From Candidatus Poribacteria bacterium (lineage in GTDB: Bacteria > Abyssobacteria > SURF-5): a stretch of DNA of 64,000 bases. Every line of letters starts with the position of its first letter. Position 1 is the stretch's first letter. The position numbers and the translations under genes are program-made. Positions 1-64,000 of this stretch are shown in pieces. The notes beneath the pieces were generated by a model that was given only the letters and a program-made list of their open reading frames with translations, was not told where the DNA came from and searched no databases. The DNA lies in assembly GCA_016215705.1 (NCBI GenBank), contig JACRIR010000229.1, positions 18,556-82,555 of the forward strand. The letters are read 5' to 3'.

Positions 1-965
1 TGTATGACGGCCCGGGCATACGAACGTGCGTGTTCCTGAAAGGCTGTCCGCTACGATGCGCGTGGTGCCACAATCCGGAATCGCAGGACCCCCGTCCGTA
101 AATGTCTTACTTTGTCGAACGGTGTGCAGGGTGCGGCCAGTGTGTAGAAGCGTGTCCGAGAAAGGCGCTGCTTTTGTCGGAAGAAGGCGCCAAGAAACCG
201 TCCCGAAACTCTGATTCTGGAGCAATATTGACTGCCGGGGCACGGCGCGCCACACTTCCGCAAGCAATTTCGGGGCAGATTCTGAAACGAGACTTCGAGT
301 TGTGCGCGGTTTGTGGCGAATGCGCAAATGTTTGTCCCAACCAGGCAATGGAAAAAATCGGCAAGTCTCTATCCCCTGATGAGATACTGTCACTCGTCTC
401 CCGCGACAAGGCCTTCTACGAGACATCCGGGGGCGGGCTTACGGTTTCCGGCGGCGAACCCACTTTTCAGCATGCGTTTCTGATGGAAATTCTCAGATTG
501 GGCAGAGAGAGCGGGATACACACGGCCCTCGAAACATGTGGCTGCTTCGGGCAAGAGATTGTGGAAAGTTTGGTAGAATCGGTAGACCTCTTCCTCTATG
601 ACATCAAACATGTTGATGCCGGGAAGCACAGGGAGTTCACGGGCGTCTCGAATGAGAAGATTATGTCGAATTTCTCAAGAATTCTATCCTGCGTGGGAAG
701 CGGGCGGATCATTCCCAGAATACCTGTCATACCCGGATTCAATGACGACGGTGATTCAGTCGATATGGTAATTTCCTTTCTCAAACGAAGCCGCTATTCG
801 GGACCCGTTCACTTGATGCCTTACAATAGAATGGCCAGGACCAAATGGGAGAAGATTGGGAGAGGCGCATCATACAAGGACATGGGCGTGCTGTCCGACG
901 ACGCTATTGAAAGTATTGCCTCTCAATTTGAGCACGCTTCTTTCGAAGCAGTCTGCAATAGCTGA
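1..965 (+). pseudogene. Glycyl-radical-enzyme activating enzyme (radical SAM), 5' truncated by window and interrupted by in-frame TAA
   Basis: Radical SAM activase of the PflA/HpdA type, which would install a glycyl radical on a partner enzyme using SAM and a 4Fe-4S cluster. Read from base 3, the frame shows the DGPGIRT start motif and the CxxxCxxC cluster motif (Cys codons at 45, 57 and 66). It then meets TAA at 99-101, followed at once by ATG at 102. The remaining 287 codons carry the usual inserted bacterial ferredoxin domain (CAGCGQCVEACP and CAVCGECANVCP), the GGEP motif (SGGEPT) and the C-terminal barrel. Family members normally have an acidic residue where the stop lies, so one base change (GAA to TAA) would explain it. 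The downstream ORF alone lacks the SAM cluster and should be inactive. Beginning of the gene lies outside the window. Could be a pseudogene, readthrough or an assembly error. Confidence 0.8.
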
Positions 966-1033
966 TGCCCCACACGAAGGCGTTCCACCCCTGTTGCTCA
1001 AATGAAATTGCGCTTCATAGTGCTGTCAGGATT

Positions 1034-1125
1034 GTCATTCTGAGGAGCGAAGCGATGAAGAATCTCTCGTCTCCCTGCAAATTTGCGACCTATAGACAGA
1101 GATTCTTCGCTTCGCTCAGAATGAC
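1034..1125. repeat. Inverted intergenic repeat (GTCATTCTGAG family)
   Basis: Begins GTCATTCTGAGGAGCGAAGC and ends with the inverted counterpart TTCGCTTCGCTCAGAATGAC, so the unit folds into a long hairpin. Shorter relatives lie at 2331-2354, 10751-10780, 33116-33207 and 60148-60174. Conceptual ORFs across it are artefacts. The rest of the 345-base gap between 966 and 1310 holds only this repeat and the promoter at 1254. Confidence 0.85.
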
Positions 1126-1253
1126 AAACGGCTACTACCATTTGGGCAACACGCCGTTCCCATTCGTCTTTCCTTTCTTTCATGCGCCATTGCGGAGGGA
1201 GAGAAACCGGAACATAATATCACCACGTGTTGCAGCGTAACCCCGCAAAACGA

Positions 1254-1282
1254 TTGACTTTGTCAACGGTAAAGTTTATAAT
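1254..1282 (+). promoter_or_regulatory. Sigma70-type promoter of the T2SS operon
   Basis: TTGACT at 1254-1259, a 17-base spacer, and a perfect TATAAT at 1277-1282. Transcription would start near 1289, about 30 bases before the gspC start. This is the only strong promoter seen ahead of the gsp gene run. Confidence 0.75.
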
Positions 1283-1319
1283 AAGATGTTAAATATCCAT
1301 TGAGTTTGAGGTGTGCCAT

Positions 1320-2270
1320 TTGACAGTAAGAACTCAACATATGAGAGCCGGCTTTTGGGCGATTGATCTTGCCCTGACCGCCGTTACCGTCTTCTTCCTG
1401 GTGAAGGTCGGCGGTCACCTGTTCTTCCGCACGTCCGCGACTCCGCCCCCGCCACTTCATACTGTGGCTCCAAAACCTGTTGATATCCCGGCGGAAGTCA
1501 GACCGCCTGATCAGTATGCCTCCCTGAAAAAGAGCAATTTGTTCGGCGCGCTGTCTTCAGCCAATGTTGACGCTCAGAAGGCAGCGGAAGAGAAGCTGGC
1601 CGAGACTGTTGACCTGGAGTTGTTGGGTAGTGTCGCAGGCGGTGACCCGGGTTCCAGTTTCGCAATCATTCGAGACAAGAGGAGCCGTTCCGAAGGCACA
1701 TACGGAATCGGCGATTTCATTGCCAATAGCGCGAGGGTAGAGGAGATACGTGAAAACGAGGTTGTCGTTTCCCGAGGGGGGCGACGCGAGATAGTTGCAA
1801 TGTCGTTCACTGACGAAAATGCGCCTGGCGAAGCCATGTTCGCCCGGGAAATGGGTTTCCCCCGACCGAATGCTGCCCGGTTTCAGCCGGGATTCCAGCA
1901 GGGCCAGCCTTCCGGAGTCACGGACGTGGCGATTCGGGTCGTAAATGAAAACCTGCGTTACGTCAATAGAGAGAAGCTGAAGCAGGAAGCCAAGGGCAGT
2001 GTGGGCCAGCTTTTGGGGCAACTCAGCACTGCCCCCAATACAGTGGACAACAAACCGAATGGCATTAGGGTCAACGGGCTTGGGTCCGACCCTCTTGTCG
2101 GTCAATCCGGCCTGCAACCCGGCGATGTCGTAAAGAGCGTCAACGGAATTCGAGTCAACTCTTTGGATGAGGCGCTTGGTCTCGGGGAACGCCTCCAGAA
2201 TTCTCCGGAGATACGTGTAGTCATCGAGCGCAACGGCCGACATAGAACGCTTGTCTATAAGTTAAGGTAG
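1320..2270 (+). CDS. gspC: Type II secretion system protein GspC (PDZ-containing)
   Basis: Inner-membrane clamp protein linking the T2SS inner-membrane platform to the secretin. One N-terminal membrane helix (AIDLALTAVTVFFLVKVGG), a proline-rich linker, an HR domain around residues 80-150 that would contact the GspD N0 domain, and a C-terminal PDZ-like domain around residues 230-315 (VGQSGLQPGDVVKSVNG). It is the first gene of the gsp run. The start is uncertain: TTG 1320 sits about seven bases after GAGGTG (1308-1313), while GTG 1311 overlaps that site and ATG 1341 has a weak site but still precedes the helix. Length is normal for GspC with a PDZ domain. Confidence 0.85.
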   Translation: MTVRTQHMRAGFWAIDLALTAVTVFFLVKVGGHLFFRTSATPPPPLHTVAPKPVDIPAEVRPPDQYASLKKSNLFGALSSANVDAQKAAEEKLAETVDLELLGSVAGGDPGSSFAIIRDKRSRSEGTYGIGDFIANSARVEEIRENEVVVSRGGRREIVAMSFTDENAPGEAMFAREMGFPRPNAARFQPGFQQGQPSGVTDVAIRVVNENLRYVNREKLKQEAKGSVGQLLGQLSTAPNTVDNKPNGIRVNGLGSDPLVGQSGLQPGDVVKSVNGIRVNSLDEALGLGERLQNSPEIRVVIERNGRHRTLVYKLR

Positions 2271-2400
2271 TGAGAAGGTTGGTTCATGGTTTAGGGTTCA
2301 TGGTTTGTGGTTAAGAGAGACCAAAGAGGGCTTCTTCGCTTCGCTCGGAATGACGGTGAAGCCGACAGAGGACGCTTGTTCATAAGTTGAGGTAATGAGA
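2236..2400. repeat. Imperfect direct duplication of the gspC 3' end flanking a repeat fragment
   Basis: The 40 bases 2236-2275, covering the last gspC codons and stop, recur at 2361-2400 with about six mismatches (both contain CGCTTGT...ATAAGTT.AGGTA.TGAGA). Between them lie a GGTTCATGGTTTAGGG stretch and a GTCATTCTGAG-family fragment in the opposite orientation (2331-2354). The second copy runs right up to the first possible gspD ATG. Confidence 0.75.
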
Positions 2401-2448
2401 GTAGCAGGTTGTGTCATCAGCGGTGTAGGAGACGGGAGAACCTATCGG

Positions 2449-4842
2449 ATGGGCGCCAAACGTTTTCTGAAAACAGTGATGACGGTTCTGGTTTTGGTCC
2501 TGAGTTTAGGGGGCGTTGCTCTGGCTGAGGAGAAGGAGCCGCAGCAGTCGGCTTCAGAGCAGAAGGAATCTCCACAGGCCGGCAATCAGGAAGGGAATGA
2601 GCAAGCGGGAGAGGGCGAGCTGAAATTCCCGGATTTTCCGGATTCCGAAGAGATGCCGCCTGAGTGGCCACAGGCGGAGCGGCCTCAACCGCAGGCACAA
2701 CCGCCTACTCCGCAAGCGCCGAGTCCGGGGGCTGTTCAGCAGCCGGTTACACCACAAGTTCCAGGCCAGCCCGCCGTGCCGTTTCGGCCTTCGCCATTGC
2801 AGGCCACGCCCCATCGGCCGACGCCGGGGCGTCCCATCAATCTGGAAGCAAATAACGAGATATCCATTAATTTCGACAATGCTCCTGTACTCGAGGTTCT
2901 TGACGTCATGAGCCGGTTGACCGGCAAGAACTTTGTAATCGATCCCGCAGTGAAAGGAACGGTTACCGTCATAGCTCCGAAGAAAGTTCCAAAGGCGGAA
3001 GCCTATGATGTCTTTCAGTCCATTCTCGAGTTGAACGGATTCTCTCTCGTGCCGATGGGCACAATCACTAAGGTAGTGCCAAGCCGGACTGCTACGCAAA
3101 AGAGCATTCCGGTAAGCGTCGGTCGTGAATCGGCCGAGATTCAAGAAGGGGATCAGATTGTAACCCAGTTGATACCGATTAAGTACACCGATGCCCAGGC
3201 GATTGTCACGGTTCTTACGCCCCTTATTTCGCGCGATGCGAGTATGGCGGCATATGCGAACACAAACATGATCGTGTTGACCGACACGATGTCCAACATA
3301 AAGCGACTTCTCAAGATAATCGAAGAGATAGACGTGCCCGGTTTCGAGCAAGTCATCACCATAATTCCGCTCGTTAACGCTCAGGCGGATACGCTGGCGC
3401 AGGAAATATTGCAGGCGCTGGAGCCGGGGGCTCCCGGCATGGCCGTCACAACGGCGGCGCGCACGCGCCGTGCAGTGGCGCCTGCCCAGCCTGTGATGGC
3501 GGGCACAGCTTCCACGCAGATAAAGATCATCCCCGATGCGCGCACGAATTCGCTAGTTGTGGTGGCGAATGAACTTGACACCGAACAAGTGCGTTTCCTG
3601 GCGACCGAGCTTGACAAGACGACTCCCATCGAGGCAAACAATATCCATGTCTACAGGCTCGAGAATGCGCTTGCAGAAGACGTCGCCAAAGTCTTGACGA
3701 ACCTTGCGGCAACCACTGCCCCTGCCGGACAACCGGGCTCGGCGGCAGTGGCGGCGGCCGCTTCGGGAGTGCGCACCTTCTATAAAGAGGTCTCAATCGT
3801 TCCCGACAAAACAACAAACTCTCTTATTATCACTGCGACACCGCAAGACTATATTGTCATAAAGGAGGTTATTGACCAACTCGACGTGATGCGGCCACAG
3901 GTGCTGGTTGAGACGTTGATAGCGGAGGTGAGTTTGAGCCTTACGCGGAATCTCGGCATACAGTGGCTTGCCGCAAATCCCAACGGCCAGGACCATGGTT
4001 TTGCCGGTGTGAATCAAGACACAAGGGACTCGGCATCGCTTGCTGAGAGCTTGGCTGCCGCTCTGGCCTCGGGCAGCACTGTCACCGTGCCAGCCATACC
4101 CGGCGGCCTGTCCGTAGGATATTTTCTTACAGATGATGACCTCTTGAAGGCGTTTATTGAACTCAATGCAGACGAAAGCAATAACGACATCAATGTTTTG
4201 TCGGCCCCGCACGTGCTCACGCTCGACAACCAGAAAGCGACCATCAATATTTCCGACAATGTGCCGTTCATAACGTCGAGGCTCACAGACAACACGGGAA
4301 CAACGACCACTCTTGCACAGAGCGAGACATTCGAATTTCGGGACGTCGGTATTATTCTGGAGATTACCCCTCACATAAGTCCGGATCGCATGGTGCGGCT
4401 CGAACTTGTGCAAAAGGTGAACGATGTGGCCACCGTCGACGCCGGTGGGACGACAGGCACAGTGCTTTCCGAAAGGAAACGCGAAGCCCAAACGACTGTG
4501 GTTGTTAAGGACCGCCACACGCTTGTCCTCGGCGGGCTCATGAAGGACAGCGACACCGACAACGTCAGCAAAGTCCCGTTTCTGGGTGACATTCCGGTGC
4601 TTGGCTGGGCGTTCAAGAACAACCACAGAGATCGGACCAAAACAAACCTGCTCATCTTCATAACCCCGAGTATCGTCGCGAACGTGGCCGAGGCCGGCGA
4701 ATTGACCACCCGAAAGAGGGGCGAATCAGGTGAGCGACTTCAGGAGCGGATAGGGCAGTCACCAACCATTCAAACAAACGATTCAAACAATGGCAACTCT
4801 TCGACGGGTGGTAGCCAGCCTCAAGAAGTTGGGCCAAAGTGA
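2449..4842 (+). CDS. gspD: Type II secretion system secretin GspD
   Basis: Outer-membrane secretin forming the T2SS exit channel. From ATG 2449 there is a signal peptide (hydrophobic TVMTVLVLVLSLGG, probable cleavage after VALA), then a long Pro/Gln-rich linker of about 100 residues. Next come the N0 domain (INFDNAPVLEVLDVMSRLTG), N1-N3 repeats with an Ala/Gln-rich insertion in N2/N3, and the C-terminal secretin domain (LVLGGLMKDSDTDNVSKVPF, LLIFITPSIV). It ends in a Ser/Asn-rich S-domain-like tail. The ORF could begin at ATG 2395, but that codon lies in duplicated sequence and would put 18 residues before the signal peptide. Length is normal to slightly long. The Pro/Gln linker is longer than usual between signal peptide and N0. 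Confidence 0.93.
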   Translation: MGAKRFLKTVMTVLVLVLSLGGVALAEEKEPQQSASEQKESPQAGNQEGNEQAGEGELKFPDFPDSEEMPPEWPQAERPQPQAQPPTPQAPSPGAVQQPVTPQVPGQPAVPFRPSPLQATPHRPTPGRPINLEANNEISINFDNAPVLEVLDVMSRLTGKNFVIDPAVKGTVTVIAPKKVPKAEAYDVFQSILELNGFSLVPMGTITKVVPSRTATQKSIPVSVGRESAEIQEGDQIVTQLIPIKYTDAQAIVTVLTPLISRDASMAAYANTNMIVLTDTMSNIKRLLKIIEEIDVPGFEQVITIIPLVNAQADTLAQEILQALEPGAPGMAVTTAARTRRAVAPAQPVMAGTASTQIKIIPDARTNSLVVVANELDTEQVRFLATELDKTTPIEANNIHVYRLENALAEDVAKVLTNLAATTAPAGQPGSAAVAAAASGVRTFYKEVSIVPDKTTNSLIITATPQDYIVIKEVIDQLDVMRPQVLVETLIAEVSLSLTRNLGIQWLAANPNGQDHGFAGVNQDTRDSASLAESLAAALASGSTVTVPAIPGGLSVGYFLTDDDLLKAFIELNADESNNDINVLSAPHVLTLDNQKATINISDNVPFITSRLTDNTGTTTTLAQSETFEFRDVGIILEITPHISPDRMVRLELVQKVNDVATVDAGGTTGTVLSERKREAQTTVVVKDRHTLVLGGLMKDSDTDNVSKVPFLGDIPVLGWAFKNNHRDRTKTNLLIFITPSIVANVAEAGELTTRKRGESGERLQERIGQSPTIQTNDSNNGNSSTGGSQPQEVGPK

Positions 4843-4845
4843 TAG

Positions 4846-5063
4846 GGAAAAAGCGGAAGGGAAATCCCCCTCTTTCCCCCCTTTGCTAAAGGGGGATGAG
4901 GGGGGATTTGAGAAATGGGCGTATGGACGCGATTCATCGCTCCCGTCGGAGCAGGAACAAGAGAATTGTGCGAATTCATTCTCACAGGATTTGAGGTGTT
5001 TTTTCGCATTGCGCGTGCGAATGAATTCGCACGCACAGTATCCGATAAAACAAGAATAGCAAT
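4846..5063. repeat. Repeat-rich insertion between gspD and gspE
   Basis: A 218-base block bounded by perfect 11-base direct repeats CAAAGTGATAG (4835-4845, containing the gspD stop, and 5064-5074). Inside are a CCCCTTTGCTAAAGGGGG palindrome (4863-4910), a GCGATTCATCGC fragment, and an inverted pair around GTGCGAATTCATT and GCGAATGAATTCGCAC (about 4969-5038). The start of gspE is also partly duplicated: AACGAAGATAGCAACTGCAGC precedes AACGAAGATGGCAACTACAGC. Confidence 0.7.
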
Positions 5064-5113
5064 CAAAGTGATAGAACGAAGATAGCAACTGCAGCACCAA
5101 GAGCGAAACGAAG

Positions 5114-6829
5114 ATGGCAACTACAGCGGTAAAAGCGATTGGAAGTTTTCTAATACAGAACAAGTATTTGTCGCGTGAGCAGCTCGAGGAAATCTTGCAG
5201 GCTCAAAGCGAGAAGGGGCTGAGTTTTCTTGATGCTGCGAAAGAGAGCGGGCACATTTCTGAAGCCCAGTATCTGCGCGCCGTCGGCGAGTTCCTTGATA
5301 TCCCATTCCGGCCGACGATAGATATTCAGGCGAATCCCGGCATACTCTCGAAGGTCCCCCTCTCGTTTATCAAAGAAAACCGGCTTGTCCCGATTTGCGA
5401 AGAAGACGGTAGTTGCCTGGTCGCAGTTCATGACCCTTTCAATCTGGGGCCGGTAGACGACCTGAAACTATTGCTGGGAATGCCCCTTTCGGTGATCATT
5501 TGTCCGCTCGAGGAAATCGAGCGAGTCACATCGCACTATTTTGATGTTCAGAACCACTCGGCGGCGCAGGTCATAATGGACATGGAAGAGACCGAGATGG
5601 GAGTTCTTTCGGCCGAACCGTCGGAAGAAAGGCGCGACCTTCTCGACCTCGCGAACGAGGCGCCCATCATCAAGCTGGTGAACGTCACCATTTCCCAGGC
5701 TGTCAAGGAGCGAGCGAGCGATATTCATATCGAGCCTTATGAGAAAGAGCTGCGGGTGCGCTACCGGATCGACGGCGTGCTCTACCAGGTTTTGACGCCA
5801 CCACGCTCGTATCATGCGTCGATTGTCTCCCGTATCAAGATAATGGCTAATCTCAACATAGCCGAGCGGCGGCTGCCACAAGACGGCCGCATAAAGATCA
5901 TGCTCACCGGCCGCGAGATAGACATCCGCGTATCAATCGTGCCGACGGCCTTCGGCGAAAGAGTCGTGATGAGGCTGCTCGATAAGGGGAGTTTCCTCCT
6001 TTCGCTCGAGGAGTTGGGGCTCAGCACCGAGAACCTGGTTCAGTTTGTGCGTCTACTGGATTATTCACACGGGATTGTCTTGATGACGGGGCCAACAGGC
6101 AGCGGCAAGACGACCACCCAATATGCCGCGCTCAACCGGTTGAACTCGATGGAAAAAAACATTATCACCATCGAGGACCCGATCGAATACATGATGGACG
6201 GCATAGCCCAGATACAGGTGAAGCCCAAGATCAATCTCACTTTCGCCAATGGACTTCGTTCCATCCTCCGGCAGGACCCGGACATAATCCTCGTAGGAGA
6301 AATCCGTGACGTCGAGACCGCCGAAATGGCCATTCAGGCATCACTCACCGGCCACCTCGTTTTCAGCACCCTCCATACGAACGACGCTTCGGGCGCGGTC
6401 ACGCGTCTCCTCAACATGGGGATAGAGCCGTTCCTTGTCTCGTCCTCGGTAGTCGCCGTGCTGGCACAGCGCCTTGTCCGCACAATCTGCCCGAACTGCA
6501 AGAGTTCCTTTGTGCCTGACGATCTTGAGTTGAGAAACATAGGGATCGAGAGGGACCGGCTGCAGGGTGGAGTGCTGTGGCGCGGCACCGGCTGCGCCAA
6601 CTGCGTGGGCAGGGGATTCCGCGGTCGCACCGGCATCTTCGAGCTTCTTCTCGTCCGCGACAACATTCAGGGTTTGGTATTGAGCAATGTGGACTCGAAC
6701 ACGATAAAACGGGAAGCGATCACGAAGAATGAGATGATAACGCTTCGCGAGGACGGGGTCAAGAAGGCGATCTCCGGCGCCACGACGATTGAAGAGGTTT
6801 TGCGCGTGACGCGGGAGGACATCGTCTGA
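5114..6829 (+). CDS. gspE: Type II secretion ATPase GspE
   Basis: Cytoplasmic hexameric ATPase powering pseudopilus assembly. It has an N-terminal GspE/MshEN domain (residues 1-150), then the RecA-like ATPase core with GPTGSGKTTT (Walker A), the Asp box (ERASDIHIEPYEKELRVRYR), Walker B (IILVGEIRD), the His box (FSTLHTNDASGAVTRL), and a C-terminal tetracysteine zinc site (CPNCK...CANC). Position between gspD and gspF assigns it to the T2SS rather than to type IV pili. ATG 5114 is preceded by a weak purine stretch. Two more ATPases of this family lie at 14042 and 15980. Confidence 0.92.
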   Translation: MATTAVKAIGSFLIQNKYLSREQLEEILQAQSEKGLSFLDAAKESGHISEAQYLRAVGEFLDIPFRPTIDIQANPGILSKVPLSFIKENRLVPICEEDGSCLVAVHDPFNLGPVDDLKLLLGMPLSVIICPLEEIERVTSHYFDVQNHSAAQVIMDMEETEMGVLSAEPSEERRDLLDLANEAPIIKLVNVTISQAVKERASDIHIEPYEKELRVRYRIDGVLYQVLTPPRSYHASIVSRIKIMANLNIAERRLPQDGRIKIMLTGREIDIRVSIVPTAFGERVVMRLLDKGSFLLSLEELGLSTENLVQFVRLLDYSHGIVLMTGPTGSGKTTTQYAALNRLNSMEKNIITIEDPIEYMMDGIAQIQVKPKINLTFANGLRSILRQDPDIILVGEIRDVETAEMAIQASLTGHLVFSTLHTNDASGAVTRLLNMGIEPFLVSSSVVAVLAQRLVRTICPNCKSSFVPDDLELRNIGIERDRLQGGVLWRGTGCANCVGRGFRGRTGIFELLLVRDNIQGLVLSNVDSNTIKREAITKNEMITLREDGVKKAISGATTIEEVLRVTREDIV

Positions 6830-6859
6830 GGCCGCACTGAGTCATTCCTGCGCAGATGG

Positions 6860-6906
6860 GCGCTTAGTGGGGGATACCATGTCGCGTGATGTCCCCGAAT
6901 AAGCGC
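6860..6906. repeat. Palindromic repeat (GGGGACACCATG family)
   Basis: Imperfect palindrome with outer arms GCGCTTA/TAAGCGC and inner GGGGATACCATG/CGTGATGTCCCC. It lies in the 234-base gap between gspE and gspF, where no other feature is visible. Related copies are at 15840, 19295, 25104, 33793 and 53452. Confidence 0.75.
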
Positions 6907-7063
6907 GGCTTTCTTATGAGGTCGCGGGATGACTAAGTGACCGCTGCATTCCATCGAGATTGCCTCGGACGGGCCAGTGGTCGTTCGTTCTCAAGGAATG
7001 TGTTCCGAGAGTCGCTACGGAAACTCGGGAAATCAAGCGTAAGCAATACAGAGAACATGCGCG

Positions 7064-8284
7064 ATGCCGGTATTTGAATACGTTGCCATCAACAATGCGA
7101 GCAAACAGATAAGGGGCGTCCTAGACGCAGACAGCCCTCAGATCGCTCGCGCCAAACTTCGCGAGATGGGGCTCTTGCCCGTGCATGTGGGCGAGACAAG
7201 AGAGACTGCAAAGCCCACCCGCGAAATCAGTCTGTCCGACGTTTTCTCCAGGCCGAAGACGGTCGATATCGCCATGTTCACGCGTCAGCTCGCCGTGCTT
7301 TTGCAAGCTGGAATGCCGCTTGTGGATGCGCTGAATGCGGTGCTCGAACAGGTGGAAAACAAGAGATTGACCAAAGTCGTGTACCGGGTAAAGGAAAGCA
7401 TAAGCGAGGGAGCTGCGCTCTCGGTCTCGCTCGCTCAGCACTCCCGCCATTTCCCCCGGCTATACGTGAACATGGTGAAGGCCGGCGAGTCGTCAGGGGC
7501 CCTCGAGGTCGTTCTTTTCAGGCTTGCCGACTATATGGAGAAACAGCTTGCGCTCAGGCGCCGTGTCACTTCGGCTCTTCTGTATCCGTGCCTTATGACG
7601 ACGGTGGGTTTCGGAGTAGTCGTTTTTCTTCTGACCTATGTGATTCCGACGATCACGAAAATCTTCATGCAACTCAACCGGGCGCTTCCGGCGCCGACCA
7701 TAGCGCTGATCAAGGTCTCCGGCTTCTTGCGGGGATACTGGTGGCTGATGTTCGGGCTTGCGGCCATCCTCGTTCTGGCGCTGAGCCGCTACCTGAAAAC
7801 GGAGATCGGGGGAACCGCATGGGACGGTCTCAAGCTTCGGCTTCCGATCTTCGGGAAACTGAATCGCAAACTAGCCGCCGCGCGGTTTTCCCGAACGTTG
7901 GGGACGCTTGCGCAGAGCGGCGTCAACCTGATGGACTCGTTGGAGATCGTCAAGAACATAGTCAACAATCGAATCATCGCGCGCTCGATCGACGAAGCGC
8001 AAGAAAACGTGCGCAAAGGAGAAGACCTCGCCGGTTCCTTGCAGAGGGGCAGAGTGTTTCCCCCTGTGGTGACCCATATGGTGGCGCTTGGCGAGCGCAG
8101 CGGCCAGCTTGATGAGATGTTGCTGAGAGTGGCCGATACGCTTGATGATGAGGTGGACACAACCCTCTCGGGTCTTGTGTCGCTGCTCGAACCGACTATG
8201 ATAGTTGCAATGGCGGCGGTGGTGGGCTTTATCGTGCTTGCAGTGCTGCTGCCGATATTCGACATAAACCAGATGGTTCATTAG
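7064..8284 (+). CDS. gspF: Type II secretion inner-membrane protein GspF
   Basis: Polytopic platform protein of the T2SS that couples the GspE ATPase to pseudopilin assembly. It begins with the PilC/GspF signature (MPVFEYVAINNASKQIRG) and holds two repeated T2SSF helical domains (about residues 70-190 and 270-390). Hydrophobic segments are VGFGVVVFLLTYVIPTI, WWLMFGLAAILVLALS and AMAAVVGFIVLAVLLPIF. The 406-residue length is typical. ATG 7064 gives the family's normal N-terminus. gspG starts 15 bases downstream. Confidence 0.93.
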   Translation: MPVFEYVAINNASKQIRGVLDADSPQIARAKLREMGLLPVHVGETRETAKPTREISLSDVFSRPKTVDIAMFTRQLAVLLQAGMPLVDALNAVLEQVENKRLTKVVYRVKESISEGAALSVSLAQHSRHFPRLYVNMVKAGESSGALEVVLFRLADYMEKQLALRRRVTSALLYPCLMTTVGFGVVVFLLTYVIPTITKIFMQLNRALPAPTIALIKVSGFLRGYWWLMFGLAAILVLALSRYLKTEIGGTAWDGLKLRLPIFGKLNRKLAAARFSRTLGTLAQSGVNLMDSLEIVKNIVNNRIIARSIDEAQENVRKGEDLAGSLQRGRVFPPVVTHMVALGERSGQLDEMLLRVADTLDDEVDTTLSGLVSLLEPTMIVAMAAVVGFIVLAVLLPIFDINQMVH

Positions 8285-8299
8285 AGGAGACCAGAGTCA

Positions 8300-8752
8300 A
8301 TGGATGAGACGCCGAGACGAAACTCACGAAGCGGCTTCACGCTTATAGAGTTGATGGTGGTCATAGTTATCATCGGCATTCTCGCAGCCTACGTCGCGCC
8401 CAAATTCATAAAGAGGACCGAGGACGCAAAGATCAACGCTACAAAAGCGCAGATAAGAAGCTTCGAGACCGGATTGAAGCTGTTCAGGCTCGACAACGGG
8501 TTCTATCCGTCCACTGAACAGGGATTGCAGTCCCTGGTGACCGCGCCCACGTCCGGCACGATTCCACAGAGCTACAAGCAGGGAGGATATCTTGAAAGCG
8601 CCGAAGTGCCTACCGATCCGTGGGGTCGAGCTTACATATACACCTCTCCCGGCCCGCAAGGATTCGACTATGAGATAAAGTCGCTGGGCGCTGACGGACT
8701 CGAGGGCGGCGAAGAAGAGAACGCAGACATCGAGAGTTGGAAGATACAATAG
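8300..8752 (+). CDS. gspG: Major pseudopilin GspG
   Basis: Main subunit of the T2SS pseudopilus. Prepilin motif with short leader ending in Gly-12 followed by FTLIELMVVIVIIGILAA; Glu at mature +5 is present. The globular part matches GspG: a conserved segment around NGFYPSTEQGLQSL, the TDPWGRAY motif, and a calcium-loop-like DYEIKSLGADG ending. RBS GAGGAGACC precedes ATG 8300. Followed after four bases by gspH. Confidence 0.95.
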   Translation: MDETPRRNSRSGFTLIELMVVIVIIGILAAYVAPKFIKRTEDAKINATKAQIRSFETGLKLFRLDNGFYPSTEQGLQSLVTAPTSGTIPQSYKQGGYLESAEVPTDPWGRAYIYTSPGPQGFDYEIKSLGADGLEGGEEENADIESWKIQ

Positions 8753-8756
8753 AATC

Positions 8757-9344
8757 ATGCGCAAGAAGGGGTTTACACTGATCGAGCTTGTTATGGTGAT
8801 GGCGATTATCAGCGTCATTGCCGCCATTGTGTTGCCGCGGCTCGACCCTTTTGTTCCCAAGAGAAGGCTGAAGAGCGCTGCCCGGGTGCTGTCGGGCACT
8901 ATCAGCCTTGCCTACGGCGAGTCTATCTCGAAGAACAAGACTTACAGGCTTTATATGGATCCTTCTGACGACAGTTACTGGATAACGGAAGTTGACAAGC
9001 TGGATGAGGAAGATACGGGCGGTCCTGCCGGCATCAGGCTCGGGACGCACTTTGAGCTGCTGCAATACGAGGAAAGCGAAAAGGGTGTCGAGCAAAGCAC
9101 CCCGTCCGAACCCATGTTCGCCCGGAAGAAACTCCCCGAGGGGGTCCATTTCGCTTCGGTTGAGGTCAAGAAAGACCTGGAAATGGCCGTACCGGGCGCG
9201 CGGTACATAGAGTTTAATCCTCTGGGGAGCGCCACTCCCGCGACCATCAGGCTCGCAAATGAAGAGGGAGAGAGGTTCACCGTCCGATACGACGGCGTGA
9301 GCGGCATCCCCGTCCTGTTTCCCGCAAAAAGCGAAACCGGATGA
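8757..9344 (+). CDS. gspH: Minor pseudopilin GspH
   Basis: Type IV-pilin-like protein with a five-residue leader (MRKKG) and mature N-terminus FTLIELVMVMAIISVIAA, including Glu+5. The globular domain of about 160 residues is beta-rich and fits GspH/FimT-type minor pseudopilins (SAARVLSGTISLAYGES). Its position between gspG and gspI supports gspH. The last bases overlap the gspI start (ATGATGA), so translation is likely coupled. Confidence 0.85.
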   Translation: MRKKGFTLIELVMVMAIISVIAAIVLPRLDPFVPKRRLKSAARVLSGTISLAYGESISKNKTYRLYMDPSDDSYWITEVDKLDEEDTGGPAGIRLGTHFELLQYEESEKGVEQSTPSEPMFARKKLPEGVHFASVEVKKDLEMAVPGARYIEFNPLGSATPATIRLANEEGERFTVRYDGVSGIPVLFPAKSETG

Positions 9345-9709
9345 TGACGCGCCATTCAAATACCGGATTCACTCTCCTGGAAGTGATGGTGGCGCTCAGT
9401 ATTGTCGCGGTCGCCCTGGTCACTCTGCTTGGCACCCACATGATGAGCCTCGACCTCGCCCGCAAGAACAAGGAACAGACGCTGACCGCCTTGCTGGCCC
9501 GTCAAAAGATGGAAGAAGCGCTGACGACCTCGTTCGATACGTTGGCGGAGGACTCCGGCGACTTCGCGCCCGCGCATCCCGAGTACAAATGGGAACTCGA
9601 GGTCGAGAAGGCCGAGACCGAGAATCTGAAGAAAGTCAAGATAATCATAAAGCATCCGGACGGTGAATTCGAGCTTGAGACAATGGTTGCCAGGAAATCG
9701 GCAAAATGA
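9341..9709 (+). CDS. gspI: Minor pseudopilin GspI
   Basis: Short pseudopilin (122 residues) with leader ending Gly-9 and mature start FTLLEVMVALSIVAVALV, the alanine-rich helix typical of GspI. A small C-terminal domain follows (TYPE of about 80 residues, with YKWELEVEKAE). It overlaps gspH at the 5' end and gspJ at the 3' end by four bases (ATGA), so the three are translationally coupled. GspI normally works in the tip complex with GspJ and GspK. Confidence 0.88.
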   Translation: MMTRHSNTGFTLLEVMVALSIVAVALVTLLGTHMMSLDLARKNKEQTLTALLARQKMEEALTTSFDTLAEDSGDFAPAHPEYKWELEVEKAETENLKKVKIIIKHPDGEFELETMVARKSAK

Positions 9710-10728
9710 GCGCATCGCTTGGCTGGATACGGAGAATTTGTGGAGTAAATCCCCCCCCACCCCCCTTTGCCAAAGGGGGGAAGAGTGGATGGGCCTTTGA
9801 TAATGGGGGGCAGGGTGGATGCCACTTTGACAAAGGGGGAAGGGGTGGACCTGCCGGCTTTACTCTCATCGAGGTTGTGGTGGCCACGGCGATTCTTGCG
9901 GTGATTTTCAGCATAGTTTTTGGCTCGTTCTTCTACACCATCAACAACGCCGAGGAACAGGAAGAACGAGCCTCGATCTACCACCGGGCAAATTTCATTT
10001 TGAATAACATTTCCGAAAATATTTCGTCGGCCTACGTGCCGCTCTCGACACTAAAATCCGAGAGTCAAGAATCCGAAAACGCGACGGTATTGACTCAACC
10101 AGCAGAGGAAGAAGAAACACAACCCGTTTTCGCCGGGAAGGACGCTTCCGACAAAGAAGCCGACACGGATTCGCTGAGCGCTTTCACCACTAACCCCCGC
10201 TTCGGGGAGTCGGCCAAGGGAGGCGGTTTCGCATACATCAAGTATGAGGTCGTTTCTGCAGAAGAAGCCGGCGAAGACGAATTCCCCGGCGACGAGAATA
10301 ATCCGTTCTTTTTGAGATGCTCCGTGGAATCGCCGTTCTTCTCGAAGGAAACGGAAGAGCTCGACGAAGAGACCCGGACATGGGATTGGGAACTCAGCGT
10401 CCGTTCCTTCAGCGTCGAGTATTCAGACGGCTCCGACTGGCTCAATGAATGGAGTTATGAAGAAAAAAAAGCGCTTCCCAGGGCCATCAAAGTCGAGATC
10501 GAACTGGCCGACTCGAGCGGGGCCAGTTATCCGTTTTCAACGATTGCTCCTGTTCACGTGAATACCGTGCTCGAGGAGCCATCTGAAGAGACGGGCGAAG
10601 AGGGGGACGAAACCGAGCAGACGCAAGAAGAGGCGGGCACGGAGAGCAACCAGACGGGAGCGACCTCAACGTCCACAGGCGCGCAAACCGGTTCGAGCGC
10701 TAAAGACACAGACTTGTTTGCGCAATGA
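9706..10728 (+). CDS. gspJ: Minor pseudopilin GspJ with repeat-expanded leader
   Basis: Tip pseudopilin GspJ: mature start FTLIEVVVATAILAVIFSIV with Glu+5, and a globular domain including YHRANFILNNISENISSAY. The leader before the cleavage Gly is about 51 residues instead of the usual 5-15. It consists largely of three proline/glycine units (PPPPPFAKGGKSGW, AFDNGGQGGC, HFDKGGRGGP) encoded by an intergenic-type repeat. No in-frame ATG, GTG or TTG lies between 9709 and the FTLIE codons, and ATG 9706 overlaps the gspI stop. The long leader therefore seems to be translated. The C-terminus carries a Glu/Thr/Ser-rich low-complexity tail of about 50 residues. Confidence 0.88.
   Translation: MSASLGWIRRICGVNPPPPPFAKGGKSGWAFDNGGQGGCHFDKGGRGGPAGFTLIEVVVATAILAVIFSIVFGSFFYTINNAEEQEERASIYHRANFILNNISENISSAYVPLSTLKSESQESENATVLTQPAEEEETQPVFAGKDASDKEADTDSLSAFTTNPRFGESAKGGGFAYIKYEVVSAEEAGEDEFPGDENNPFFLRCSVESPFFSKETEELDEETRTWDWELSVRSFSVEYSDGSDWLNEWSYEEKKALPRAIKVEIELADSSGASYPFSTIAPVHVNTVLEEPSEETGEEGDETEQTQEEAGTESNQTGATSTSTGAQTGSSAKDTDLFAQ
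9748..9852. repeat. Triple CCCCTTTG/CAAAGGGGG repeat inside gspJ
   Basis: Three partly degenerate units around CCCCTTTGCCAAAGGGGGG, CCTTTGATAATGGGGGG and CACTTTGACAAAGGGGGAAG. Related intergenic palindromes are at 4863-4910 and 20044-20082. The array is in frame with gspJ and lengthens its leader peptide. Confidence 0.85.
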
Positions 10729-10831
10729 CGAACGAGGCGCGGGTGTTCCGAATAAGATTCTTCGCTTCGCTCAGAATGACGGGTTGTTTGTGTAATGACG
10801 AACAAGGGACGTGGGTTTCTGGATGAGATTT
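10714..10831. repeat. Imperfect tandem duplication of the gspJ 3' end with embedded repeat
   Basis: TTGTTTGCGCAATGACGAAC (10714-10733, with the gspJ stop) recurs as TTGTTTGTGTAATGACGAAC at 10784-10803, and similarity continues for about 25 more bases. The period is 70. Between the copies lies the GATTCTTCGCTTCGCTCAGAATGAC half of the GTCATTCTGAG repeat family. Confidence 0.75.
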
Positions 10832-10872
10832 CCCGGGGCAATAAACTGTTGGACAGATTTGCTTGACAGTCT

Positions 10873-11913
10873 ATGAGCAAATGCGACATAATAACTTCCG
10901 GACACGCGAACACGGCCCGATTTAACGACCGCGGAATAGCCTTGTTGTTGACATTGCTAGTCACGATCATTCTGGCGGTCGTTGTTCTCGAGGTCAACTA
11001 CCTCATGCGGGTTCACGCGACTCTTTCCGGTAACCTTGTTGAGAGCCTGAGGGCGGAGGCGGCCGCGCAGGCGGGCATCGAGGAGGCCAAAGCCCGCCTT
11101 ATCAACGATTTTTTGGCTGATACCAAAAAAGGGGAGACCAAAGATTCGCTGGACGAAACGTGGGCCGCAGAGATAGAAGTCGAGACGAAATCGGCGGCGG
11201 CGGATGTCACTGTTTCCGATGAAACGGGAAAGATCAATCTGAATCGCCTTGTTAAGAAACTGGCCGCTGCGGGCGGCGCCGAAACTCCTAACACCTCGCT
11301 GATTGAAAGCGTCAAACGGTTGTTCGAGTTGCTTGATCTCGACCCGAACCTCGTTGACGGCATTGTCGACTGGATAGATGAGAATGACCAGGAGGAGCCG
11401 TTTGGCGCGGAGAACTCCTACTACGAATCTTTGAGTCCTCCGGTCAAATGCAAGGACGGGCCACTCGACAGCGTCGACGAGTTGCTGTTCATAAAAGGAT
11501 TCGATCCGAAGATTCTATACGGTGACGCGGAAAGACCCGGCCTTGCCGGTTTTGTCGCCGTTTGTGGCGACGAGAAAGGGCTCATAAATATAAACACGGC
11601 CGACGAGAAAGTCGTTGCGGCCGTTGTCAATAGCGAATCGCTTGCTTCCACAATAGTGGACGACCGGGAGAGTTCACCTTTTGTGAATTCAGGAGACATG
11701 ACTGCCCGTGTGGTGGGCGCGAATCTCCCGGAAAAGTTCACGGTGGCAAGCTCATTTTTTCTCGTTGCCTCTACGGGACGCATTATTTCGGAGTCGCCTG
11801 CGCCCCGGGAGGTGAGAATAAAGACGATTCTCAAACGCGTCCAACCCGAAGCAACCGAGACGCAAACGGACACTATCCGCATCGATACGGCTTTCTGGAA
11901 AGTGGAAAGATGA
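10873..11913 (+). CDS. gspK: Minor pseudopilin GspK
   Basis: Large pseudopilin thought to cap the T2SS pseudopilus. The leader ends at RG before IALLLTLLVTIILAVVVLEV, which lacks Glu+5 as is usual for GspK. The long globular region includes the alpha-helical insertion with repeated helix-hairpin-helix-like segments (LLDLDPNLVDGIVDWIDEND, LDSVDELLFIKGFDPKILY) and INLNRL/ININTADE motifs typical of GspK. ATG 10873 is the first start after the duplicated spacer; no strong RBS is seen. It overlaps gspL by four bases. Confidence 0.88.
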   Translation: MSKCDIITSGHANTARFNDRGIALLLTLLVTIILAVVVLEVNYLMRVHATLSGNLVESLRAEAAAQAGIEEAKARLINDFLADTKKGETKDSLDETWAAEIEVETKSAAADVTVSDETGKINLNRLVKKLAAAGGAETPNTSLIESVKRLFELLDLDPNLVDGIVDWIDENDQEEPFGAENSYYESLSPPVKCKDGPLDSVDELLFIKGFDPKILYGDAERPGLAGFVAVCGDEKGLININTADEKVVAAVVNSESLASTIVDDRESSPFVNSGDMTARVVGANLPEKFTVASSFFLVASTGRIISESPAPREVRIKTILKRVQPEATETQTDTIRIDTAFWKVER

Positions 11914-13409
11914 TACTTACGACGAAAAGCATCGGCATCGACATTCAGCCCGACTCCGTGAGGATTGCCGTCGCCAGCGCGCAGGGCGGGCGAACGAAAG
12001 TGATCAAGCTCATAAGCAAACCAATCCCGGAGGCGACCGACCAGGAAACCAAGGCAGTAACGGCGTCAATCATAAGGGAGGCATTCGAGGAAAACGGCCT
12101 CAATGGTGACACATGCGTAACCAGTCTTCCTGTTGCCGCGAGCATAAACCGTGTACTAAGCACGCCCATTTCCGCTCCGGCAAAGATCAGGCAGACACTC
12201 AAGTTCCAGATTGAGACGCAGATACCGTTTCCGGTGGATCAAATCATTTCGGACTACGTCCACATCCGGAAATCCGACGAAGGCACGGAGATTCTTGCAA
12301 TCGCGGTAAACAAGACAGTGATTGCCGAGAAGCTGGAAGTCTTGAAGCTTGCCGGAGTTGATCCGAACATTCTGACCCTCGATGCGTTGGCGTTGGCCGA
12401 TTTCTACACCGACCCGTTCGATTTCTCGCCCGACAAGATCACTGTTCTGCTGCACGGAGGACGACAAGGCTCGTTTCTGGGCTTTTTTAATGGGGAGAAA
12501 CTGGTCGCATACCGAAACCTCGAGGGACTGCCCGCCAATGATGAAGGCTCCGTGAGAAGAATGGCGCGGGAAATACATCGTTCCATTATTTCTTTCCAGC
12601 CTCATGCGGGCGCAGAGTCCGAGATAGGCACGCTGTGCATAGCCGGAGTAAGTTCCGAATTACTCGCGGGAATACTGAGGGATTCGTTTCGCGAATTTCC
12701 GGTGAAGACGGTTGAGTTCAACAGGAGGATGCTTGCCGAAATACCGCCCTCTCTCGTGGACGGAGCGGAAGAGTATCACCTCGCGATAGCCCTTGCGCAC
12801 GTCGGTCTGGAAGGCTCCCCAAATGCGGTCAACTTCAGACAGGAGGAATATTCGCCCCTGTCTCTGTTCGCGCGGCTCAAGAAAAATATTGTGTTCAGCG
12901 TTGTGCTGTTGGCGCTGGCTCTGGCCACCTGGTTCGGCAGCGTGCTGGCTCAGATTCGGGACCAATCGGCCCAGATGAAACAATTGAACGAAGAGATGCT
13001 GAATATTTTTGCCGCCACCTTGCCCGGCATCAAGTCGCCGGCCGCGGCGGAACAGCGAATAAAGGAGGAGCAGGAAAAATTCGGGCATCTGGCAAATTAT
13101 TCCTCGAATTACGTATCTCCGCTGAACGTGCTTGCAGAAGTCCAGGCCGCCACGCCTCCGCAAAAGAATCTTGAATTGAAGGATTTGGCCGTCGCTGATA
13201 ACGTGCTCCGGATGACGGGGGAGTTCGACGCCTTCGATGACATAAACGTATTCGAAAAGCGTCTTGAAGACTCGTCGCTACTCTCGGAGGTGAAAATCGA
13301 CTCGGCCACGAAAGTGGAAAAAGGAGAGAAAGTGAGTTTCCGCATCAAAGCATTGATAAGGAGGGAGTCGCAGCCGGTTGCCGCCGCCAAACCGGCGACG
13401 AAGCCATGA
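11910..13409 (+). CDS. gspL: GspL/PilM-like cytoplasmic-periplasmic platform protein
   Basis: T2SS assembly-platform protein that recruits the ATPase. Residues 1-300 form an actin-like PilM/GspL fold (SIGIDIQPDSVRIAVAS, LKFQIETQIPFPVDQIISDY). One membrane helix follows near residues 330-350 (IVFSVVLLALALATWFGSV), then a coiled stretch and a ferredoxin-like periplasmic domain resembling PilN. At 499 residues it is longer than many GspL proteins and reads as a PilM+PilN fusion. Four-base overlaps with gspK and gspM indicate coupling. Confidence 0.85.
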   Translation: MILTTKSIGIDIQPDSVRIAVASAQGGRTKVIKLISKPIPEATDQETKAVTASIIREAFEENGLNGDTCVTSLPVAASINRVLSTPISAPAKIRQTLKFQIETQIPFPVDQIISDYVHIRKSDEGTEILAIAVNKTVIAEKLEVLKLAGVDPNILTLDALALADFYTDPFDFSPDKITVLLHGGRQGSFLGFFNGEKLVAYRNLEGLPANDEGSVRRMAREIHRSIISFQPHAGAESEIGTLCIAGVSSELLAGILRDSFREFPVKTVEFNRRMLAEIPPSLVDGAEEYHLAIALAHVGLEGSPNAVNFRQEEYSPLSLFARLKKNIVFSVVLLALALATWFGSVLAQIRDQSAQMKQLNEEMLNIFAATLPGIKSPAAAEQRIKEEQEKFGHLANYSSNYVSPLNVLAEVQAATPPQKNLELKDLAVADNVLRMTGEFDAFDDINVFEKRLEDSSLLSEVKIDSATKVEKGEKVSFRIKALIRRESQPVAAAKPATKP

Positions 13410-13954
13410 TAAGCCTCAAGGGAAGAGAAAGAAAACTCATCGGGATTCTTGCCGCCGTCCTTGCCGTTCTCCTTTTTCAGGCGTTGGTGGTATCGCCTGC
13501 TTTGAAGAAAAGGGCGGGCCTGTCCGAGCAGATAGGCAGGGCAAAGAAGCAGCTTGCTGATCTCAAGGTGCTTAAGGGCGAATACGACGTGATACGCGAC
13601 GAGACCCTGAAAATCAACCAGCGCGTTGGTAGGCGTCCGCCCGGTTTTGCCTTGTTCTCCTTCTTGGACCAGACCGCCAGCAGACTGAACCTCAAGAACA
13701 ATTTAACCTCGATGAAGCCGTCGCGGCGCGCCTTTGGCGGCAATCTTGCTGAAGATATGGTCGAAGTGAGGCTCGAAGGTGTCTCGCTTGAGAATCTGGT
13801 GAACTATTTGTATGAAATCGAGAAGCCCGGCACAGCCATCGCTATCGCAAGCATACGCGTTCAACCCGAATCGAGATTGGGCGGCGGACTTAACGTTTCG
13901 ATGCTCGTGACGTCGGTAAGCCCCGGCGCGGCCTCGTTCGGGCCGCGCACGTAA
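13406..13954 (+). CDS. gspM: GspM/PilO-like platform protein
   Basis: Bitopic protein expected to dimerise with GspL: short cytoplasmic tail, one membrane helix (LIGILAAVLAVLLFQALVV), a coiled-coil region (residues 35-75), and a ferredoxin-like domain (VRLEGVSLENLVNYLYEIEK). It is the last gene of the gsp run. No gspN or prepilin peptidase gene follows, so processing must rely on a peptidase elsewhere. It starts four bases before the gspL stop. Confidence 0.82.
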   Translation: MISLKGRERKLIGILAAVLAVLLFQALVVSPALKKRAGLSEQIGRAKKQLADLKVLKGEYDVIRDETLKINQRVGRRPPGFALFSFLDQTASRLNLKNNLTSMKPSRRAFGGNLAEDMVEVRLEGVSLENLVNYLYEIEKPGTAIAIASIRVQPESRLGGGLNVSMLVTSVSPGAASFGPRT

Positions 13955-13974
13955 GTCCCGGCGCCGGTGTCTTC

Positions 13975-14004
13975 TTGACTTCAACTTTGGCTGTGGGCTA
14001 TAAT
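13975..14004 (+). promoter_or_regulatory. Sigma70-type promoter ahead of the second GspE-like ATPase
   Basis: TTGACT 13975-13980, an 18-base spacer and TATAAT 13999-14004. It lies just after gspM, so the downstream ATPase genes can be transcribed separately from the T2SS operon. Confidence 0.7.
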
Positions 14005-14041
14005 TTTTGTTGGAGTCATCATCCGGGAAGGGGGGAGAGCG

Positions 14042-15835
14042 ATGGCCGTAGTCGAGAGCAGCCGATCTCTGGGCCAGATATTGCTGGCTCAGGGCGCCAT
14101 CACCCAGGAACAACTCAAGGACGCCCTCAAGCGGCAACAGACCCGCGCCAGCAACAAGCGCCTGGGCGACGTCCTTGTAAGTTTCGGGTATATAACTGCG
14201 CAGCACCTCGCCGAGGCGCTTGCAACGCAGTTGAACCTTCCGCTCGTCAATCTCGCCAACCTCGCAATCTCGCAGGAATTGATAGATTTCGTTCAGCCCT
14301 CAATCGCAAAGATATACCAGATTGTGCCCGTGAGGAAAGAGGGCAACACGCTTTATGTGGCGATGACCGACCCTACGAATCTCGGTGTGGTCGATAACCT
14401 TCGCCTGCTGCTCGAATGCAACATCAGCCCTGTCCTGGCTACGCCGGAAGACATCAAGGAAGCCATCCGCAAATATTACGGCCTTGAAGAGGTCACCGTA
14501 GACACCATGCTTTCGCAGGTGAGCGGAGACAGCCTGAGCACGGTGAGCAGTCTCAGCGTAAGCAGCTTGAGCGTCGAGAGCATCGAGTTCGACGGCTCAA
14601 TCATGGAGGGCGGCGAAGACGAAGAGAGCGACGAGGGGCCGGTCATCAAACTGGTCACGCTGCTGATACTGGAAGCATTCCGGCACCGGGCAAGCGACAT
14701 CCATATCGAGCCGTTCGAGCGCGAACTGAAAGTGCGCTACCGGATTGACGGTATCCTCCATGAAGTGAATCCTCCACCGAAAGCGTTGCAGAACGCCATA
14801 CTTTCCCGATTAAAGATCATGGCCGGCATGGACATCTCCGAGAAACGAATTCCGCAGGACGGCCGCATCAAGCTCCAGTTGATGGGTAAGGATATCGACC
14901 TTCGGGCGTCCGCGCTTCCCGCGATCTATGGCGAGAGTTTTGTGCTCCGTATTCTTGACAAGAGCAGTCTCGCGCTCGACCTGCGTGACCTCGGCTACGC
15001 GGTCGATACTCTCAGGAACTGGGAAGGGCTGCTCCATACTCCCACGGGAATCATTCTGGTGACGGGGCCCACGGGCTCGGGCAAGACAACCACGCTCTAC
15101 GCTTCGCTCAATACAATAAATACGCCGGAGCGCAAGATAATCACGATTGAAAACCCCGTCGAATACGTGCTTTCAGGCATCAATCAGGTGCAGATCGAAG
15201 AGGAAATAGGACTTACTTTCGCCGCCGGCCTGAGATCGATTCTCCGGCAATCACCGGATATAATAATGGTCGGTGAAATTCGTGACGGTGAAACCGCGGA
15301 GATCGCCATCAGATCGGCTCTCACCGGCCACCTGGTGTTCAGCACGCTCCACACCAACGATTCCGCCGGCGCGCTGAACCGGCTCATCGACATGGGGATA
15401 AAACCCTTCCTCGTCGCTTCGGCCATACAGGCGGTGTCGGCGCAGCGGCTCGTCCGCAAAATCTGCAAGAGCTGCAAGACCGAGGACCATCCCACCGAAG
15501 AGAGGCTTCGACAGGTCGGCCTGAATCCGGAAGAAGTGGCGGACATAAACTTCTTTAAGGGGGCTGGCTGTGAGAACTGCAACCGCACCGGCTACCACGG
15601 GCGCACCACGGTACTTGAGCTATTACTGATGAGCCATAACATCCGCGAGATGGTGCTCAAACACGAGCCTACCGGCGCCCTGAAGAACCAGGCGCGAAAA
15701 GAAGGCATGAGGACCCTCCGCGACGACGCATGGCTCAAAGTGTTCTCCGGCATGACGACGCTGGAGGAAGCCGTGATGATTACGCAACAGGACGATCCGA
15801 TGCCAGGTATGAGACTGGTCAAGAGCGTGACCTGA
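14042..15835 (+). CDS. GspE/PilB-family secretion/pilus ATPase (second copy)
   Basis: Hexameric assembly ATPase with MshEN-type N-terminal domain (residues 5-150; LGQILLAQGAITQEQLKDAL, LGDVLVSFGYI). A Ser/Leu/Val low-complexity linker follows (repeated SLSVSS units near residue 170). The ATPase core has Walker A GPTGSGKTTT, Asp box (RASDIHIEPF), Walker B (IIMVGEIRD), His box (STLHTNDSAGALNRL) and a tetracysteine zinc motif (CKSCK...CENC). RBS GGGGGGAG precedes ATG 14042. It has its own promoter and is followed by a third copy, with no pilin or PilC gene nearby. It could drive a type IV pilus encoded elsewhere or be a diverged T2SS ATPase. Confidence 0.88.
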   Translation: MAVVESSRSLGQILLAQGAITQEQLKDALKRQQTRASNKRLGDVLVSFGYITAQHLAEALATQLNLPLVNLANLAISQELIDFVQPSIAKIYQIVPVRKEGNTLYVAMTDPTNLGVVDNLRLLLECNISPVLATPEDIKEAIRKYYGLEEVTVDTMLSQVSGDSLSTVSSLSVSSLSVESIEFDGSIMEGGEDEESDEGPVIKLVTLLILEAFRHRASDIHIEPFERELKVRYRIDGILHEVNPPPKALQNAILSRLKIMAGMDISEKRIPQDGRIKLQLMGKDIDLRASALPAIYGESFVLRILDKSSLALDLRDLGYAVDTLRNWEGLLHTPTGIILVTGPTGSGKTTTLYASLNTINTPERKIITIENPVEYVLSGINQVQIEEEIGLTFAAGLRSILRQSPDIIMVGEIRDGETAEIAIRSALTGHLVFSTLHTNDSAGALNRLIDMGIKPFLVASAIQAVSAQRLVRKICKSCKTEDHPTEERLRQVGLNPEEVADINFFKGAGCENCNRTGYHGRTTVLELLLMSHNIREMVLKHEPTGALKNQARKEGMRTLRDDAWLKVFSGMTTLEEAVMITQQDDPMPGMRLVKSVT

Positions 15836-15839
15836 AGCT

Positions 15840-15886
15840 GCGCTGATTCGGGGACACCATGCCACATGGTGTCCCCGAATCAGCGC
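15840..15886. repeat. Perfect 22-bp-stem palindrome (GGGGACACCATG family)
   Basis: GCGCTGATTCGGGGACACCATG, a three-base loop, then its exact reverse complement. It begins five bases after the stop of the preceding ATPase gene, where a transcription terminator would sit, but no T-run follows. Best-preserved member of the family in this window. Confidence 0.85.
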
Positions 15887-15979
15887 CTGGCCAAAGATGG
15901 GTTTGCTTTCCGCAATGACAACCTTGGGATTTGTTTGATGCGACTCGGCGCTATCGGAGAACAGAAGGAGTGAGGAACC

Positions 15980-17707
15980 GTGCCACTCGGCGCAAGAAAC
16001 CTGGGCGAAATACTTCTTGAAAACGGAGTCATTACCGCTGTGCAACTCGAGGAGGCCCTCGAGAAGCAGCGCACGTCACGGGAGTTTCTCGGAAGAACTC
16101 TCGTCAGCATGGGGTATGCCACCGAGCAGGATATCGTCAATGCCCTGGGCATCCAACAGGGCATGGAGCAGATCAAACTGTCCCAGCAGGCGATCGACTC
16201 CGAAGTCCTCAACATGGTTACATCGGACATCGCACAGTTTTACAATATAATTCCCATACGAAAGACGGATAACGTTCTTACCATCGCGATGGCCGATCCG
16301 CTGGCCATCAACACCATAGATGACCTCAAGGTGATACTCGGCTGCGAGATAGAGGGCGCGGTAAGCACGCAGAGTGAAATCCAGGCGGCAATCGAAAAAC
16401 ACTACGGCTATCAGGGTGAGTCAGCGGCGGCGATGATCGACGAACTCTTCGCCGACGTTGATAAAGTGATGGACGAGTCCGCCCTGAAGGGGGCGCGCGA
16501 ACAGATAGCGGATGCGAACAATCTCATTGCGCTCGCGCACGAAGGCCCCGTGATCAAACTCATCAATCTAGTTATTCTGCAGGCCGTGCAGAGCCGCGCG
16601 TCGGACTTGCATTTCGAGCCGTTCGAAGAGGAGTACCAGGTGCGCCAGCGCGTTGACGGCGTGCTCTACAAGATTGCCGCTCCTCCCAAACATCTGAGCC
16701 TTGCGGTCAGCTCGCGCCTTAAGGTCATGGCCAACCTTGATATCGCGGAGCGCAGGCTGCCCCAGGACGGACGCATCCAACTCTCTCTCGGCGGCAAAGA
16801 CATCGATCTTCGAATCTCGTTCCTGCCAACGATGTTTGGAGAAAGCATCGTTATCCGAATTCTTGACCGCAGCGCCGTCATGATCGTCCTCGACGGTCTC
16901 GGCTTTGAGAAAGAACAGTATGACGCAATGAAGCTGATCATTGACAAACCGAATGGAATCGTTCTGGTCACCGGACCCACCGGCTCAGGCAAGACAACCA
17001 CTCTGTACGCCTGCCTCAACGAGGTGAACGATCCGAAATGGAAAATCATCACAACCGAAGACCCGGTCGAGTACCAGGTGAGCGGGATTGTCCAGGTGAA
17101 CATAAACGACAAAGTGGGACTGACGTTCGCTAAATGTCTCCGGTCGATTCTCCGCCAGGACCCGGATATCTGCATGGTTGGTGAAATACGCGACACGGAA
17201 ACCGCAAGCATCGCGATTGAGGCATCACTCACCGGTCACCTTGTGTTCAGCACCCTCCATACCAACGATGCGCCAAGCACGGTTACTCGTCTCATCGATA
17301 TGGACGTAGAGCCATTCCTCCTTACGTCCACCATTGAGGCCATCGTGGCGCAGCGACTCGTTCGAAAAGTCTGCCTGTTCTGTCGCCAGGAAAGTGAGCC
17401 TACCGACGAGGAGCTCAAAGCTCTGGAACTGACGAGAGAGCAGATCAAAGGCCGCAAAATATACAAAGCGGTCGGCTGCAAAGAATGTTCCCATATCGGA
17501 TATAAAGGGCGAATCGGTATCTATGAACTTATGACCCTCAACGACGATATGCGAAACCTCATTCTCAACCGATGCTCGACCGGGGAGTTGAGAGACGCCG
17601 CCCTGAAAGCTGGTATGAAAACGCTCCGCGAAGCCGGTATCGCAAAACTGTTCGCCGGCATTACCACAGTCGATGAAGTTCTGGGTGAGACGATGACATA
17701 CGCCTGA
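15980..17707 (+). CDS. GspE/PilB-family secretion/pilus ATPase (third copy)
   Basis: Third assembly ATPase in a row. MshEN-like N-terminal domain (LGEILLENGVITAVQLEEAL), then the ATPase core with Walker A GPTGSGKTTT, Asp box (RASDLHFEPFEEEYQVRQRV), Walker B (ICMVGEIRD), His box and tetracysteine motif (CLFCR...CKEC). The Asp-box region differs from the other two: QVRQRVDG replaces the usual VRYRIDG, so one arginine-rich contact is altered. GTG 15980 is preceded by AAGGAGTGAGGAACC. About equally similar by eye to copies one and two, which suggests old duplication. Confidence 0.87.
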   Translation: MPLGARNLGEILLENGVITAVQLEEALEKQRTSREFLGRTLVSMGYATEQDIVNALGIQQGMEQIKLSQQAIDSEVLNMVTSDIAQFYNIIPIRKTDNVLTIAMADPLAINTIDDLKVILGCEIEGAVSTQSEIQAAIEKHYGYQGESAAAMIDELFADVDKVMDESALKGAREQIADANNLIALAHEGPVIKLINLVILQAVQSRASDLHFEPFEEEYQVRQRVDGVLYKIAAPPKHLSLAVSSRLKVMANLDIAERRLPQDGRIQLSLGGKDIDLRISFLPTMFGESIVIRILDRSAVMIVLDGLGFEKEQYDAMKLIIDKPNGIVLVTGPTGSGKTTTLYACLNEVNDPKWKIITTEDPVEYQVSGIVQVNINDKVGLTFAKCLRSILRQDPDICMVGEIRDTETASIAIEASLTGHLVFSTLHTNDAPSTVTRLIDMDVEPFLLTSTIEAIVAQRLVRKVCLFCRQESEPTDEELKALELTREQIKGRKIYKAVGCKECSHIGYKGRIGIYELMTLNDDMRNLILNRCSTGELRDAALKAGMKTLREAGIAKLFAGITTVDEVLGETMTYA

Positions 17708-18129
17708 AATCTCACTTGGGTTTTGACCTCAAACATCACGAATAATCTCCGTCGGACTAACCTTCTTTACTTAAGAATGCTTACAAGGAACCGAAGTGTA
17801 ATTATTCATTACACATTGTCCATGATGCATAAACATTTGATCAACTTTGGACTTAGGCAAGATACATACTCACAGGATCAAAGTGGGAGCCGAATACTAA
17901 CCGTTTGTTTAGTTGTTACCCAAGTCCTTTTTGCACCGGATGGATGGATTTGTTACAAATAAGGTCTGTGGATAATTTTGTGGATGGAGGGTTCTGATTC
18001 CCCCTGTATAATGTCTCTAACTATAACTCTGACAATCTGTTGTGATAGAGTGACATGAATGTTGATAACTCTGTGGATGAGTTCTTGAGAACGTCCCCTT
18101 CAGTGCTTTACTGACCGTTCGGTATAGCC
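17708..18129. other. AT-rich region with DnaA-box-like sites upstream of dnaA; possible origin or autoregulatory region
   Basis: A 422-base gene-free stretch. It holds one perfect DnaA box on the minus strand (TGTGGATAA, 17967-17975) and two near matches (TGTGGATGG 17979-17987, TGTGGATGA 18072-18080). A TATAAT at 18007-18012 lies among them. The sequence is clearly more AT-rich than neighbouring genes. Boxes next to dnaA are typical both of chromosomal origins and of dnaA self-regulation. No dnaN, gidA or rpmH is adjacent, so origin status is only a possibility. Confidence 0.45.
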
Positions 18130-19188
18130 ATGCGAACCATGCATTCCAACCTCAATCCTCAATATACATTTAGTAACTTCGTTGTGGGTTCCTGTAATCT
18201 GTTTGCTCATTCAGCGGCCAAAGCCGTTGCCGAAAAGCCTGCTGAATTGTATAATCCACTCTTTCTGTACGGCGGGGTTGGCCTTGGCAAAACGCATTTG
18301 ATGCAGGCTATAGGCCACTGCGCCTTGGCCGAGCACCGGGGCGGATTGAAGGCGGCGTACCTGTCGACGGAAAGTTTTACGAATCAACTTATAGCGGCTA
18401 TTCAAAACCGGGCGACCGAGGAATTCCGGCAGAAGTTCCGCAGCATCGATTTTTTGCTCATCGACGACATTCATTTCATTGCGGGGAAAGATGCGACACA
18501 GGAGGAGTTCTTTCACACTTTCAATGCGCTGCATGACAAGAAGAAGCAGATCGTGATTTCCTCCGACCGGCCTCCAAAGCAGATACCAACGCTTGAGGAA
18601 CGCCTGGTGAGCAGATTCGAATGGGGGCTCGTGGCCTTCCTGGAGGCTCCCGATTTCGACACGCGGGTCGCGATATTGAAGAAGAAAGCGGAAAACATGA
18701 AGGTAGCGCTTTCGTCCGATGTGTTCGATCTGATCGCCCAGCACATCAGCTCGAACATACGCGAGCTGGAAGGCGCGCTGACACGCGTCGTGGCCACGGC
18801 GAGTGTGCGCGAAAAAAAGCTCACGACCGACCTCGCGAGGGAGGTGCTCGATGACATTATCAAACGCGCGCACGGCGCCGAGATCACCCTCGAGAGCATC
18901 AAGAAGATTTCGGCGAAATTCTTCGGACTCCGGGAATCGGACCTGACATCGGCCAGGCGTTCCCGGGCGGTAACGTTCCCGCGACAAGTTGCCATGTATA
19001 TGGGCCGCCGGCTTACCTCTGCGTCTCTGCTCGAAATAGCCGACGCCTTCTCAAGGAATGACCACACCACGGTCATGCATGCATACCGCAAGATTGAGAA
19101 CATGCTTCGCGCCGACCCGAAAACAGGAGCTATGGTCGAGAGCCTTCGCCGGCAAATCGAAGCGGGGGAAAGCGGCAAAATCCCCTGA
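18130..19188 (+). CDS. dnaA: DnaA-family replication initiator lacking domains I/II
   Basis: AAA+ initiator that binds DnaA boxes. The protein starts almost directly with domain III (LNPQYTFSNFVVGS). Walker A is GGVGLGKT (residues 48-55), Walker B LLIDD (109-113), sensor and arginine-finger region follow, and domain IV carries the DnaA signature (RQVAMYMGRRLT, NDHTTVMHAYRKIE). At 352 residues it is about 90-110 shorter than standard DnaA. The missing part is the N-terminal domain that recruits helicase and DnaA partners. An in-frame TGA at 18112-18114 rules out a longer form. No clear RBS; ATG 18130 or 18139. Either a reduced main initiator or an auxiliary paralogue. Confidence 0.85.
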   Translation: MRTMHSNLNPQYTFSNFVVGSCNLFAHSAAKAVAEKPAELYNPLFLYGGVGLGKTHLMQAIGHCALAEHRGGLKAAYLSTESFTNQLIAAIQNRATEEFRQKFRSIDFLLIDDIHFIAGKDATQEEFFHTFNALHDKKKQIVISSDRPPKQIPTLEERLVSRFEWGLVAFLEAPDFDTRVAILKKKAENMKVALSSDVFDLIAQHISSNIRELEGALTRVVATASVREKKLTTDLAREVLDDIIKRAHGAEITLESIKKISAKFFGLRESDLTSARRSRAVTFPRQVAMYMGRRLTSASLLEIADAFSRNDHTTVMHAYRKIENMLRADPKTGAMVESLRRQIEAGESGKIP

Positions 19189-19258
19189 ACCACTCATTCT
19201 CAAAGTCGCTGATTCTTGCAGTGATTTCTTGCGCGAACCTCACGCAAACAGATCACAC

Positions 19259-19400
19259 GAGCGCAATGAATTGCGCCCCTACAGGCATAAATGAAGAAAA
19301 TCGGGGACATGATGTCGCATCGTGTCCCCGATTTTCTGAGGCGTGATTCATAGCGCCCGATGTATGCTGTCTGGTTGCGGCTATGCTGCGCTGAGACTCC
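19259..19400. repeat. Composite nested inverted-repeat element
   Basis: Outer arms GCGCAATGAATTGCGCCCCT and GATTCATAGCGCCCGA enclose a GAAAATCGGGGACA...TGTCCCCGATTTTC palindrome (19295-19336). A near copy of the whole arrangement, about 140 bases, lies at 33758-33893; a shorter relative is at 26863-26932. No ORF is present, so it resembles a miniature non-autonomous element. Confidence 0.75.
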
Positions 19401-19429
19401 TTGACTTTTTCTGCTCTCTTCTCTACCAT
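19401..19429 (+). promoter_or_regulatory. Possible promoter of the phosphatase gene
   Basis: TTGACT 19401-19406, a 17-base spacer and TACCAT 19424-19429 (four of six matches to the -10 consensus). The start codon 19438 would be only a base or two from the predicted transcript start, so the mRNA could be leaderless. Confidence 0.45.
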
Positions 19430-19437
19430 TGGAATTG

Positions 19438-19941
19438 ATGAAGCATAACGTATTATTTATCTGCACCGGCAATTTGTGCAGGTCCCCCATTGCGGAGGGC
19501 ATCCTGAGACAAAAGCTGGCTGAACGAAAAATCAATTCGGTAGTCTCGTCATCCGCGGGCACCTTTGCGCTGATCGGGCGTCCTGCCGCCGATCTCGCAG
19601 TCAAAGTGGCTGCTGAGCAAGGAGTGGACATTTCCGGTCATCGCTCACGCCCGATTACAAAAAAAATTCTTGAGGGGGCCGACATCGTTCTCGGCATGGA
19701 GACCGATCATATTGTCGAGGCCGGTGTCGTAGTCAAAGATGGCGGAGGCAAGTACCGCTTGCTGTCCGAGTACGGACCCAAGCGCATACGCGGCCGCGAC
19801 ATTGAAGACCCATATGGTTCGCCCTATGAATATTTTCTTCACACGTACGAAATTATCGAGAAATGCGTGGAGGCCCTGGTCGATGACCTTCAGGACAAAT
19901 GGGGCTTGATGCGGCAAGACTGCCAACGCAAGCGCCAGTAG
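19438..19941 (+). CDS. Low-molecular-weight protein-tyrosine-phosphatase family protein
   Basis: Cytoplasmic phosphatase (or arsenate-reductase-like) of the LMW-PTP family. Active-site P-loop CTGNLCRS near the N-terminus (Cys nucleophile, Arg seven residues on) and the general-acid motif DIEDPYGSP near the C-terminus. Central motif GHRSRPITKKIL is typical of the bacterial CpsB/Wzb-like branch (residues 60-75). Length of 167 residues is normal. ATG 19438 is preferred over TTG 19429, which overlaps the possible -10 box. Usual substrates are tyrosine-phosphorylated proteins, but no kinase gene is adjacent. Confidence 0.88.
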   Translation: MKHNVLFICTGNLCRSPIAEGILRQKLAERKINSVVSSSAGTFALIGRPAADLAVKVAAEQGVDISGHRSRPITKKILEGADIVLGMETDHIVEAGVVVKDGGGKYRLLSEYGPKRIRGRDIEDPYGSPYEYFLHTYEIIEKCVEALVDDLQDKWGLMRQDCQRKRQ

Positions 19942-20043
19942 CGTGGCTGAATACCCCTTCGATACTCTCCTGTTCATGGCGGCGCGCGACCACGCGCCGC
20001 TGCGCGAATATGCAGATTCTTAACGGAGTTGTGGGATAGATTC

Positions 20044-20082
20044 CTTCCCCCCTTTATTCAAGGAGGGGCGAAGGAGGGTTTA
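20044..20082. repeat. CCCCTTT...AAGGAGGGG repeat
   Basis: CCCCCCTTTATTCAAGGAGGGG followed by a partial second unit. It belongs to the same family as the copies at 4863-4910 and within gspJ (9748-9852). Lies about 50 bases upstream of polX. Confidence 0.65.
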
Positions 20083-20132
20083 TCGGACAACGCTGAATGT
20101 AAGCCCTCAAACGCAGAGGCTCCTTTTCACCA

Positions 20133-21836
20133 ATGAAAAACGCAGAGATTGCGGAAATATTCGACAAGATTGCGGATATTCTCGAGTTCAAAGGCGAGAT
20201 CGTATTCAAGGTGAACTCGTACCGCAAGGCCGCTCGGACGCTCCGAGACACAACCGAAGACGTTGCCGTCATCGCGGCAGGGAACCGGTTGTTGGACATG
20301 CCCGGCGTCGGCAAGAGCACTGCCGACAAGATCGTCGAATACCTCGAAACCGGGACGATAAAGAAATATGATGAAGAACGAAAAGGATTATCCGACGAGC
20401 TTATCCGGATGCTCCAGATACCCGGAATGGGGCCCAAGACCCTTGCCCTCATTCACTCGAAACTCAAGATAGACACATTCGAGGCTCTCGAGAAGGCGAT
20501 TCACTCGGGCGAGTTGACCGAGCTTCCCGGCATGGGCGCGAAAAAAGCGGAGAATATTCTGAAGGGCATCGAGTTGCTCCGCGAAGCCGCGAAACGGATA
20601 CCCATCGGGGTTGCGCTTCCGGTAGCCGAGGACGTTGTGGCGGCGGTTCTCAAGTTTCCGACTGTCAAGCGCGCCGAAGTCGCCGGCAGTCTCAGACGAA
20701 TGAAGGAAACCATCGGAGATATCGACATCCTGGCCTCATCCCCCGATGCGGTCAAGACCATCGAGGCGTTCACATCGCTCCCGCAGGTGAAAAGAGTGCT
20801 CGCCGCCGGAACCACAAAAGCGAGCGTGATTGTCGAAGGGAATAAGCAGATCGATCTTCGCGTCATTGAGGAGAACAGCTTTGGCGCAGCGCTTCAGTAC
20901 TTCACCGGCTCGAAGGCTCACAACATCAAGCTCAGAGATATCGCCAGAGGCATGGGGCTCAAGGTCAATGAGTACGGCGTCTTTCGCGGGGATGAGAAAG
21001 TCGGAGGCAGGGAAGAAGAAGAAATTTACGCCGCCGTCGGCCTGATCTGGATGCCGCCTGAGATCAGGGAGGACAGAGGCGAGATAGAGGCGGCGATGAA
21101 GAATGCCCTGCCCGAGCTTGTGACTGTCGGGCAGATAAAAGGCGATATGCACGTGCATTCGGATTTCAGCGACGGCAAAGCTGCCATCGCCCAGCTTGCG
21201 GAACGGGCTCAAGAGCTCGGATACAAATACCTTGCCGTCACCGACCATTCGCAATCTCTCAAGATCGCTCACGGTCTGACGCCGGAACGCGTGGAAGAAA
21301 AACGCGAGCTGATTCAGAAAATCAATTCCAAACTGAAGGGTCTCACGCTGCTGCTCGGAACTGAGATGGACATACTCTCGGACGGCGCGCTCGACTATCC
21401 TGAGAAGCTCCTCGAGAAATTTGACTGGGTCGTCGCCTCCATCCATTCGGGCTTCAAGCAGCCCCGCGAGAAGATCACGCAGCGAATCGTCTCGGCCATG
21501 AGGAGCCCTCTCGTCGATTGCATCGCGCATCCCACCGGCAGACTCATCGGCCAGCGTGCCGCTTACGAAGTCGACGTCGAGGAAATCCTCGAGGTTGCAG
21601 CGGAAACCAGGACTGCCATTGAGATCAATGCGAACTCTGAACGGCTCGACCTCGACGATGTCGGCTGCAAACGCGCGAAACAACTCGGTGTCATGCTTGC
21701 CATCGGGACCGATGCGCACAAGCTCGAGCACATGGACATGTTTCGGCTCGGCGTTGCCGTCGCGCGCCGGGGCTGGCTCGAACCTCCCGACGTTCTGAAC
21801 ACGCTTCCCTTGAAGAAACTCCGCCGAAAACGATGA
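20133..21836 (+). CDS. polX: Bacterial family X DNA polymerase with PHP domain (PolX)
   Basis: Gap-filling DNA polymerase/3'-5' exonuclease for base-excision repair. The N-terminal 8-kDa-like and helix-hairpin-helix regions come first (MPGVGKSTADKIVEYL, IPGMGPKTL, LPGMGAKKAENIL). The nucleotidyltransferase palm follows with GDIDIL and QIDLRVI aspartates, and then the PHP domain from about residue 340 (DMHVHSDFSDGK, TDHS, HPTGR, TDAH). The 567-residue length matches the family and the metal ligands appear intact. The start ATG 20133 gives the canonical N-terminus (KNAEIAEIFDKIADILE). Confidence 0.94.
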   Translation: MKNAEIAEIFDKIADILEFKGEIVFKVNSYRKAARTLRDTTEDVAVIAAGNRLLDMPGVGKSTADKIVEYLETGTIKKYDEERKGLSDELIRMLQIPGMGPKTLALIHSKLKIDTFEALEKAIHSGELTELPGMGAKKAENILKGIELLREAAKRIPIGVALPVAEDVVAAVLKFPTVKRAEVAGSLRRMKETIGDIDILASSPDAVKTIEAFTSLPQVKRVLAAGTTKASVIVEGNKQIDLRVIEENSFGAALQYFTGSKAHNIKLRDIARGMGLKVNEYGVFRGDEKVGGREEEEIYAAVGLIWMPPEIREDRGEIEAAMKNALPELVTVGQIKGDMHVHSDFSDGKAAIAQLAERAQELGYKYLAVTDHSQSLKIAHGLTPERVEEKRELIQKINSKLKGLTLLLGTEMDILSDGALDYPEKLLEKFDWVVASIHSGFKQPREKITQRIVSAMRSPLVDCIAHPTGRLIGQRAAYEVDVEEILEVAAETRTAIEINANSERLDLDDVGCKRAKQLGVMLAIGTDAHKLEHMDMFRLGVAVARRGWLEPPDVLNTLPLKKLRRKR

Positions 21837-21859
21837 GGTCGCTTATTCATAAATTGTCC

Positions 21860-21889
21860 TTGACAAGTAGTGATATTCCGGTCTATAAT
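21860..21889 (+). promoter_or_regulatory. Sigma70-type promoter of the arsR-like gene
   Basis: Perfect TTGACA 21860-21865, an 18-base spacer and perfect TATAAT 21884-21889. The longest reading frame starts inside the -10 box, which argues for the internal TTG start at 21937. Confidence 0.75.
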
Positions 21890-21936
21890 TGAATCGCAAT
21901 ATCGGGATTAAGCGAAATACCAGAGGTGATACCCGC

Positions 21937-22284
21937 TTGAATCAAGAACAGATTGTCAGGGTCTTCAAGGCCCTAGCCAATGAAAACAGACTAAGAATCC
22001 TTGAGGCAATCATTAGCAGCGACACTCCATGCAAGTTTTGCCCGGAAGACCTGGGCCTGACCGACATGAAACAAGGTTCCATCTGTTGCGTGGATGAGAT
22101 CGTCGGCCAATTCGACATGGCTCAGTCAACAATATCTCAGCACCTGAAGGAATTGTATGATGCCGGTCTGCTTGAGCGCCACAAGAAAGCGCAATGGGTA
22201 TATTACACGGTTAGTCGCGCAAGGTTTCAGGAAATAGCCGAATACCTGCGTCAGTTTTCATCGGATTTTGCGCGTAAGAAATGA
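21937..22284 (+). CDS. ArsR-family transcriptional regulator with Cys-rich insert
   Basis: Winged-helix repressor of 115 residues. The ArsR core is clear: FKALANENRLRILEAI, recognition helix MAQSTISQHLKELYDAGLLE, and wing KAQWVYYTV. An extra loop after helix 2 contains Cys-32, Cys-35, Cys-50 and Cys-51 (PCKFCPEDLG, GSICCVDEIV), which could bind a metal or sense redox state. TTG 21937 is chosen because AGAGGTG precedes it. It lies 148 bases before the dehydratase-type genes, which it may control; an AT-rich stretch around 22303-22330 could hold an operator. Confidence 0.85.
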   Translation: MNQEQIVRVFKALANENRLRILEAIISSDTPCKFCPEDLGLTDMKQGSICCVDEIVGQFDMAQSTISQHLKELYDAGLLERHKKAQWVYYTVSRARFQEIAEYLRQFSSDFARKK

Positions 22285-22432
22285 GATTCTTGTTGGCATG
22301 TAGTTCGATAAATAGCTATATTTAAATAGGCCAATAGACTAAGAGCTCATAATTTGGAAGGACAGCATGGGGTTCATCCCCCCTCTTAGCTACTAACACA
22401 AAGCGGTCCCCCAGCGGCGAGGTGATACTTCT

Positions 22433-23506
22433 ATGAACTCTCAAGACCCGGATGCTTCAATAAGCATCTCCTATTTCTGCTCGTGCGTTCCGCAGGAAAT
22501 CATCATGGCTGCCGGTCTCGCGCCGAAACGGATGATTCCCCGCGCGCGACCGTCTGAGGCCGACGCCTATATTCACCCGAACACATGTCCTTACGTGAAG
22601 AGCCTTCTCGCGTCGGCTCTCGCAAGCAGGGAATCTAAGACGGCGGGAGTAGTCTTCGCGAACTCGTGCGACGGCATGAGAAGGCTCCACGACATCTGGA
22701 GAGAATATGCGAAGACAGTTCCCTCATTGTTCATCGAAGTCCCCAAAAAGAGTGACCCCGATTCAATCGAGTTCTTTGGCTCTGAGTTGCGAAGACTTGC
22801 TGATAATGTGGAGACCGAATTCTCGGGATCACGAGTGACTGTGGCGGGCCTCAACGATGCAATCAGGGAGTGCAATCACATTCGTCGTCTGATGGCTGAG
22901 GTCTTCAGGCTTCAAAGAGATGCGGACTCTGGCGTCTCCGGCCTGTCGGTCTTCAACTTATGCCTCGAAGGCGCGGAGTCCGGCGGCCCCAGCCTTATGG
23001 AAAGATTGCAGAAGTTCGTCTCAGAGCCGAGGGAGAGGGAACCCGGCGGCGACAAGCCGAGAATCCTCCTGACCGGGAATGTTGTTCATCGTCCGGATTT
23101 GATTACGCTCGTCGAAGACTTAGGCGGGAGGCTTGTGGCGTTGGATACATGTATCGGGGCTCGACACTATGAGACGCTTGTGGAAGAGAATTCTGCAGAT
23201 CCCCTGACGGCGCTGGCAAGGCGTTATCTGCAAAAACCCTCATGTGCAAGAATGGAAGGAATCGAGCAACGCTTCCAGTATCTCAAAAGGATGGCAAGTG
23301 ATTCGGCCGCTGACGGGGTCATCTTCAGCGCCGTGAAGTTCTGCGAACATTATGCATACGAGGCGTCGTTAATGCGCACCACATTCGAGGAAGCAGGAAT
23401 CCCGTTCCTTTATCTCGAGAACGACTATGAGTGGTCCGGCGTCGAGCAGGCGCGAACGCGGGTTGAAGCCTTCCTCACAATCGTCGGCGGGAGGAGGTCT
23501 GAGTAG
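22433..23506 (+). CDS. 2-hydroxyacyl-CoA dehydratase / benzoyl-CoA reductase-type subunit (small partner)
   Basis: D-component subunit related to HgdB/FldC/BcrB, iron-sulfur proteins that accept ATP-driven low-potential electrons to dehydrate 2-hydroxyacyl-CoA or reduce aromatic CoA esters. Conserved cysteines occur in YFCSCVPQEI, HPNTCPYVKSLL and ANSCDGMRRL. The C-terminal part has FCEHYAYEASLMRTTFEEAG and the ending typical of the family. RBS GAGGTG lies about 8 bases ahead of ATG 22433. The partner gene starts two bases downstream. No activator ATPase (HgdC-like) is present in the window, so the substrate cannot be assigned and the electron donor must be encoded elsewhere. Confidence 0.87.
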   Translation: MNSQDPDASISISYFCSCVPQEIIMAAGLAPKRMIPRARPSEADAYIHPNTCPYVKSLLASALASRESKTAGVVFANSCDGMRRLHDIWREYAKTVPSLFIEVPKKSDPDSIEFFGSELRRLADNVETEFSGSRVTVAGLNDAIRECNHIRRLMAEVFRLQRDADSGVSGLSVFNLCLEGAESGGPSLMERLQKFVSEPREREPGGDKPRILLTGNVVHRPDLITLVEDLGGRLVALDTCIGARHYETLVEENSADPLTALARRYLQKPSCARMEGIEQRFQYLKRMASDSAADGVIFSAVKFCEHYAYEASLMRTTFEEAGIPFLYLENDYEWSGVEQARTRVEAFLTIVGGRRSE

Positions 23507-23507
23507 A

Positions 23508-24713
23508 ATGTTCAAGACAATGCTTGAGATGATGGAGCAACAGACGGCGTCCCTCCTCAGTGAAAGAGAAGACGCGCGGGCGCTGTGGTACAACGAGTGG
23601 GCAAGACTTTTCTTGAAAGCATACGAGCCGGGCAAGAAGGTTGTCTACACATCCATCTACGCTTTTCCCATGGAGCTTCTTGCGGCGTTCGACGTTGTTC
23701 CGTTTGATTTCGAGATTGCCGGCGCCATGATGGCCACGACTGATCTCGGGGTTCCGACGATGAAGGAGGCCGAGGATAGAGGATATCCGATGGATATATG
23801 TTCATTCCATCGCGCGGCTCTCGGCGCTTCCTTTAATGGCTATTTCCCTGATCCTGCGATTCTCCTGACGACTTCATACTATTGCGCCGGAAAGTCGAAG
23901 GCGAGCGAAATCCTTTCGCTGTTCCACGGAAAGGAGCATTTTCTTCTGTACGTCCCCGCAGAAATAAATAAGGATTCGATCCGCTACGTGGAAAATCAAC
24001 TACGTCAAATCGTCAATAAACTGGAAACCATCACAGGACAGAAGCTTGATGAGGACCGACTGAAAGCGGCTGTCCGAAGCGCCAACAGGGCCCGAAGCTC
24101 GCGATTGAAATTGCTCGATTTATTGAAACACCGCCCTTGCCCGTGGGGTGGCAACCAACTCATCGGATTCTCGATCAACGGCCTACTGTTTAACGGGACA
24201 GAAATCATGGAGAGGCTGAACGAGGCGTTCGCGCGCGAGGCGCAAGAGAGAATCAAGACCGGAAAAGTAAGGCCCGAGAAACACAGGATTTACTGGTTTG
24301 CGTGGCTGCCGACATATAAATCCAATCTCTTCGACATACTCAAGGAAAACGGAGTCAGTATTCCGCTTTGCGAAACTTTCAGGGTCTATTGGGATGAGAT
24401 TGATGAGGACCATCCATTCGAAGGGCTCGCGCTCAAGTGCCTTAAGAACCCGTTTGTGGGACCCGCATCAAGAAGAGTGCAAAGCATTGACAAGATCGTA
24501 GACGAATACGGCATCGACGGCACATTGCTCTTTGCGACGCCCGCATGCCGCCAAGCAAACAGCGCATACCGGGTCTTGAAGGATTCACTGGCAAAGTTCG
24601 GCATTCCGTTTCTTATGCTCAACATGGACATTGGCGACCCGCGCGGCTATTCCCCCGAGCAGACAAAAACTCGACTGGAAGGCTTCATAGAGCTTATGGA
24701 TCAGCATGGGTGA
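23508..24713 (+). CDS. 2-hydroxyacyl-CoA dehydratase / benzoyl-CoA reductase-type subunit (large partner)
   Basis: Second D-component subunit (402 residues), likely forming a heterodimer with the preceding protein. Family features are the N-terminal YTSIYAFPMELLAAFDVVPF, cysteines in PMDICSFHRAALG, SYYCAGKSKASE and TPACRQANSAYR, and a C-terminal LNMDIGDPRGYSPEQTKTRL. ATG 23508 follows GGGAGGAGG in the end of the previous gene, so the two are translated together. The longest frame (from 23427) would overlap the partner gene and is rejected. Confidence 0.87.
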   Translation: MFKTMLEMMEQQTASLLSEREDARALWYNEWARLFLKAYEPGKKVVYTSIYAFPMELLAAFDVVPFDFEIAGAMMATTDLGVPTMKEAEDRGYPMDICSFHRAALGASFNGYFPDPAILLTTSYYCAGKSKASEILSLFHGKEHFLLYVPAEINKDSIRYVENQLRQIVNKLETITGQKLDEDRLKAAVRSANRARSSRLKLLDLLKHRPCPWGGNQLIGFSINGLLFNGTEIMERLNEAFAREAQERIKTGKVRPEKHRIYWFAWLPTYKSNLFDILKENGVSIPLCETFRVYWDEIDEDHPFEGLALKCLKNPFVGPASRRVQSIDKIVDEYGIDGTLLFATPACRQANSAYRVLKDSLAKFGIPFLMLNMDIGDPRGYSPEQTKTRLEGFIELMDQHG

Positions 24714-25229
24714 TTACGGGGACACTTCTACGAGTCTTTGACAGCGGCGGCAAGCGGATATGCGCGTGTGGGGTGTGGAACCTCGTGCCTTGCCGACAGG
24801 CCGAAGGCCAGAATCCTAAAAAGCATCGCGCCGCTGCTCCTTGCCTATCATTTCGTCCTATCCACATCTTTTTGTTAATGAATCAGGAGCGCGGCGCGAT
24901 GTTCATATCGTATGCTTTAGCGGATTTGCACATTTAACAGTGCATTTAGTGTGCCATTCGCGAATAGGCGGATTACAAAGTCAGAATCTCATAAGCGTGA
25001 CTGAGTGGAAGTCGTTTTCGGTGAGTGGCTGTCGCGCCGGAAAGACTACCTTATTTCTTGTAAGCGGTACAAGAAACTTATTGAAACGACAAGGTGACCG
25101 GAGAAGAATCGGGAACACGATGCCGCATCGTGTCCCCGATTCTTGAGAAAACTCTTGACTCGCTCCAGTTCCGGAGAGGAAGCTCCTTTCTCCCGGGACA
25201 AGGTCTTCCGACTCTGCTATGCGCGCTCA
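24714..25229. other. Gene-free spacer with several inverted repeats
   Basis: A 516-base stretch between converging transcripts. It contains an inverted pair GCATCGCGCCGCTGCTCCT / AGGAGCGCGGCGCGATGTT (about 24820-24905). A perfect hairpin TTTCTTGTA-AGCGG-TACAAGAAA lies at 25054-25076, and a GGGGACACGATG-family palindrome with AAGAATC/GATTCTT outer arms at 25104-25144. No convincing coding region, tRNA or known RNA was recognised. Confidence 0.6.
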
Positions 25230-25292
25230 CTAGCACGAAGACTTACACTTGCATGTTCCGCCGGCCTTTTTCGCAACTTTGCGGATTTTCAC
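25230..25292 (-). CDS. Candidate Cys-rich RiPP precursor peptide (20 residues)
   Basis: Minus-strand mini-gene read as GTG plus 19 codons: VKIRKVAKKAGGTCKCKSSC, then TAG TGA. It is preceded by AAGGAGGTGA, a full-length match to the anti-Shine-Dalgarno sequence, with eight bases from GGAGG to GTG. It begins 50 bases downstream of the radical SAM/SPASM gene and points the same way. A basic leader-like half, an Ala-Gly-Gly turn and a Cys-rich core (three Cys at 14, 16 and 20) fit a ribosomally made, modified peptide. It is too short for ordinary gene finders. The function as substrate is inferred from context; no homologue was checked. Confidence 0.6.
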   Translation of the reverse strand: MKIRKVAKKAGGTCKCKSSC

Positions 25293-25342
25293 TTTTCTCA
25301 CCTCCTTCGCAATAGAGTAGGTGGAATGTTTGTCTTTTTCCC

Positions 25343-26512
25343 TTAACAAGGCAATCCGTTCGCCCCGCACATTACGGGGTCCTTTCCGAATCTGTCGCCC
25401 GCCATCTCAGCCCTGTACCTGCATCCCCCTCTGCACAGTGCAACCATTTCGCAATCACAGCGAAGTTGCTGGAGACTGATTCGCGGAATGTTACGCCACG
25501 CGCTTGCCAGCCCGTCGGAGACGCTTCCCGCCGGCGAGTTGGAGTAGAATCCACACTTGGATATCGTGCCGTCGGCCATCACCGCGCACAGGTGAGCTCC
25601 GCACGCGAGGTCGCCGTTTTCCTCGGATGAATAATGTGCGCCGCCTCCGAATGCGCGTTCGAGAAGCGGGCCCGTTTGGGCGGGGTTTGCCTCCAATGGG
25701 TGGCCTCGGCGCCATCGGCCTGCGTAGGCAGGCACGTCAATGTTCCATTCTCTGGCGCCGAACCCATTTACGATCCGCTCCAGATCATCGAAATCAGCGA
25801 TGTTATTGGCATGCGCCATCGTGGCGATGGAGACATCGATGCCCCATGTTACAAGGTTTTCGAGTCCGAGCAGCGACCTCTGATAATTCCCGAAACCTCT
25901 CAGCGCGTCGTGTGACGGCCCGACGCCGTCAAGGCTCACCTGCGCCTCGTGAGCTCGAAGTCGCTCGACCACGGAAGGGTCTTCAAGAGTTGTCCCGTTC
26001 GACAGGATAACTGTCCGGAACGAGTATTGCTCAAATAAGTCGTTGATCTCCCAAAATTGAGGGTGGAGAAGCGGTTCCCCGCCGGATATGAGCAGGCGAA
26101 GCCCCTGGAGTTCGTCAAACTCCTTCATGACTTTCGCAATGTGTTCAAACGGCAGATCGAGCGGTTGCGTTTCGCCAAGGAAACAGTGCGCGCATCTGAG
26201 GTTGCAGCGCGTAGTTATGTGAAGAAGCAAATACCGAAGCGAAGGGACGGGCGCCCGGCTTGTCTGTTTTTGAGGGGCGTAGTCCGATACATGTGAAAGA
26301 ACCCGTTCTCTGATGCAATAGCGCAAGAACTCCGTCTCGGCATGTGCGACCTCGGCCCCGTTTATCTTGACAGGCAGGCTTCGGACAAACTGGAGAGCTT
26401 CGTCGTCAAGCTCATACAGCTCATCACGAACGCGATCATAGACGCACGGCTTCTCGAGCAGCCTCAGCGAACAACTCGGGCTAAGCGCCAGATAAGTCGG
26501 ATCGGACTGCAT
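25343..26512 (-). CDS. Radical SAM/SPASM peptide maturase with N-terminal PqqD-like domain
   Basis: Radical SAM enzyme of the RiPP-maturase type (389 residues). Residues 1-80 resemble the PqqD/RRE fold that binds precursor peptides (LALSPSCSLRLLE, DELYELDDEALQFV). Residues 95-270 are the radical SAM core with CNLRCAHC (Cys-103, 107, 110) and ISGGEPLLHPQFW. The C-terminal part carries a SPASM-type auxiliary cluster region (GAHLCAVMADGTISKCGF, LRCDCEMVALCRGGCRYR, MCGANGLPC). The start overlaps the upstream 78-residue gene by 32 bases and the small peptide gene follows. Product likely a thioether- or C-C-crosslinked peptide; the chemistry is not predictable here. Confidence 0.87.
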   Translation of the reverse strand: MQSDPTYLALSPSCSLRLLEKPCVYDRVRDELYELDDEALQFVRSLPVKINGAEVAHAETEFLRYCIRERVLSHVSDYAPQKQTSRAPVPSLRYLLLHITTRCNLRCAHCFLGETQPLDLPFEHIAKVMKEFDELQGLRLLISGGEPLLHPQFWEINDLFEQYSFRTVILSNGTTLEDPSVVERLRAHEAQVSLDGVGPSHDALRGFGNYQRSLLGLENLVTWGIDVSIATMAHANNIADFDDLERIVNGFGAREWNIDVPAYAGRWRRGHPLEANPAQTGPLLERAFGGGAHYSSEENGDLACGAHLCAVMADGTISKCGFYSNSPAGSVSDGLASAWRNIPRISLQQLRCDCEMVALCRGGCRYRAEMAGDRFGKDPVMCGANGLPC

Positions 26513-26717
26513 TCACAATCTCCTCGACGCTCACAAGCTCCTTATCGAGCAAAAGCTTGATAAGATAGAATCCGCCGCATGCGATGTCTTCATCTTCGCC
26601 TTCTTTATAGAAGCTGCAATCTCTGCAGATGAATTCGGTCAGCCCGCGCTGTGTCTTCAGATAGTCGGGACTGCCCAGAAACTTCCGGCAATTCAAGAGC
26701 ATATTCGGGAATGGCAT
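26481..26717 (-). CDS. Small Cys-containing protein of the RiPP-like cassette
   Basis: A 78-residue acidic protein of unknown function, first gene of the minus-strand cassette. It has Cys-10, a CxxC pair (Cys-31, Cys-34; EFICRDCSFY), and Cys-47 (DIACGGFYLIKLLL). A C-terminal helix follows (VSVEEIVNAVRSDLSG). Four cysteines could bind zinc or an iron-sulfur cluster. GGGGGGGGAG lies about nine bases before ATG 26717, and its end overlaps the radical SAM start, indicating coupled translation. It might be an accessory factor or a second precursor; I do not recognise the family. Confidence 0.7.
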   Translation of the reverse strand: MPFPNMLLNCRKFLGSPDYLKTQRGLTEFICRDCSFYKEGEDEDIACGGFYLIKLLLDKELVSVEEIVNAVRSDLSGA

Positions 26718-26862
26718 GGTTCAGGTCTCCCCCCCCATCATTTTCCGCGAATTCGGAGATACGCAATCTTTAATCTAACATTGATATTGGGAAGTGGCAA
26801 TAGGGAGAAAGAGACGGCTTGCAGTTGTGTTTCCTGGGTGGCGTTTTGCATGAAAATTGGAA

Positions 26863-26932
26863 GGGCGCAATGAATTGCTCCCCTACGACGACAAATTAAA
26901 AGATTCCGTAGGGGCGCGATTCATCGCGCCCG
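26863..26932. repeat. Inverted repeat (GCGCAATGAATTGC...GCGATTCATCGCGCCC)
   Basis: Arms AGGGCGCAATGAATTGCTCCCCTACG and CCGTAGGGGCGCGATTCATCGCGCCC face each other across a 17-base AT-rich centre. It is the simple form of the composite elements at 19259 and 33758, without the nested palindrome. It fills much of the 250-base gap before the acyl-CoA dehydrogenase gene. Confidence 0.75.
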
Positions 26933-26967
26933 ATCCGCTGTCTGGCCGCAACGCCGGCAAACCAATC

Positions 26968-28206
26968 TTACTTTAACTGCTCTCTCGTATACTCAAGAAT
27001 GCGTCTCGCAATGATGAGCATGTTGATCTGGCCCGTGCCTTCAAATAAATCATTGATTTTGCCGTCGCGCATCCATTTCTCAAGCAGAAGCTCGCGCGAA
27101 TACCCGAGCGGACCCATGAGCTCGACCGCCTTCTGGGTCACGAGCGTAATGGCCAGACCTGCCTTCGCTTTGGCCATTGAGGCTTCGAGATTGTTGCGCA
27201 TCCTGCGGTCCATCATCCAGCATGCGCGCCAAGTGAGCAGGCGGGCCGCCTGGAGGTTGGCCTCCATCTGCTGCACGTCGCGCTCGACGGCGGTCATCCG
27301 ATACGGTGAGATGCCATACCGAATCTGAACGCCCTGTTTCTCAAATTCCTCCTTCACGAAATCGATGGCCGCACGCCCGATGCCGATGGCGCTTGCGGCC
27401 ACCATTGGACGCGTGGCGTCGAACGTGGCCATTACACCCTTGAAACCCGAGGTGCTGTCCTTCTTTTGCACCTCGGAACTCCCTAGGATGTTGTCGAGCG
27501 GGATACGGCAGTCCTCGAACACAATCGTGCACGTGTCCGATGCGCGAATACCGAGCTTCTTTTCGAGCTTGGTGACCGTCATGCCCGGAGTCCCGTGCTC
27601 GACGATGAAACTCTTGATGCCGGCGCGTCCGGCGGACCTGTCGAGCGTCGCCCATACAACGACAAAACCCTCAGAATCCTGGACGGCAGCTTTCCCGCTG
27701 GTCACGAAGATTTTTTCTCCGTTCAGCACCCAGTGGTCACCATCGCGGGCGGCAGTCGCAGTAATTGCGGCAGTGTCCGAGCCTGCGTTCGCTTCCGTGA
27801 TCGCCATTGCGCCCCATTTGGGCTCACCCTCGGTGAAACGCCTGAGGAAACGCTCCTTCTGATCGGATGTTCCCACGGCCTCGACTGCTGCCACGCCGAG
27901 CCCCCCCGGAATACAGAGGTAGAGCCCGCAGTCGCCCCACGAAAGCTCCTCAATCACGTTCGCAAACATGACCGAGTTCTCGGCGGGCTTCTCCGGCTTG
28001 CCCTCCTGCTTCGGCTTTGTGCTCGCCTCGAAGCGCGCGCGATTCCTCCGCTTCGAGTCTTCCCACATCATGTTTATGAAATCCAGCGGTTTCTGGTGCT
28101 CCTCTTCATCGTATTTGCGAGCGGCCGGACGCATCATATTCTCGGCCAGCATATGGACCATATTCTTCATATTCGCGATGTTTTCTGAAATCTCGAAATC
28201 AATCAT
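26968..28206 (-). CDS. Acyl-CoA dehydrogenase with catalytic Glu motif
   Basis: FAD-dependent acyl-CoA dehydrogenase (412 residues from ATG 28206). Visible features are the N-terminal helical domain with an unusual Lys/Pro/Glu-rich insertion (FEASTKPKQEGKPEKPAE), the flavin-binding strand (WGAMAITEANAGSDTAAITA), and the C-terminal helices. The catalytic-base motif near the end is FEGTGQINML, matching the YEGT motif of MCAD-type enzymes. The start was chosen because GGGAGG lies upstream; the longer frame overlaps the preceding gene. It is the downstream partner of another acyl-CoA dehydrogenase that lacks this motif, so the two may form one heteromeric enzyme. Substrate unknown. Confidence 0.9.
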   Translation of the reverse strand: MIDFEISENIANMKNMVHMLAENMMRPAARKYDEEEHQKPLDFINMMWEDSKRRNRARFEASTKPKQEGKPEKPAENSVMFANVIEELSWGDCGLYLCIPGGLGVAAVEAVGTSDQKERFLRRFTEGEPKWGAMAITEANAGSDTAAITATAARDGDHWVLNGEKIFVTSGKAAVQDSEGFVVVWATLDRSAGRAGIKSFIVEHGTPGMTVTKLEKKLGIRASDTCTIVFEDCRIPLDNILGSSEVQKKDSTSGFKGVMATFDATRPMVAASAIGIGRAAIDFVKEEFEKQGVQIRYGISPYRMTAVERDVQQMEANLQAARLLTWRACWMMDRRMRNNLEASMAKAKAGLAITLVTQKAVELMGPLGYSRELLLEKWMRDGKINDLFEGTGQINMLIIARRILEYTREQLK

Positions 28207-28225
28207 CGTGGAGTATCCTCCCGGT

Positions 28226-29335
28226 TTAGATGGTGACGAGTCCATCGAATGTGGCGAAACCGCGTCCGTTGCGAAGCCAGAGTTCGACCGGATGCTCTCT
28301 TATGTAGCCGTGCCCTCCGAGGACCTGCACGGCGCGGTCGGTTATCATGAGAACTTTCTCGGCAGCGTACTGCTTGGCAAGATACGCTTCGCGATCCGAC
28401 TCAAGCCCCTTGTCGAGTCTCCATGCGGCTTCCCACGTGAGCAGCCGTGTAGCATCCACTTCGATTGCCATTTCCGCAAGCATGAAGGCGATCGCCTGCC
28501 GCGAGGCGATTGGCTCGCCGAAGGCCACGCGCTCTTTTGCATAGTCGCGGGCATACTCGAACGCGGCTTTGGAAACGCCCACTGCCATCGCTGCAAGTCC
28601 CACAAAACTGTAATTCAGGAGCTTTGAAACGTTGCAGCCGGCCTCTCCTCCCAGTCTGCTTTCCTTCGGAACCCGGCAATCCTTGAAGATGACCTTGCGG
28701 GTGTCGAGAGCTTTGAGGCCCATATTCTTCTCTCGCTCGCTGATCTCCATACCCGCCGTTCCCTTGTCGACAAGGAAAGCCTGCACACCTTTTGCGTCCG
28801 CCGAGGCATCGGTCTGCGCATAAACAAGGATAACTTCGGCGTCGGCTGCCAGGGGCACGAGGCACTTCTCGCCGTTTATCACGTAGCTTCCGCCTTCGGC
28901 TGCGGCCTTTGTCTGCATCGAAGGAAGGTCAAAGTCAATTCGAGGTTCCATAAACGCAGCGGAGGCCGGTTTGAAACTTTCCTCGCAGAAAAGTGGGAGA
29001 TACTTCTGCTTTTGGTCTTCAGTCCCGAATTCGATCAGGGGGTATACGACACTGGCCGGACAGAGCATGCAAACCGCCAGCGAGAAATCCCCGTAAGCAA
29101 GCTCCTCGGCCAGGATGGCGCCGGTCACTGCCGAGCGAGGCTCGCCCACGCCGCCGTATGCTTCAGGGACATTGTTCGGGATCAAGAATAACTCCCATGC
29201 CTTGCTGATGAACTCAGGTGGTATCTTGCCCCCTTCATCACATTCACGATAAATTGGTCGCATCTCGTTAAGCGCGAATTTCCTGACCGTTTCGTAGATC
29301 ATTCGCTGATCATCGCTAAGCTCGAAAGATAGCAT
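28226..29335 (-). CDS. Acyl-CoA dehydrogenase homologue lacking the usual catalytic Glu
   Basis: Acyl-CoA dehydrogenase fold (369 residues): N-terminal helices (DDQRMIYETVRKFALNEMRP), the flavin-binding middle (SAAFMEPRIDFDLPSMQTKA) and C-terminal four-helix bundle (VLGGHGYIREHPVELWLRNG). The chain stops at RGFATFDGLVTI, where the YEGT/Q motif with the catalytic Glu would be. The conserved Glu is replaced by Asp in a different context and the last helix is missing. RBS GGGAGG precedes ATG 29335. It ends 19 bases upstream of the second dehydrogenase start, so they are co-transcribed. Some family members place the base elsewhere, so activity cannot be excluded. Confidence 0.88.
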   Translation of the reverse strand: MLSFELSDDQRMIYETVRKFALNEMRPIYRECDEGGKIPPEFISKAWELFLIPNNVPEAYGGVGEPRSAVTGAILAEELAYGDFSLAVCMLCPASVVYPLIEFGTEDQKQKYLPLFCEESFKPASAAFMEPRIDFDLPSMQTKAAAEGGSYVINGEKCLVPLAADAEVILVYAQTDASADAKGVQAFLVDKGTAGMEISEREKNMGLKALDTRKVIFKDCRVPKESRLGGEAGCNVSKLLNYSFVGLAAMAVGVSKAAFEYARDYAKERVAFGEPIASRQAIAFMLAEMAIEVDATRLLTWEAAWRLDKGLESDREAYLAKQYAAEKVLMITDRAVQVLGGHGYIREHPVELWLRNGRGFATFDGLVTI

Positions 29336-29426
29336 CTTCGCCTCCCTTGCGCCGTCGAATGGCTTTGATAGGTGTCATAAACCTGAACGATTTCCTGGAC
29401 ATCAATGCCCGGGCGGCAGTATTCTC

Positions 29427-30209
29427 TTATGACGGAATAGTCGCCCTTTCTTGACTCTCCTTTCTCCTTCCCCTTGGATTCTTCTTCATTCTCCTCACAC
29501 GGGCGGCAAACTCGTTGCGCATGGCCTTTCGGCGCATCCACAAGAACAAGCTCAGAAAAATGTCTTCACCCGTATTATTGAAAAGACTCTCTGCGTCCCG
29601 GGGGTCGAGGCCCTTGAGGATTCTCTTGAAAACCTGAGACATTTCCTTTCGCGCGAGCCGACGCGCGGCATCAACATAGATTGAGAGCGCTTCGGTGGGC
29701 CATCCCCTTGCAGGAGTGAACCCGCGCTCACCCATGCGCGACAGTATTCTCAGAATCTCGACGTCCTCCACACGATAGGTGCGGCGTCCATTTTTGACCT
29801 CCGGCGTGAGCACGCCTAGTTGCTCGAGCCGTTGCATGGTCCGCTCCTTGAAACCGAATTCCCGGCCGGCTTCGGCCCGCGACATCACATGCGCGGGGGC
29901 CGCGCTCATCAGCCATCCGGCATATTGCGCGCTGATGACGAGAATATTCTTGAGCATGCCGCTGTCCTGAACGGAATCGAGCAATCGTTTGATGCGCCCC
30001 AGCGGCAGAAAGGCTTTTTCCTGAAAATCCGATATCAGTCTGATTCGCTCGACGCAGCTTTCGTCGTAGAAAGCCATCGTTCGATTGATTCTCACGGGAG
30101 GTGGCAGGAGGCCCTGCGCAACATAAAAATGGATTTTCGACCTGCTGACGCCCGCATGATCTGCAAGTTCTTTGATCTTCATCCGCCCTGTAATCTCGGC
30201 GTTTTTCAT
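29427..30209 (-). CDS. MerR-family regulator with two predicted helix-turn-helix regions
   Basis: Transcriptional regulator of 260 residues. The first MerR-type winged helix is at residues 10-75 (MKIKELADHAGVSRSKIHFY, QGLLPPP). A second MerR-like segment is at about 115-165 (GREFGFKERTMQRLEQLGVL, GRRTYRVEDVEILRIL). The tail is strongly basic (RRMKKNPRGRRKES). Tandem HTH arrangement is unusual. It lies upstream of the acyl-CoA dehydrogenase pair in the same orientation and probably controls it. No effector-binding cysteine pattern typical of metal-sensing MerR proteins is seen. Confidence 0.8.
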   Translation of the reverse strand: MKNAEITGRMKIKELADHAGVSRSKIHFYVAQGLLPPPVRINRTMAFYDESCVERIRLISDFQEKAFLPLGRIKRLLDSVQDSGMLKNILVISAQYAGWLMSAAPAHVMSRAEAGREFGFKERTMQRLEQLGVLTPEVKNGRRTYRVEDVEILRILSRMGERGFTPARGWPTEALSIYVDAARRLARKEMSQVFKRILKGLDPRDAESLFNNTGEDIFLSLFLWMRRKAMRNEFAARVRRMKKNPRGRRKESQERATIPS

Positions 30210-30394
30210 GGCGGGTCAGCAAACTCTCCTGGTCATACTCGTGGTGACGAACAATACCAAGCGGGGAGACAAACCGGAGAACTATTAAGTGCCACTTGAT
30301 AGTTGATTCTATAAAGAGAGGTTTCGTCTTGTCAAGCAAAATCTTCCGGACGGGCGGGACGTGTCCGTCCAAATCAACGTCTGAAATGCCGAAA

Positions 30395-31027
30395 TCAATT
30401 ACGGGGATGGATGAGGTAGTGGGAAACCATTCTTGCCAGTTCTTGCACTAATTCGTCTCCGTTGAATGCGGCTTGCGAAAAAATCACTTGATGCACGCAG
30501 GCTTCAACGGCCTCGTCGATTACGAAAGCGGCGATCGGAATATTGGATACGGTGATTTCTGACCTGTGTTCCTCGAGCAATCGCTCCAGAGGCGCTCGAA
30601 CACGCCGGCGGATTTCATCTCGGATTTCCCGGAATGCGGGGTCTTTCATGGCTACTTGGGCAAACGCGCGCCTGATGCCGGGATCGACTTTGTGGCTCTC
30701 GTACGCCGTTCGAACGAGTGACTGAATAGCGGTTTGTATGTCCGCTGTCCGCCATCTCTCCGGGGCCAATTCAGCAACGAGTGTTTCCACCACCCGCGTG
30801 GAATACTCGCGATAGATTTCCAAGAATATGTCTCTCTTGTCGCGAAAATACTTGTAGAATATTCCGACTGAAACCCGCGCTTTTCTCGAGATCTGGTTTG
30901 TCGTCGTGGTGTCGTAGCCTTGTTCCGAGAATAATTGCGTTGCGGCGCGCACAAGATGCTCCCGTGTGCGCCACCCGCGTTTCTGCTTCGGTTTTTCGAC
31001 CTGTGGCCGACTACTCCTGATGCTCAT
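30395..31027 (-). CDS. TetR/AcrR-family transcriptional regulator
   Basis: TetR-type repressor of about 210 residues. N-terminal HTH: GWRTREHLVRAATQLFSEQG, QISRKARVSVGIFYKYFRDK. The C-terminal helical ligand domain follows. It is transcribed divergently from the flavoprotein/2Fe-2S genes, and dyad sequences lie in the shared promoter region (31096-31193), so it likely represses both directions. ATG 31027 is preferred over the longer frame because GGGAG precedes it and the extra residues would lie in the predicted leader. Ligand possibly an acyl-CoA, given the neighbours, but that is a guess. Confidence 0.87.
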   Translation of the reverse strand: MSIRSSRPQVEKPKQKRGWRTREHLVRAATQLFSEQGYDTTTTNQISRKARVSVGIFYKYFRDKRDIFLEIYREYSTRVVETLVAELAPERWRTADIQTAIQSLVRTAYESHKVDPGIRRAFAQVAMKDPAFREIRDEIRRRVRAPLERLLEEHRSEITVSNIPIAAFVIDEAVEACVHQVIFSQAAFNGDELVQELARMVSHYLIHPRN

Positions 31028-31064
31028 GAGCAAACACTCCCTGTTCTCTCCCAATCCCGTTTCT

Positions 31065-31093
31065 ATGTTACATAAAAGGGTTGTGCGTGTCAA
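31065..31093 (-). promoter_or_regulatory. Minus-strand promoter of the TetR gene
   Basis: Minus-strand TTGACA (31093-31088), a 17-base spacer and TAACAT (31070-31065). The predicted transcript would run through a short leader to ATG 31027. Confidence 0.65.
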
Positions 31094-31095
31094 TA

Positions 31096-31193
31096 GAACA
31101 TGAGCATGACATCATATTCTTTTTTCTGTTTTTCTATTGACAAGCTTGAACTAGCGTGATAGAATGCATAAAAATGAACTTGATATCATGTTC
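31096..31193. promoter_or_regulatory. Candidate TetR operators in the divergent promoter region
   Basis: Two dyads share the half-site GAAC(A/T)TGA...TCAT(A/G)TTC. One is at 31096-31119 (half-sites eight bases apart), just upstream of the tetR -35. The other, tighter and nearly perfect, is at 31176-31193 (GAACTTGATATCATGTTC), just downstream of the predicted start of the flavoprotein transcript. Positions fit repression of both divergent units. Confidence 0.55.
31137..31165 (+). promoter_or_regulatory. Promoter of the flavoprotein/2Fe-2S operon
   Basis: Perfect TTGACA 31137-31142, a 17-base spacer and TAGAAT 31160-31165. The dyad at 31176-31193 covers the early transcribed region. Confidence 0.7.
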
Positions 31194-31295
31194 TATCGGG
31201 GTTTGTCTTGTCTCAGGTCACCGAGACCCTGTGGCTATGGCAAATAGACGGCCTATCATCGAGCGCATATCTGCTTGTTCAAAGGGAGAATGGCC

Positions 31296-33071
31296 ATGAA
31301 ACAAGAAACTATTGAGACAGATGTCCTCATCATTGGCGGGGGAGGGGCAGGTTTCAGGGCCGCGATCGGCGCCAGAGAAAAAGGCGCAGAGGTTGTCCTG
31401 CTGAGCAAGGGTCCCCTTGCCCGATGCGGCGCCACACCGATGGCGGGCGCCGACTTCACCGTCGACGGGCTGAGTCTCAGTCAGATGGGTTTTGATGGTG
31501 AGCCAAGGGACAGCAAAGAAACCTTCTTCAGCGACATCGTTCATCAAGGCTACTACATGAACAACCAGAAACTCGTCGAGCAGTATGTGCGCGCGGCCCC
31601 CGACCGACTCAAAGAGTTGATTGCCTGGGGTATTAAGATCATCCATTCCGAGGAACGGGCAATCTTCACGAGCGGTGTGAGCATAATGGACGCGCTTCTC
31701 CGAAGAGCCAGGTCCATCGGTGTTCGGATGGCTGAGGATGTCATGCTCCTTGATCTTGTCACGGGTGGCGGAAAGATCGAAGGAGCCCTTGCGCTGGATA
31801 TCAAGAGCGGCGAATTCATCCGCTTCAAAACCAAGGCAGTCGTGATGGCGACGGGCGGCTGGCACAAAGCCTTTTGGCCCAACACGGGCATGCGCGACCT
31901 TTCGGGCGAAGGCGTTGTCATTGCCCATCGCGCCGGCGCGGATATCGGAAATATGGAGTTCATAACTTTCGCCTGCAATGTTCTTCTGAGTCCGATGAAG
32001 TGGCTCGGCAGCATCGCAACGTACATGCTTCATACAACTGTTGGCGGAGAGCTCACCAATCAGCGCGGGGAGGCTTTTCTTGACAAATATGATCCATACG
32101 TGGTTCAGAAGGGCACGACCATGGAATGGAACAAGAGTTTCATTTCTTTCGCCGCGACAAAAGAGGTTCGTGAGGGAAGGGGATCGCCCAACGGCGGAAT
32201 CTGCTACGGCCGGGGGCGGGCGGATTGGGAACCGTTTGAGTTCGTTGCCGGGATACTGTTTCCAAACTGGAAATACAAAGGCCTCGATCTTTCCGAACTT
32301 GGCGAGAAGCTCAAGAGCGGCGAAACGGTCGAAGTCGGTTCTCTTGTGGAGTATTTCGATGGTGGCATCGTCGTAAACGAGCGTTTTGAGACAGCGGTTC
32401 CAGGCCTGTATGCCGCCGGTGAGTGCGCCCTTGGACCGTTTGGTTCGAACCGGATCGCCGCCGCGATCACGGAGATGCTGGTTCATGGCGCCGATGCAGG
32501 CGAGAACGCAGCGGCCTATGCCGCCGCAGCAGACGCGCGAAAAACGGATGCAGCGGCCTTTGACGAAAAAGAAGAGGCGGCGCTGCGTCCGCTGGTCCGC
32601 CCGAAGGGCCTGCGCCCGGCGCAAGTAAGAAGATGCATCCAGGAGAAGGCGCACAAACATCTCGGCCCGATACGCAACGGGCGGGAATTGCAGGCCTTCG
32701 TTGATTTCGTGTCAGCCATTAAGAGAGATGAGTTGCCGCAGACGGCGACCTCATCGAAAGGCCGCATGTATAATAAGGAATGGGTGGACGCGTTGGAGCT
32801 CGAAAGCATTGTCCACCTGCTCGAGGCGGCGGCAAGGAGCGCACTGTTCAGAACCGAGAGCCGCGGCGTTCACTATCGCGAAGACCATCCGTATACTGAC
32901 AACGACAATTGGCTCTATGAGAGTCTCGTGAAGATGTCCGGCGATGATTTCGAGATCACGAAGCGGCCCGTCACATGCACGACGATAACGCCGCCTCGCG
33001 GAGTTGTGTCGTATTTGGATATGATGAAGAAAATGATGGAAGCCCATTCCGACGTCGGCGGGCATCACTGA
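31296..33071 (+). CDS. Fumarate reductase/succinate dehydrogenase flavoprotein-like FAD protein
   Basis: FAD-binding oxidoreductase of the FrdA/SdhA/aspartate-oxidase family (591 residues). N-terminal dinucleotide-binding motif VLIIGGGGAGFRAAIGA, internal FAD motif ATGGWHKAFWPNTG, GEGVVIAHRAGADIGNMEF, C-terminal VPGLYAAGECALG and a helical cap. The fumarate-site stretch that normally reads EFVQFHPT is EFITFACNV here, and the SNRIAAAITEML segment departs from GANRLGGNSL. The substrate is therefore probably not fumarate or succinate. ATG 31296 is chosen because AAAGGGAG is spaced properly for it. The next gene encodes a small 2Fe-2S protein likely to pass electrons. Regulated by the divergent TetR. 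Confidence 0.85.
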   Translation: MKQETIETDVLIIGGGGAGFRAAIGAREKGAEVVLLSKGPLARCGATPMAGADFTVDGLSLSQMGFDGEPRDSKETFFSDIVHQGYYMNNQKLVEQYVRAAPDRLKELIAWGIKIIHSEERAIFTSGVSIMDALLRRARSIGVRMAEDVMLLDLVTGGGKIEGALALDIKSGEFIRFKTKAVVMATGGWHKAFWPNTGMRDLSGEGVVIAHRAGADIGNMEFITFACNVLLSPMKWLGSIATYMLHTTVGGELTNQRGEAFLDKYDPYVVQKGTTMEWNKSFISFAATKEVREGRGSPNGGICYGRGRADWEPFEFVAGILFPNWKYKGLDLSELGEKLKSGETVEVGSLVEYFDGGIVVNERFETAVPGLYAAGECALGPFGSNRIAAAITEMLVHGADAGENAAAYAAAADARKTDAAAFDEKEEAALRPLVRPKGLRPAQVRRCIQEKAHKHLGPIRNGRELQAFVDFVSAIKRDELPQTATSSKGRMYNKEWVDALELESIVHLLEAAARSALFRTESRGVHYREDHPYTDNDNWLYESLVKMSGDDFEITKRPVTCTTITPPRGVVSYLDMMKKMMEAHSDVGGHH

Positions 33072-33115
33072 GAAGAAGGCAAAAGGGCGGAGGGTCGCTA
33101 ATGCAATAAATATGT

Positions 33116-33207
33116 GTCATTCTGAGCGAAGCGAAGAATCTCTGCTTCCAGTTCCGGAGGTGCAGGAAAATGATGAGATTCTTCGTCGCTCCGCTTCTCA
33201 GAATGAC
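33116..33207. repeat. Inverted intergenic repeat (GTCATTCTGAG family)
   Basis: Starts GTCATTCTGAGCGAAGCGAA and ends CGCTTCTCAGAATGAC, with GAATCTC/GAGATTC inner arms. It lies in the spacer between the flavoprotein and the 2Fe-2S gene and could form a hairpin within the shared transcript. Confidence 0.85.
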
Positions 33208-33305
33208 AATTCTTGAAAAGCCATCAGATGGAATATTGTCTCGGCAACAAGCACAAAAGAGACGGAAAGATGGAAAAGAACCGGACCACACCAAGAGAAA
33301 AGAAT

Positions 33306-33644
33306 ATGACTCAGAAAAAGATAACAGTCAAGGTATTCAGATTCGATCCGTCGGTTGATACAGAACCCCATTATGCGACGTACGAAGTGCCATTCAGCAA
33401 TGGGATGAGCGTCATGAATGCGCTCGACTACATCTATCAGAATCTCGACGGCACTCTCGCCTACTACGACCACGCGGGATGCTCGCTGGGAATATGCGCT
33501 CGCTGTACAGGCAAGATCAATGGCAAGGCCGGCCTGTTCTGCCAGACTCCCGTTGAAGGAGATACCTGCCTGGAACCGCTTTCCTTGTCGAAAGTGGTTA
33601 AGGATTTGGTGGCGACAAGAAGAGGGGAAAGTGTCGAGGATTGA
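33306..33644 (+). CDS. Minimal 2Fe-2S protein like the N-terminal half of FrdB/SdhB
   Basis: A 112-residue ferredoxin-type subunit. ITVKVFRFDPSVDTEPHY and the VPFSNGMSVMNALDYIYQNL segment match the start of fumarate reductase iron-sulfur subunits. The cluster cysteines are Cys-59, Cys-64, Cys-67 and Cys-79 (C-x4-C-x2-C-x11-C; AGCSLGICARCTGKINGK). The whole C-terminal 4Fe-4S/3Fe-4S domain of FrdB is missing, and the protein ends soon after the 2Fe-2S domain with a normal stop. ATG 33306 gives the family N-terminus; ATG 33270 is possible. It should serve as electron partner of the preceding flavoprotein. Confidence 0.82.
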   Translation: MTQKKITVKVFRFDPSVDTEPHYATYEVPFSNGMSVMNALDYIYQNLDGTLAYYDHAGCSLGICARCTGKINGKAGLFCQTPVEGDTCLEPLSLSKVVKDLVATRRGESVED

Positions 33645-33757
33645 GATCATCGGAGTGTTCCGCAAACTCAGTGTTTACTCGCGGGCTCTGTACTACTCAC
33701 GTTCAGAATCGTGAATTCTTGTCGCGATTCTCATAACACATCATATGAAACTTATAT

Positions 33758-33893
33758 GGGCGCAATGAATTGCGCCCCTGGAGGCATGAATGAAGAAAAT
33801 CGGGGACACGATGTCGCATCGTGTCCCCGATTTTCCGAGACGCGACTTATTGCGCCCGACATGGCAATTTGGGTGCAGCTTTGCCGCGCTGTG
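33758..33893. repeat. Composite nested inverted-repeat element
   Basis: Near copy of the element at 19259-19400. Outer arms GGGCGCAATGAATTGCGCCC and ACTTATTGCGCCCGA surround AAAATCGGGGACACGATG...CATCGTGTCCCCGATTTT (33793-33835). A common tail follows (GGCAATTTGGGTGCAGCTTT here). It occupies most of the gap at 33645-33943, and no gene is seen there. Confidence 0.78.
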
Positions 33894-33943
33894 ATTCGAC
33901 AAGTGTACCGATAACCCGTTGGAGAAAAAAGGAGAAGGTGTAG

Positions 33944-34645
33944 ATGCACAAGAAAATAGGTGTTTTAGGAGGAATGAGTGCGGAATCGACGGTGACCTAC
34001 TATCAATACATCACCCGCAAATACACGGAGGAGTTTGGCGATTGCGGCTATCCCGAAATAGTAGTTTACAGCGTGAGTTTCCAGAGATATGTCGACTGGC
34101 AGCGCTTGGGACAGTTCGAGAAGATAGCAGGCGACATGATCCACGCGGCAAGGACGCTCGAGCTCGCGGGCGCGGAGGTCGCCCTGATAGCGACAAACAC
34201 GATGCACCTTTTGTTCGACCAGGTTCAAGCTGCGGTGAGAATTCCGTTCCTTCATATCGTCGATGCGACTGCCGAGGCAATCAGGAAACGCAATCTGTCG
34301 AAGGTCGGCCTTTTGGGAACTAAACTCACCATGAACGCGCCTTTCTACGGAGAACGTCTCTCGGCAAACGGTGTCGCCATGCTCGTTCCCGACTCTTCCG
34401 AACAAGAGGAAATCAACCGCGTGATATATGAAGAGTTGGTCCGGGGCTTGCTCCTGGAATCATCTCGAAGAAGGTTTGCAGAGATCATAGCGAGGTTGCG
34501 GACGCGCGGTGCTGAAGGAATCATCATGGGGTGTACCGAAATCCCCTTGCTCCTGTCAGAAAAGGATTCCTCGCTCCCATTGTTTGATACCGCCACTATT
34601 CACGCCGAAAAGGCTCTGCGATATGCTATTTCTGAGAAAGGATAA
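33944..34645 (+). CDS. Aspartate/glutamate racemase-family protein (Thr/Cys type)
   Basis: Asp/Glu racemase superfamily member (233 residues). It begins KIGVLGGMSAESTVTYYQ, and the usual first catalytic Cys in the CNTxH motif is Thr-84 (ATNTMHLL), while the second is present at Cys-197 (MGCTEIPLLL). A Thr/Cys pair at nearly the same positions is known for E. coli YgeA (L-DER). RBS AAGGAGAAGGTG precedes ATG 33944. The next gene looks like a thiazoline-carboxylate hydrolase. ATC racemases belong to this same superfamily, so the pair may handle a cysteine precursor rather than aspartate. Confidence 0.85.
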   Translation: MHKKIGVLGGMSAESTVTYYQYITRKYTEEFGDCGYPEIVVYSVSFQRYVDWQRLGQFEKIAGDMIHAARTLELAGAEVALIATNTMHLLFDQVQAAVRIPFLHIVDATAEAIRKRNLSKVGLLGTKLTMNAPFYGERLSANGVAMLVPDSSEQEEINRVIYEELVRGLLLESSRRRFAEIIARLRTRGAEGIIMGCTEIPLLLSEKDSSLPLFDTATIHAEKALRYAISEKG

Positions 34646-34670
34646 AAGAGAGTGTCCCCCTTCTGTATAT

Positions 34671-34738
34671 GTGCGAAGTCATTCGCAATATCTGAGCGAG
34701 AAAAGGCCGGAAATACCATGCGAATGAATTCGCACCTG
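34671..34738. repeat. Inverted repeat with GTGCGAA.TCATTCGC arms
   Basis: TGTGCGAAGTCATTCGCAAT and ATGCGAATGAATTCGCACCT face each other across about 27 bases. It resembles the pair in the gspD-gspE spacer (about 4969-5038), and a single half occurs near 47286. Confidence 0.6.
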
Positions 34739-34810
34739 CAATGGTCTTACCCGAATATTGAAAACAAAACTCCGCGAAACTGAACGAAGCCTTTAAGAAA
34801 CGGTGAGAAC

Positions 34811-35377
34811 ATGAGCAAAGAGAATGAAATGGACGAATTGGAAAGAGAGCAAAGAGAAGGAATGGACTGGGAAACACTTGGGAAGGCCATGTCGGAAAGG
34901 CAGGAGGCGGGGACAACGTACATCACCCCGCTCGCCGGTCTCTTTGGCCAGTTTTTCGCCATCACAACTAAGATTCTTATTGAAAAGTTTGGACCGGCAG
35001 AAGGCGAGGCGCTCATTAAGGAAGTGGTAGAGAGATTCGCGGAGGAGAGAGGCAGGCGTATTGCCGGGAAAGTGAGAGCGCTGGGGAAGCCTCTTACCCT
35101 GAAGAACTTTTTCGTTCACAACGACCTGGACTCGGCCGGAGTAACCAGTGACGTTGTCGCTGACATCGAGGACGGAGACCTTCTGTTGAATATCAGTTCC
35201 TGCAACATTTGCAGAGGCTCGCAGGAGTGGGGTCTTCGAGAATATGCCCACCGCTATTGCAGGTATGTCGATGTTGCAATACTCAGAGCATACAATCCGG
35301 AAATCAAACTGCAGGTTTCGAAGACCCTTACCGGCGGAGACGAGGCTTGCTGTTTCAGATACAGCGTAAGAAAATAG
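34811..35377 (+). CDS. L-2-amino-thiazoline-4-carboxylate hydrolase-like protein
   Basis: A 188-residue cytoplasmic protein. The pattern resembles the ATC hydrolase family: a helical N-terminal half (LFGQFFAITTKILIEKFGPA, EVVERFAEERGRRIAG), then an alpha/beta half with spaced Cys and Asp residues (ISSCNICRGSQEWGLREYAH, YCRYVDVAILRAYNPE) and a C-terminal GDEACCFRYSV. In that pathway ATC is opened to N-carbamoyl-cysteine on the way to cysteine. Family assignment rests on reading the motif order only. It follows the racemase-family gene by 165 bases with a repeat between, so co-transcription is plausible. Confidence 0.6.
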   Translation: MSKENEMDELEREQREGMDWETLGKAMSERQEAGTTYITPLAGLFGQFFAITTKILIEKFGPAEGEALIKEVVERFAEERGRRIAGKVRALGKPLTLKNFFVHNDLDSAGVTSDVVADIEDGDLLLNISSCNICRGSQEWGLREYAHRYCRYVDVAILRAYNPEIKLQVSKTLTGGDEACCFRYSVRK

Positions 35378-35503
35378 CAGGCCGCAAGTGAAGGCTGTGT
35401 GAATGAAATAACTACGCGGCGAGATAACTGGATTTTCACGGATGGCTATGTTATAATTCGCTTTGGTTGTTACAATCTCTTACATTTGTAACCCTTCCTC
35501 ATC

Positions 35504-35545
35504 GGGCTGGGTGCTAGGGGTGGCGCCCAGCCTTCTTTCCTTTTG
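35504..35545 (+). terminator. Possible terminator between converging genes
   Basis: Hairpin GGCTGGG...CCCAGCC (35505-35532 approximately) followed by CTTCTTTCCTTTT. It lies after the hydrolase-like gene (stop 35377) and just before the 3' end of the minus-strand exporter gene. The T-tract is interrupted, so efficiency is uncertain. Confidence 0.45.
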
Positions 35546-35552
35546 GTCCACG

Positions 35553-38015
35553 TCAGAAATAATGCGAAATGCGCCGCAGCCCCAAACTTATGCGTCTCTG
35601 AATTCCGCTCACAAGTTCTTCGTTCTCGACGGGAATCCGCAACGGCAAGAAAGATAATGCTCTCACTTTGAATTCCGGTTCCTCTTTGTATATGAAGTAC
35701 GGCCGCACAATTCGGATCAGAGGCGGAAGAAACAATAGCGTTCCGGCGGCGCAGGTCAGCATCGTGAGAGCAATGAGCCAACCGAAGTCACGAAGCGCCT
35801 GAAACCGCGAACCGAGAAAAATGAGAAATCCGCACGACACCGAGACCGTATTGAAAACAATTCCCTTTCCGGCGGTCATAAGCGTGTTGCGGACCGCTTG
35901 CTCCTCGCAGCCGGTCCGTTGATATTCCTCCCGGAATCTGTGAATATAGTGGACTGCAAAGTCAACGCCGACGCCGACGGCGATACCCGTAGTCATTGCC
36001 GTTGCTATATTCAACCGCATCCCCGTCAGCCCCATGACGCCAAAGGTATAAACTGTCGAGACACACAGAGGTATTATGCTCAGTAGTCCTCCGCTGAATG
36101 AGCGGAAATAGAGCGTACACACCAGCCAGACTATGACAACCGAGCAGATAATGTTGAGTATCTTGCCCGTTACGATATACCGATCCTGGCCGATAAGAAT
36201 CATTGCGCGTCCTCCAAACTCGACGCGCGCCGCGCCCCCGAAGATCTCAGATGCCTTTTCTCTCAATCTTTGGTATAAGGTTTGATGTTCGGCGTCGTCA
36301 TACGTGTTGAGCATGATGATCATCTTCGCCCGCTGGTAATCGTAATCAACGATATCCTCGAAGTCGGATGGGTCCCCGGACATGCTGTAGAGCAGCAGGT
36401 ACTGCGCGGCCTGAGCTTTGTCCACAGGCAGTCCCATAGTGTCCCCTTCAGACTCGCCTAATGCAGAATCCAATCTCCGCATAATGTCAACGAAAGAGGT
36501 GGCATAGCCCACGTGTTCCTGCGCTTTTGCGAATTCCTGGAATTCGTCCATCTTCCGCAGCAATGACGGCTCAATGATTCCCTCGCGCTCATCGGCCTCG
36601 ACCATGAGGTTGAAACATGTGGAACCGCCAAGTTTCCGGTTAAATACGTCGAGTGATTTCCGCGTCGGATGCCCCTCGGGGAAGAACTTCGCGGGCTCGA
36701 GTCCCACCTTGAGGCGCGTCGTCGCCACAATCGCCAACACAAACCCGACAGCGGCAGCGAACGCATATGTCTTCCCGCGCTTCTGGACTCGTTCGTAGAG
36801 GTTGACGATGAGCCAGTCCGCAAGCCTCGATCTTCTTGCCCGTCCCGCTCTCACGGATCCGAAAGGGATCAGCGCGAAGGCCGCCGGAATGAATACCAGC
36901 GAAGAGATGAGTCCAAACGTGATGGCGAAGGCAAGAATCAGACCGAAATCGTGAATGGACCGAATCTTGAAAGTAACGAGAGAACCGAACCCGATTGCCG
37001 ACGTCAGGGCGGAGATTGCAACGGGTCCGGACACCGTGCCCAGTGCGCCCCGAAGGCAATGCGGCCGGCCGGCGCCTTTCGCGAGTTCATGACCGAATGC
37101 GTTCACGACATGTATGCCGTATGCGCTCACCACGGCCACGATAACCACTGGCAAGATGCTCCCGACAACGGTAACAGGCATTCCCGTATATCCCATCAGA
37201 CCAAGTGTCGCCGCAACTGTTGCCAGAACAGCGACAGACGGAACAACCACACTGTCTATCCTCCGAAAAGCCGGGATCAGTATTCCGACAACGAGGAGAA
37301 GGGAAATGGGGAACAGAATAGCTACGTCTTTTCTCATGGAACTGGTCACCTCATAATCGACCAGTGTGTCGCCGGTCACGAATATCCGTTCAGGGCCGGA
37401 ATACCTATCTGCTATGGCGCGCATCTGTTTATGAAGTTTCGCCACATTGTGGCCCGGAACCAGGCTTGCCCGGAGAGCGACGGCAGTTCCATCGCTGGAC
37501 ACGAGTCGGCCGCACGACATGAAGTTGCTCTCTGTCAATTCCCGGACTCTCAGCGCTTCTTCATCCGTGAGCGGCGCTTCCTCGAAAAAAGGAGCGACAT
37601 CGAGCCCGCTTTCCTCACTCCGAATATTCTTGACTGTGCAAAGCGATTTGACACTCCCCGGAATGACTCCTTGAACACCCTCGACCTCTCGCGTGATCGC
37701 AAGCAGTTTTGTCAGGGTTTTTCGGTTGTAGATTCCTTCATCGTTCACTAGCGCCATCATTAGGAGATCGCGTTCGCCAAAGATTTCCTCAAATCGACGA
37801 TTTGTCCGAAGGATGGGATCATCTTCCGGCAAATCTCTCTCGAACTGGTTGACGAACTGTACTCTCACGATTCCGAGTGAGAGAACCAGAGTGGCGAGCA
37901 CAAACGCGACTACAGCAATCTTAGGGTGTCGGAGTATTCGGTCCGGAATGGCTAGCGTTGCCAGACTGTTGCCTATTTGCCGCCGGTTGAACTGCCTTTT
38001 CGCAGGGCCGACCAT
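35553..38015 (-). CDS. RND/MMPL-family exporter
   Basis: Inner-membrane transporter of about 820 residues with the duplicated MMPL/SSD architecture. A first membrane helix (IAVVAFVLATLVLSLGIV) is followed by a large periplasmic loop, five helices including LFPISLLLVVGILIPAF and VVIVAVVSAYGIHVVNAFGH, then a second repeat with GIAVGVGVDFAVHYIHRFRE. Such proteins move lipids, hopanoids or fatty-acid derivatives with proton coupling. ATG 38015 is chosen because AAAGGAG precedes it; the longest frame starts inside a regulator operator. It forms an operon with the upstream TetR gene and is probably induced by a fatty-acyl ligand. Confidence 0.88.
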   Translation of the reverse strand: MVGPAKRQFNRRQIGNSLATLAIPDRILRHPKIAVVAFVLATLVLSLGIVRVQFVNQFERDLPEDDPILRTNRRFEEIFGERDLLMMALVNDEGIYNRKTLTKLLAITREVEGVQGVIPGSVKSLCTVKNIRSEESGLDVAPFFEEAPLTDEEALRVRELTESNFMSCGRLVSSDGTAVALRASLVPGHNVAKLHKQMRAIADRYSGPERIFVTGDTLVDYEVTSSMRKDVAILFPISLLLVVGILIPAFRRIDSVVVPSVAVLATVAATLGLMGYTGMPVTVVGSILPVVIVAVVSAYGIHVVNAFGHELAKGAGRPHCLRGALGTVSGPVAISALTSAIGFGSLVTFKIRSIHDFGLILAFAITFGLISSLVFIPAAFALIPFGSVRAGRARRSRLADWLIVNLYERVQKRGKTYAFAAAVGFVLAIVATTRLKVGLEPAKFFPEGHPTRKSLDVFNRKLGGSTCFNLMVEADEREGIIEPSLLRKMDEFQEFAKAQEHVGYATSFVDIMRRLDSALGESEGDTMGLPVDKAQAAQYLLLYSMSGDPSDFEDIVDYDYQRAKMIIMLNTYDDAEHQTLYQRLREKASEIFGGAARVEFGGRAMILIGQDRYIVTGKILNIICSVVIVWLVCTLYFRSFSGGLLSIIPLCVSTVYTFGVMGLTGMRLNIATAMTTGIAVGVGVDFAVHYIHRFREEYQRTGCEEQAVRNTLMTAGKGIVFNTVSVSCGFLIFLGSRFQALRDFGWLIALTMLTCAAGTLLFLPPLIRIVRPYFIYKEEPEFKVRALSFLPLRIPVENEELVSGIQRRISLGLRRISHYF

Positions 38016-38027
38016 GCTTGTCTCCTT

Positions 38028-38045
38028 TGAATGAATATTCATTCA
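38028..38045. promoter_or_regulatory. FadR-type operator at the exporter gene
   Basis: Perfect 18-base palindrome TGAATGAATATTCATTCA, 13 bases upstream of the exporter ATG and overlapping its ribosome-binding region. It matches the operator consensus of the Bacillus FadR (TetR family) acyl-CoA-responsive repressor. Half-sites TGAATGA/TCATTCA recur at 38699-38716. Confidence 0.75.
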
Positions 38046-38079
38046 TATATGTGCCAAAAAAAATTGCCCAACAATCCCT

Positions 38080-38688
38080 CTAATGCAGCCCGCGCCTGAG
38101 CACGCGCTCAACCGTCTCTTTCCCTTCTTCCAGTGAAATATCGTATCTGTGCTTGACTTCGGGTAGCCTGTCGCTCAGAACCCAGATATGAAGCAAATTT
38201 TCCAGGCTGCCTAACAATGTCCACGCCACTACCCGGGCATCTACATCCGACCGATATATCCCCCGTTTCTGTCCGTCATGAATAACATCAGTTATGATCT
38301 CCAGAAACTCCAATACCGACGAGATCGCCGTGCTCGAGAAGAACTTGCTGCTCTGACGCAACTCAATGGTCACCACCTCGGCAAACTCCCTGTCGTTTTT
38401 CATTGCCGAAATCGAGGAGCTCAGGATGATGGAAAGTCTTTGGTCCGGGTCATCGACGCCCTGCAATGCGCTTATCAATGTGCGATTGAGCTCGCCGATT
38501 CGCTCGTTGAAAATCGAGATCAGGATATCATCTTTGTTCTTGAAGTAGTTGTATATGGTTCCGACGGCGATGTTTGCCTTGTTTGCTATCTCGAGGGCTT
38601 TTGCCTTGTAAAATCCTGTCTTTGCGAAAACCTTGGTTGCCGCCTCGAGGATCGATTCTCGTATTGCCACTGATTTCTGTTTGGCCAT
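38080..38688 (-). CDS. TetR-family regulator, FadR-like
   Basis: Repressor of 202 residues. HTH region: IRESILEAATKVFAKTGFYK, EIANKANIAVGTIYNYFKNK. The C-terminal helical domain of about 150 residues has features of acyl-CoA-responsive FadR/YsiA-like proteins (VVAWTLLGSLENLLHIWVL). Operator-like palindromes flank the gene on both sides, one over its own start and one before the exporter gene, so it should repress itself and the exporter together. ATG 38688 lies 11 bases from the upstream operator. Identification as FadR-like rests on the operator match more than on protein comparison. Confidence 0.85.
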   Translation of the reverse strand: MAKQKSVAIRESILEAATKVFAKTGFYKAKALEIANKANIAVGTIYNYFKNKDDILISIFNERIGELNRTLISALQGVDDPDQRLSIILSSSISAMKNDREFAEVVTIELRQSSKFFSSTAISSVLEFLEIITDVIHDGQKRGIYRSDVDARVVAWTLLGSLENLLHIWVLSDRLPEVKHRYDISLEEGKETVERVLRRGLH

Positions 38689-38698
38689 ATTACCTTAA

Positions 38699-38716
38699 TG
38701 AATGAGCATTCATTCA
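38699..38716. promoter_or_regulatory. FadR-type operator at the tetR gene
   Basis: TGAATGA-GCAT-TCATTCA, identical half-sites to those at 38028-38045 with the same four-base spacing. It lies 11 bases upstream of the TetR start codon, fitting autorepression. The 165 bases up to 38881 hold no other recognisable feature. Confidence 0.72.
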
Positions 38717-38881
38717 TTTGTAATTATACGTAGTAATTGTTCCTTTGTCAACTCTAACCGGTATTCTGCCAAATGTCTCACTTGCAGAAAAATTCGGATT
38801 TCCCAGAAGAAGAATGTCCTCAACCCGGTCGGGGATGGGAATCCGGCTCTACTCCGCCCAGGACATCGTGGTAATACGCTG

Positions 38882-39508
38882 CTACCCCTGCTCGTCCAGC
38901 TTGACGCGCGTGCTTATGAAAACATGATCGACCTCGATTGAGTATGCGAGGCCGGCTTGCTGACAGATGTCGGCAATAATCGTGCGCAGAGATCGAGGCT
39001 GATCGGTTCGGATGCTTATTTTTGGATTGAGCGTTTTGCTGGGTCTATAAAAAATGGTCTGGTCCACGATTATGTTCACGTCGGTCAGAGACGTAAGCAA
39101 TTTCGCAACTTCTCGTATATCCTGATTCGAGAAATCCACTCCCACAGCTTCGTTTAACTTCTGATAGAATGCGTCTTGCGCTTCGCCCTTTTCTCTGTTT
39201 CTATCGATTGCCTTCTTGCACGTATCTATCGATTCGTCCACCATATGATCGATCCCGTGCGGGCGCTCGTTCGCGAGGTTCGGATAATCTTTCCAGATTC
39301 TTTCGTATCCACGAAGGGCCTCCCTGTATTTTCGAAGCGCCAAAGCGTAATTCTTTTCGTCGAGCGCCTTTGCAGCCTCCTCCTCGATGGGTTTTACCTC
39401 GTGCAGAAACACGTATAAGGCCGATTTCTGAATCTCGAATGCCCGGGCATTAGGTGTGATGGCTGCAAACATCGCGCAAAGGGGGATAAGCAAAGCTGCG
39501 ATCTTCAT
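38882..39508 (-). CDS. Exported TPR protein with secretin/TonB-type short N-domain
   Basis: A 208-residue protein with a signal peptide (MKIAALLIPLCAMFAAITPN, cleavage probably after ARA). A helical TPR-like segment follows (AAKALDEKNYALALRKYREA, RGYERIWKDYPNLA), then a C-terminal STN-type domain (VGVDFSNQDIREVAKLLTSL, ISIRTDQPRSLRTIIADICQ) as found at the N-terminus of secretins. There is no secretin channel domain, so it is not a secretin. It may bind a secretin or outer-membrane complex in the periplasm. Translation is coupled to the upstream PHP gene through an ATGA overlap with RBS GGAGG. No known family name recognised. Confidence 0.75.
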   Translation of the reverse strand: MKIAALLIPLCAMFAAITPNARAFEIQKSALYVFLHEVKPIEEEAAKALDEKNYALALRKYREALRGYERIWKDYPNLANERPHGIDHMVDESIDTCKKAIDRNREKGEAQDAFYQKLNEAVGVDFSNQDIREVAKLLTSLTDVNIIVDQTIFYRPSKTLNPKISIRTDQPRSLRTIIADICQQAGLAYSIEVDHVFISTRVKLDEQG

Positions 39509-40212
39509 CGGGGTCCTCCAAACAGCAGATTCCGAATTGATCCCACCGCCGCATCCGCAACATGGCCCAGCCCGTGTTTGCCGAATTCGATCAGTCTCAG
39601 CGGATTCGCAACTACTTCGACACGTCCGGCCTTGACTGCCTCGAGTATCGAGTCGGGGTCTTTTTCGGCGTCGACCAGGGAATAGGCCGCGCCGAATTTC
39701 TCAAGATGGTGACAATCCGAAGTGCAGAGAAGCGGCAGCCCGTATTTTGCTGCGACTCGAACCGCAAACGCATTGAAATTTATGCGGCTATGGTAGAACC
39801 ATGAATACTCGATTGCATCGAAGACGTCTATGTTTTTCCGCACAAGCCACATAAGGGAGGCAAAGTCGGGGAAATAGGGGTGCGGGGCAACTACCATGTT
39901 GAAAGGGGTTCGGAGGCGTCTGATGTCATTGAAAGTACGGGCGTTGAGGATATCGTCGTGCGCGTTCACTATCAGCACATGTTTTCCTTGGATAGTCTTT
40001 TCGATGCCCGGAATGAGCACGACGCCGCGCTCACGCGCATAATCCCGCAAATGGTCGTCGAAAGATATTCCATTGTGGTTCGTGATGCTTATAGCGTCGA
40101 AGCCCAGATGATGAGCCTTGTCGAGAAGCTCGTGGCTTGTGTGCTCGATAAGCTCTTGTGGATCATCTGCGGTATGAGTGTGGAGGTCGATTTTTAGGAG
40201 ATCTTTGCGCAT
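39505..40212 (-). CDS. PHP-domain phosphoesterase
   Basis: Polymerase-and-histidinol-phosphatase-type metal-dependent hydrolase (235 residues from ATG 40212). Metal-binding motifs are DLHTHTAD at the N-terminus, SITNHNGISFDDH, GIEKTIQGKHVLIVNAH, VVAPHPYFPDF and TSDCHHLEK. The longest frame extends 178 codons upstream into the divergent kinase-like gene and its promoter; that part is not family-like, and the chosen start is the first ATG before the PHP motif. Substrate unknown; relatives act on nucleoside phosphates or sugar phosphates. The stop overlaps the next gene's start. Confidence 0.85.
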   Translation of the reverse strand: MRKDLLKIDLHTHTADDPQELIEHTSHELLDKAHHLGFDAISITNHNGISFDDHLRDYARERGVVLIPGIEKTIQGKHVLIVNAHDDILNARTFNDIRRLRTPFNMVVAPHPYFPDFASLMWLVRKNIDVFDAIEYSWFYHSRINFNAFAVRVAAKYGLPLLCTSDCHHLEKFGAAYSLVDAEKDPDSILEAVKAGRVEVVANPLRLIEFGKHGLGHVADAAVGSIRNLLFGGPR

Positions 40213-40260
40213 CGTTGATTCGATTTTAGTGATATCCGCCGGTTTTGTCAATCGAGCACG

Positions 40261-40289
40261 TTGACTTTTATAATTCGCAGAAATATAAT
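40261..40289 (+). promoter_or_regulatory. Strong promoter of the pseudokinase-Clp operon
   Basis: TTGACT 40261-40266, a 17-base spacer and perfect TATAAT 40284-40289. The longest frame of the first gene begins in the -35 box, which excludes that start. The predicted transcript start is about 25 bases before ATG 40321. Confidence 0.78.
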
Positions 40290-40320
40290 TGCATTTGAAA
40301 CTGGCTACATGGAGGCGTCG

Positions 40321-42516
40321 ATGTTCGAAGTCGGTCAGACGGTTGAGAATCAATATCTCGTCCTGGAGAGATACCGTGGCAGGCGGTGGACTCTCTACAC
40401 CGTGCTCGATCGCATCTCGGAGAACGTCTTTACCGTGAAGAGGCCTTCGGAAAGCCTCAGATCCGACGCTTTCTCTGCCGCTCTTTTCAGGGAGAGGGCG
40501 AAGACCTGGATAAACGTCGGGGAATGCGACGAGATTGCCAAAGCATACCTGATCAAGGATTTCGATGGAATCCCCCATCTTTTTGTCGAGTATATTGACG
40601 GCCCCACTCTTGCGGACGTCCTGAATTTGAGTCCGGGCAAGCCGCTGCCCGTTAATCAGATTATCGGCCTCATGAAAGAACTCGCCAACGGCATGCGATT
40701 CCTTCATACAGCGAGGCTTCCCGGGGAATCGATCGGTGTGATTCATGGCGTGTTAACTCCTCGTAATATTCTTACGATTGCGGGAAATATCAAGATAACG
40801 GACGTCGGCCTTTCCATATCCATGCAACAACGTGCAGATGCAAGCGCCGGATCCCTACCTGACAGGATTCATTACATGGCGCCGGAACAAATCGAGGACC
40901 CGCAAAGAGCCGACCGGCTGACCGATATTTACTCCTTCGGCGCTGTCATGTATGAGGCCGCAACCGGCGCTCCGCCGACGATAAACGTACGACGCGGAGA
41001 CCCGTTGATCGAAGCTGTGCGGCTCGATCCAGTTTCTCCGAGTTTGAGAAATCGATCGTGTCCGCAATGGTTGGAGGAAACCATTCTCAAGTGCATGGCC
41101 CGGAAGCCCGAGAACCGGTTTCAAAGTATTGACCAGATCATCTCGCTGGTGAATGACCTTGCAGGAAATGAAGGGATTCCGCAGGTCTCCCCGGATGACA
41201 AGGGCGAATCAGAGGAGGCCTCGAGGGTGGCCCGCGTGCGGGGCGTGGCCAAGAAGGAATCGCGTCGTCTCGACCACTACTATCTCGGAGTCGAGCATGT
41301 CATGATAGGTCTGCTCAATGAAGAAGAGAGCGTTGTAGTAAGTTGTCTGGGCGACATGGTGACTGCCGATCAGGTGCTTGAGAAGATGCTCTCGCGCCTC
41401 CCCAAAGGCGAAGGCCCCTGGTATTGGGACGGAATTCGAAAGACTCCCCGTTATGAGCGCGTAATGAAGCTCGCCCGAAAAATAAGACGCGCATATTCAC
41501 CCAGTGACCGGATGCTTCCGCAGCACCTTCTCCTCGCAATACTGGAGGAAGGACGGAGCATCCCGGTTCGCGTTCTGCGCGAGTTGGGAGTTGACGTGGG
41601 GACCGTGGCCGAAAACCTCAAGCGAGAGATAATGCGAAGGCGTCCCGCAATCGTCGTCCCCGACTCGGGAATTCCCGGCGCGCGCTTCGCCGGCGTGGTT
41701 CCATGCACGACCGATGTCCCCTATTGTGTCCCGTTTGTCGGCCGCAGATCCGAATTAGAGAGGACACGGGACTTGCTCCTGAATGACAGGAAAGGGGTCT
41801 TGCTTGTAGGTGATGCCGGAGTGGGAAAAACGGCGCTCGTGCATGAGTTGGCATGTGTCGCGTCAGACGGCGCGCCTGCTCTCGAACCGGGACTCACCGG
41901 CATTTTTCAACTCCGACTCGCCGCCTTGCTCGCCGGCTCGGCCGATGGAGAGCAGGCGCTCAGTTACCTGGGTGAAATGCTTGACGGCATCGTCGGCGCG
42001 CATGCGATTCTACTGATTGAGGATATCCCGACGCTTCTCGGCCTCGATATCAAGATGCCTGCCCGGGGCGCTGCAGAAATTCTAGGTGACTACATTTTAT
42101 CGAAGGGACTATTGGTCGTCGCAAGCGCCCTGCCCTCAGGATATGCCTTCTGCGAATCCAATTATCCGGAATTGGTGGCGCGCCTCGAGATAGTTAACCT
42201 GCGCGAGCCCTCGTTCGAGGAAATGCTTGAGATGCTGGCGGCGGCGAAAAGAAGGTTTGAGCTCGAGCACTCAGTCAACATCTCCGATGACGCGCTTGCG
42301 GCGGTTCTGAGAGCTTCAGAAATATTTGTGTCAGGAAGCGCTCTTCCCGGAAAAGCATTTGAGCTTCTCGATCGCATCTGCGCCGCGCGGGCATGCACAA
42401 GAGCCTCCGGAGGAGCGCTTGAACAGGAAACAATCACCGCCGCGTGCGTTGAAGGCGCGTTCTCCGACGGCGACAAGCAAGCGTCTCAAAATGAAGATTG
42501 GGTGCTGAATACATGA
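40321..42516 (+). CDS. Pseudokinase fused to Clp-N repeats and a ClpA/B-type AAA+ module
   Basis: A 731-residue fusion. Residues 1-280 have the Ser/Thr kinase fold: Lys-40 in VFTVK, FVEYIDGPTLADVL, DVG at 161-163 and APE at 187-189. The catalytic loop is HGVLTPRN (142-149) instead of HRDLKPEN, so the catalytic Asp is Val and the Lys is Thr; the Gly-rich loop is absent. Residues 318-437 hold two Clp-N-type repeats (GVEHVMIGLLNEEE, LPQHLLLAILEEG). Residues 470-715 form one AAA+ domain with FVGRRSELER, Walker A GDAGVGKT (497-504) and an altered Walker B (ILLIEDIP, 563-570). GGAGG lies five bases before ATG 40321. The kinase half likely binds or senses phosphoproteins rather than phosphorylating; the Clp half may remodel them. 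First of five coupled genes. Confidence 0.85.
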   Translation: MFEVGQTVENQYLVLERYRGRRWTLYTVLDRISENVFTVKRPSESLRSDAFSAALFRERAKTWINVGECDEIAKAYLIKDFDGIPHLFVEYIDGPTLADVLNLSPGKPLPVNQIIGLMKELANGMRFLHTARLPGESIGVIHGVLTPRNILTIAGNIKITDVGLSISMQQRADASAGSLPDRIHYMAPEQIEDPQRADRLTDIYSFGAVMYEAATGAPPTINVRRGDPLIEAVRLDPVSPSLRNRSCPQWLEETILKCMARKPENRFQSIDQIISLVNDLAGNEGIPQVSPDDKGESEEASRVARVRGVAKKESRRLDHYYLGVEHVMIGLLNEEESVVVSCLGDMVTADQVLEKMLSRLPKGEGPWYWDGIRKTPRYERVMKLARKIRRAYSPSDRMLPQHLLLAILEEGRSIPVRVLRELGVDVGTVAENLKREIMRRRPAIVVPDSGIPGARFAGVVPCTTDVPYCVPFVGRRSELERTRDLLLNDRKGVLLVGDAGVGKTALVHELACVASDGAPALEPGLTGIFQLRLAALLAGSADGEQALSYLGEMLDGIVGAHAILLIEDIPTLLGLDIKMPARGAAEILGDYILSKGLLVVASALPSGYAFCESNYPELVARLEIVNLREPSFEEMLEMLAAAKRRFELEHSVNISDDALAAVLRASEIFVSGSALPGKAFELLDRICAARACTRASGGALEQETITAACVEGAFSDGDKQASQNEDWVLNT

Positions 42517-42881
42517 AGGCGCCCGAAATAAACAGAGCCCATAGAGCAAAAGAACCTGTCTCCGGAAAATTCGTCATCGAGGTCATGAATGGTCCTGAAG
42601 ACGGGCGAACTACGGTTTGCGACCAAATGCCGATCACCATCGGGAGAGCAACAGACAACGCTGTGCATCTTCCGTATGATCATCTCATCTCCCGACACCA
42701 CGCTCGACTTGTTGAGGCGGAGGGCAAGATGATGGTCTGCGACCTCAAGAGCACTAATGGCACATTCGTCGGAAGCAGGCGCGTCCACGGCAAAATTGTC
42801 ATAGAGCGCGGGAAGCTCTTCCGTGTGGGCGCCACTCTGCTCTGCATGAGATCGGGTGAGGCTGAGTCCACGGACAAGTGA
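42513..42881 (+). CDS. FHA-domain protein
   Basis: A 122-residue protein consisting almost only of a forkhead-associated domain, which binds phosphothreonine peptides. Core motifs are intact: ITIGRATDNAVHLPY, ISRHHARL and DLKSTNGTFVGS. It overlaps the preceding gene by four bases (ATGA), so the two are translationally coupled. With the partner kinase domain apparently dead, the phosphorylation that this FHA domain reads must come from another kinase, or it may bind an unphosphorylated partner. Confidence 0.9.
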   Translation: MKAPEINRAHRAKEPVSGKFVIEVMNGPEDGRTTVCDQMPITIGRATDNAVHLPYDHLISRHHARLVEAEGKMMVCDLKSTNGTFVGSRRVHGKIVIERGKLFRVGATLLCMRSGEAESTDK

Positions 42882-42887
42882 TAGGGT

Positions 42888-44768
42888 GTGACGCGCATGG
42901 GGACTAAGGACCACGGCGCCGGCGGACGAGATCATGTTAGGCCGCGGAGAAAACTGCCCTGTGTCAACCATCCGAAAACTCCCGCCGCAGCTCGCTGCCA
43001 GGTTTGCGGGAATCCGATATGCTCTCAGTGTCTCACTTCGTACGAGGGCGCGCAGATTTGCAGCAGCCAATGCTGGAACGCGAGGGTAACGAGCGAATCC
43101 GCTACGGCAGCCACTGAGGAAAAGGCGCGCCGCAGAAAGAAGGAGAAAGTTGCGGATCGCGCGGTGACCATAGTATTGTTGAGCGCATTCATTATCATAG
43201 TGGCCGTCGCCGGGATTTTCGCTTACGTCAAGCTCTCGAATCATGCCGGAGAGAAGATTTGGGAGTACTCCGATTCAGCCGGATACCTTTCTTTTTCCAT
43301 TCAGCCGGATTCAAACACACTCTTTCTCCTGTCAAGGGACAAGCTCGAGGCAATCCACTCGCTTACGGGCAGAAGTACGTGGAGCGTCAAACTGCCCGAG
43401 AGGGTGAGCTCACCGAGAATATTCATAATTGATGATGATCGATGCCTACTGAGTCTCAAGAACAAGGTGCTCTTGTGCGGTTCGGCTCAGGCCACTCCCA
43501 TGTGGGTGTATTCGGCCCCTCAACCTTTCATGTCCGCCCGGCCGGTTTTCTTTGATAACCGTCTCTATTCGGCAAGCTCCGCAGGCGGATATCCCACCTT
43601 CTATTCAGGGGAAGATTCTGATTACTTCGACAGAGACTACTACTATCTCGAAGAGGATTTTGACTCCGAGGAAGGGGAGGACCTTTCCGTGTCGTGGAGG
43701 AAGAGGAGCCAGGGCCAGGACAAAGAAGAAAAGAAAGCATCGACCGTCAGCTCCGTCGATATGACTTCCGGTGCGCAATTGTGGAAAACCGAACTGGAAG
43801 ACCGCAGAGTCGGCGGCCTGATGGCTGATAAGGACTATGTCTATGTTGTCGCATATGATTTCGACGATGACTTGCGAAGCAGATACCGGTTACAAGCGGA
43901 AGATACCAAGTCCGGCGCTGAACAGCAGGCTGGATCGGACGAACAAGTCGGAAGCGCTCAACTCTGGGCCTTGAATGCTGCGACCGGAAAAGCCGAATGG
44001 AAACTGGAGGGCGGAGGAGGCTTCGTCATTCCTCCAATGATGAGCGGGGAAGGCATCGTCTTTTCGACCGAAAAAAATATCTACTTGATCTCGGCGAGCG
44101 GGCAAATCAAATGGACTTATCCGATCCCGGACAAACTCATCAGCTCGTTTCAACCTTACACGGATAAACTGTTTGTGTCAACGAGTGACGGCTTCCTTTT
44201 TTGCCTCGATCTCGCAACCGGACAGAAGAAATGGATGACTGAAATCGGGGATGATCCCGGCAGGATCGTCGTTTCGCCTCCGCTGCTTTATGTCTCCGGC
44301 TTGGCCAGGAGAGAGGAGGTCGAACGCAAGGTGATTCCAACGAAACGGTGGCAAGGCTCAGAGGACCTGCTGAAAAAGGCCCTCAAACCTTCCGGCCCGA
44401 CGTATGAAAAGATTCTCCTCGGCATTGACATCGAGAGCGGCCAAACACGCGTGTCAATACCCAAGATCACCGGCAATTTTGCACACGGGGGCGGCGTGCT
44501 CTATGCGCTTCGCTATTTCGAATGGATGCAGTTCCTCGATGCGAGCGCCGATCCTACTCAATTATCAAAGACTGTCTCAAACCTCGGCGCCTATGATGCC
44601 TTGAGCGGCGAGAAGATTTGGGAGACTGCGATAGAGGGATACGCCTCGAACCTCAGTTTGGGAAAGAACGCTGTTTTCATTACTGCGCGTTTTCAGGAAG
44701 TCAGTCTGGCCGCCGACCAGGGCAATAAGATAATACCAACTCGCTTGATAGGTATTTCCCTCCAATAG
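42888..44768 (+). CDS. Zinc-finger / membrane / PQQ-type beta-propeller protein
   Basis: A 626-residue bitopic protein. The N-terminal cytoplasmic part has a B-box-like zinc finger (CVNHPKTPAAARCQVCGNPI, then CSQC and CSSQC) and a basic stretch. A single membrane helix follows (VTIVLLSAFIIIVAVAGIFA, near residues 95-115). The rest is an extracytoplasmic beta-propeller with repeated PQQ-like blades: GRSTWSVKLPERV, GAQLWKTELEDRRVGG, GKAEWKLEGGGGFVIP, GQIKWTYPIPDKLISS, GQKKWMTEIGDDPG, GEKIWETAIEGYAS. An Asp/Glu/Tyr-rich loop interrupts it (near residue 240). No PQQ-enzyme active site is evident, so it is more likely a scaffold or sensor. GTG 42888 or ATG 42897 could be the start. Confidence 0.82.
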   Translation: MTRMGTKDHGAGGRDHVRPRRKLPCVNHPKTPAAARCQVCGNPICSQCLTSYEGAQICSSQCWNARVTSESATAATEEKARRRKKEKVADRAVTIVLLSAFIIIVAVAGIFAYVKLSNHAGEKIWEYSDSAGYLSFSIQPDSNTLFLLSRDKLEAIHSLTGRSTWSVKLPERVSSPRIFIIDDDRCLLSLKNKVLLCGSAQATPMWVYSAPQPFMSARPVFFDNRLYSASSAGGYPTFYSGEDSDYFDRDYYYLEEDFDSEEGEDLSVSWRKRSQGQDKEEKKASTVSSVDMTSGAQLWKTELEDRRVGGLMADKDYVYVVAYDFDDDLRSRYRLQAEDTKSGAEQQAGSDEQVGSAQLWALNAATGKAEWKLEGGGGFVIPPMMSGEGIVFSTEKNIYLISASGQIKWTYPIPDKLISSFQPYTDKLFVSTSDGFLFCLDLATGQKKWMTEIGDDPGRIVVSPPLLYVSGLARREEVERKVIPTKRWQGSEDLLKKALKPSGPTYEKILLGIDIESGQTRVSIPKITGNFAHGGGVLYALRYFEWMQFLDASADPTQLSKTVSNLGAYDALSGEKIWETAIEGYASNLSLGKNAVFITARFQEVSLAADQGNKIIPTRLIGISLQ

Positions 44769-44776
44769 GGTGTTCC

Positions 44777-45880
44777 ATGCGTCTTCCGGAAAGTGGTGGG
44801 CCAATCACCAACCGCATCGTTGACCTGCTCGGAAACTCAATCGAGCTTACTACCGAGTATTGCTGCAAGTACCACCCCCGCAAGAATGCCACTTCCATGT
44901 GTGAATGTTGCGGAGCAGACCTCTGCTCCGATTGCTCAAACATCCGCACACGTCGAGTGGTCTGCTCCAAATGCATGAGCACGCTTGACAAGACGTTCTC
45001 CGGAATGGGACCGGCTTCGTTGTTTACGCGCGTATTCACCCATCCTTTTGCCATAGCGCTCGTCCTGATCTCAATCCTCGGCTACCTTCTTTTCAGCTTT
45101 GGTCAAACCCATCGAAAGGGGCTGCTCAGAGGCGCTTCTGCGGCTGTTGACGCCTCCGAAGAACAACTCCGCCTGAAAATGCTTCTCTATGCTCAGAAGG
45201 CGGAAAGAGTCGAAACACATGCCGACGCCCTGCGCGAGGAGGGCCGTCTTGGAGAAGCCAACCGTGACTGTGACCGCGCAAGAACGATCTACGAAATGTT
45301 GACCCAGGAGGCAACCGGCAGGTGGGAGCACAACATCGTTACGCTTGCCCGCGCGCGGCTCCTGGAAAAGATGGGGGAACACTCATACGCCGAGGGCCTC
45401 TACAGGAGTCTGGCCAACATGCCGGAGCCCGACAAGACGTACGCGGCAATCGCGCAATTTCATCTGGCGGTGTTACAAGAAAAGCTGGATCGCGAAAAGG
45501 CGTTGGAAACATACAATGCTTTTCTGCGCAGCCTGACCTTTGTTCCCGATAACCTTTCACGTGCGCTCAATGTGATGTCCCATACGGAAGGCGCCTACAA
45601 CTATGAGAGCCGTTTGCGCGCCGCCACGCGAACCGACTTTGATTTTGAGAAAGCGAAAGCGGAGGCGTCTCTCCGGATGGGGCGTCTACTTCTTGCTCTC
45701 GGGCGTCCCGAAGATGCAAAGGATAGCTTCAGGCTTGTGCTCGAGGAAGATGCGGGCTCAAAACTGGCCGACCAGGCGCGGACCGAGCTCGACAAAATGC
45801 GCGCGTTTGATAAGCAAAAAGAGCCTCTCGCCGAAAAGACCGAGCATGCGGAGAAGGTGGTGATAACTCACTTTGAGTGA
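44777..45880 (+). CDS. Zinc-finger / membrane / TPR protein
   Basis: A 367-residue protein with the same design as its neighbour. It has an N-terminal B-box-like zinc finger (CCKYHPRKNATSMCECCGAD, CSDC, CSKC), then a membrane helix (HPFAIALVLISILGYLLFSF). A large alpha-helical region with TPR-type repeats follows (AERVETHADALREEGRLGEA, TYAAIAQFHLAVLQEKLDRE, EASLRMGRLLLALGRPEDAK). A protein-protein interaction role at the membrane is inferred. It starts eight bases after the previous stop, and its own stop overlaps the next start (GTGA). Confidence 0.8.
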   Translation: MRLPESGGPITNRIVDLLGNSIELTTEYCCKYHPRKNATSMCECCGADLCSDCSNIRTRRVVCSKCMSTLDKTFSGMGPASLFTRVFTHPFAIALVLISILGYLLFSFGQTHRKGLLRGASAAVDASEEQLRLKMLLYAQKAERVETHADALREEGRLGEANRDCDRARTIYEMLTQEATGRWEHNIVTLARARLLEKMGEHSYAEGLYRSLANMPEPDKTYAAIAQFHLAVLQEKLDREKALETYNAFLRSLTFVPDNLSRALNVMSHTEGAYNYESRLRAATRTDFDFEKAKAEASLRMGRLLLALGRPEDAKDSFRLVLEEDAGSKLADQARTELDKMRAFDKQKEPLAEKTEHAEKVVITHFE

Positions 45881-47169
45881 GCATAGCCATGCTGCTTCCT
45901 TATAGAATCGAAACCGAATCCGAGAAACTCAGCCTTCTCACGTACATTATCATAGGCGCGAATGCCGCAATATTCCTCTCCATGCGCTTTCTTCCCGCCT
46001 CGATGCTCGAGATGGCATACTATGATTACGGATTCATTCCCGAGCGGATTCATCTTTTCACCATGTTCTCCTCGATGTTCATCCATGTGGGCTGGCTCCA
46101 TATCGTCGGCAACATGTACTTCTTATGGCTTTTCGGGCGGGCTCTCGAAGGCAGAATGAACGGCGGCCTCTTTGTGGCTTTGTATTTCGGCAGCGGAATT
46201 GCCGGCGGCCTCCTCCAGGCATGGCTCACGCCGGACTATTTGACCGATGTTCCGTGCATCGGCGCGTCGGGGGCTATTTCGGGCGTTTTGGGAGCCTACA
46301 TGATCATGCATCCGCGCGAGGAGGTAGACTGCATCTATTTTTCGTTTGCTATGAGATATGCGACCTCGATATCACTTGCGAGTGTGTGGGTGCTTGGCTC
46401 ATGGTTTTTCCTGCAATTCGCAAATGCGCTCTGGCTCTCGCCAAAAACCGCGGAAGGAATGGTGGCGTTCTGGGCGCACATTGGCGGTTTCGCGTCTGCG
46501 GCTGTGGCCGCGGCTCTCTTCAAATATTCGGCCGCTCTCGCGCGAACAATACGACGGCGCTCAGGAACTGTTGCTCTCGAGGAGTACTCCGACCTCATTC
46601 ATAAAGGCCGCGTCGATGAAGCGGCGACACGGTTGAGCCTTGCCGTGAAAGCAAGTCCGTCGGATGCGCTCGTTCTCGCCGAATGCGGAAAACTCGAGTT
46701 GACCAGAGGCAACAGAAGCGGAGCGCGGAAACTGCTCAGGCGATCTCTCAAGAATGCGCTTGACCAAAAAAACGATGCAAAGGCAATCTCCGCCTACCTG
46801 GCGCTCACGACAGCGGGAGAGAACCCTCCCGATAACTCACGCCGCCTCATCATGGGCCGAAGGTTTGCTCGCCTCAAGAAGTACGGGCACGCGCTCGGCA
46901 TTATGTCTGAGGCCTTCGATGAAAAAAGCGGCGCCCGCAGCCCTGCCCCGGATTCCTCCGGGCGACGCAGCGGCAAGAAATCCGTTCTCGAGATGGAAGG
47001 CCTCGACAAACTGCTCTACGAGATTGCCGAAATCCTCGGCGGACCCTTGAAGGACCAGGCGCGCGCAGCCGCTGCTTATGGAATCCTTAAGGAGCTATTC
47101 CCGCATTCCCCCCGCAGCCTTGATGCCGAGTATCAACTTCGTAAACTCCGGGCGTTCAAGAAGGTGTGA
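45877..47169 (+). CDS. Rhomboid-family intramembrane serine protease with C-terminal TPRs
   Basis: A 430-residue membrane protein. Residues 15-225 are a rhomboid core: HVGWLHIVGNMYFLWLFGRA (loop 1 region), GxSG motif in CIGASGAISGVLGAY (catalytic Ser), and the catalytic His in AHIGGFASAAVAAAL. A soluble C-terminal half follows with TPR-like helices (DEAATRLSLAVKASPSDALV, AYGILKELFPHSPRSLDAEY). Rhomboids cleave membrane-anchored substrates; the two bitopic zinc-finger proteins next door are obvious candidate substrates. GTG 45877 overlaps the preceding stop; ATG 45889 is also possible. Last gene of the operon. Confidence 0.88.
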   Translation: MSIAMLLPYRIETESEKLSLLTYIIIGANAAIFLSMRFLPASMLEMAYYDYGFIPERIHLFTMFSSMFIHVGWLHIVGNMYFLWLFGRALEGRMNGGLFVALYFGSGIAGGLLQAWLTPDYLTDVPCIGASGAISGVLGAYMIMHPREEVDCIYFSFAMRYATSISLASVWVLGSWFFLQFANALWLSPKTAEGMVAFWAHIGGFASAAVAAALFKYSAALARTIRRRSGTVALEEYSDLIHKGRVDEAATRLSLAVKASPSDALVLAECGKLELTRGNRSGARKLLRRSLKNALDQKNDAKAISAYLALTTAGENPPDNSRRLIMGRRFARLKKYGHALGIMSEAFDEKSGARSPAPDSSGRRSGKKSVLEMEGLDKLLYEIAEILGGPLKDQARAAAAYGILKELFPHSPRSLDAEYQLRKLRAFKKV

Positions 47170-47198
47170 TCCCGCTTAAGATACCGGTAAATCCGCAA

Positions 47199-47227
47199 TT
47201 GACTTTCGCCTGGCCGTAAGCTAACAT
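47199..47227 (+). promoter_or_regulatory. Promoter ahead of the biotin carboxylase gene
   Basis: TTGACT 47199-47204, a 17-base spacer and TAACAT 47222-47227. A leader of about 180 bases would follow before ATG 47415; it contains only a fragment of the GTGAATTCATTCGC repeat. Confidence 0.6.
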
Positions 47228-47414
47228 CTAACGGAGAAGTCGAATCTGTCCCGCAATCGGCATTTTTGGGGAAACCGACGCAGGTGTGAATTCATTCGCA
47301 TGGCGCCATCATCCTTTTTGTCCCAAGACGTTCATCGAATAAACCCAAGCCTGCGGAATCGCGGGACAATCCCGGTTACCCTTTATTGCAGGAAGAGTAT
47401 TCTGAGAAAGAACC

Positions 47415-49118
47415 ATGATGAATGAGAGCGCTTTTAGGCCTTCTTTTAAGAAGGTGCTGGTTGCAAACAGGGGCGAAATTGCGATAAGGATAATTCGCGC
47501 GTGCCAGGAATTAGGCATAAGAACGGTCGCGATTTACTCCGATGCCGACAAAAACTCTTTTTACTATCGCATCGCCGACGAAGCTCACAACATAAAGGGA
47601 TCAAGCGCCAGACAAACCTACCTGAACATAGAAAAAGTCCTGGATGTCGCGCGCAAGACCGGCTGCGCCGCAGTGCATCCGGGATACGGTTTCCTGTCGG
47701 AGAATCCCGATTTCGCCTCTGCGTGCAACGAGGCTGGCATAAAATTCATAGGGCCGTCGAGCGCGTGCATGAGGAAAATCGCGGACAAAGCGCATATCAA
47801 GAAGACGATGCAGGTCAATGGCATACCCGTGCTCCCGTCAATCGAGAGCGAAGCCGATTCAGATAGGCTGCGCATCTTGACGAAGGAAATGGGATTCCCG
47901 CTGATTGTAAAACCCTCCTTCGGCGGCGGCGGGAAGGGCATGCGAATTGTCCGGTCGGGGGAAGAACTCGAGGACGCCCTGCGCTATGCAAGAGCCATAG
48001 GGAAGTCCGCTTTCCGCAACGAAGCGTTTTATATCGAAAAATACCTTGAAAAGCCCCGACACGTCGAGGTGCAGATATTGGCCGACAGCGATGGAAAAAT
48101 TATCGCTCTCGGAGAAAGGGAATGCTCGATACAAAGGAGCCACCAGAAGCTGATTGAAGAATCACCCTCTCCCGCTCTGACGCCGGAAAAGAGAAATGAA
48201 GTGATCGAACTCGCGAAAAAGGCCGCAGCGGTCGTCGAGTACGAAAACGCCGGCACCATAGAATTCCTTTACTATGACGGCAGATTCTATTTCCTTGAGG
48301 TGAATGGAAGAATCCAGGTCGAACATTCAGTCACGGAGCTTGTTACCGGAATGGACCTCGTCAAGGAGCAAATCCGGATAGCCTGCGGAGGCAAGATAGA
48401 GGAATCCATGCAAGACATACCTGCCGATGGGTGGGCGATTCAGTGTCGGATAAATGCTGAAGACCCTTATAACCAGTTCGCCCCCAGCCCGGGCACGATC
48501 ACGGGTTATCGCGCGCCCGGAGGCATGGGAGTCAGAGTGGACACCGGTATTTTCATGGGCTATACCATTCCGACGCAATATGACTCGCTGGTTTCAAAAT
48601 TGTCGGTATGGGGAAGAGACCGAACCGAAGCGGTTTCGAGGATGCGAAGGGTTCTCAGCGAATACGTGATACTCGGTATTCGGACTCTGTTGCCTCTACA
48701 CAGAGCCATATTCCGCGAAAAAAATTTCCTCAACGGGGACTACACTACAAACTACGTCGAAGAACATCTTGAAGACCTCTTGGAAAGCATGAAGCAGATC
48801 GAGAAAAGCGAGAAATCTCATGATGAACTGCTGGCCGAAGTTTTCACCTCCGTCTGTCGTTTGGTTCTGAACGAGAACCACGCGCGAAATAGTAAGGCGA
48901 CGAGCGGTGTGGCCCCGTTTCCGGAGGGGTCGCACGCGGAGGTTTCGGAAGAAGAAACCATCGCCGTAATCGCAGCCGCGATTGCAGTCGCCATGGAATC
49001 CGAAGGAACCCCCATCCGCAGTCTTGCGCAACGGAGCGCTACGGTAAATACATGGGCAACAATCGGACGCATCGCTCAAATGAATCAGCGCTTGCCTTGT
49101 CTCCAACGGCAACGATAA
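47415..49118 (+). CDS. Biotin carboxylase subunit (acyl-CoA/pyruvate carboxylase A-type) with C-terminal extension
   Basis: ATP-grasp enzyme that carboxylates biotin on a carrier protein. N-terminal KVLVANRGEIAIRIIRACQE, ATP loop FGGGGKGMRIV, EYENAGTIEFLYYDGRFYFL, and VNGRIQVEHSVTELVTGMDL, where the usual NPR triplet is NGR. After about residue 460, an extension of roughly 100 residues ends with a helix like that in sodium-pump decarboxylase gamma subunits or archaeal-type pyruvate carboxylase (EEETIAVIAAAIAVAMESEG). No biotin carrier domain or carboxyltransferase gene is adjacent. Substrate is undetermined (acetyl-CoA, propionyl-CoA or pyruvate). ATG 47415 or 47418; RBS weak. Confidence 0.87.
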   Translation: MMNESAFRPSFKKVLVANRGEIAIRIIRACQELGIRTVAIYSDADKNSFYYRIADEAHNIKGSSARQTYLNIEKVLDVARKTGCAAVHPGYGFLSENPDFASACNEAGIKFIGPSSACMRKIADKAHIKKTMQVNGIPVLPSIESEADSDRLRILTKEMGFPLIVKPSFGGGGKGMRIVRSGEELEDALRYARAIGKSAFRNEAFYIEKYLEKPRHVEVQILADSDGKIIALGERECSIQRSHQKLIEESPSPALTPEKRNEVIELAKKAAAVVEYENAGTIEFLYYDGRFYFLEVNGRIQVEHSVTELVTGMDLVKEQIRIACGGKIEESMQDIPADGWAIQCRINAEDPYNQFAPSPGTITGYRAPGGMGVRVDTGIFMGYTIPTQYDSLVSKLSVWGRDRTEAVSRMRRVLSEYVILGIRTLLPLHRAIFREKNFLNGDYTTNYVEEHLEDLLESMKQIEKSEKSHDELLAEVFTSVCRLVLNENHARNSKATSGVAPFPEGSHAEVSEEETIAVIAAAIAVAMESEGTPIRSLAQRSATVNTWATIGRIAQMNQRLPCLQRQR

Positions 49119-49195
49119 AAGGTAGCGCGGATGCATGCACGAATTTATTTGCACAGACACCCCTGATTGGCAATCCGGGAATGCAACGAGGCGAG

Positions 49196-50155
49196 ATGAA
49201 GAATAGCAGAAAGGGTGGCGGCGCGCGAAGCCGTGGCGGGCCGGCAAACCCGACTACGGAAGAACGACCTGGCCGCAAGAAGACAAAAGCCCTTCCAAAG
49301 TTCGCTGTCATCGGAGGCAGCCAGGCTTTTCGCTTTCTTGCTGACGGAACCCGCAAGCAACGGCTCGGCGAGCGAGAGACTCCTTTTGGCAAGAGCCAGC
49401 CTGTTTACCTGTTTGATTCGCCTGTGGGAAGCTATCTCTTCATGTCGCGCCATGGGGAGAAAGGTTATTCCGTCGCCGCCCCGTTCGTGAACTATCGAGC
49501 GAATATTTATGCGCTTAAAGACATCGGTGTCAGACAGATAATCTCGTGGTCCGGCCCTGGCGCAATAAGCGCTCATTTCAAGATAGGCCGGCTTGTTATT
49601 GTTGACGATCTCATAGATGAGACCCGTCACAGGCCGAGCACCTTCTACGAGCATGGCGGGCTGGGATTCATTCGGCAGAACCCGGTCTTCTGCCCGCATC
49701 TACGCTCTCTGCTCAAGCAGGCGCTCGAAGCGCTCGGAATGGACTTCGCCGCCAAAGGCGTGTACGTGTGCACCGAAGGCCCCCGTCTCGAAACCCCTGC
49801 CGAGATTCGCAAGTTCTCGCTCTATGGCGCCGATCTGGTGGGTATGACACTGGTCCCCGAGGTTTTTCTAGCCAGGGAACTCGAGATGTGCTACGCCGCC
49901 CTCTGCTATGTTACTAACTATGCGGAAGGCATAAGACCCGCCGAATTTCGGCCGGGAGTTCTCTTCGAGGGGCTCGCAACCGAAGAAGAGAGACAGTCCG
50001 TCGAGGCGACCATTCAGAGTTTCCCGCAAATGATGGAGGCTATGACTGCGCTCACGGAGGCGAAACCTTCGGAATGCGCATGCGAAAAATTGATGCAACG
50101 TTATCGGGACAGAGGCGACGTTGGGAACGACTGGCGCGAATGGATTAAGCATTGA
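49196..50155 (+). CDS. Methylthioadenosine/methylthioinosine phosphorylase-like nucleoside phosphorylase
   Basis: Purine nucleoside phosphorylase family 2 (MTAP-like). It would split a 5'-modified nucleoside with phosphate. Motifs are FLADGTRKQRLGERETPFGK, SRHGEKGY near residue 105, VNYRANIYALKDIGV, the TEGPRLETPAEIR active-site segment and GADLVGMTLVPEVFLARELE. ATG 49196 follows ACGAGGCGAG; the longer frame would overlap the biotin carboxylase end and add an unrelated Thr/Ser-rich stretch. The stop overlaps the start of an amidohydrolase gene, which suggests a deaminase/phosphorylase couple such as MTA to MTI to hypoxanthine. Confidence 0.85.
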   Translation: MKNSRKGGGARSRGGPANPTTEERPGRKKTKALPKFAVIGGSQAFRFLADGTRKQRLGERETPFGKSQPVYLFDSPVGSYLFMSRHGEKGYSVAAPFVNYRANIYALKDIGVRQIISWSGPGAISAHFKIGRLVIVDDLIDETRHRPSTFYEHGGLGFIRQNPVFCPHLRSLLKQALEALGMDFAAKGVYVCTEGPRLETPAEIRKFSLYGADLVGMTLVPEVFLARELEMCYAALCYVTNYAEGIRPAEFRPGVLFEGLATEEERQSVEATIQSFPQMMEAMTALTEAKPSECACEKLMQRYRDRGDVGNDWREWIKH

Positions 50156-51399
50156 TACTTCGCAGCAAGTACCTCATAGATTCAACAGGACGAACAACCG
50201 AAGATGCGGAAGTCGTCACAGAAGGTGAACGCATTCGCGCAATACGGAAGAAAGGCTCGGCCCCCGGGGTTTCAGAGGAGGGCGTGGTGGACCTGGGCTA
50301 CGCCGCGCTGTTGCCGGGTCTTGTCAATGCCCACACGCACCTGGAACTCAGCGCCGCCCGATCGAGTGTAAGACTGCAGAAGCGATTCACCGACTGGCTG
50401 CGCGAAGTCGTGCGAGTGACAAGCGAGTGGACAGAAGACGATTTCGATTCTTCTCTCGGCGAAGGGATATCGGAGAGCGTTCGAGCCGGCATCACCTGTG
50501 TGGGGGACATCTCGCGCGGAACAGGAGATACGCGCAAATATCGTGAGAGCGGCATGCGTGTCCGCTTGTTCTGTGAAGTAATAGATTTCAATCCGAAGAC
50601 CGCCGAACGAACGCTCGAATCTCTGAAGGAGCGGATGAACGACCATCCATCCTACGAAAAGCTGTTGATAGGAATAGGGACGCACACCCCCTATACAGTT
50701 TCGGAAAAACTCCTGAAGCGGTGCATAAAGCTTGCGCACGAAAACAACTGGATGCTCTGCATTCATCTCGCCGAAACGAGGGCCGAACTGGAATTCCTGC
50801 TCGAGGGAACGGGAGAAATTCTGGATTTTCGAAAAGATTTCGGCCTGCCTCCGGAATGGAAACCGCCCGGTACCTCGCCCGCCCGGTACCTAGAGAGCCT
50901 CGGCTTCTTCGAGAGACCGGCTATGCTTGTTCACTGCAATTATCTGGAAGAGGATGATTTCGAGATTATCGCGCGCTCCAATTCAAGCGTTGTCTTCTGC
51001 CCGCGCAGCCATGAGTATTTCGGCCACGACGCTCACCCCGTGTTCAAAATGCTCGAACGCGGGATAAATGTCGCCCTTGGAACTGACAGCCTGCTGAGCG
51101 CCCCCACCTTGAGCGTACTCGATGAGATCAGGTTCTTACATGATCGTTATCACGCAATCGGAGCCGAAGTCTTTCTCAAGATGGCGACGACCAACGGCGT
51201 CAAAGCCTTGGGTCTTTCGCGAGACGTGGGGCCGATCGAACACGGCTGCTATGGCGATTTTGTGGGAGTCGCACTCTCGGAAGAACTACTCCGGAAATAC
51301 CCAGACCCGCTTCACGCCGTTCTTTCAGGGCAGTCTAAGATAATCTTCTCGATGGTCGGCGGCGTAACCAACCTCGACCTGCGATCCGAACGTGCTTGA
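50152..51399 (+). CDS. Amidohydrolase, MTA/SAH or aminofutalosine deaminase-like
   Basis: Metal-dependent deaminase of the MtaD/TrzA/SsnA group (415 residues). Metal ligands are in LPGLVNAHTHLELSAARSSV (HxH), CIHLAETRAELEFLL, LVHCNYLEEDDFEIIA and ALGTDSLLSAP. The NAHTHLELS variant is typical of aminofutalosine deaminase-like members, whereas MTA/SAH deaminases usually read HTH followed by small residues. The gene overlaps the phosphorylase gene (TTGA), so both act in one pathway, either menaquinone-type futalosine metabolism or MTA/5'-deoxyadenosine salvage. A promoter overlaps its stop. Confidence 0.85.
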   Translation: MILRSKYLIDSTGRTTEDAEVVTEGERIRAIRKKGSAPGVSEEGVVDLGYAALLPGLVNAHTHLELSAARSSVRLQKRFTDWLREVVRVTSEWTEDDFDSSLGEGISESVRAGITCVGDISRGTGDTRKYRESGMRVRLFCEVIDFNPKTAERTLESLKERMNDHPSYEKLLIGIGTHTPYTVSEKLLKRCIKLAHENNWMLCIHLAETRAELEFLLEGTGEILDFRKDFGLPPEWKPPGTSPARYLESLGFFERPAMLVHCNYLEEDDFEIIARSNSSVVFCPRSHEYFGHDAHPVFKMLERGINVALGTDSLLSAPTLSVLDEIRFLHDRYHAIGAEVFLKMATTNGVKALGLSRDVGPIEHGCYGDFVGVALSEELLRKYPDPLHAVLSGQSKIIFSMVGGVTNLDLRSERA

Positions 51400-51423
51400 C
51401 TTTTCCTGATTTACCATTATAAG
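51396..51423 (+). promoter_or_regulatory. Promoter for the small CxxC protein
   Basis: TTGACT 51396-51401, a 16-base spacer and TATAAG 51418-51423. The -35 overlaps the TGA of the amidohydrolase gene. Confidence 0.6.
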
Positions 51424-51497
51424 ATTCCCTTGATTGTTCCGAAGGACAAACATAGACATGGAACATGCAAACGTCAGGCGTGCGATGGGGGTAACGC

Positions 51498-51713
51498 ATG
51501 GGTTACTATGTCCATCTCAGCAAGGCGTCGGGTGAGGCGCGAATTCACTATGGCAATTGTCCGCAATGCAACCACGGATTTGGCTCTCAGTACACGCCCG
51601 AGAAATTGGAAGCCGGGAAATGGCTTGGTCCATTCAGTTCCTACAGTAACGCCGAGGCGGCGGCTGAAGAGACTGAGGCCCGTGTTCTCGATTGCGTTGA
51701 TTGCATGCCCTAG
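51498..51713 (+). CDS. Small conserved-looking CxxC protein
   Basis: A 71-residue protein with two Cys pairs, NCPQCNHGFG near the middle and DCVDC at the end, which could form a zinc knuckle. Other notable features are a start MGYYVHLSKASGEARIHY and WLGPFSSYSNAEAAAEE, an aromatic-glycine turn and helix. GGGGGTAACGC precedes ATG 51498, and a promoter lies 75 bases upstream. No family name recognised. The DNA between 51714 and 51872 holds an ATTCCGGCGAAAGCGGGAA repeat fragment (about 51765-51783). Confidence 0.72.
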   Translation: MGYYVHLSKASGEARIHYGNCPQCNHGFGSQYTPEKLEAGKWLGPFSSYSNAEAAAEETEARVLDCVDCMP

Positions 51714-51872
51714 CCGCTAAGTTGCCAGGATTCCTGCCCAAAATACAGAGAGCCATTCTTTTGTCATTCCGGCGAAAGCGGGAAACCGCTCCATCAATAT
51801 GCCAGCGGCATAAGTTCCCGGTTGATTCTCTCAGAATGCTTCCGACCACATTCATTTGCCCGTTTTCGTGAT

Positions 51873-51902
51873 TTGATGAAAGACTATAGCCCGTGTTATA
51901 AT
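51873..51902 (+). promoter_or_regulatory. Promoter of the HD-domain gene
   Basis: TTGATG 51873-51878, an 18-base spacer and perfect TATAAT 51897-51902, about 35 bases before ATG 51937. Confidence 0.62.
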
Positions 51903-51936
51903 TGCCGATAATACGAGGACTTCTTTAGGGGATGCC

Positions 51937-52692
51937 ATGACTGTTGTCGAGCAGTTCAAGCAAGCCAGGATGCTTGCCAGAGAGATAGTTGAAACCTTTG
52001 CTGCTCCAAGGTTTTACGTTGAATTGAGCGGCGAGCGTGAGACATCTCGAAGGATACTTTATTCGCATCTCATGCTCGAGAAAGCGCGTCGCATTGTGAC
52101 AGAAGCGGATGAGCATTTCGGCCACGGGTTGAGGCACTCGGAAAAAGTTGCGACTGACGCCGGCTCAATTGTCCAAAACGAATCACCCCGAACGGGAGTT
52201 TCTCCCGACCGGATGACGCATACCGTCTTTCTCGTTCAGTTGGCCTCTCTTCTCCATGACACAAAGAGACGCCTGCCGGATCATGCGAGGCGAGGCGCGC
52301 TGGCCGCGGCTGAGATACTCGCAGATTTTCCACTCAAGGACGTTGAAAGAGACTGGATTGTCGGCGCGATACGAAATCACGAAGCCTTTGTTGAACCGAT
52401 TCCGATAGGATGTCCGGAAGGACAACTCCTCAGCGATGCCCTCTATGACGCCGACAAGTTCAGATGGGGGCCCGACAACTTCACAGAGACCGTTTGGGAA
52501 ATGATCTCGCCTGACAAGGTCCCTCTGAATATTGTCCTGGCGCATTTCCCCAAGGGAATGGAAGGCATAAAAAGAATAGCTTCAACGTTCCGGACGGAGA
52601 CCGGCAAGAAATACGGACCAGAATTCATCGAGATCGGATTGGCAATCGGCCAAAAACTATACGACGAATTGCTGAAGAGGTTTCCTCTTTAG
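51937..52692 (+). CDS. HD-domain metal-dependent phosphohydrolase
   Basis: A 251-residue HD-superfamily hydrolase. Metal ligands visible: His in FGHGLRHSEKVATDAG, the HD pair in LASLLHDTKRRLPDHA, His in GAIRNHEAFVEP, and Asp in LYDADKFRWG. An N-terminal helical segment of about 60 residues precedes the HD core. The C-terminus resembles helical caps of nucleotidases. Substrate unknown. Own promoter at 51873, and the next gene starts 160 bases later, so it is probably monocistronic. Confidence 0.83.
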   Translation: MTVVEQFKQARMLAREIVETFAAPRFYVELSGERETSRRILYSHLMLEKARRIVTEADEHFGHGLRHSEKVATDAGSIVQNESPRTGVSPDRMTHTVFLVQLASLLHDTKRRLPDHARRGALAAAEILADFPLKDVERDWIVGAIRNHEAFVEPIPIGCPEGQLLSDALYDADKFRWGPDNFTETVWEMISPDKVPLNIVLAHFPKGMEGIKRIASTFRTETGKKYGPEFIEIGLAIGQKLYDELLKRFPL

Positions 52693-52852
52693 GGGGGCCG
52701 GGCCTGCCGCACGGTTACAATCGTATTTGTGGGTTCCGGCTCATGTTTTCGCGGGGGCGCAGCATGCTGCGTATTACAAGAACCGACAAGAACAAGGTTG
52801 ACAAGCCACAAGCCTGACTGGCTTGGCTTTCATTTGTGCAAGGGAAAAACGG

Positions 52853-53374
52853 ATGTCCACGAAGAAAACTGAAAAATCGCGAATACTGATTGTTGACGAC
52901 GACGAAGACATCGTAAACATAACACGTGTCTTCCTCGAGGGAAAAGGATACGATGTCGAGGAGGCGACCACAGGCAACGAGGCTCTCAAGAAGGTGAAAG
53001 AGTCGAGGCCAAACCTCATCCTGCTGGACGTGCTCATGCCTAAGATGGACGGTTTCTGGCTATGCCGGGTCCTGAAGTCGGACCCCAAGTTTCAATCCAT
53101 TCCGATAATCTTCCTAACGGCGAAAGACGACGCCCAGAGTCGGATCGAAGGGCAGAAGTGCGGTTGCGATGATTATGTCACAAAACCCTTCGATCTCGAT
53201 GCGCTTCAGGTGCGCATCAAAGCGCAACTCAAGAAGCTGTCGAAGGACGAGCTTGTGGAGAGGATCGAGCAGCTTCTTGATATTCCGGAACCCCGCGGTT
53301 TTCTGGCAAAGCTGGACATGGATGAGCTTTCGGTGCTGCTGAAACAGATCGAAGCCAGGCCGAAAGGCAAATGA
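52853..53374 (+). CDS. Response regulator receiver protein
   Basis: CheY-like receiver with a C-terminal helical tail (173 residues). Acidic pocket DDDED (ILIVDDDEDIVNITRVFLEG), phosphoacceptor Asp in LILLDVLMPKMDGFWL, Thr in IIFLTAKDD, Lys in YVTKPFDLDALQVRIK: a complete active receiver. The tail (SKDELVERIEQLLDIPEPRG, LDMDELSVLLKQIEARP) has no DNA-binding motif, so the output is probably protein-protein. ATG 52853 follows AAGGGA. No histidine kinase is adjacent. Confidence 0.9.
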   Translation: MSTKKTEKSRILIVDDDEDIVNITRVFLEGKGYDVEEATTGNEALKKVKESRPNLILLDVLMPKMDGFWLCRVLKSDPKFQSIPIIFLTAKDDAQSRIEGQKCGCDDYVTKPFDLDALQVRIKAQLKKLSKDELVERIEQLLDIPEPRGFLAKLDMDELSVLLKQIEARPKGK

Positions 53375-53451
53375 GAATCTGAGCAGCCAACTTCTTTTCC
53401 GTGCGGTTATGCGCAAAAGAAACACACGAGTCTTTTTGGCGCAGTCGGTCA

Positions 53452-53489
53452 CTTATTCGGGGACACCATGCCGCATGGTCCCGAATAAG
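53452..53489. repeat. GGGGACACCATG-family palindrome at a gene start
   Basis: CTTATTCGGGGACACCATG CCG CATGGT-CCCGAATAAG: the right arm lacks two bases compared with the perfect copy at 15840. It overlaps the start region of the following gene and supplies one possible ATG (53475). Confidence 0.75.
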
Positions 53490-54338
53490 AGCGGCGTGGT
53501 CGGTCGTGCCGCTTTGATTGTGATTGCGCTTTCGGCCGTCTTGGCGTTCTGCGCGCGTGTGACCTCGGGAGAGGACTATCCCTTCACGGCAAGGTCTTGC
53601 CTGAGTTCAACTTCTATGCGCGAAATTCCGGAAGGCAAGTACCTCTACGAATTCACATGGAACGGCGTGCCGTCGGCCACGGGCGAGGTCACTATCAGCG
53701 CTGAGAATGAAGGAGGACAGCCTTTCTACTACATCTCAGGAACTGCCCGGACATCGGCGTTCGCAGACCTGTTCTGGAGATTTAGGGCAAACGCGCTGGC
53801 GGTCGTGGACGCATCGAGCGGGCGCGCAAAAAGCATTCATGTATTCGATCAGGAAAATGCGCGGATCAAAGAAACGGAGACGGTTTTCAACTACGAGGCC
53901 GCAGAGGCCTACTATCAACGGTGGAAAAAGGGAAAAGTCCGACAGAAGACGCTCAGCCTTGAGCATGACACAATCGACCCGGCAGCTCTCGGCCTGATCC
54001 TGAGTCGCCAGCCGCTCAAGGTGGGCGATTGCAACGCAATGACAGTCCTCGTGGGTGACGACTCCTACGCTTTGGAATACAGGGTCACCGCTCATGAGCG
54101 AGTGTTTGCGGGTGAGTCGGAGTTCAATGCGCTTCGCGTAGAGCCTACTTTTCACATAATCGAAGAAAAGCGCAATAAACCACCGAAGGTCAGGCAAATG
54201 ACGGTCTGGCTGAGTGAATCGGAACCACGGATTCCCCTGAAGATGAGAAGCAAGACCTTCATCGGACACGTAACCTGCGAATTGGTCGGCGTGATCCATG
54301 AACCCTCGGAAATCCCGCCCGGAACTCCGAACGGATGA
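53475..54338 (+). CDS. Exported DUF3108-like protein
   Basis: A periplasmic protein of about 290 residues with a signal peptide (AALIVIALSAVLAFC, cleavage probably after TSG). The beta-rich body resembles the DUF3108 family (YEFTWNGVPSATGEVTISAE, GTARTSAFADLFWRFRANAL, LGLILSRQPLKVGD, RIPLKMRSKTFIGHVTCELV). The family is thought to act in the cell envelope, with no defined activity. The start is unclear: ATG 53409 would put a repeat-encoded stretch before the signal peptide, ATG 53475 lies in the palindrome, and GTG 53496 directly precedes the hydrophobic core. Confidence 0.78.
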   Translation: MVPNKSGVVGRAALIVIALSAVLAFCARVTSGEDYPFTARSCLSSTSMREIPEGKYLYEFTWNGVPSATGEVTISAENEGGQPFYYISGTARTSAFADLFWRFRANALAVVDASSGRAKSIHVFDQENARIKETETVFNYEAAEAYYQRWKKGKVRQKTLSLEHDTIDPAALGLILSRQPLKVGDCNAMTVLVGDDSYALEYRVTAHERVFAGESEFNALRVEPTFHIIEEKRNKPPKVRQMTVWLSESEPRIPLKMRSKTFIGHVTCELVGVIHEPSEIPPGTPNG

Positions 54339-54403
54339 GTTCACAGTGCGGCAGAGCCGCAGCCAGAATCTCAGGGGATGGATTCTCATTTACAGAATTG
54401 GTT

Positions 54404-56788
54404 TCAGGCAGGAGTCTCCAGGCCACTTATCAAGCTCAGCGCCAACAGATAGGCTGCTACTCCTGCGAGCAAGCTCATGCTGAAACCATAGGTTATCGAG
54501 ACTGCGACGGCAAGAACGGATGCGAGCACGGAGGCCGCTCCGTTAATCGCCCAGCACCACGGAACGAGGTCATTGACGCGGCAATTCAGCAGTTTGAGTC
54601 CCAGTGGGAACGGCATTCCCATAAGCAAGCCGAGTGGACACAGAAGCGCGATCGAAATCATGACTCTGAGATGGGTGGGAAGCCAAATCAAGTTGTGGAA
54701 AACGGGTGGAAGAGCATAGATGTAGAGAATGAGAATCGCAGCTATCATTGTGAGTATCCACAATAATGCCTTCCTTGAATCGCGCAATGCGAACACATCC
54801 GTGCAAAGACTTCCTATCCCGCTGAAGAAGAGAAGCGCGAACAAGCCGACCGACATCGAATAGACCGGATGGCCCAGGAACAGTGTAAACCTCTGAATTG
54901 TGGGTATCTCAATCAGCATAAACGCGAGGCCGAGACAGCCGAAGAAGAGCAGGTACCTGAATTTGCTTTTCTCTCGTCTCAATGAGGCGCTCCTAAACGT
55001 CAAGAGCGGCGCGAACACAAATACGACGTTCAGGTTGAAGACCACGAACAGGCATTTGACCAACACGTTGACGGCGTTCTCGCCAAAATTGAGTGATCCC
55101 TGCATCAAGTCCTTGCGGTTGAAATCTCTTGGTCTCAGCATGTGGAAGAAGAACGGCCGGTCGTCCGTTGGCGGCGAAATGTCAATAGGGTAGAGCTGGA
55201 AAAACAAACTGATGTTCGCCTTCTCAAACAGTGGCACGAAACGGCCGTCATACACCATTCGTGGGGTGACTACCAGCCCGAACCCGAGCTGCTCGCAAAC
55301 GTTCGAGATTCTCTCGATTTCCGCTTCCGTGAATGGGGTGCGCTTCAGCAGCATGGTCGCCACACCACCGCCCTTCAGCCACCCCAGGTTCTTGGCGATA
55401 ATGATGTGGTCCTGCGGGTTCTCGATTCCCATCTCTTTGAGCGAGGCCACTCCGAGGGACGCCATCCGGAGCGTCTCGCCCGGCTGCATGGTCACATACC
55501 AGCGCGACATCGTGAGAATGCCCGTTTCGGTCAAGTGTGCGAGGTATTCCGAAAAGGCTTCGGTCGTGTAGAGATTGTTTTCCATGAGAGCAAAAGCTCC
55601 CGCCGCGCTGGCCGCCCATGTGTCCACCATCGAGGCCTGGATTATGTCGAACTTCTCCTGCGAACGCGAAATGAAACTGCGTCCCTCGTCGACAACTACC
55701 TTGACGTTGGGCCGCTGGTAAAGGCGCCCGCTGAAATCTCCGAACACGTCATTTACGAGTTCGACCATGATTGGGTTGATCTCGACACCGACGATTTCCC
55801 TCTGGCCAAACGCCATCGCGGTAAGCACGTCACGCCCGCCGCCGGGGCCAATAATCAAGACTTTGCCGCGATTCACAAGGTTATGCGCCAGAGCGGTGAC
55901 GTCGTACTTGAGATATTCCACTTCGTTCGGGTCGCCCCGAAAATGAGTTATCGGAGTTCCCGCCGAGGCGTCCACACCCACCATTATCTCCGCCGGTTTC
56001 TTCCAATGGCCCGCGCGGCTCAATCCCCATCCGAACGGTCTGTCGCCCAGATTGAACGGATCGGCGCTCACGCGCGAAAACGAATTCCATTTTTCAAACA
56101 TTACGTGATCTATGGCGCCGCCCTTCGAGTATTTGAGCCGGAGAAAGTTCCACCTGGAATCCAACACCAGGAGAACCGTCATCCCGATAACGCCGGTCAA
56201 AGCCATGGCCGCGAGCCGTTTGTCGCTAAGCAAGACGCCGAAGCAGAGCGCGCCGAGAGCGGCTGTCACTGCTGCGAGCACAATCACGCCGGGAGCGGTC
56301 AGAATGTTATAGATGGGAACCACAAGAAGACAGCCCAGACTCGCTCCCACAAGGTCTGAAAAATACAAGCGTCCGACTTCTGCTGTCATATGCTTTAGCG
56401 CCATCCCAACGGCGAGTCCACCAAAGAAAAACGGGATCGAAATCGCCATGAACGTCAACAGCGCCGATAGAAGCCCTTCAACGGATAAGCTTGGTGAGAA
56501 GCGAACGCTCCTGACAACGAGAAACGACACGACTATCGACAATGAAAACAGCAGGCTGCTCACCGCAAGGATCTGGATCGTTTTTTCTCGAGGGAATCTT
56601 CTGGACAGAAGGTAGAGGGCGACTCCGCTCATGCTGAGGCCAAGCATCGCTATCGATATGCACATGAACGCATAGTGGTACCAGATCGTCACAGAAAAGA
56701 TGCGAGTGAGCGTCACCTCATACGCGAGCATCGAAAAGCCGACAAGCGATATGCCAAGCAGAAGGAAAGGCCTTTTTATCGTGTCCAT
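54404..56788 (-). CDS. Spermidine-synthase-like multipass membrane protein
   Basis: A large membrane protein (794 residues from ATG 56788). N-terminal block of about seven helices (PFLLLGISLVGFSMLAYEVT), a central soluble SAM-type Rossmann domain with VLIIGPGGGRDVLTAMAFGQ and IVGVEINPIMVELVNDVFGD, then a C-terminal block of about seven helices (LIEIPTIQRFTLFLGHPVYS). The middle resembles spermidine synthase, but membrane-fused relatives have no proven polyamine activity. Alternative starts are GTG 56800 and ATG 56833; AGGAG lies upstream of 56788 with long spacing. Divergent from the sigma54-type regulator gene. Confidence 0.85.
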   Translation of the reverse strand: MDTIKRPFLLLGISLVGFSMLAYEVTLTRIFSVTIWYHYAFMCISIAMLGLSMSGVALYLLSRRFPREKTIQILAVSSLLFSLSIVVSFLVVRSVRFSPSLSVEGLLSALLTFMAISIPFFFGGLAVGMALKHMTAEVGRLYFSDLVGASLGCLLVVPIYNILTAPGVIVLAAVTAALGALCFGVLLSDKRLAAMALTGVIGMTVLLVLDSRWNFLRLKYSKGGAIDHVMFEKWNSFSRVSADPFNLGDRPFGWGLSRAGHWKKPAEIMVGVDASAGTPITHFRGDPNEVEYLKYDVTALAHNLVNRGKVLIIGPGGGRDVLTAMAFGQREIVGVEINPIMVELVNDVFGDFSGRLYQRPNVKVVVDEGRSFISRSQEKFDIIQASMVDTWAASAAGAFALMENNLYTTEAFSEYLAHLTETGILTMSRWYVTMQPGETLRMASLGVASLKEMGIENPQDHIIIAKNLGWLKGGGVATMLLKRTPFTEAEIERISNVCEQLGFGLVVTPRMVYDGRFVPLFEKANISLFFQLYPIDISPPTDDRPFFFHMLRPRDFNRKDLMQGSLNFGENAVNVLVKCLFVVFNLNVVFVFAPLLTFRSASLRREKSKFRYLLFFGCLGLAFMLIEIPTIQRFTLFLGHPVYSMSVGLFALLFFSGIGSLCTDVFALRDSRKALLWILTMIAAILILYIYALPPVFHNLIWLPTHLRVMISIALLCPLGLLMGMPFPLGLKLLNCRVNDLVPWCWAINGAASVLASVLAVAVSITYGFSMSLLAGVAAYLLALSLISGLETPA

Positions 56789-57392
56789 GTGTATAGACAC
56801 ACTCCTATTGTTGACTTTCGACCTAGTGAACATACGGCATGAACACGGAGCAGATGGGAGATCTCCCCTGAAATCCTGAGCAAAAGCTCTGCCACGATGG
56901 AACCGGTAGGTCTAATTCATAACCCTTTTATTATTAAGCTGTTACAGAGCAGAGAAAAACTGAATTGTTCGAGGTCTATGGAAATGGTGTAATGTTATGT
57001 GGCGATATAACGTTACAATTGTCGAAAGGCCGCTGATTCCTGTGCGTTCCCTGGGTCAATTGTTACAAAACGTTGCCCATATGTGGCACGAAATGTTACT
57101 ACTTTGCTCAGTGAGGAACTATGGAGAGGTCGGCGAAGTGGCGGTGAACGGAGAGAAAGGCTGATTCTTATCCAACTGTTCTATTTTCAAACAAACACGT
57201 CAGCATTGCCCTTGATTATCCGTTTCTTTTTCGCTATAATTACTCTAAAAGGAAACGCTAAGGGTGCTTCTATGTCGATTCCTGCCTTCGCGGGAATGAC
57301 ATAAGGTGTTCGGCTGGCTTGGAATTCAGCCAGAAACTTGAAATCTTAGACCTTAGACTTTGGACGTTGGACCCCATCTCAGGAGGTTTTCC
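56789..57392. other. Long divergent intergenic region with repeated GTTACA/TGTAAC sites
   Basis: Holds an imperfect 30-base inverted repeat 56988-57017 (TGTAATGTTAT...ATAACGTTACA). Further copies of the half-site are at 56940-56946 (TGTTACA), 57061-57067 (TGTTACA) and 57094-57099 (TGTTAC). Further right are the promoter at 57212, a TTCCTGCCTTCGCGGGAATGAC repeat (about 57281-57302) and a CTTAGACCTTAGACTTTGG direct-repeat stretch (57347-57365). No credible gene. Confidence 0.6.
57212..57240 (+). promoter_or_regulatory. Promoter of the sigma54-activator gene
   Basis: TTGATT 57212-57217, a 17-base spacer and perfect TATAAT 57235-57240. It would give a leader of about 145 bases before GTG 57393. 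Confidence 0.65.
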
Positions 57393-58808
57393 GTGGCGTT
57401 GATACTTCTTGCCGAGAAAGACCACAAGTTCTGCTCAAGCATGCAAAAGCATCTGATTTCGGCGGGACACGAGGTAGTCACAGCCTTCAGTCAAGAAGAA
57501 ACACTCAAATTGCTGCCGGCTCGCAACTACGAGATTATCGTTCTCGGCATGGAGATATTGCGCGAAGGTGACATGGACCTCATCAACTACGTGAAACAGG
57601 CGCAGCCCTTGTGCGAGATTCTCATAGTTACGTCGATCGAGGACATCGAGGCGGCGGTGAAAGCCTTGAGGCGCGGCGCCTATATGTATTTTGTCAAGCC
57701 CATCGATACCACGGACCTGCTTTATGGCGTTGAGAGCGCGCTGAAGAACCTTGAGAGGTCGATGGCGTTTCGAGAGTATGAGCGGTCCGCCTTCATAGAC
57801 ATGATGGGAGACAGCCCCGTAATCAGAAGAATGATAGCGTTGGCAACGCGGGTGGCGCCGACTGACAGCACGGTTCTCCTCCTCGGCGAGAGCGGCACGG
57901 GGAAGGAGATAATAGCTGAATACATTCATCGCATGAGCAACAGATACGACAAACCCTTTCTGGCGATCAACTGCAGCGCTCTCCCCGAGACTCTTCTCGA
58001 GAGCGAGCTCTTCGGTTACGTCAAAGGCGCGTTTACCGGCGCCACGGGCGACCGCAAGGGGCTTTTCGAAGAGGGCAACAACGGAACGATATTCCTCGAC
58101 GAAGTTGGCGATATGCCGCTCATGACGCAGGTCAAACTCCTCAGAGTGCTCCAAAACCGGGAAGTTCGGCGGCTCGGCGAAAACAAGATAGTAAAGGTCA
58201 ACGTGCGAATAATCGCCGCCACAAACCAGGATCTCGTGGCCGCTATTCGTGAAAAGAGATTTCGAGAGGATTTATTCTTTCGCCTGAACGTCATACAGGT
58301 GAAGATTCCGCCTTTGCGCGAGCGAATGGATTCGCTTCCATCGCTCATCCGTTATTTCATCTCGAAGTTCAACCGGCGCTTCAACCGGAACATACGAGAG
58401 ATCGATCGACAGGCGCAGTTTATCCTCACAAACTACAGTTATCCCGGCAACGTTCGCGAGCTTGAGAACATCCTCGAGCATGCGGTCATCATGGCCGACG
58501 ACGACGTTATACGCGTCTCCAGCCTGCCCGACTATCTGCAATCGATCAAGAGGCCCATGCTTGCGCTACCCGAGGGGATAGAGGAGGCCGTGGAGATGGC
58601 GGCGCACGAGGCCGGCGCCGGCGCACCCGAATACATGACGCTTGCCGAAATGGAAAAGCGGCTGATAACCGAAACGCTCATGAAGTGCGAGGGCAATCAG
58701 ACGCTTGCCGCCGACAAGCTTGGCATCTCCCGCTCCACCCTGTGGCGCAAAATGAAGGAATACAACATTAGAACCTCCCTTGCGCCCGATGCTGTTCCCG
58801 CAAACTGA
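57393..58808 (+). CDS. Sigma54-interacting NtrC-family regulator with degenerate receiver
   Basis: A 471-residue enhancer-binding protein. The receiver domain (residues 1-120) lacks the phosphoacceptor: NYEIIVLGMEILREG has Gly-52 where Asp is expected, and the acidic pair is Glu-8/Lys-9 (AEKD), though the conserved Lys (YFVKPID) and Thr remain. The AAA+ domain is complete: GESGTGKEIIAEYIH (Walker A), ELFGYVKGAFTGAT (sigma54-contact GAFTGA), FLDEVGDMP (Walker B), RLGENKIVKVNVRIIAATN. A Fis-type HTH ends the protein (NQTLAADKLGISRSTLWRKM). GTG 57393 follows a perfect AGGAGG. Activity is therefore probably not controlled by phosphorylation. Confidence 0.92.
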   Translation: MALILLAEKDHKFCSSMQKHLISAGHEVVTAFSQEETLKLLPARNYEIIVLGMEILREGDMDLINYVKQAQPLCEILIVTSIEDIEAAVKALRRGAYMYFVKPIDTTDLLYGVESALKNLERSMAFREYERSAFIDMMGDSPVIRRMIALATRVAPTDSTVLLLGESGTGKEIIAEYIHRMSNRYDKPFLAINCSALPETLLESELFGYVKGAFTGATGDRKGLFEEGNNGTIFLDEVGDMPLMTQVKLLRVLQNREVRRLGENKIVKVNVRIIAATNQDLVAAIREKRFREDLFFRLNVIQVKIPPLRERMDSLPSLIRYFISKFNRRFNRNIREIDRQAQFILTNYSYPGNVRELENILEHAVIMADDDVIRVSSLPDYLQSIKRPMLALPEGIEEAVEMAAHEAGAGAPEYMTLAEMEKRLITETLMKCEGNQTLAADKLGISRSTLWRKMKEYNIRTSLAPDAVPAN

Positions 58809-58975
58809 GTCTTCCAAAGGAAGGCGAAAGGGACCGAGCGAGGCGCGGAGTCCAAAGTCGAAGGTCACCTCCTCTGGTGTGACTTTCGTCATAGTCGGAA
58901 ACCGCGCGTGTGTGGCATATTATGAAGAAACGATTCCGAAAAAATCATGAATGATTAAGGAAAGGGAGAAGCAAC

Positions 58976-59365
58976 GTGCTCACGAGCAAGAGGAAGATCG
59001 TAAAGATAGATGATGCGAAATGTACGGGCTGCGGCGCTTGTGTGATTCCATGCGCTGAGGGAGCCATCGAGATTGTGGGCGGAAAGGCGCGCCTGATAAG
59101 CGAGAAGCTGTGCGACGGCGCAGGCTTCTGCCTGGGCATTTGTCCGGAAGGCGCCATCGTCGTTGAGGAGCGAATGGCCGAGCCATTCTCGCTCGAGGCA
59201 GTGGAGGAACGTATGGAACAGAAGACAAGCACGCCGGCGCTGGAGTGTTTCAGGTGTGGGACGTCGGAAAAGGAAACCGTTTTGATACCGTGCCGAAAGG
59301 AAGGCGAGAGTGTTTGGGTGTGTGTGAGATGTCTGCCGCCGCTCATTCATGGTGGAGGGCATTAG
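58976..59365 (+). CDS. Ferredoxin with C-terminal zinc-ribbon-like segment
   Basis: A 129-residue iron-sulfur protein. The first cluster motif is complete (KCTGCGACVIPCAEGAIEI). The second (KLCDGAGFCLGICPEGAIVV) lacks one Cys, giving CxxxxxC with CxxxC, a pattern seen in ferredoxins that carry one regular 4Fe-4S cluster. The tail has two more Cys pairs (ECFRCGTSEKETVLIPC, WVCVRCLP) that may bind zinc. GTG 58976 follows AAGGGAGAAGC. It lies seven bases before an HD-domain gene. Confidence 0.83.
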   Translation: MLTSKRKIVKIDDAKCTGCGACVIPCAEGAIEIVGGKARLISEKLCDGAGFCLGICPEGAIVVEERMAEPFSLEAVEERMEQKTSTPALECFRCGTSEKETVLIPCRKEGESVWVCVRCLPPLIHGGGH

Positions 59366-59371
59366 AACCCT

Positions 59372-59878
59372 ATGTCCACTCCATCGAAAGAAGCGATGAC
59401 CGCCGAGATGAGGAGGGTGTTCGGCAGCGACGAGAAGAGAATCGCGCACGCGCTGAGTGTTTTGTCTTTTGCCGAGAAGATACTCCAGCGAGAACAGGCG
59501 GATTCAAACACAGTCATAGCGGCGGCGCTTTTGCACGACATCGGGATTCAGGAAGCCGAGCGGAAATATGGCAGCAATGCCGGCCGCTACCAGGAGATAG
59601 AGGGTCCGCCCATTGCGAAAAGGATACTTGAATCACTCGGCGCCGGTCAGCAGTTCGTATCGGAAGTCTGCGACATCATTGGTCACCATCATTCCCCCAG
59701 GGAAACCGAGACCTTGAATTTCATGGTTCTTTACGATTCTGACCTAATTGTCAATTTGCGCGATGACGTGGAACCGTCGAGGCTCGCCGGTATGAAAGAA
59801 AAACTCGAACGGATGTTCTTCACCGGGACGGGTCTGGATGTGGCGCGCGACACGTTTTTTGGGACAGGGGGCGCTTAA
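59372..59878 (+). CDS. HD-domain phosphohydrolase (small)
   Basis: A 168-residue HD hydrolase. Ligands are in ALSVLSFAEKILQREQ (His before it), AAALLHDIGIQEAERKYG (HD pair), DIIGHHHSPRETETLNF and VLYDSDLIVNLRDDVE. Resembles small HD nucleotidase/phosphohydrolase proteins found beside ferredoxin-type genes in anaerobes. Start ATG 59372; no strong RBS. It probably shares a transcript with the ferredoxin gene. Confidence 0.82.
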   Translation: MSTPSKEAMTAEMRRVFGSDEKRIAHALSVLSFAEKILQREQADSNTVIAAALLHDIGIQEAERKYGSNAGRYQEIEGPPIAKRILESLGAGQQFVSEVCDIIGHHHSPRETETLNFMVLYDSDLIVNLRDDVEPSRLAGMKEKLERMFFTGTGLDVARDTFFGTGGA

Positions 59879-60196
59879 GGAACCGGTTCATGGTTCAAAG
59901 TTCAAGATTCAAGGTTTAAGGTTCAGGGTTAAGAGAAACAAAAGAACGTGGGAGATTACTTCGCTCTGCCCGCAATGACCGTAATGAACGCACTCTTTCT
60001 TCCACAATTAACCCCGCGAGGGGTCGGACGCTCTAAACCCTGAACACGCGTTTGTTATTCGTGCAATTTGCGCGGATTTGTGTCATTAGTATGACGTTTC
60101 CGAAATAACATAGCATAAGCATTTTGAGGATGAGCCTAACAATAACCGTCATTCTGAGCGAAGCGAAGAATCTCGTTCTTTATGGCTATTGCAACG
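59879..60196. other. Spacer between converging genes with short direct repeats
   Basis: Starts with iterated GGTTCA/AAGGTT heptad-like units (59880-59930, for example GGTTCATGGTTCAAAGTTCA), like those at 2281-2312. It also contains a GTCATTCTGAG-family half (60148-60174). No gene or clear terminator seen. Confidence 0.6.
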
Positions 60197-61723
60197 TTAC
60201 TTAGGAAGCGCTCTATTAGTGATCCGAGTCTTTTCTTTTGCTGCTTCGATTTTCTGGCGGGCGACGTCATGCAGGCCAGGGAACTTCTCGCTCGCAATCT
60301 CGAAGGTTCGAATGGCGTCTTCCGTTTTCCCCAATGTAAGGTAACAATCGCCCGCCGCCATGAGCACGTTTCCCATATCGGAGTAATCGGGATAGTTGTC
60401 GATGATTTCAGTGTATACCGAGAGAGCCTTCTCGAACTGGCCCAATTCCTGATAGCTGAGGCCAAGCCTGTGCATGGCTTCAACGGCCGGCCTGCCCTGG
60501 GGCTTGCGCGCGATGAAATCCTCGTAGCTCGTCGCGGCCCGCCGGAAATCGCGCATCTCGAAATATGCGTTCCCCCGGGCAAACTCGTCCGGCACTTTTC
60601 GCTGTTTCAGCTCACCCGCGGCGGAGAGCTTGCTTGACTCAGTCACGGAATCGGTCTTTTCTTTGGTTGTCTTCTCGATGTCAGAGAGAATCTCTTGCTG
60701 TTTTGCGGGCGAGGCTGCAAGTTCCATTCGATCCGCCTCAACTACTACGCCGTCGGACCTTAGAGGGGCAGAGGCGCCGGCCGTCATTGGGGGAGCGGGT
60801 TCTTCGGCGGCGCGTCCAGCTTGCGCAAGCCCAGCCTGTCCGACTGGGGCGGATGGCGGGGGAGACGCCAGATTCTTGCGTTCCTCCTGTCGATATTCTT
60901 TGGGGATGTTCTTATCGAACGCCAACTGTTGTTGCCGATCGCCCAGCACAGGTTCCGTTCCGGCCTTTGAATCCGGGGGGATACCTTTTGCCGCAAATGT
61001 TTCTCCGAGCCGCTCAGTCTTTGCGCCGGCGGCTTCATTGTGTGCATCCTGCGAGGGAGCAATCTCGTCATAGCGGGACGCTGTCGCAGATTTGCGGCCT
61101 TCAGCCGTGACAGTTTCGTCTTCTGCGATTCTTGAGGGCGCAGCATACTGCGCTTCTACGGACTCTGTCCTTTGCGAGGATACGATTCCGAGGTCGCGTG
61201 ACGTTTTCGCCTCGCGGTCTTTTGCGATAATGTCTTTTCCGGCACTCTCATCATCTATAACTCGCGAGGGCGCCGCGCGTTGGGCCCCTACGGATTCTGA
61301 TGACATGCTCCGAGCCTTCTGATCGCCGAAGGTCTTCTCGTTCTTTTTCATCGCGATAAGATTATTGACTGGCCGCGCGCTTCTGGTGTTCAACGGCAGG
61401 AAATGCGCCAAAGAGATCAACACCACCGCGGCAATTCCAGCGGCTGCCAGCGCAGGTTTCCAATACCAGACGCGCGGCGCGCGAGCGGATTCTTGCCGGC
61501 GGATGTCCTCGGCGGCAGCGGCTGCAACTTTTCCGACAAGCTGAGAAGACGGCTCCTCCGGGCGCAACTCCTTGAAAGTGGCAATGGTGGCACGATGGGC
61601 GGCAAGTTCCTCAGCGCATTTGGGGCACTCTTGCAGGTGCGCTTTGAGCGTCGCCTGTTTGTGCGGTTCGATCTCGCCATAGAGATAATCCATCATGAAC
61701 GACTGCGCCTTCTTGCAGTTCAT
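60197..61723 (-). CDS. Zinc-binding anti-sigma factor with large repeat-bearing linker and TPRs
   Basis: A 508-residue bitopic protein. The N-terminal zf-HC2 anti-sigma domain has HLQECPKC ligands plus the early Cys-3. One membrane helix (PALAAAGIAAVVLISLAHFL) follows near residue 100. A long Ala/Ser/Glu-rich periplasmic linker comes next, with a duplicated segment (SVGAQRAAPSRVIDDE and SVEAQYAAPSRIAEDE). The C-terminal TPR domain spans about residues 370-500 (AYFEMRDFRRAATSYEDFIA, MHRLGLSYQELGQFEKALSV). It directly follows the ECF sigma gene (one-base gap), so it should sequester that sigma factor until an envelope signal arrives. The linker repeats resemble intergenic repeat DNA. Confidence 0.85.
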   Translation of the reverse strand: MNCKKAQSFMMDYLYGEIEPHKQATLKAHLQECPKCAEELAAHRATIATFKELRPEEPSSQLVGKVAAAAAEDIRRQESARAPRVWYWKPALAAAGIAAVVLISLAHFLPLNTRSARPVNNLIAMKKNEKTFGDQKARSMSSESVGAQRAAPSRVIDDESAGKDIIAKDREAKTSRDLGIVSSQRTESVEAQYAAPSRIAEDETVTAEGRKSATASRYDEIAPSQDAHNEAAGAKTERLGETFAAKGIPPDSKAGTEPVLGDRQQQLAFDKNIPKEYRQEERKNLASPPPSAPVGQAGLAQAGRAAEEPAPPMTAGASAPLRSDGVVVEADRMELAASPAKQQEILSDIEKTTKEKTDSVTESSKLSAAGELKQRKVPDEFARGNAYFEMRDFRRAATSYEDFIARKPQGRPAVEAMHRLGLSYQELGQFEKALSVYTEIIDNYPDYSDMGNVLMAAGDCYLTLGKTEDAIRTFEIASEKFPGLHDVARQKIEAAKEKTRITNRALPK

Positions 61724-61724
61724 G

Positions 61725-62414
61725 TCAGAGGGTCACCCCCTCGGGGATATTTTCGGCGACTAGCATGCTGCGAAGATTGTTGAGAGCGTACCGCATTCGG
61801 CTTTTCACGGTGCTTTCCGAAGCGCCGACCACTCGCCCTATCTCCTGAAACGGGAGATTCTGGTATTGCCTCAAAACGAAGACTTCTCGCTGTTCTGGAT
61901 TCAGGCGCTCGATACATTTCTTGAGCGTTTCCGAGAGCTGTTTGCGTGCGAGTTGCTCGTCGGGACCGGGGTCGGAACCGGCTACCACGTCCTGTATGAG
62001 CATCTCGCCTCCGTTTGCTGCGCCAGCCCGAGAACCTGTCAGTGGGTCACCCCGGGGGTCCACCGGCTGGAAGAGCGACTCCGTTTTTCTGTAATTCTCG
62101 CGTCGCAGCGCGTCGACGCACGAATTGTGCGCAATCCGATATAGCCACGTCGCGAACTTTGCCGTGTTCTTGTATGTCACGCGCGAATTTATGACGCGGA
62201 TGAAAATCTCCTGGAACGTGTCTTCGGCGAGCTCGCGGCTGCCGAGCATTCGACAAAGGTACCCGAACAAGGGGCGGCGATGGCGTTCGAGAAGTTCCTC
62301 GAAGGCTCCGGCGTCACCCCCGGCGTAACTTTCCATAAGAGTTTCATCGGTAACATTCCGATCCAACCGATCCAAAGCGAAGTTCCTCGTGCGTGAGAGA
62401 ATCTCAGCCTTCAA
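61725..62414 (-). CDS. ECF-family RNA polymerase sigma factor
   Basis: Sigma70 group 4 factor (about 229 residues). Region 2: AFEELLERHRRPLFGYLCRM, DTFQEIFIRVINSRVTYKNT, FATWLYRIAHNSCVDALRRE. Region 4: LNPEQREVFVLRQYQNLPFQ, VVGASESTVKSRMRYALNNL. A Gly/Asp/Pro-rich linker of about 30 residues separates them. The TTG at 62414 is the longest start. A TATACT just upstream of it suggests a start further in, for example the ATG before ESYAGG. Paired with the downstream anti-sigma gene. Likely autoregulated. Confidence 0.88.
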   Translation of the reverse strand: MKAEILSRTRNFALDRLDRNVTDETLMESYAGGDAGAFEELLERHRRPLFGYLCRMLGSRELAEDTFQEIFIRVINSRVTYKNTAKFATWLYRIAHNSCVDALRRENYRKTESLFQPVDPRGDPLTGSRAGAANGGEMLIQDVVAGSDPGPDEQLARKQLSETLKKCIERLNPEQREVFVLRQYQNLPFQEIGRVVGASESTVKSRMRYALNNLRSMLVAENIPEGVTL

Positions 62415-62456
62415 TAGTATAAACGAATGAACCGGCGAAAAGATTCAAGGGAAAAA

Positions 62457-62480
62457 GGGCGCAATGAATTGCTCCCCTAC
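62457..62480. repeat. GCGCAATGAATTGC repeat fragment overlapping the hflX stop
   Basis: AGGGCGCAATGAATTGCTCC plus CCTAC, one arm of the inverted-repeat family at 26863. The hflX stop codon (62479-62477 on the minus strand) falls inside it. Confidence 0.7.
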
Positions 62481-64000
62481 ATACTTTCGCGCTTATTCTG
62501 CGGCCAGAGGATAGAGTCCATTTTCTCGATCAAGGGCAACAGCGAGTCGCGGTCAAGCGCGCAGACAGCGACGCCGTTGAATCTTCGCGCCAGGTTGGAC
62601 GCCGTTTCGCCGTCAATACAGTCCACCTTGTTGAGAGCCAGCAGCAAGGGCTTCGTGTTCAGACCAAGCGCGGCCAGAGTTTTTTCGACAACATCGAGGT
62701 GATGTTCGAGGTAGGGGCTGCCCACATCGGCCACGTGCAGGAGCAAGTCAGCGTCCTCCAACTCCTCGAGTGTGGCTTTGAATGCGGCCAGCAGTTCCGG
62801 CGGGAGGTCCCGGATGAAACCGACGGTGTCGGTGATGATGACCTCTCTTTCTCGAGGGAATCGAAGTCTGCGGCTCGAAGTGTCGAGAGTCGCGAACAGT
62901 TTGTCTTCAGCCGTCACGTGGCTGTTCGTGAGCGAATTGAGGAGGGTGGATTTTCCCGCGTTGGTGTAGCCGACAATCGAAATAATCGGCAATCCTTCGC
63001 TTTTGCGCCGGTTGCGCCGCAACTTGCGGCTGCCGGCGGAATTCCGGAGGAGTTTTTCAAGGTGAACGATCCTGTCGTGTGCGCGGCGGCGATTGATCTC
63101 GAGTTTCGTTTCACCAGGACCCCGGCCACCGATGCCGCCGGTCAAGCGCGACATGGCCGTGTTCTTTGTCACGAGTCGTGGGAGCAAGTATTTCAATTGG
63201 GCGAGCTCGACCTGAATCTTGCCGTCGGTGCTCTGGGCGTGTTGCGAAAAAATATCAAGGATGAGCTGGGTGCGGTCAAGAATCCTAAGTTCGGTCATAT
63301 CGGTGATCGTGCGCAACTGTGAAGGGTTCAGGTTCTGATCAAAGATCAGGATATCTGCTCCAATCTGCATTGAACGAAGGATCAAATCCTGCATCTTGCC
63401 CTTGCCCATGAGAGAGCGCGGATCAACCTCGTGGCGGCGCTGGATAACCTTGTCGACGACATTAACATTCGAGGTCCGCGCCAATTCCCGAAGTTCCTCC
63501 AATGATTCTTCAGCCTCATATAGAGGAGAGGTCGTCACACTCACCAATATCGCTCTGCTGTCTTTTTGGCGGTGCGGACGGCCCGGCTGGCTTCGGGCTA
63601 TTTCTTCCTCGAGGGCATCGATGAGACCAAGGAAGTCAATATCGAGTTGCGCCGGCGCGACGGGATCTAGCAACTGCCAATTGCGTCCATGCGGATTCAG
63701 TGGAAGGACATGCGCCCCATGCGCGAGGGCGGGCAGGCCGTCTGAGCCCACGCCTATGGCAACTACCATGTCCAGCCGCAGCAATGCCAGGTCGGTCAGG
63801 TCGTCGTCGGTGAGAGGTTCGCTTCGCAGGTGCGTATGAATGAGTCTCAGTCCTCGGAGGCGTAAACTGGAAGAAGGATACTCCTTCTCGATGTTGGGAA
63901 GGAACAGTGACTTTGAGTCTCCTACGACGACATATTCAACTCTTCCTTTACGGTCGACCAGTATGCCTATTTGTCTTCCAATTTGAAAAGAAAGCTCTGT
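62477..64000 (-). CDS. hflX: GTPase HflX (5' end beyond window)
   Basis: Ribosome-associated GTPase involved in splitting stalled or heat-damaged ribosomes. The frame remains open to base 64000 (508 codons visible) and continues outside. The long N-terminal domain type is visible (QIGILVDRKGRVEYVVVGDS, then LIHTHL). The central HflX domain carries LMGKGKMQDLILRSMQIGAD, ELRILDRTQLILDIFSQHAQ and GGIGGRGPGETKLEINRR. G-domain motifs are GYTNAGKSTLLN (G1), DTVGFIRDLP (G3) and LALNKVD (G4). The C-terminus is short. The stop codon lies in a repeat fragment. Confidence 0.93.
   Translation of the reverse strand, partial: TELSFQIGRQIGILVDRKGRVEYVVVGDSKSLFLPNIEKEYPSSSLRLRGLRLIHTHLRSEPLTDDDLTDLALLRLDMVVAIGVGSDGLPALAHGAHVLPLNPHGRNWQLLDPVAPAQLDIDFLGLIDALEEEIARSQPGRPHRQKDSRAILVSVTTSPLYEAEESLEELRELARTSNVNVVDKVIQRRHEVDPRSLMGKGKMQDLILRSMQIGADILIFDQNLNPSQLRTITDMTELRILDRTQLILDIFSQHAQSTDGKIQVELAQLKYLLPRLVTKNTAMSRLTGGIGGRGPGETKLEINRRRAHDRIVHLEKLLRNSAGSRKLRRNRRKSEGLPIISIVGYTNAGKSTLLNSLTNSHVTAEDKLFATLDTSSRRLRFPREREVIITDTVGFIRDLPPELLAAFKATLEELEDADLLLHVADVGSPYLEHHLDVVEKTLAALGLNTKPLLLALNKVDCIDGETASNLARRFNGVAVCALDRDSLLPLIEKMDSILWPQNKRESM

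Follow-up and report, generated by a model that had tools for sequence, protein, structure and literature searches.

The window analysed here, a 64-kb stretch of contig C166 from the 5.47-Mb genome of a Candidatus Abyssobacteria relative, carries five genes, P1 to P5, on one strand at 40321-47169 (+). They were compared with those of the closest relatives in the genome set, two members of the same family: SURF_17 (G002; operon contig QZKI01000059.1, G002:C86) and the 5.1-Mb genome G001. The genes and the features preceding them are as follows.

39505-40212, minus strand: PHP-domain gene, divergent from P1 and kept beside it in all three family genomes (62-70% identity)
40261-40289, plus strand: promoter TTGACT-N17-TATAAT, an 11/12 match, with counterparts in SURF_17 and G001
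40321-42516, plus strand: P1, pseudokinase (1-275), Clp_N (301-437) and degenerate ClpC-D1-like AAA domain (471-700), 731 aa, no transmembrane (TM) segment
42513-42881, plus strand: P2, FHA protein, 122 aa, phosphothreonine-binding signature (GR, SxxH, NG) intact
42888-44768, plus strand: P3, B-box-like finger, one TM segment (93-111, predicted N-in) and PQQ/BamB-type beta-propeller, 626 aa; start GTG, alternative ATG at 42897
44777-45880, plus strand: P4, B-box-like finger, one TM segment (91-109) and TPR region, 367 aa; C-terminal tail V-x-I-x-H-F-[DE] conserved
45889-47169, plus strand: P5, rhomboid protease with C-terminal TPR-like region, 426 aa; alternative GTG at 45877

The genes are as closely packed as a preliminary description of the locus had held, P1 and P2 overlapping by 4 bases and the following gaps measuring 6 (P2-P3), 8 (P3-P4) and 8 bases (P4-P5), and the domains it had assigned to all five proteins were borne out by profile matches. 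The promoter, which it had called perfect, departs from consensus at one of 12 positions. Promoters in the three genomes read TTGACT (window), TTGACT (SURF_17) and TTGACA (G001, a 12/12 match), all with a 17-base spacer and TATAAT and all approximately 40 bases 5' of the P1 start region; in the window a second 11/12 match, beginning at 40245, overlaps the first. TTG 40261 falls within the -35 box and is not the start of P1, which is ATG 40321 (or 40309). The PHP gene is probably a neighbour and not a component; the gene beside it (38882-39508), which has a weak GspD-N0-like match, is kept next to the PHP gene in G001 also.

Co-occurrence of the five families was checked in other genomes, and orthologues of all five genes were found in both family relatives; the module of pseudokinase, FHA protein, B-box membrane proteins and rhomboid is thus co-inherited, as the initial proposal had supposed. 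Conservation of gene order, which it had said would count as support if seen in distant genomes, holds in SURF_17 but gives way to a split in G001 and, in the distant genome G337, to the P3-P4 pair alone. The SURF_17 orthologues (49-62% identity by BLAST) keep the gene order of the window, all on a single strand, and the divergent PHP gene is the only flanking feature in common with the window, the downstream flank being different. Retention of the same five orthologues in the same order, within otherwise different flanks, argues for more than chance association. Gaps of 388 bases (P3-P4) and 377 bases (P4-P5) nevertheless make co-transcription of P3, P4 and P5 in SURF_17 uncertain. Each of these enlarged gaps contains one copy of a palindromic repeat of about 110 bases (TCATTGCGAG...CTCGCAATGA; locus L032, 2116-2219 and 3591-3705), on which account they look like later insertions; a lone half-site motif is all that the 64-kb window holds of this repeat.

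In G001, P1, P2 and a first P3 copy (P3a) lie beside the same PHP gene as in the window, and P4-P5, on contig C87, follow the C-terminal piece of a second copy (P3b), whose N-terminal piece ends contig C68. Both P3b pieces (L141 5488-6172 at the C68 end and L051 10023-11482 at the C87 end) break at profile position 158, a little short of where each contig stops, as if the gene had been interrupted by a repeat or insertion, and no overlap joining C68 and C87 into one intact P3b was found. Since each half of the split keeps a copy of P3, this protein is the likely link between the operon halves; P4 and P5 are adjacent in all three family genomes.

Full-length P1 profile matches were confined to the three family members among 386 genomes, and P1 was absent from the other 383, nearly all of whose matches were of ordinary ClpC type and fell in the Clp half. 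A narrow-pattern contig scan with P1 returned only SURF_17 and an Elusimicrobia match limited to the kinase part, and the viral contigs and plasmids searched yielded nothing. Profile searches with P3 and P4 detected in G337, which lies outside Abyssobacteria, adjacent P3-like and P4-like genes of the same architecture (20% and 25% identity). The P4-like gene runs to a contig edge and, as far as assembled, the pair has no adjacent rhomboid; the G337 rhomboid is on another contig and is without the TPR part. Genome G030 has a P5-like rhomboid with none of the other partners nearby. The P3-P4 pair would accordingly seem to predate the full set or to be more mobile than it; the full set, on present data from a genome sample that is broad but thin, is restricted to one candidate phylum.

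P1 gave profile matches to PK_Tyr_Ser-Thr (6.5e-23), Clp_N (5.2e-16) and AAA_lid_9 (1.5e-11). Its kinase fold (1-275) is closest to StkP/PknB (2e-23) and keeps the ATP-contacting Lys40 and the DxG Asp161; the glycine loop is missing from all three orthologues, and HRD has become HGV, HGN or HGG, with loss of the catalytic Asp. Residues 301-686 align with ClpC 8-398 (3e-32), ClpC being the best match for the Clp half, and the protein ends after the D1 lid, without an M domain, D2 ring or ClpP-binding loop. Within the AAA portion, Walker B is altered (IED, IED and VEG in the three orthologues), Walker A is intact in two of three and has lost its Thr in G001 (GPPGIGKK), the aromatic of pore loop 1 is absent throughout (ClpC GTKYRGEFE becoming GSADGEQAL), and Arg-finger residues are gone from two of the three. 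Identity among orthologues is 63-65% in Clp_N and 51-57% in the pseudokinase, falling to 31-44% in the large AAA domain. These identities and motif losses imply that what P1 keeps is Clp_N and a kinase-fold scaffold, with a motor that seems to be decaying. The loss of motifs from both kinase and AAA domains, together with the contrast between a poorly conserved AAA part and a well conserved Clp_N, argues that P1 is probably a double pseudoenzyme scaffold and not a remodelling machine. Remodelling by the Clp module, as first suggested, is contradicted by the absence of the pore aromatic, canonical Walker B and D2 in all three orthologues. Of the phosphoarginine sites described in ClpC, the activating pArg1 site at E106 and the pArg2 site at E32 (PMC12583610), the equivalent of E32 is kept as Glu325 and that of E106 is Gln401, again in all three. 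An AlphaFold2 model of P1 was poor, reaching a mean pLDDT of only 37.9 with an alignment containing one relative only.

A further fusion of kinase and Clp_N homology was noted in G001 (contig C67, L034 9602-10906, minus strand), where a 434-aa kinase with intact HRD, DFG and glycine loop is followed by a weak Clp_N match. It resembles P1 in domain order (26% identity over 449 aa) but has intact motifs, no AAA part and other neighbours, and would appear to represent the P1 architecture in active form. Genuine ClpC is encoded in all three family genomes. Each genome also has 14-20 Pkinase matches (P1 counted), most with full-length domains, which suggests that kinases able to supply a phospho-mark probably exist in these cells.

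P2 consists of a single FHA domain (3.3e-14), in which the phosphothreonine-binding residues G44 R45, S60 R61 H63 and N82 G83 are invariant among the three orthologues, and by this intact signature it is a putative phosphothreonine reader. It also matches the FhaB/FipA-like NCBIfam model NF049868 (5.7e-22), under that model's cut-off.

P3 and P4 share the finger pattern C2H..C2C..C2C..C2-3C followed by a TM segment, as do their G337 homologues, and the similarity claimed earlier for the two fingers amounts to 42% identity over 24 aa. In P3 the finger (zf-B_box 5.9e-5, score 23.6 against a cut-off of 24.1) precedes a propeller (PQQ_2 2.2e-22) with relatives in BamB and in the PQQ propellers attached to kinases. 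In P4 the Pfam zf-B_box score is weak (0.25, score 12.0), despite which the CxxH..CxxC..CxxC..CxxC pattern is conserved; the remainder matches TPR_6 (1.3e-8) and closes, after a poorly conserved stretch, on an extreme C terminus, V-x-I-x-H-F-[DE], that is conserved in the three family members. Mean pLDDT for P4 in AlphaFold2 was 56.6, from an alignment with one relative only. A basic linker precedes the TM segment of P3, with 8 basic residues before it and 2 after, which predicts an N-in (type II) topology; the propeller may serve in external sensing. Known rhomboid substrates are mostly N-out, and the cleavage of P3 by P5 that had been envisaged is therefore doubtful. The TM flanks of P4 leave its orientation ambiguous.

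Fingers of this type are not private to the operon, a notion we rejected on finding approximately a dozen PF00643 matches per family genome, ranging from weak to strong and several above cut-off. Small B-box-TM proteins occur elsewhere (L138 10534-10863 on G000 contig C231; L052 4085-4420 on G001 contig C37), and their neighbourhood in the two genomes resembles a MoxR AAA/DUF58/RDD-type operon, possibly another membrane context that brings B-box and AAA proteins together. An unusual finger fusion occurs on G001 contig C42 (L140 3772-5862), where a 696-aa protein joins a B-box-like N terminus to an apparent ferredoxin-type iron-sulfur domain.

P5 matches the Rhomboid profile (2.7e-27) and, weakly, TPR. 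Its catalytic residues, Ser127 (in GASG) and His197, and the oxyanion motif H71xxxN75 are invariant in all three orthologues. Identity over residues 365-422 reaches 71-82%, against 56-67% in the catalytic domain, which suggests that the C-terminal repeat region may be a docking surface. The first TM segment starts at about residue 14, leaving no N-terminal cytosolic domain, and we infer that the TPR side is cytosolic.

We propose, with a probability of about 0.4, that these genes encode a lineage-specific assembly for membrane-protein proteolysis and quality control (or proteolytic signalling) that is tuned by phosphorylation. It would most likely represent a lineage-specific elaboration of an existing link: according to the summary in PMC4506424, citing Burroughs et al. 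2011, prokaryotic B-box fingers are tied to the folding, stability and proteolysis of membrane proteins, and such a finger is one of the extra domains carried by mycobacterial rhomboids (PMC2989971). P3, through its propeller, and P4, through its TPRs, would collect clients from the membrane or periplasm or signal what state these are in, and the fingers of P3 and P4, along with the TPR-like tail of P5, would dock on P1 in the cytosol. Another cellular kinase would phosphorylate either a partner in the membrane or P1 itself; P2 would read the mark and so switch the assembly. P5 would clip the client within the membrane, and the Clp N-domain of P1 might hand cytosolic remnants to genuine ClpC or compete with ClpC for adaptors. 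Judged from its parts, P1 would tentatively be the phospho-tuned cytosolic scaffold that joins B-box clients, rhomboid and ClpC. This logic combines two precedents. In Bacillus subtilis the TPR rhomboid YqgP, which has a metal-binding N-terminal cytosolic domain before its rhomboid core, both cuts a membrane client and presents it to the AAA protease FtsH (PMC7231995), and the mycobacterial pseudokinase MviN is phosphorylated by a true kinase and then read by FhaA (PMC12599244).

Several observations speak for this quality-control assembly: the five-gene set in SURF_17, the G001 split with P3 in each half and the conserved promoter; the adjacent P3-P4 pair in distant G337; the pseudoenzyme residues of P1 alongside Clp_N as its best-conserved domain; the invariant FHA signature and rhomboid Ser/His together with the highly conserved P5 repeats; the presence of genuine ClpC and many Pkinase matches in all three genomes and of the intact-motif kinase-Clp_N protein in G001; and the published precedents (PMC4506424, PMC7231995 and PMC12599244). 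Against it stand the occurrence of the full set in three genomes only, one of them split, the G337 pair without an adjacent rhomboid as far as assembled, the ambiguous orientation of P4, the spacing of some 380 bases between P3, P4 and P5 in SURF_17, and the commonness of B-box membrane proteins in family genomes.

A somewhat less probable reading places the weight on kinase-FHA signalling at the envelope, with P3 sensing an envelope or periplasmic ligand, P1 recruiting P2, as a phospho-scaffold, for the control of envelope synthesis or division, and P5 merely ending the signal by shedding P4, so that proteolysis would be secondary. The FhaB/FipA-like match of P2 (NF049868, 5.7e-22, below cut-off) beside a PknB/StkP-like pseudokinase, the MviN-FhaA precedent (PMC12599244) and the kinship of the P3 propeller with BamB and kinase-attached PQQ propellers are all consistent with it, but the best-conserved part of P1 is Clp_N and not the kinase fold, and neither the operon nor its conserved flank contains a cell-wall or division gene. 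We consider it unlikely that P1 instead regulates genuine ClpC, in dominant-negative fashion or by co-assembly, with Clp_N and the broken D1 joining or titrating the ClpC ring and adaptors at the membrane while the other genes serve only to localise P1. Such a role would suit the ClpC-like Clp half, the presence of genuine ClpC in all three genomes and the retention of the pArg2 glutamate (E325) with replacement of the activating pArg1 glutamate by Gln401 in all three orthologues (site roles from PMC12583610); the poor conservation of the AAA part and the loss of the Arg finger from two of three speak against stable co-assembly, though not against competition through the N-domain. Equally improbable is an operon shared within a small family by two or three independent units (P1-P2, P3-P4 and P5) with no common mechanism. 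The G337 pair lacking an adjacent rhomboid, the G001 split and the repeat-bearing gaps of SURF_17 speak for it; against it are the retention of all five genes in three of three genomes, the presence of P3 in both G001 halves and the order kept in SURF_17 although its downstream flank differs.

Searches of Pfam, NCBIfam and PADLOC returned no named system for the set beyond single domains. An anti-phage defence system was also considered and rejected, there being no multi-gene match; P1 had generic kinase matches only (PD-T4-6, mad6 and similar) and P2-P5 none. Our literature search found no description of the five-gene set or of a fusion of pseudokinase, Clp_N and dead AAA domain. The preliminary view that no named system has this gene set therefore stands as far as searched, but the theme of B-box fingers in membrane-protein proteolysis is already known (PMC4506424). 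In short, the parts and the general theme are known, and the combination and the P1 fusion, which we have not found described, have so far been seen in this lineage only.

The retention of five genes in all three genomes suggests an undescribed machine controlling membrane proteins in a lineage of little-known deep-subsurface bacteria. Rhomboids are found in nearly all bacteria, and we know of few that have known partners or substrates; here co-inheritance singles out candidate partners, the pseudokinase/pseudo-Clp fusion is an unusual addition, and the module offers a concrete, testable link between the reading of phosphorylation and intramembrane proteolysis. With one candidate phylum as its whole range on present data, it has little generality, unless more widespread versions come to light through the P3-P4 pair. 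In an extended form of the proposal, to which we assign a low likelihood, the dead kinase and dead AAA half surrounding a live Clp N-domain would make P1 a phospho-switched cytosolic receptor that couples the B-box client collectors and the rhomboid to housekeeping ClpC; were this true, the machine would be a rhomboid-to-Clp analogue of ERAD-like hand-over.

The relation of the module to known systems can be drawn at four points. With the prokaryotic B-box proteins of Burroughs et al., as these are represented by the summary in PMC4506424, it shares a finger on single-TM proteins encoded beside a membrane peptidase gene, and differs in that one operon holds two distinct finger proteins, one with a propeller and one with TPRs, besides an FHA protein and the pseudokinase-Clp scaffold. 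P1 shares Clp_N and D1 homology with the Hsp100 protein ClpC over residues 301-686, but has a kinase fold in front and an altered Walker B, and is without the M domain, D2/ClpP contact and pore-loop aromatic. Like YqgP-FtsH, the module has a rhomboid with C-terminal TPRs that is proposed to pass clients on to an AAA machine; P5 is without the N-terminal cytosolic domain of YqgP, its TPR side is presumably cytosolic where that of YqgP is extracellular, and the AAA partner is a degenerate Clp half instead of FtsH. As in MviN-FhaA, a pseudokinase and an FHA protein are the proposed partners, though here their genes are adjacent and Clp_N/AAA takes the place of MviN as fusion partner of the pseudokinase.
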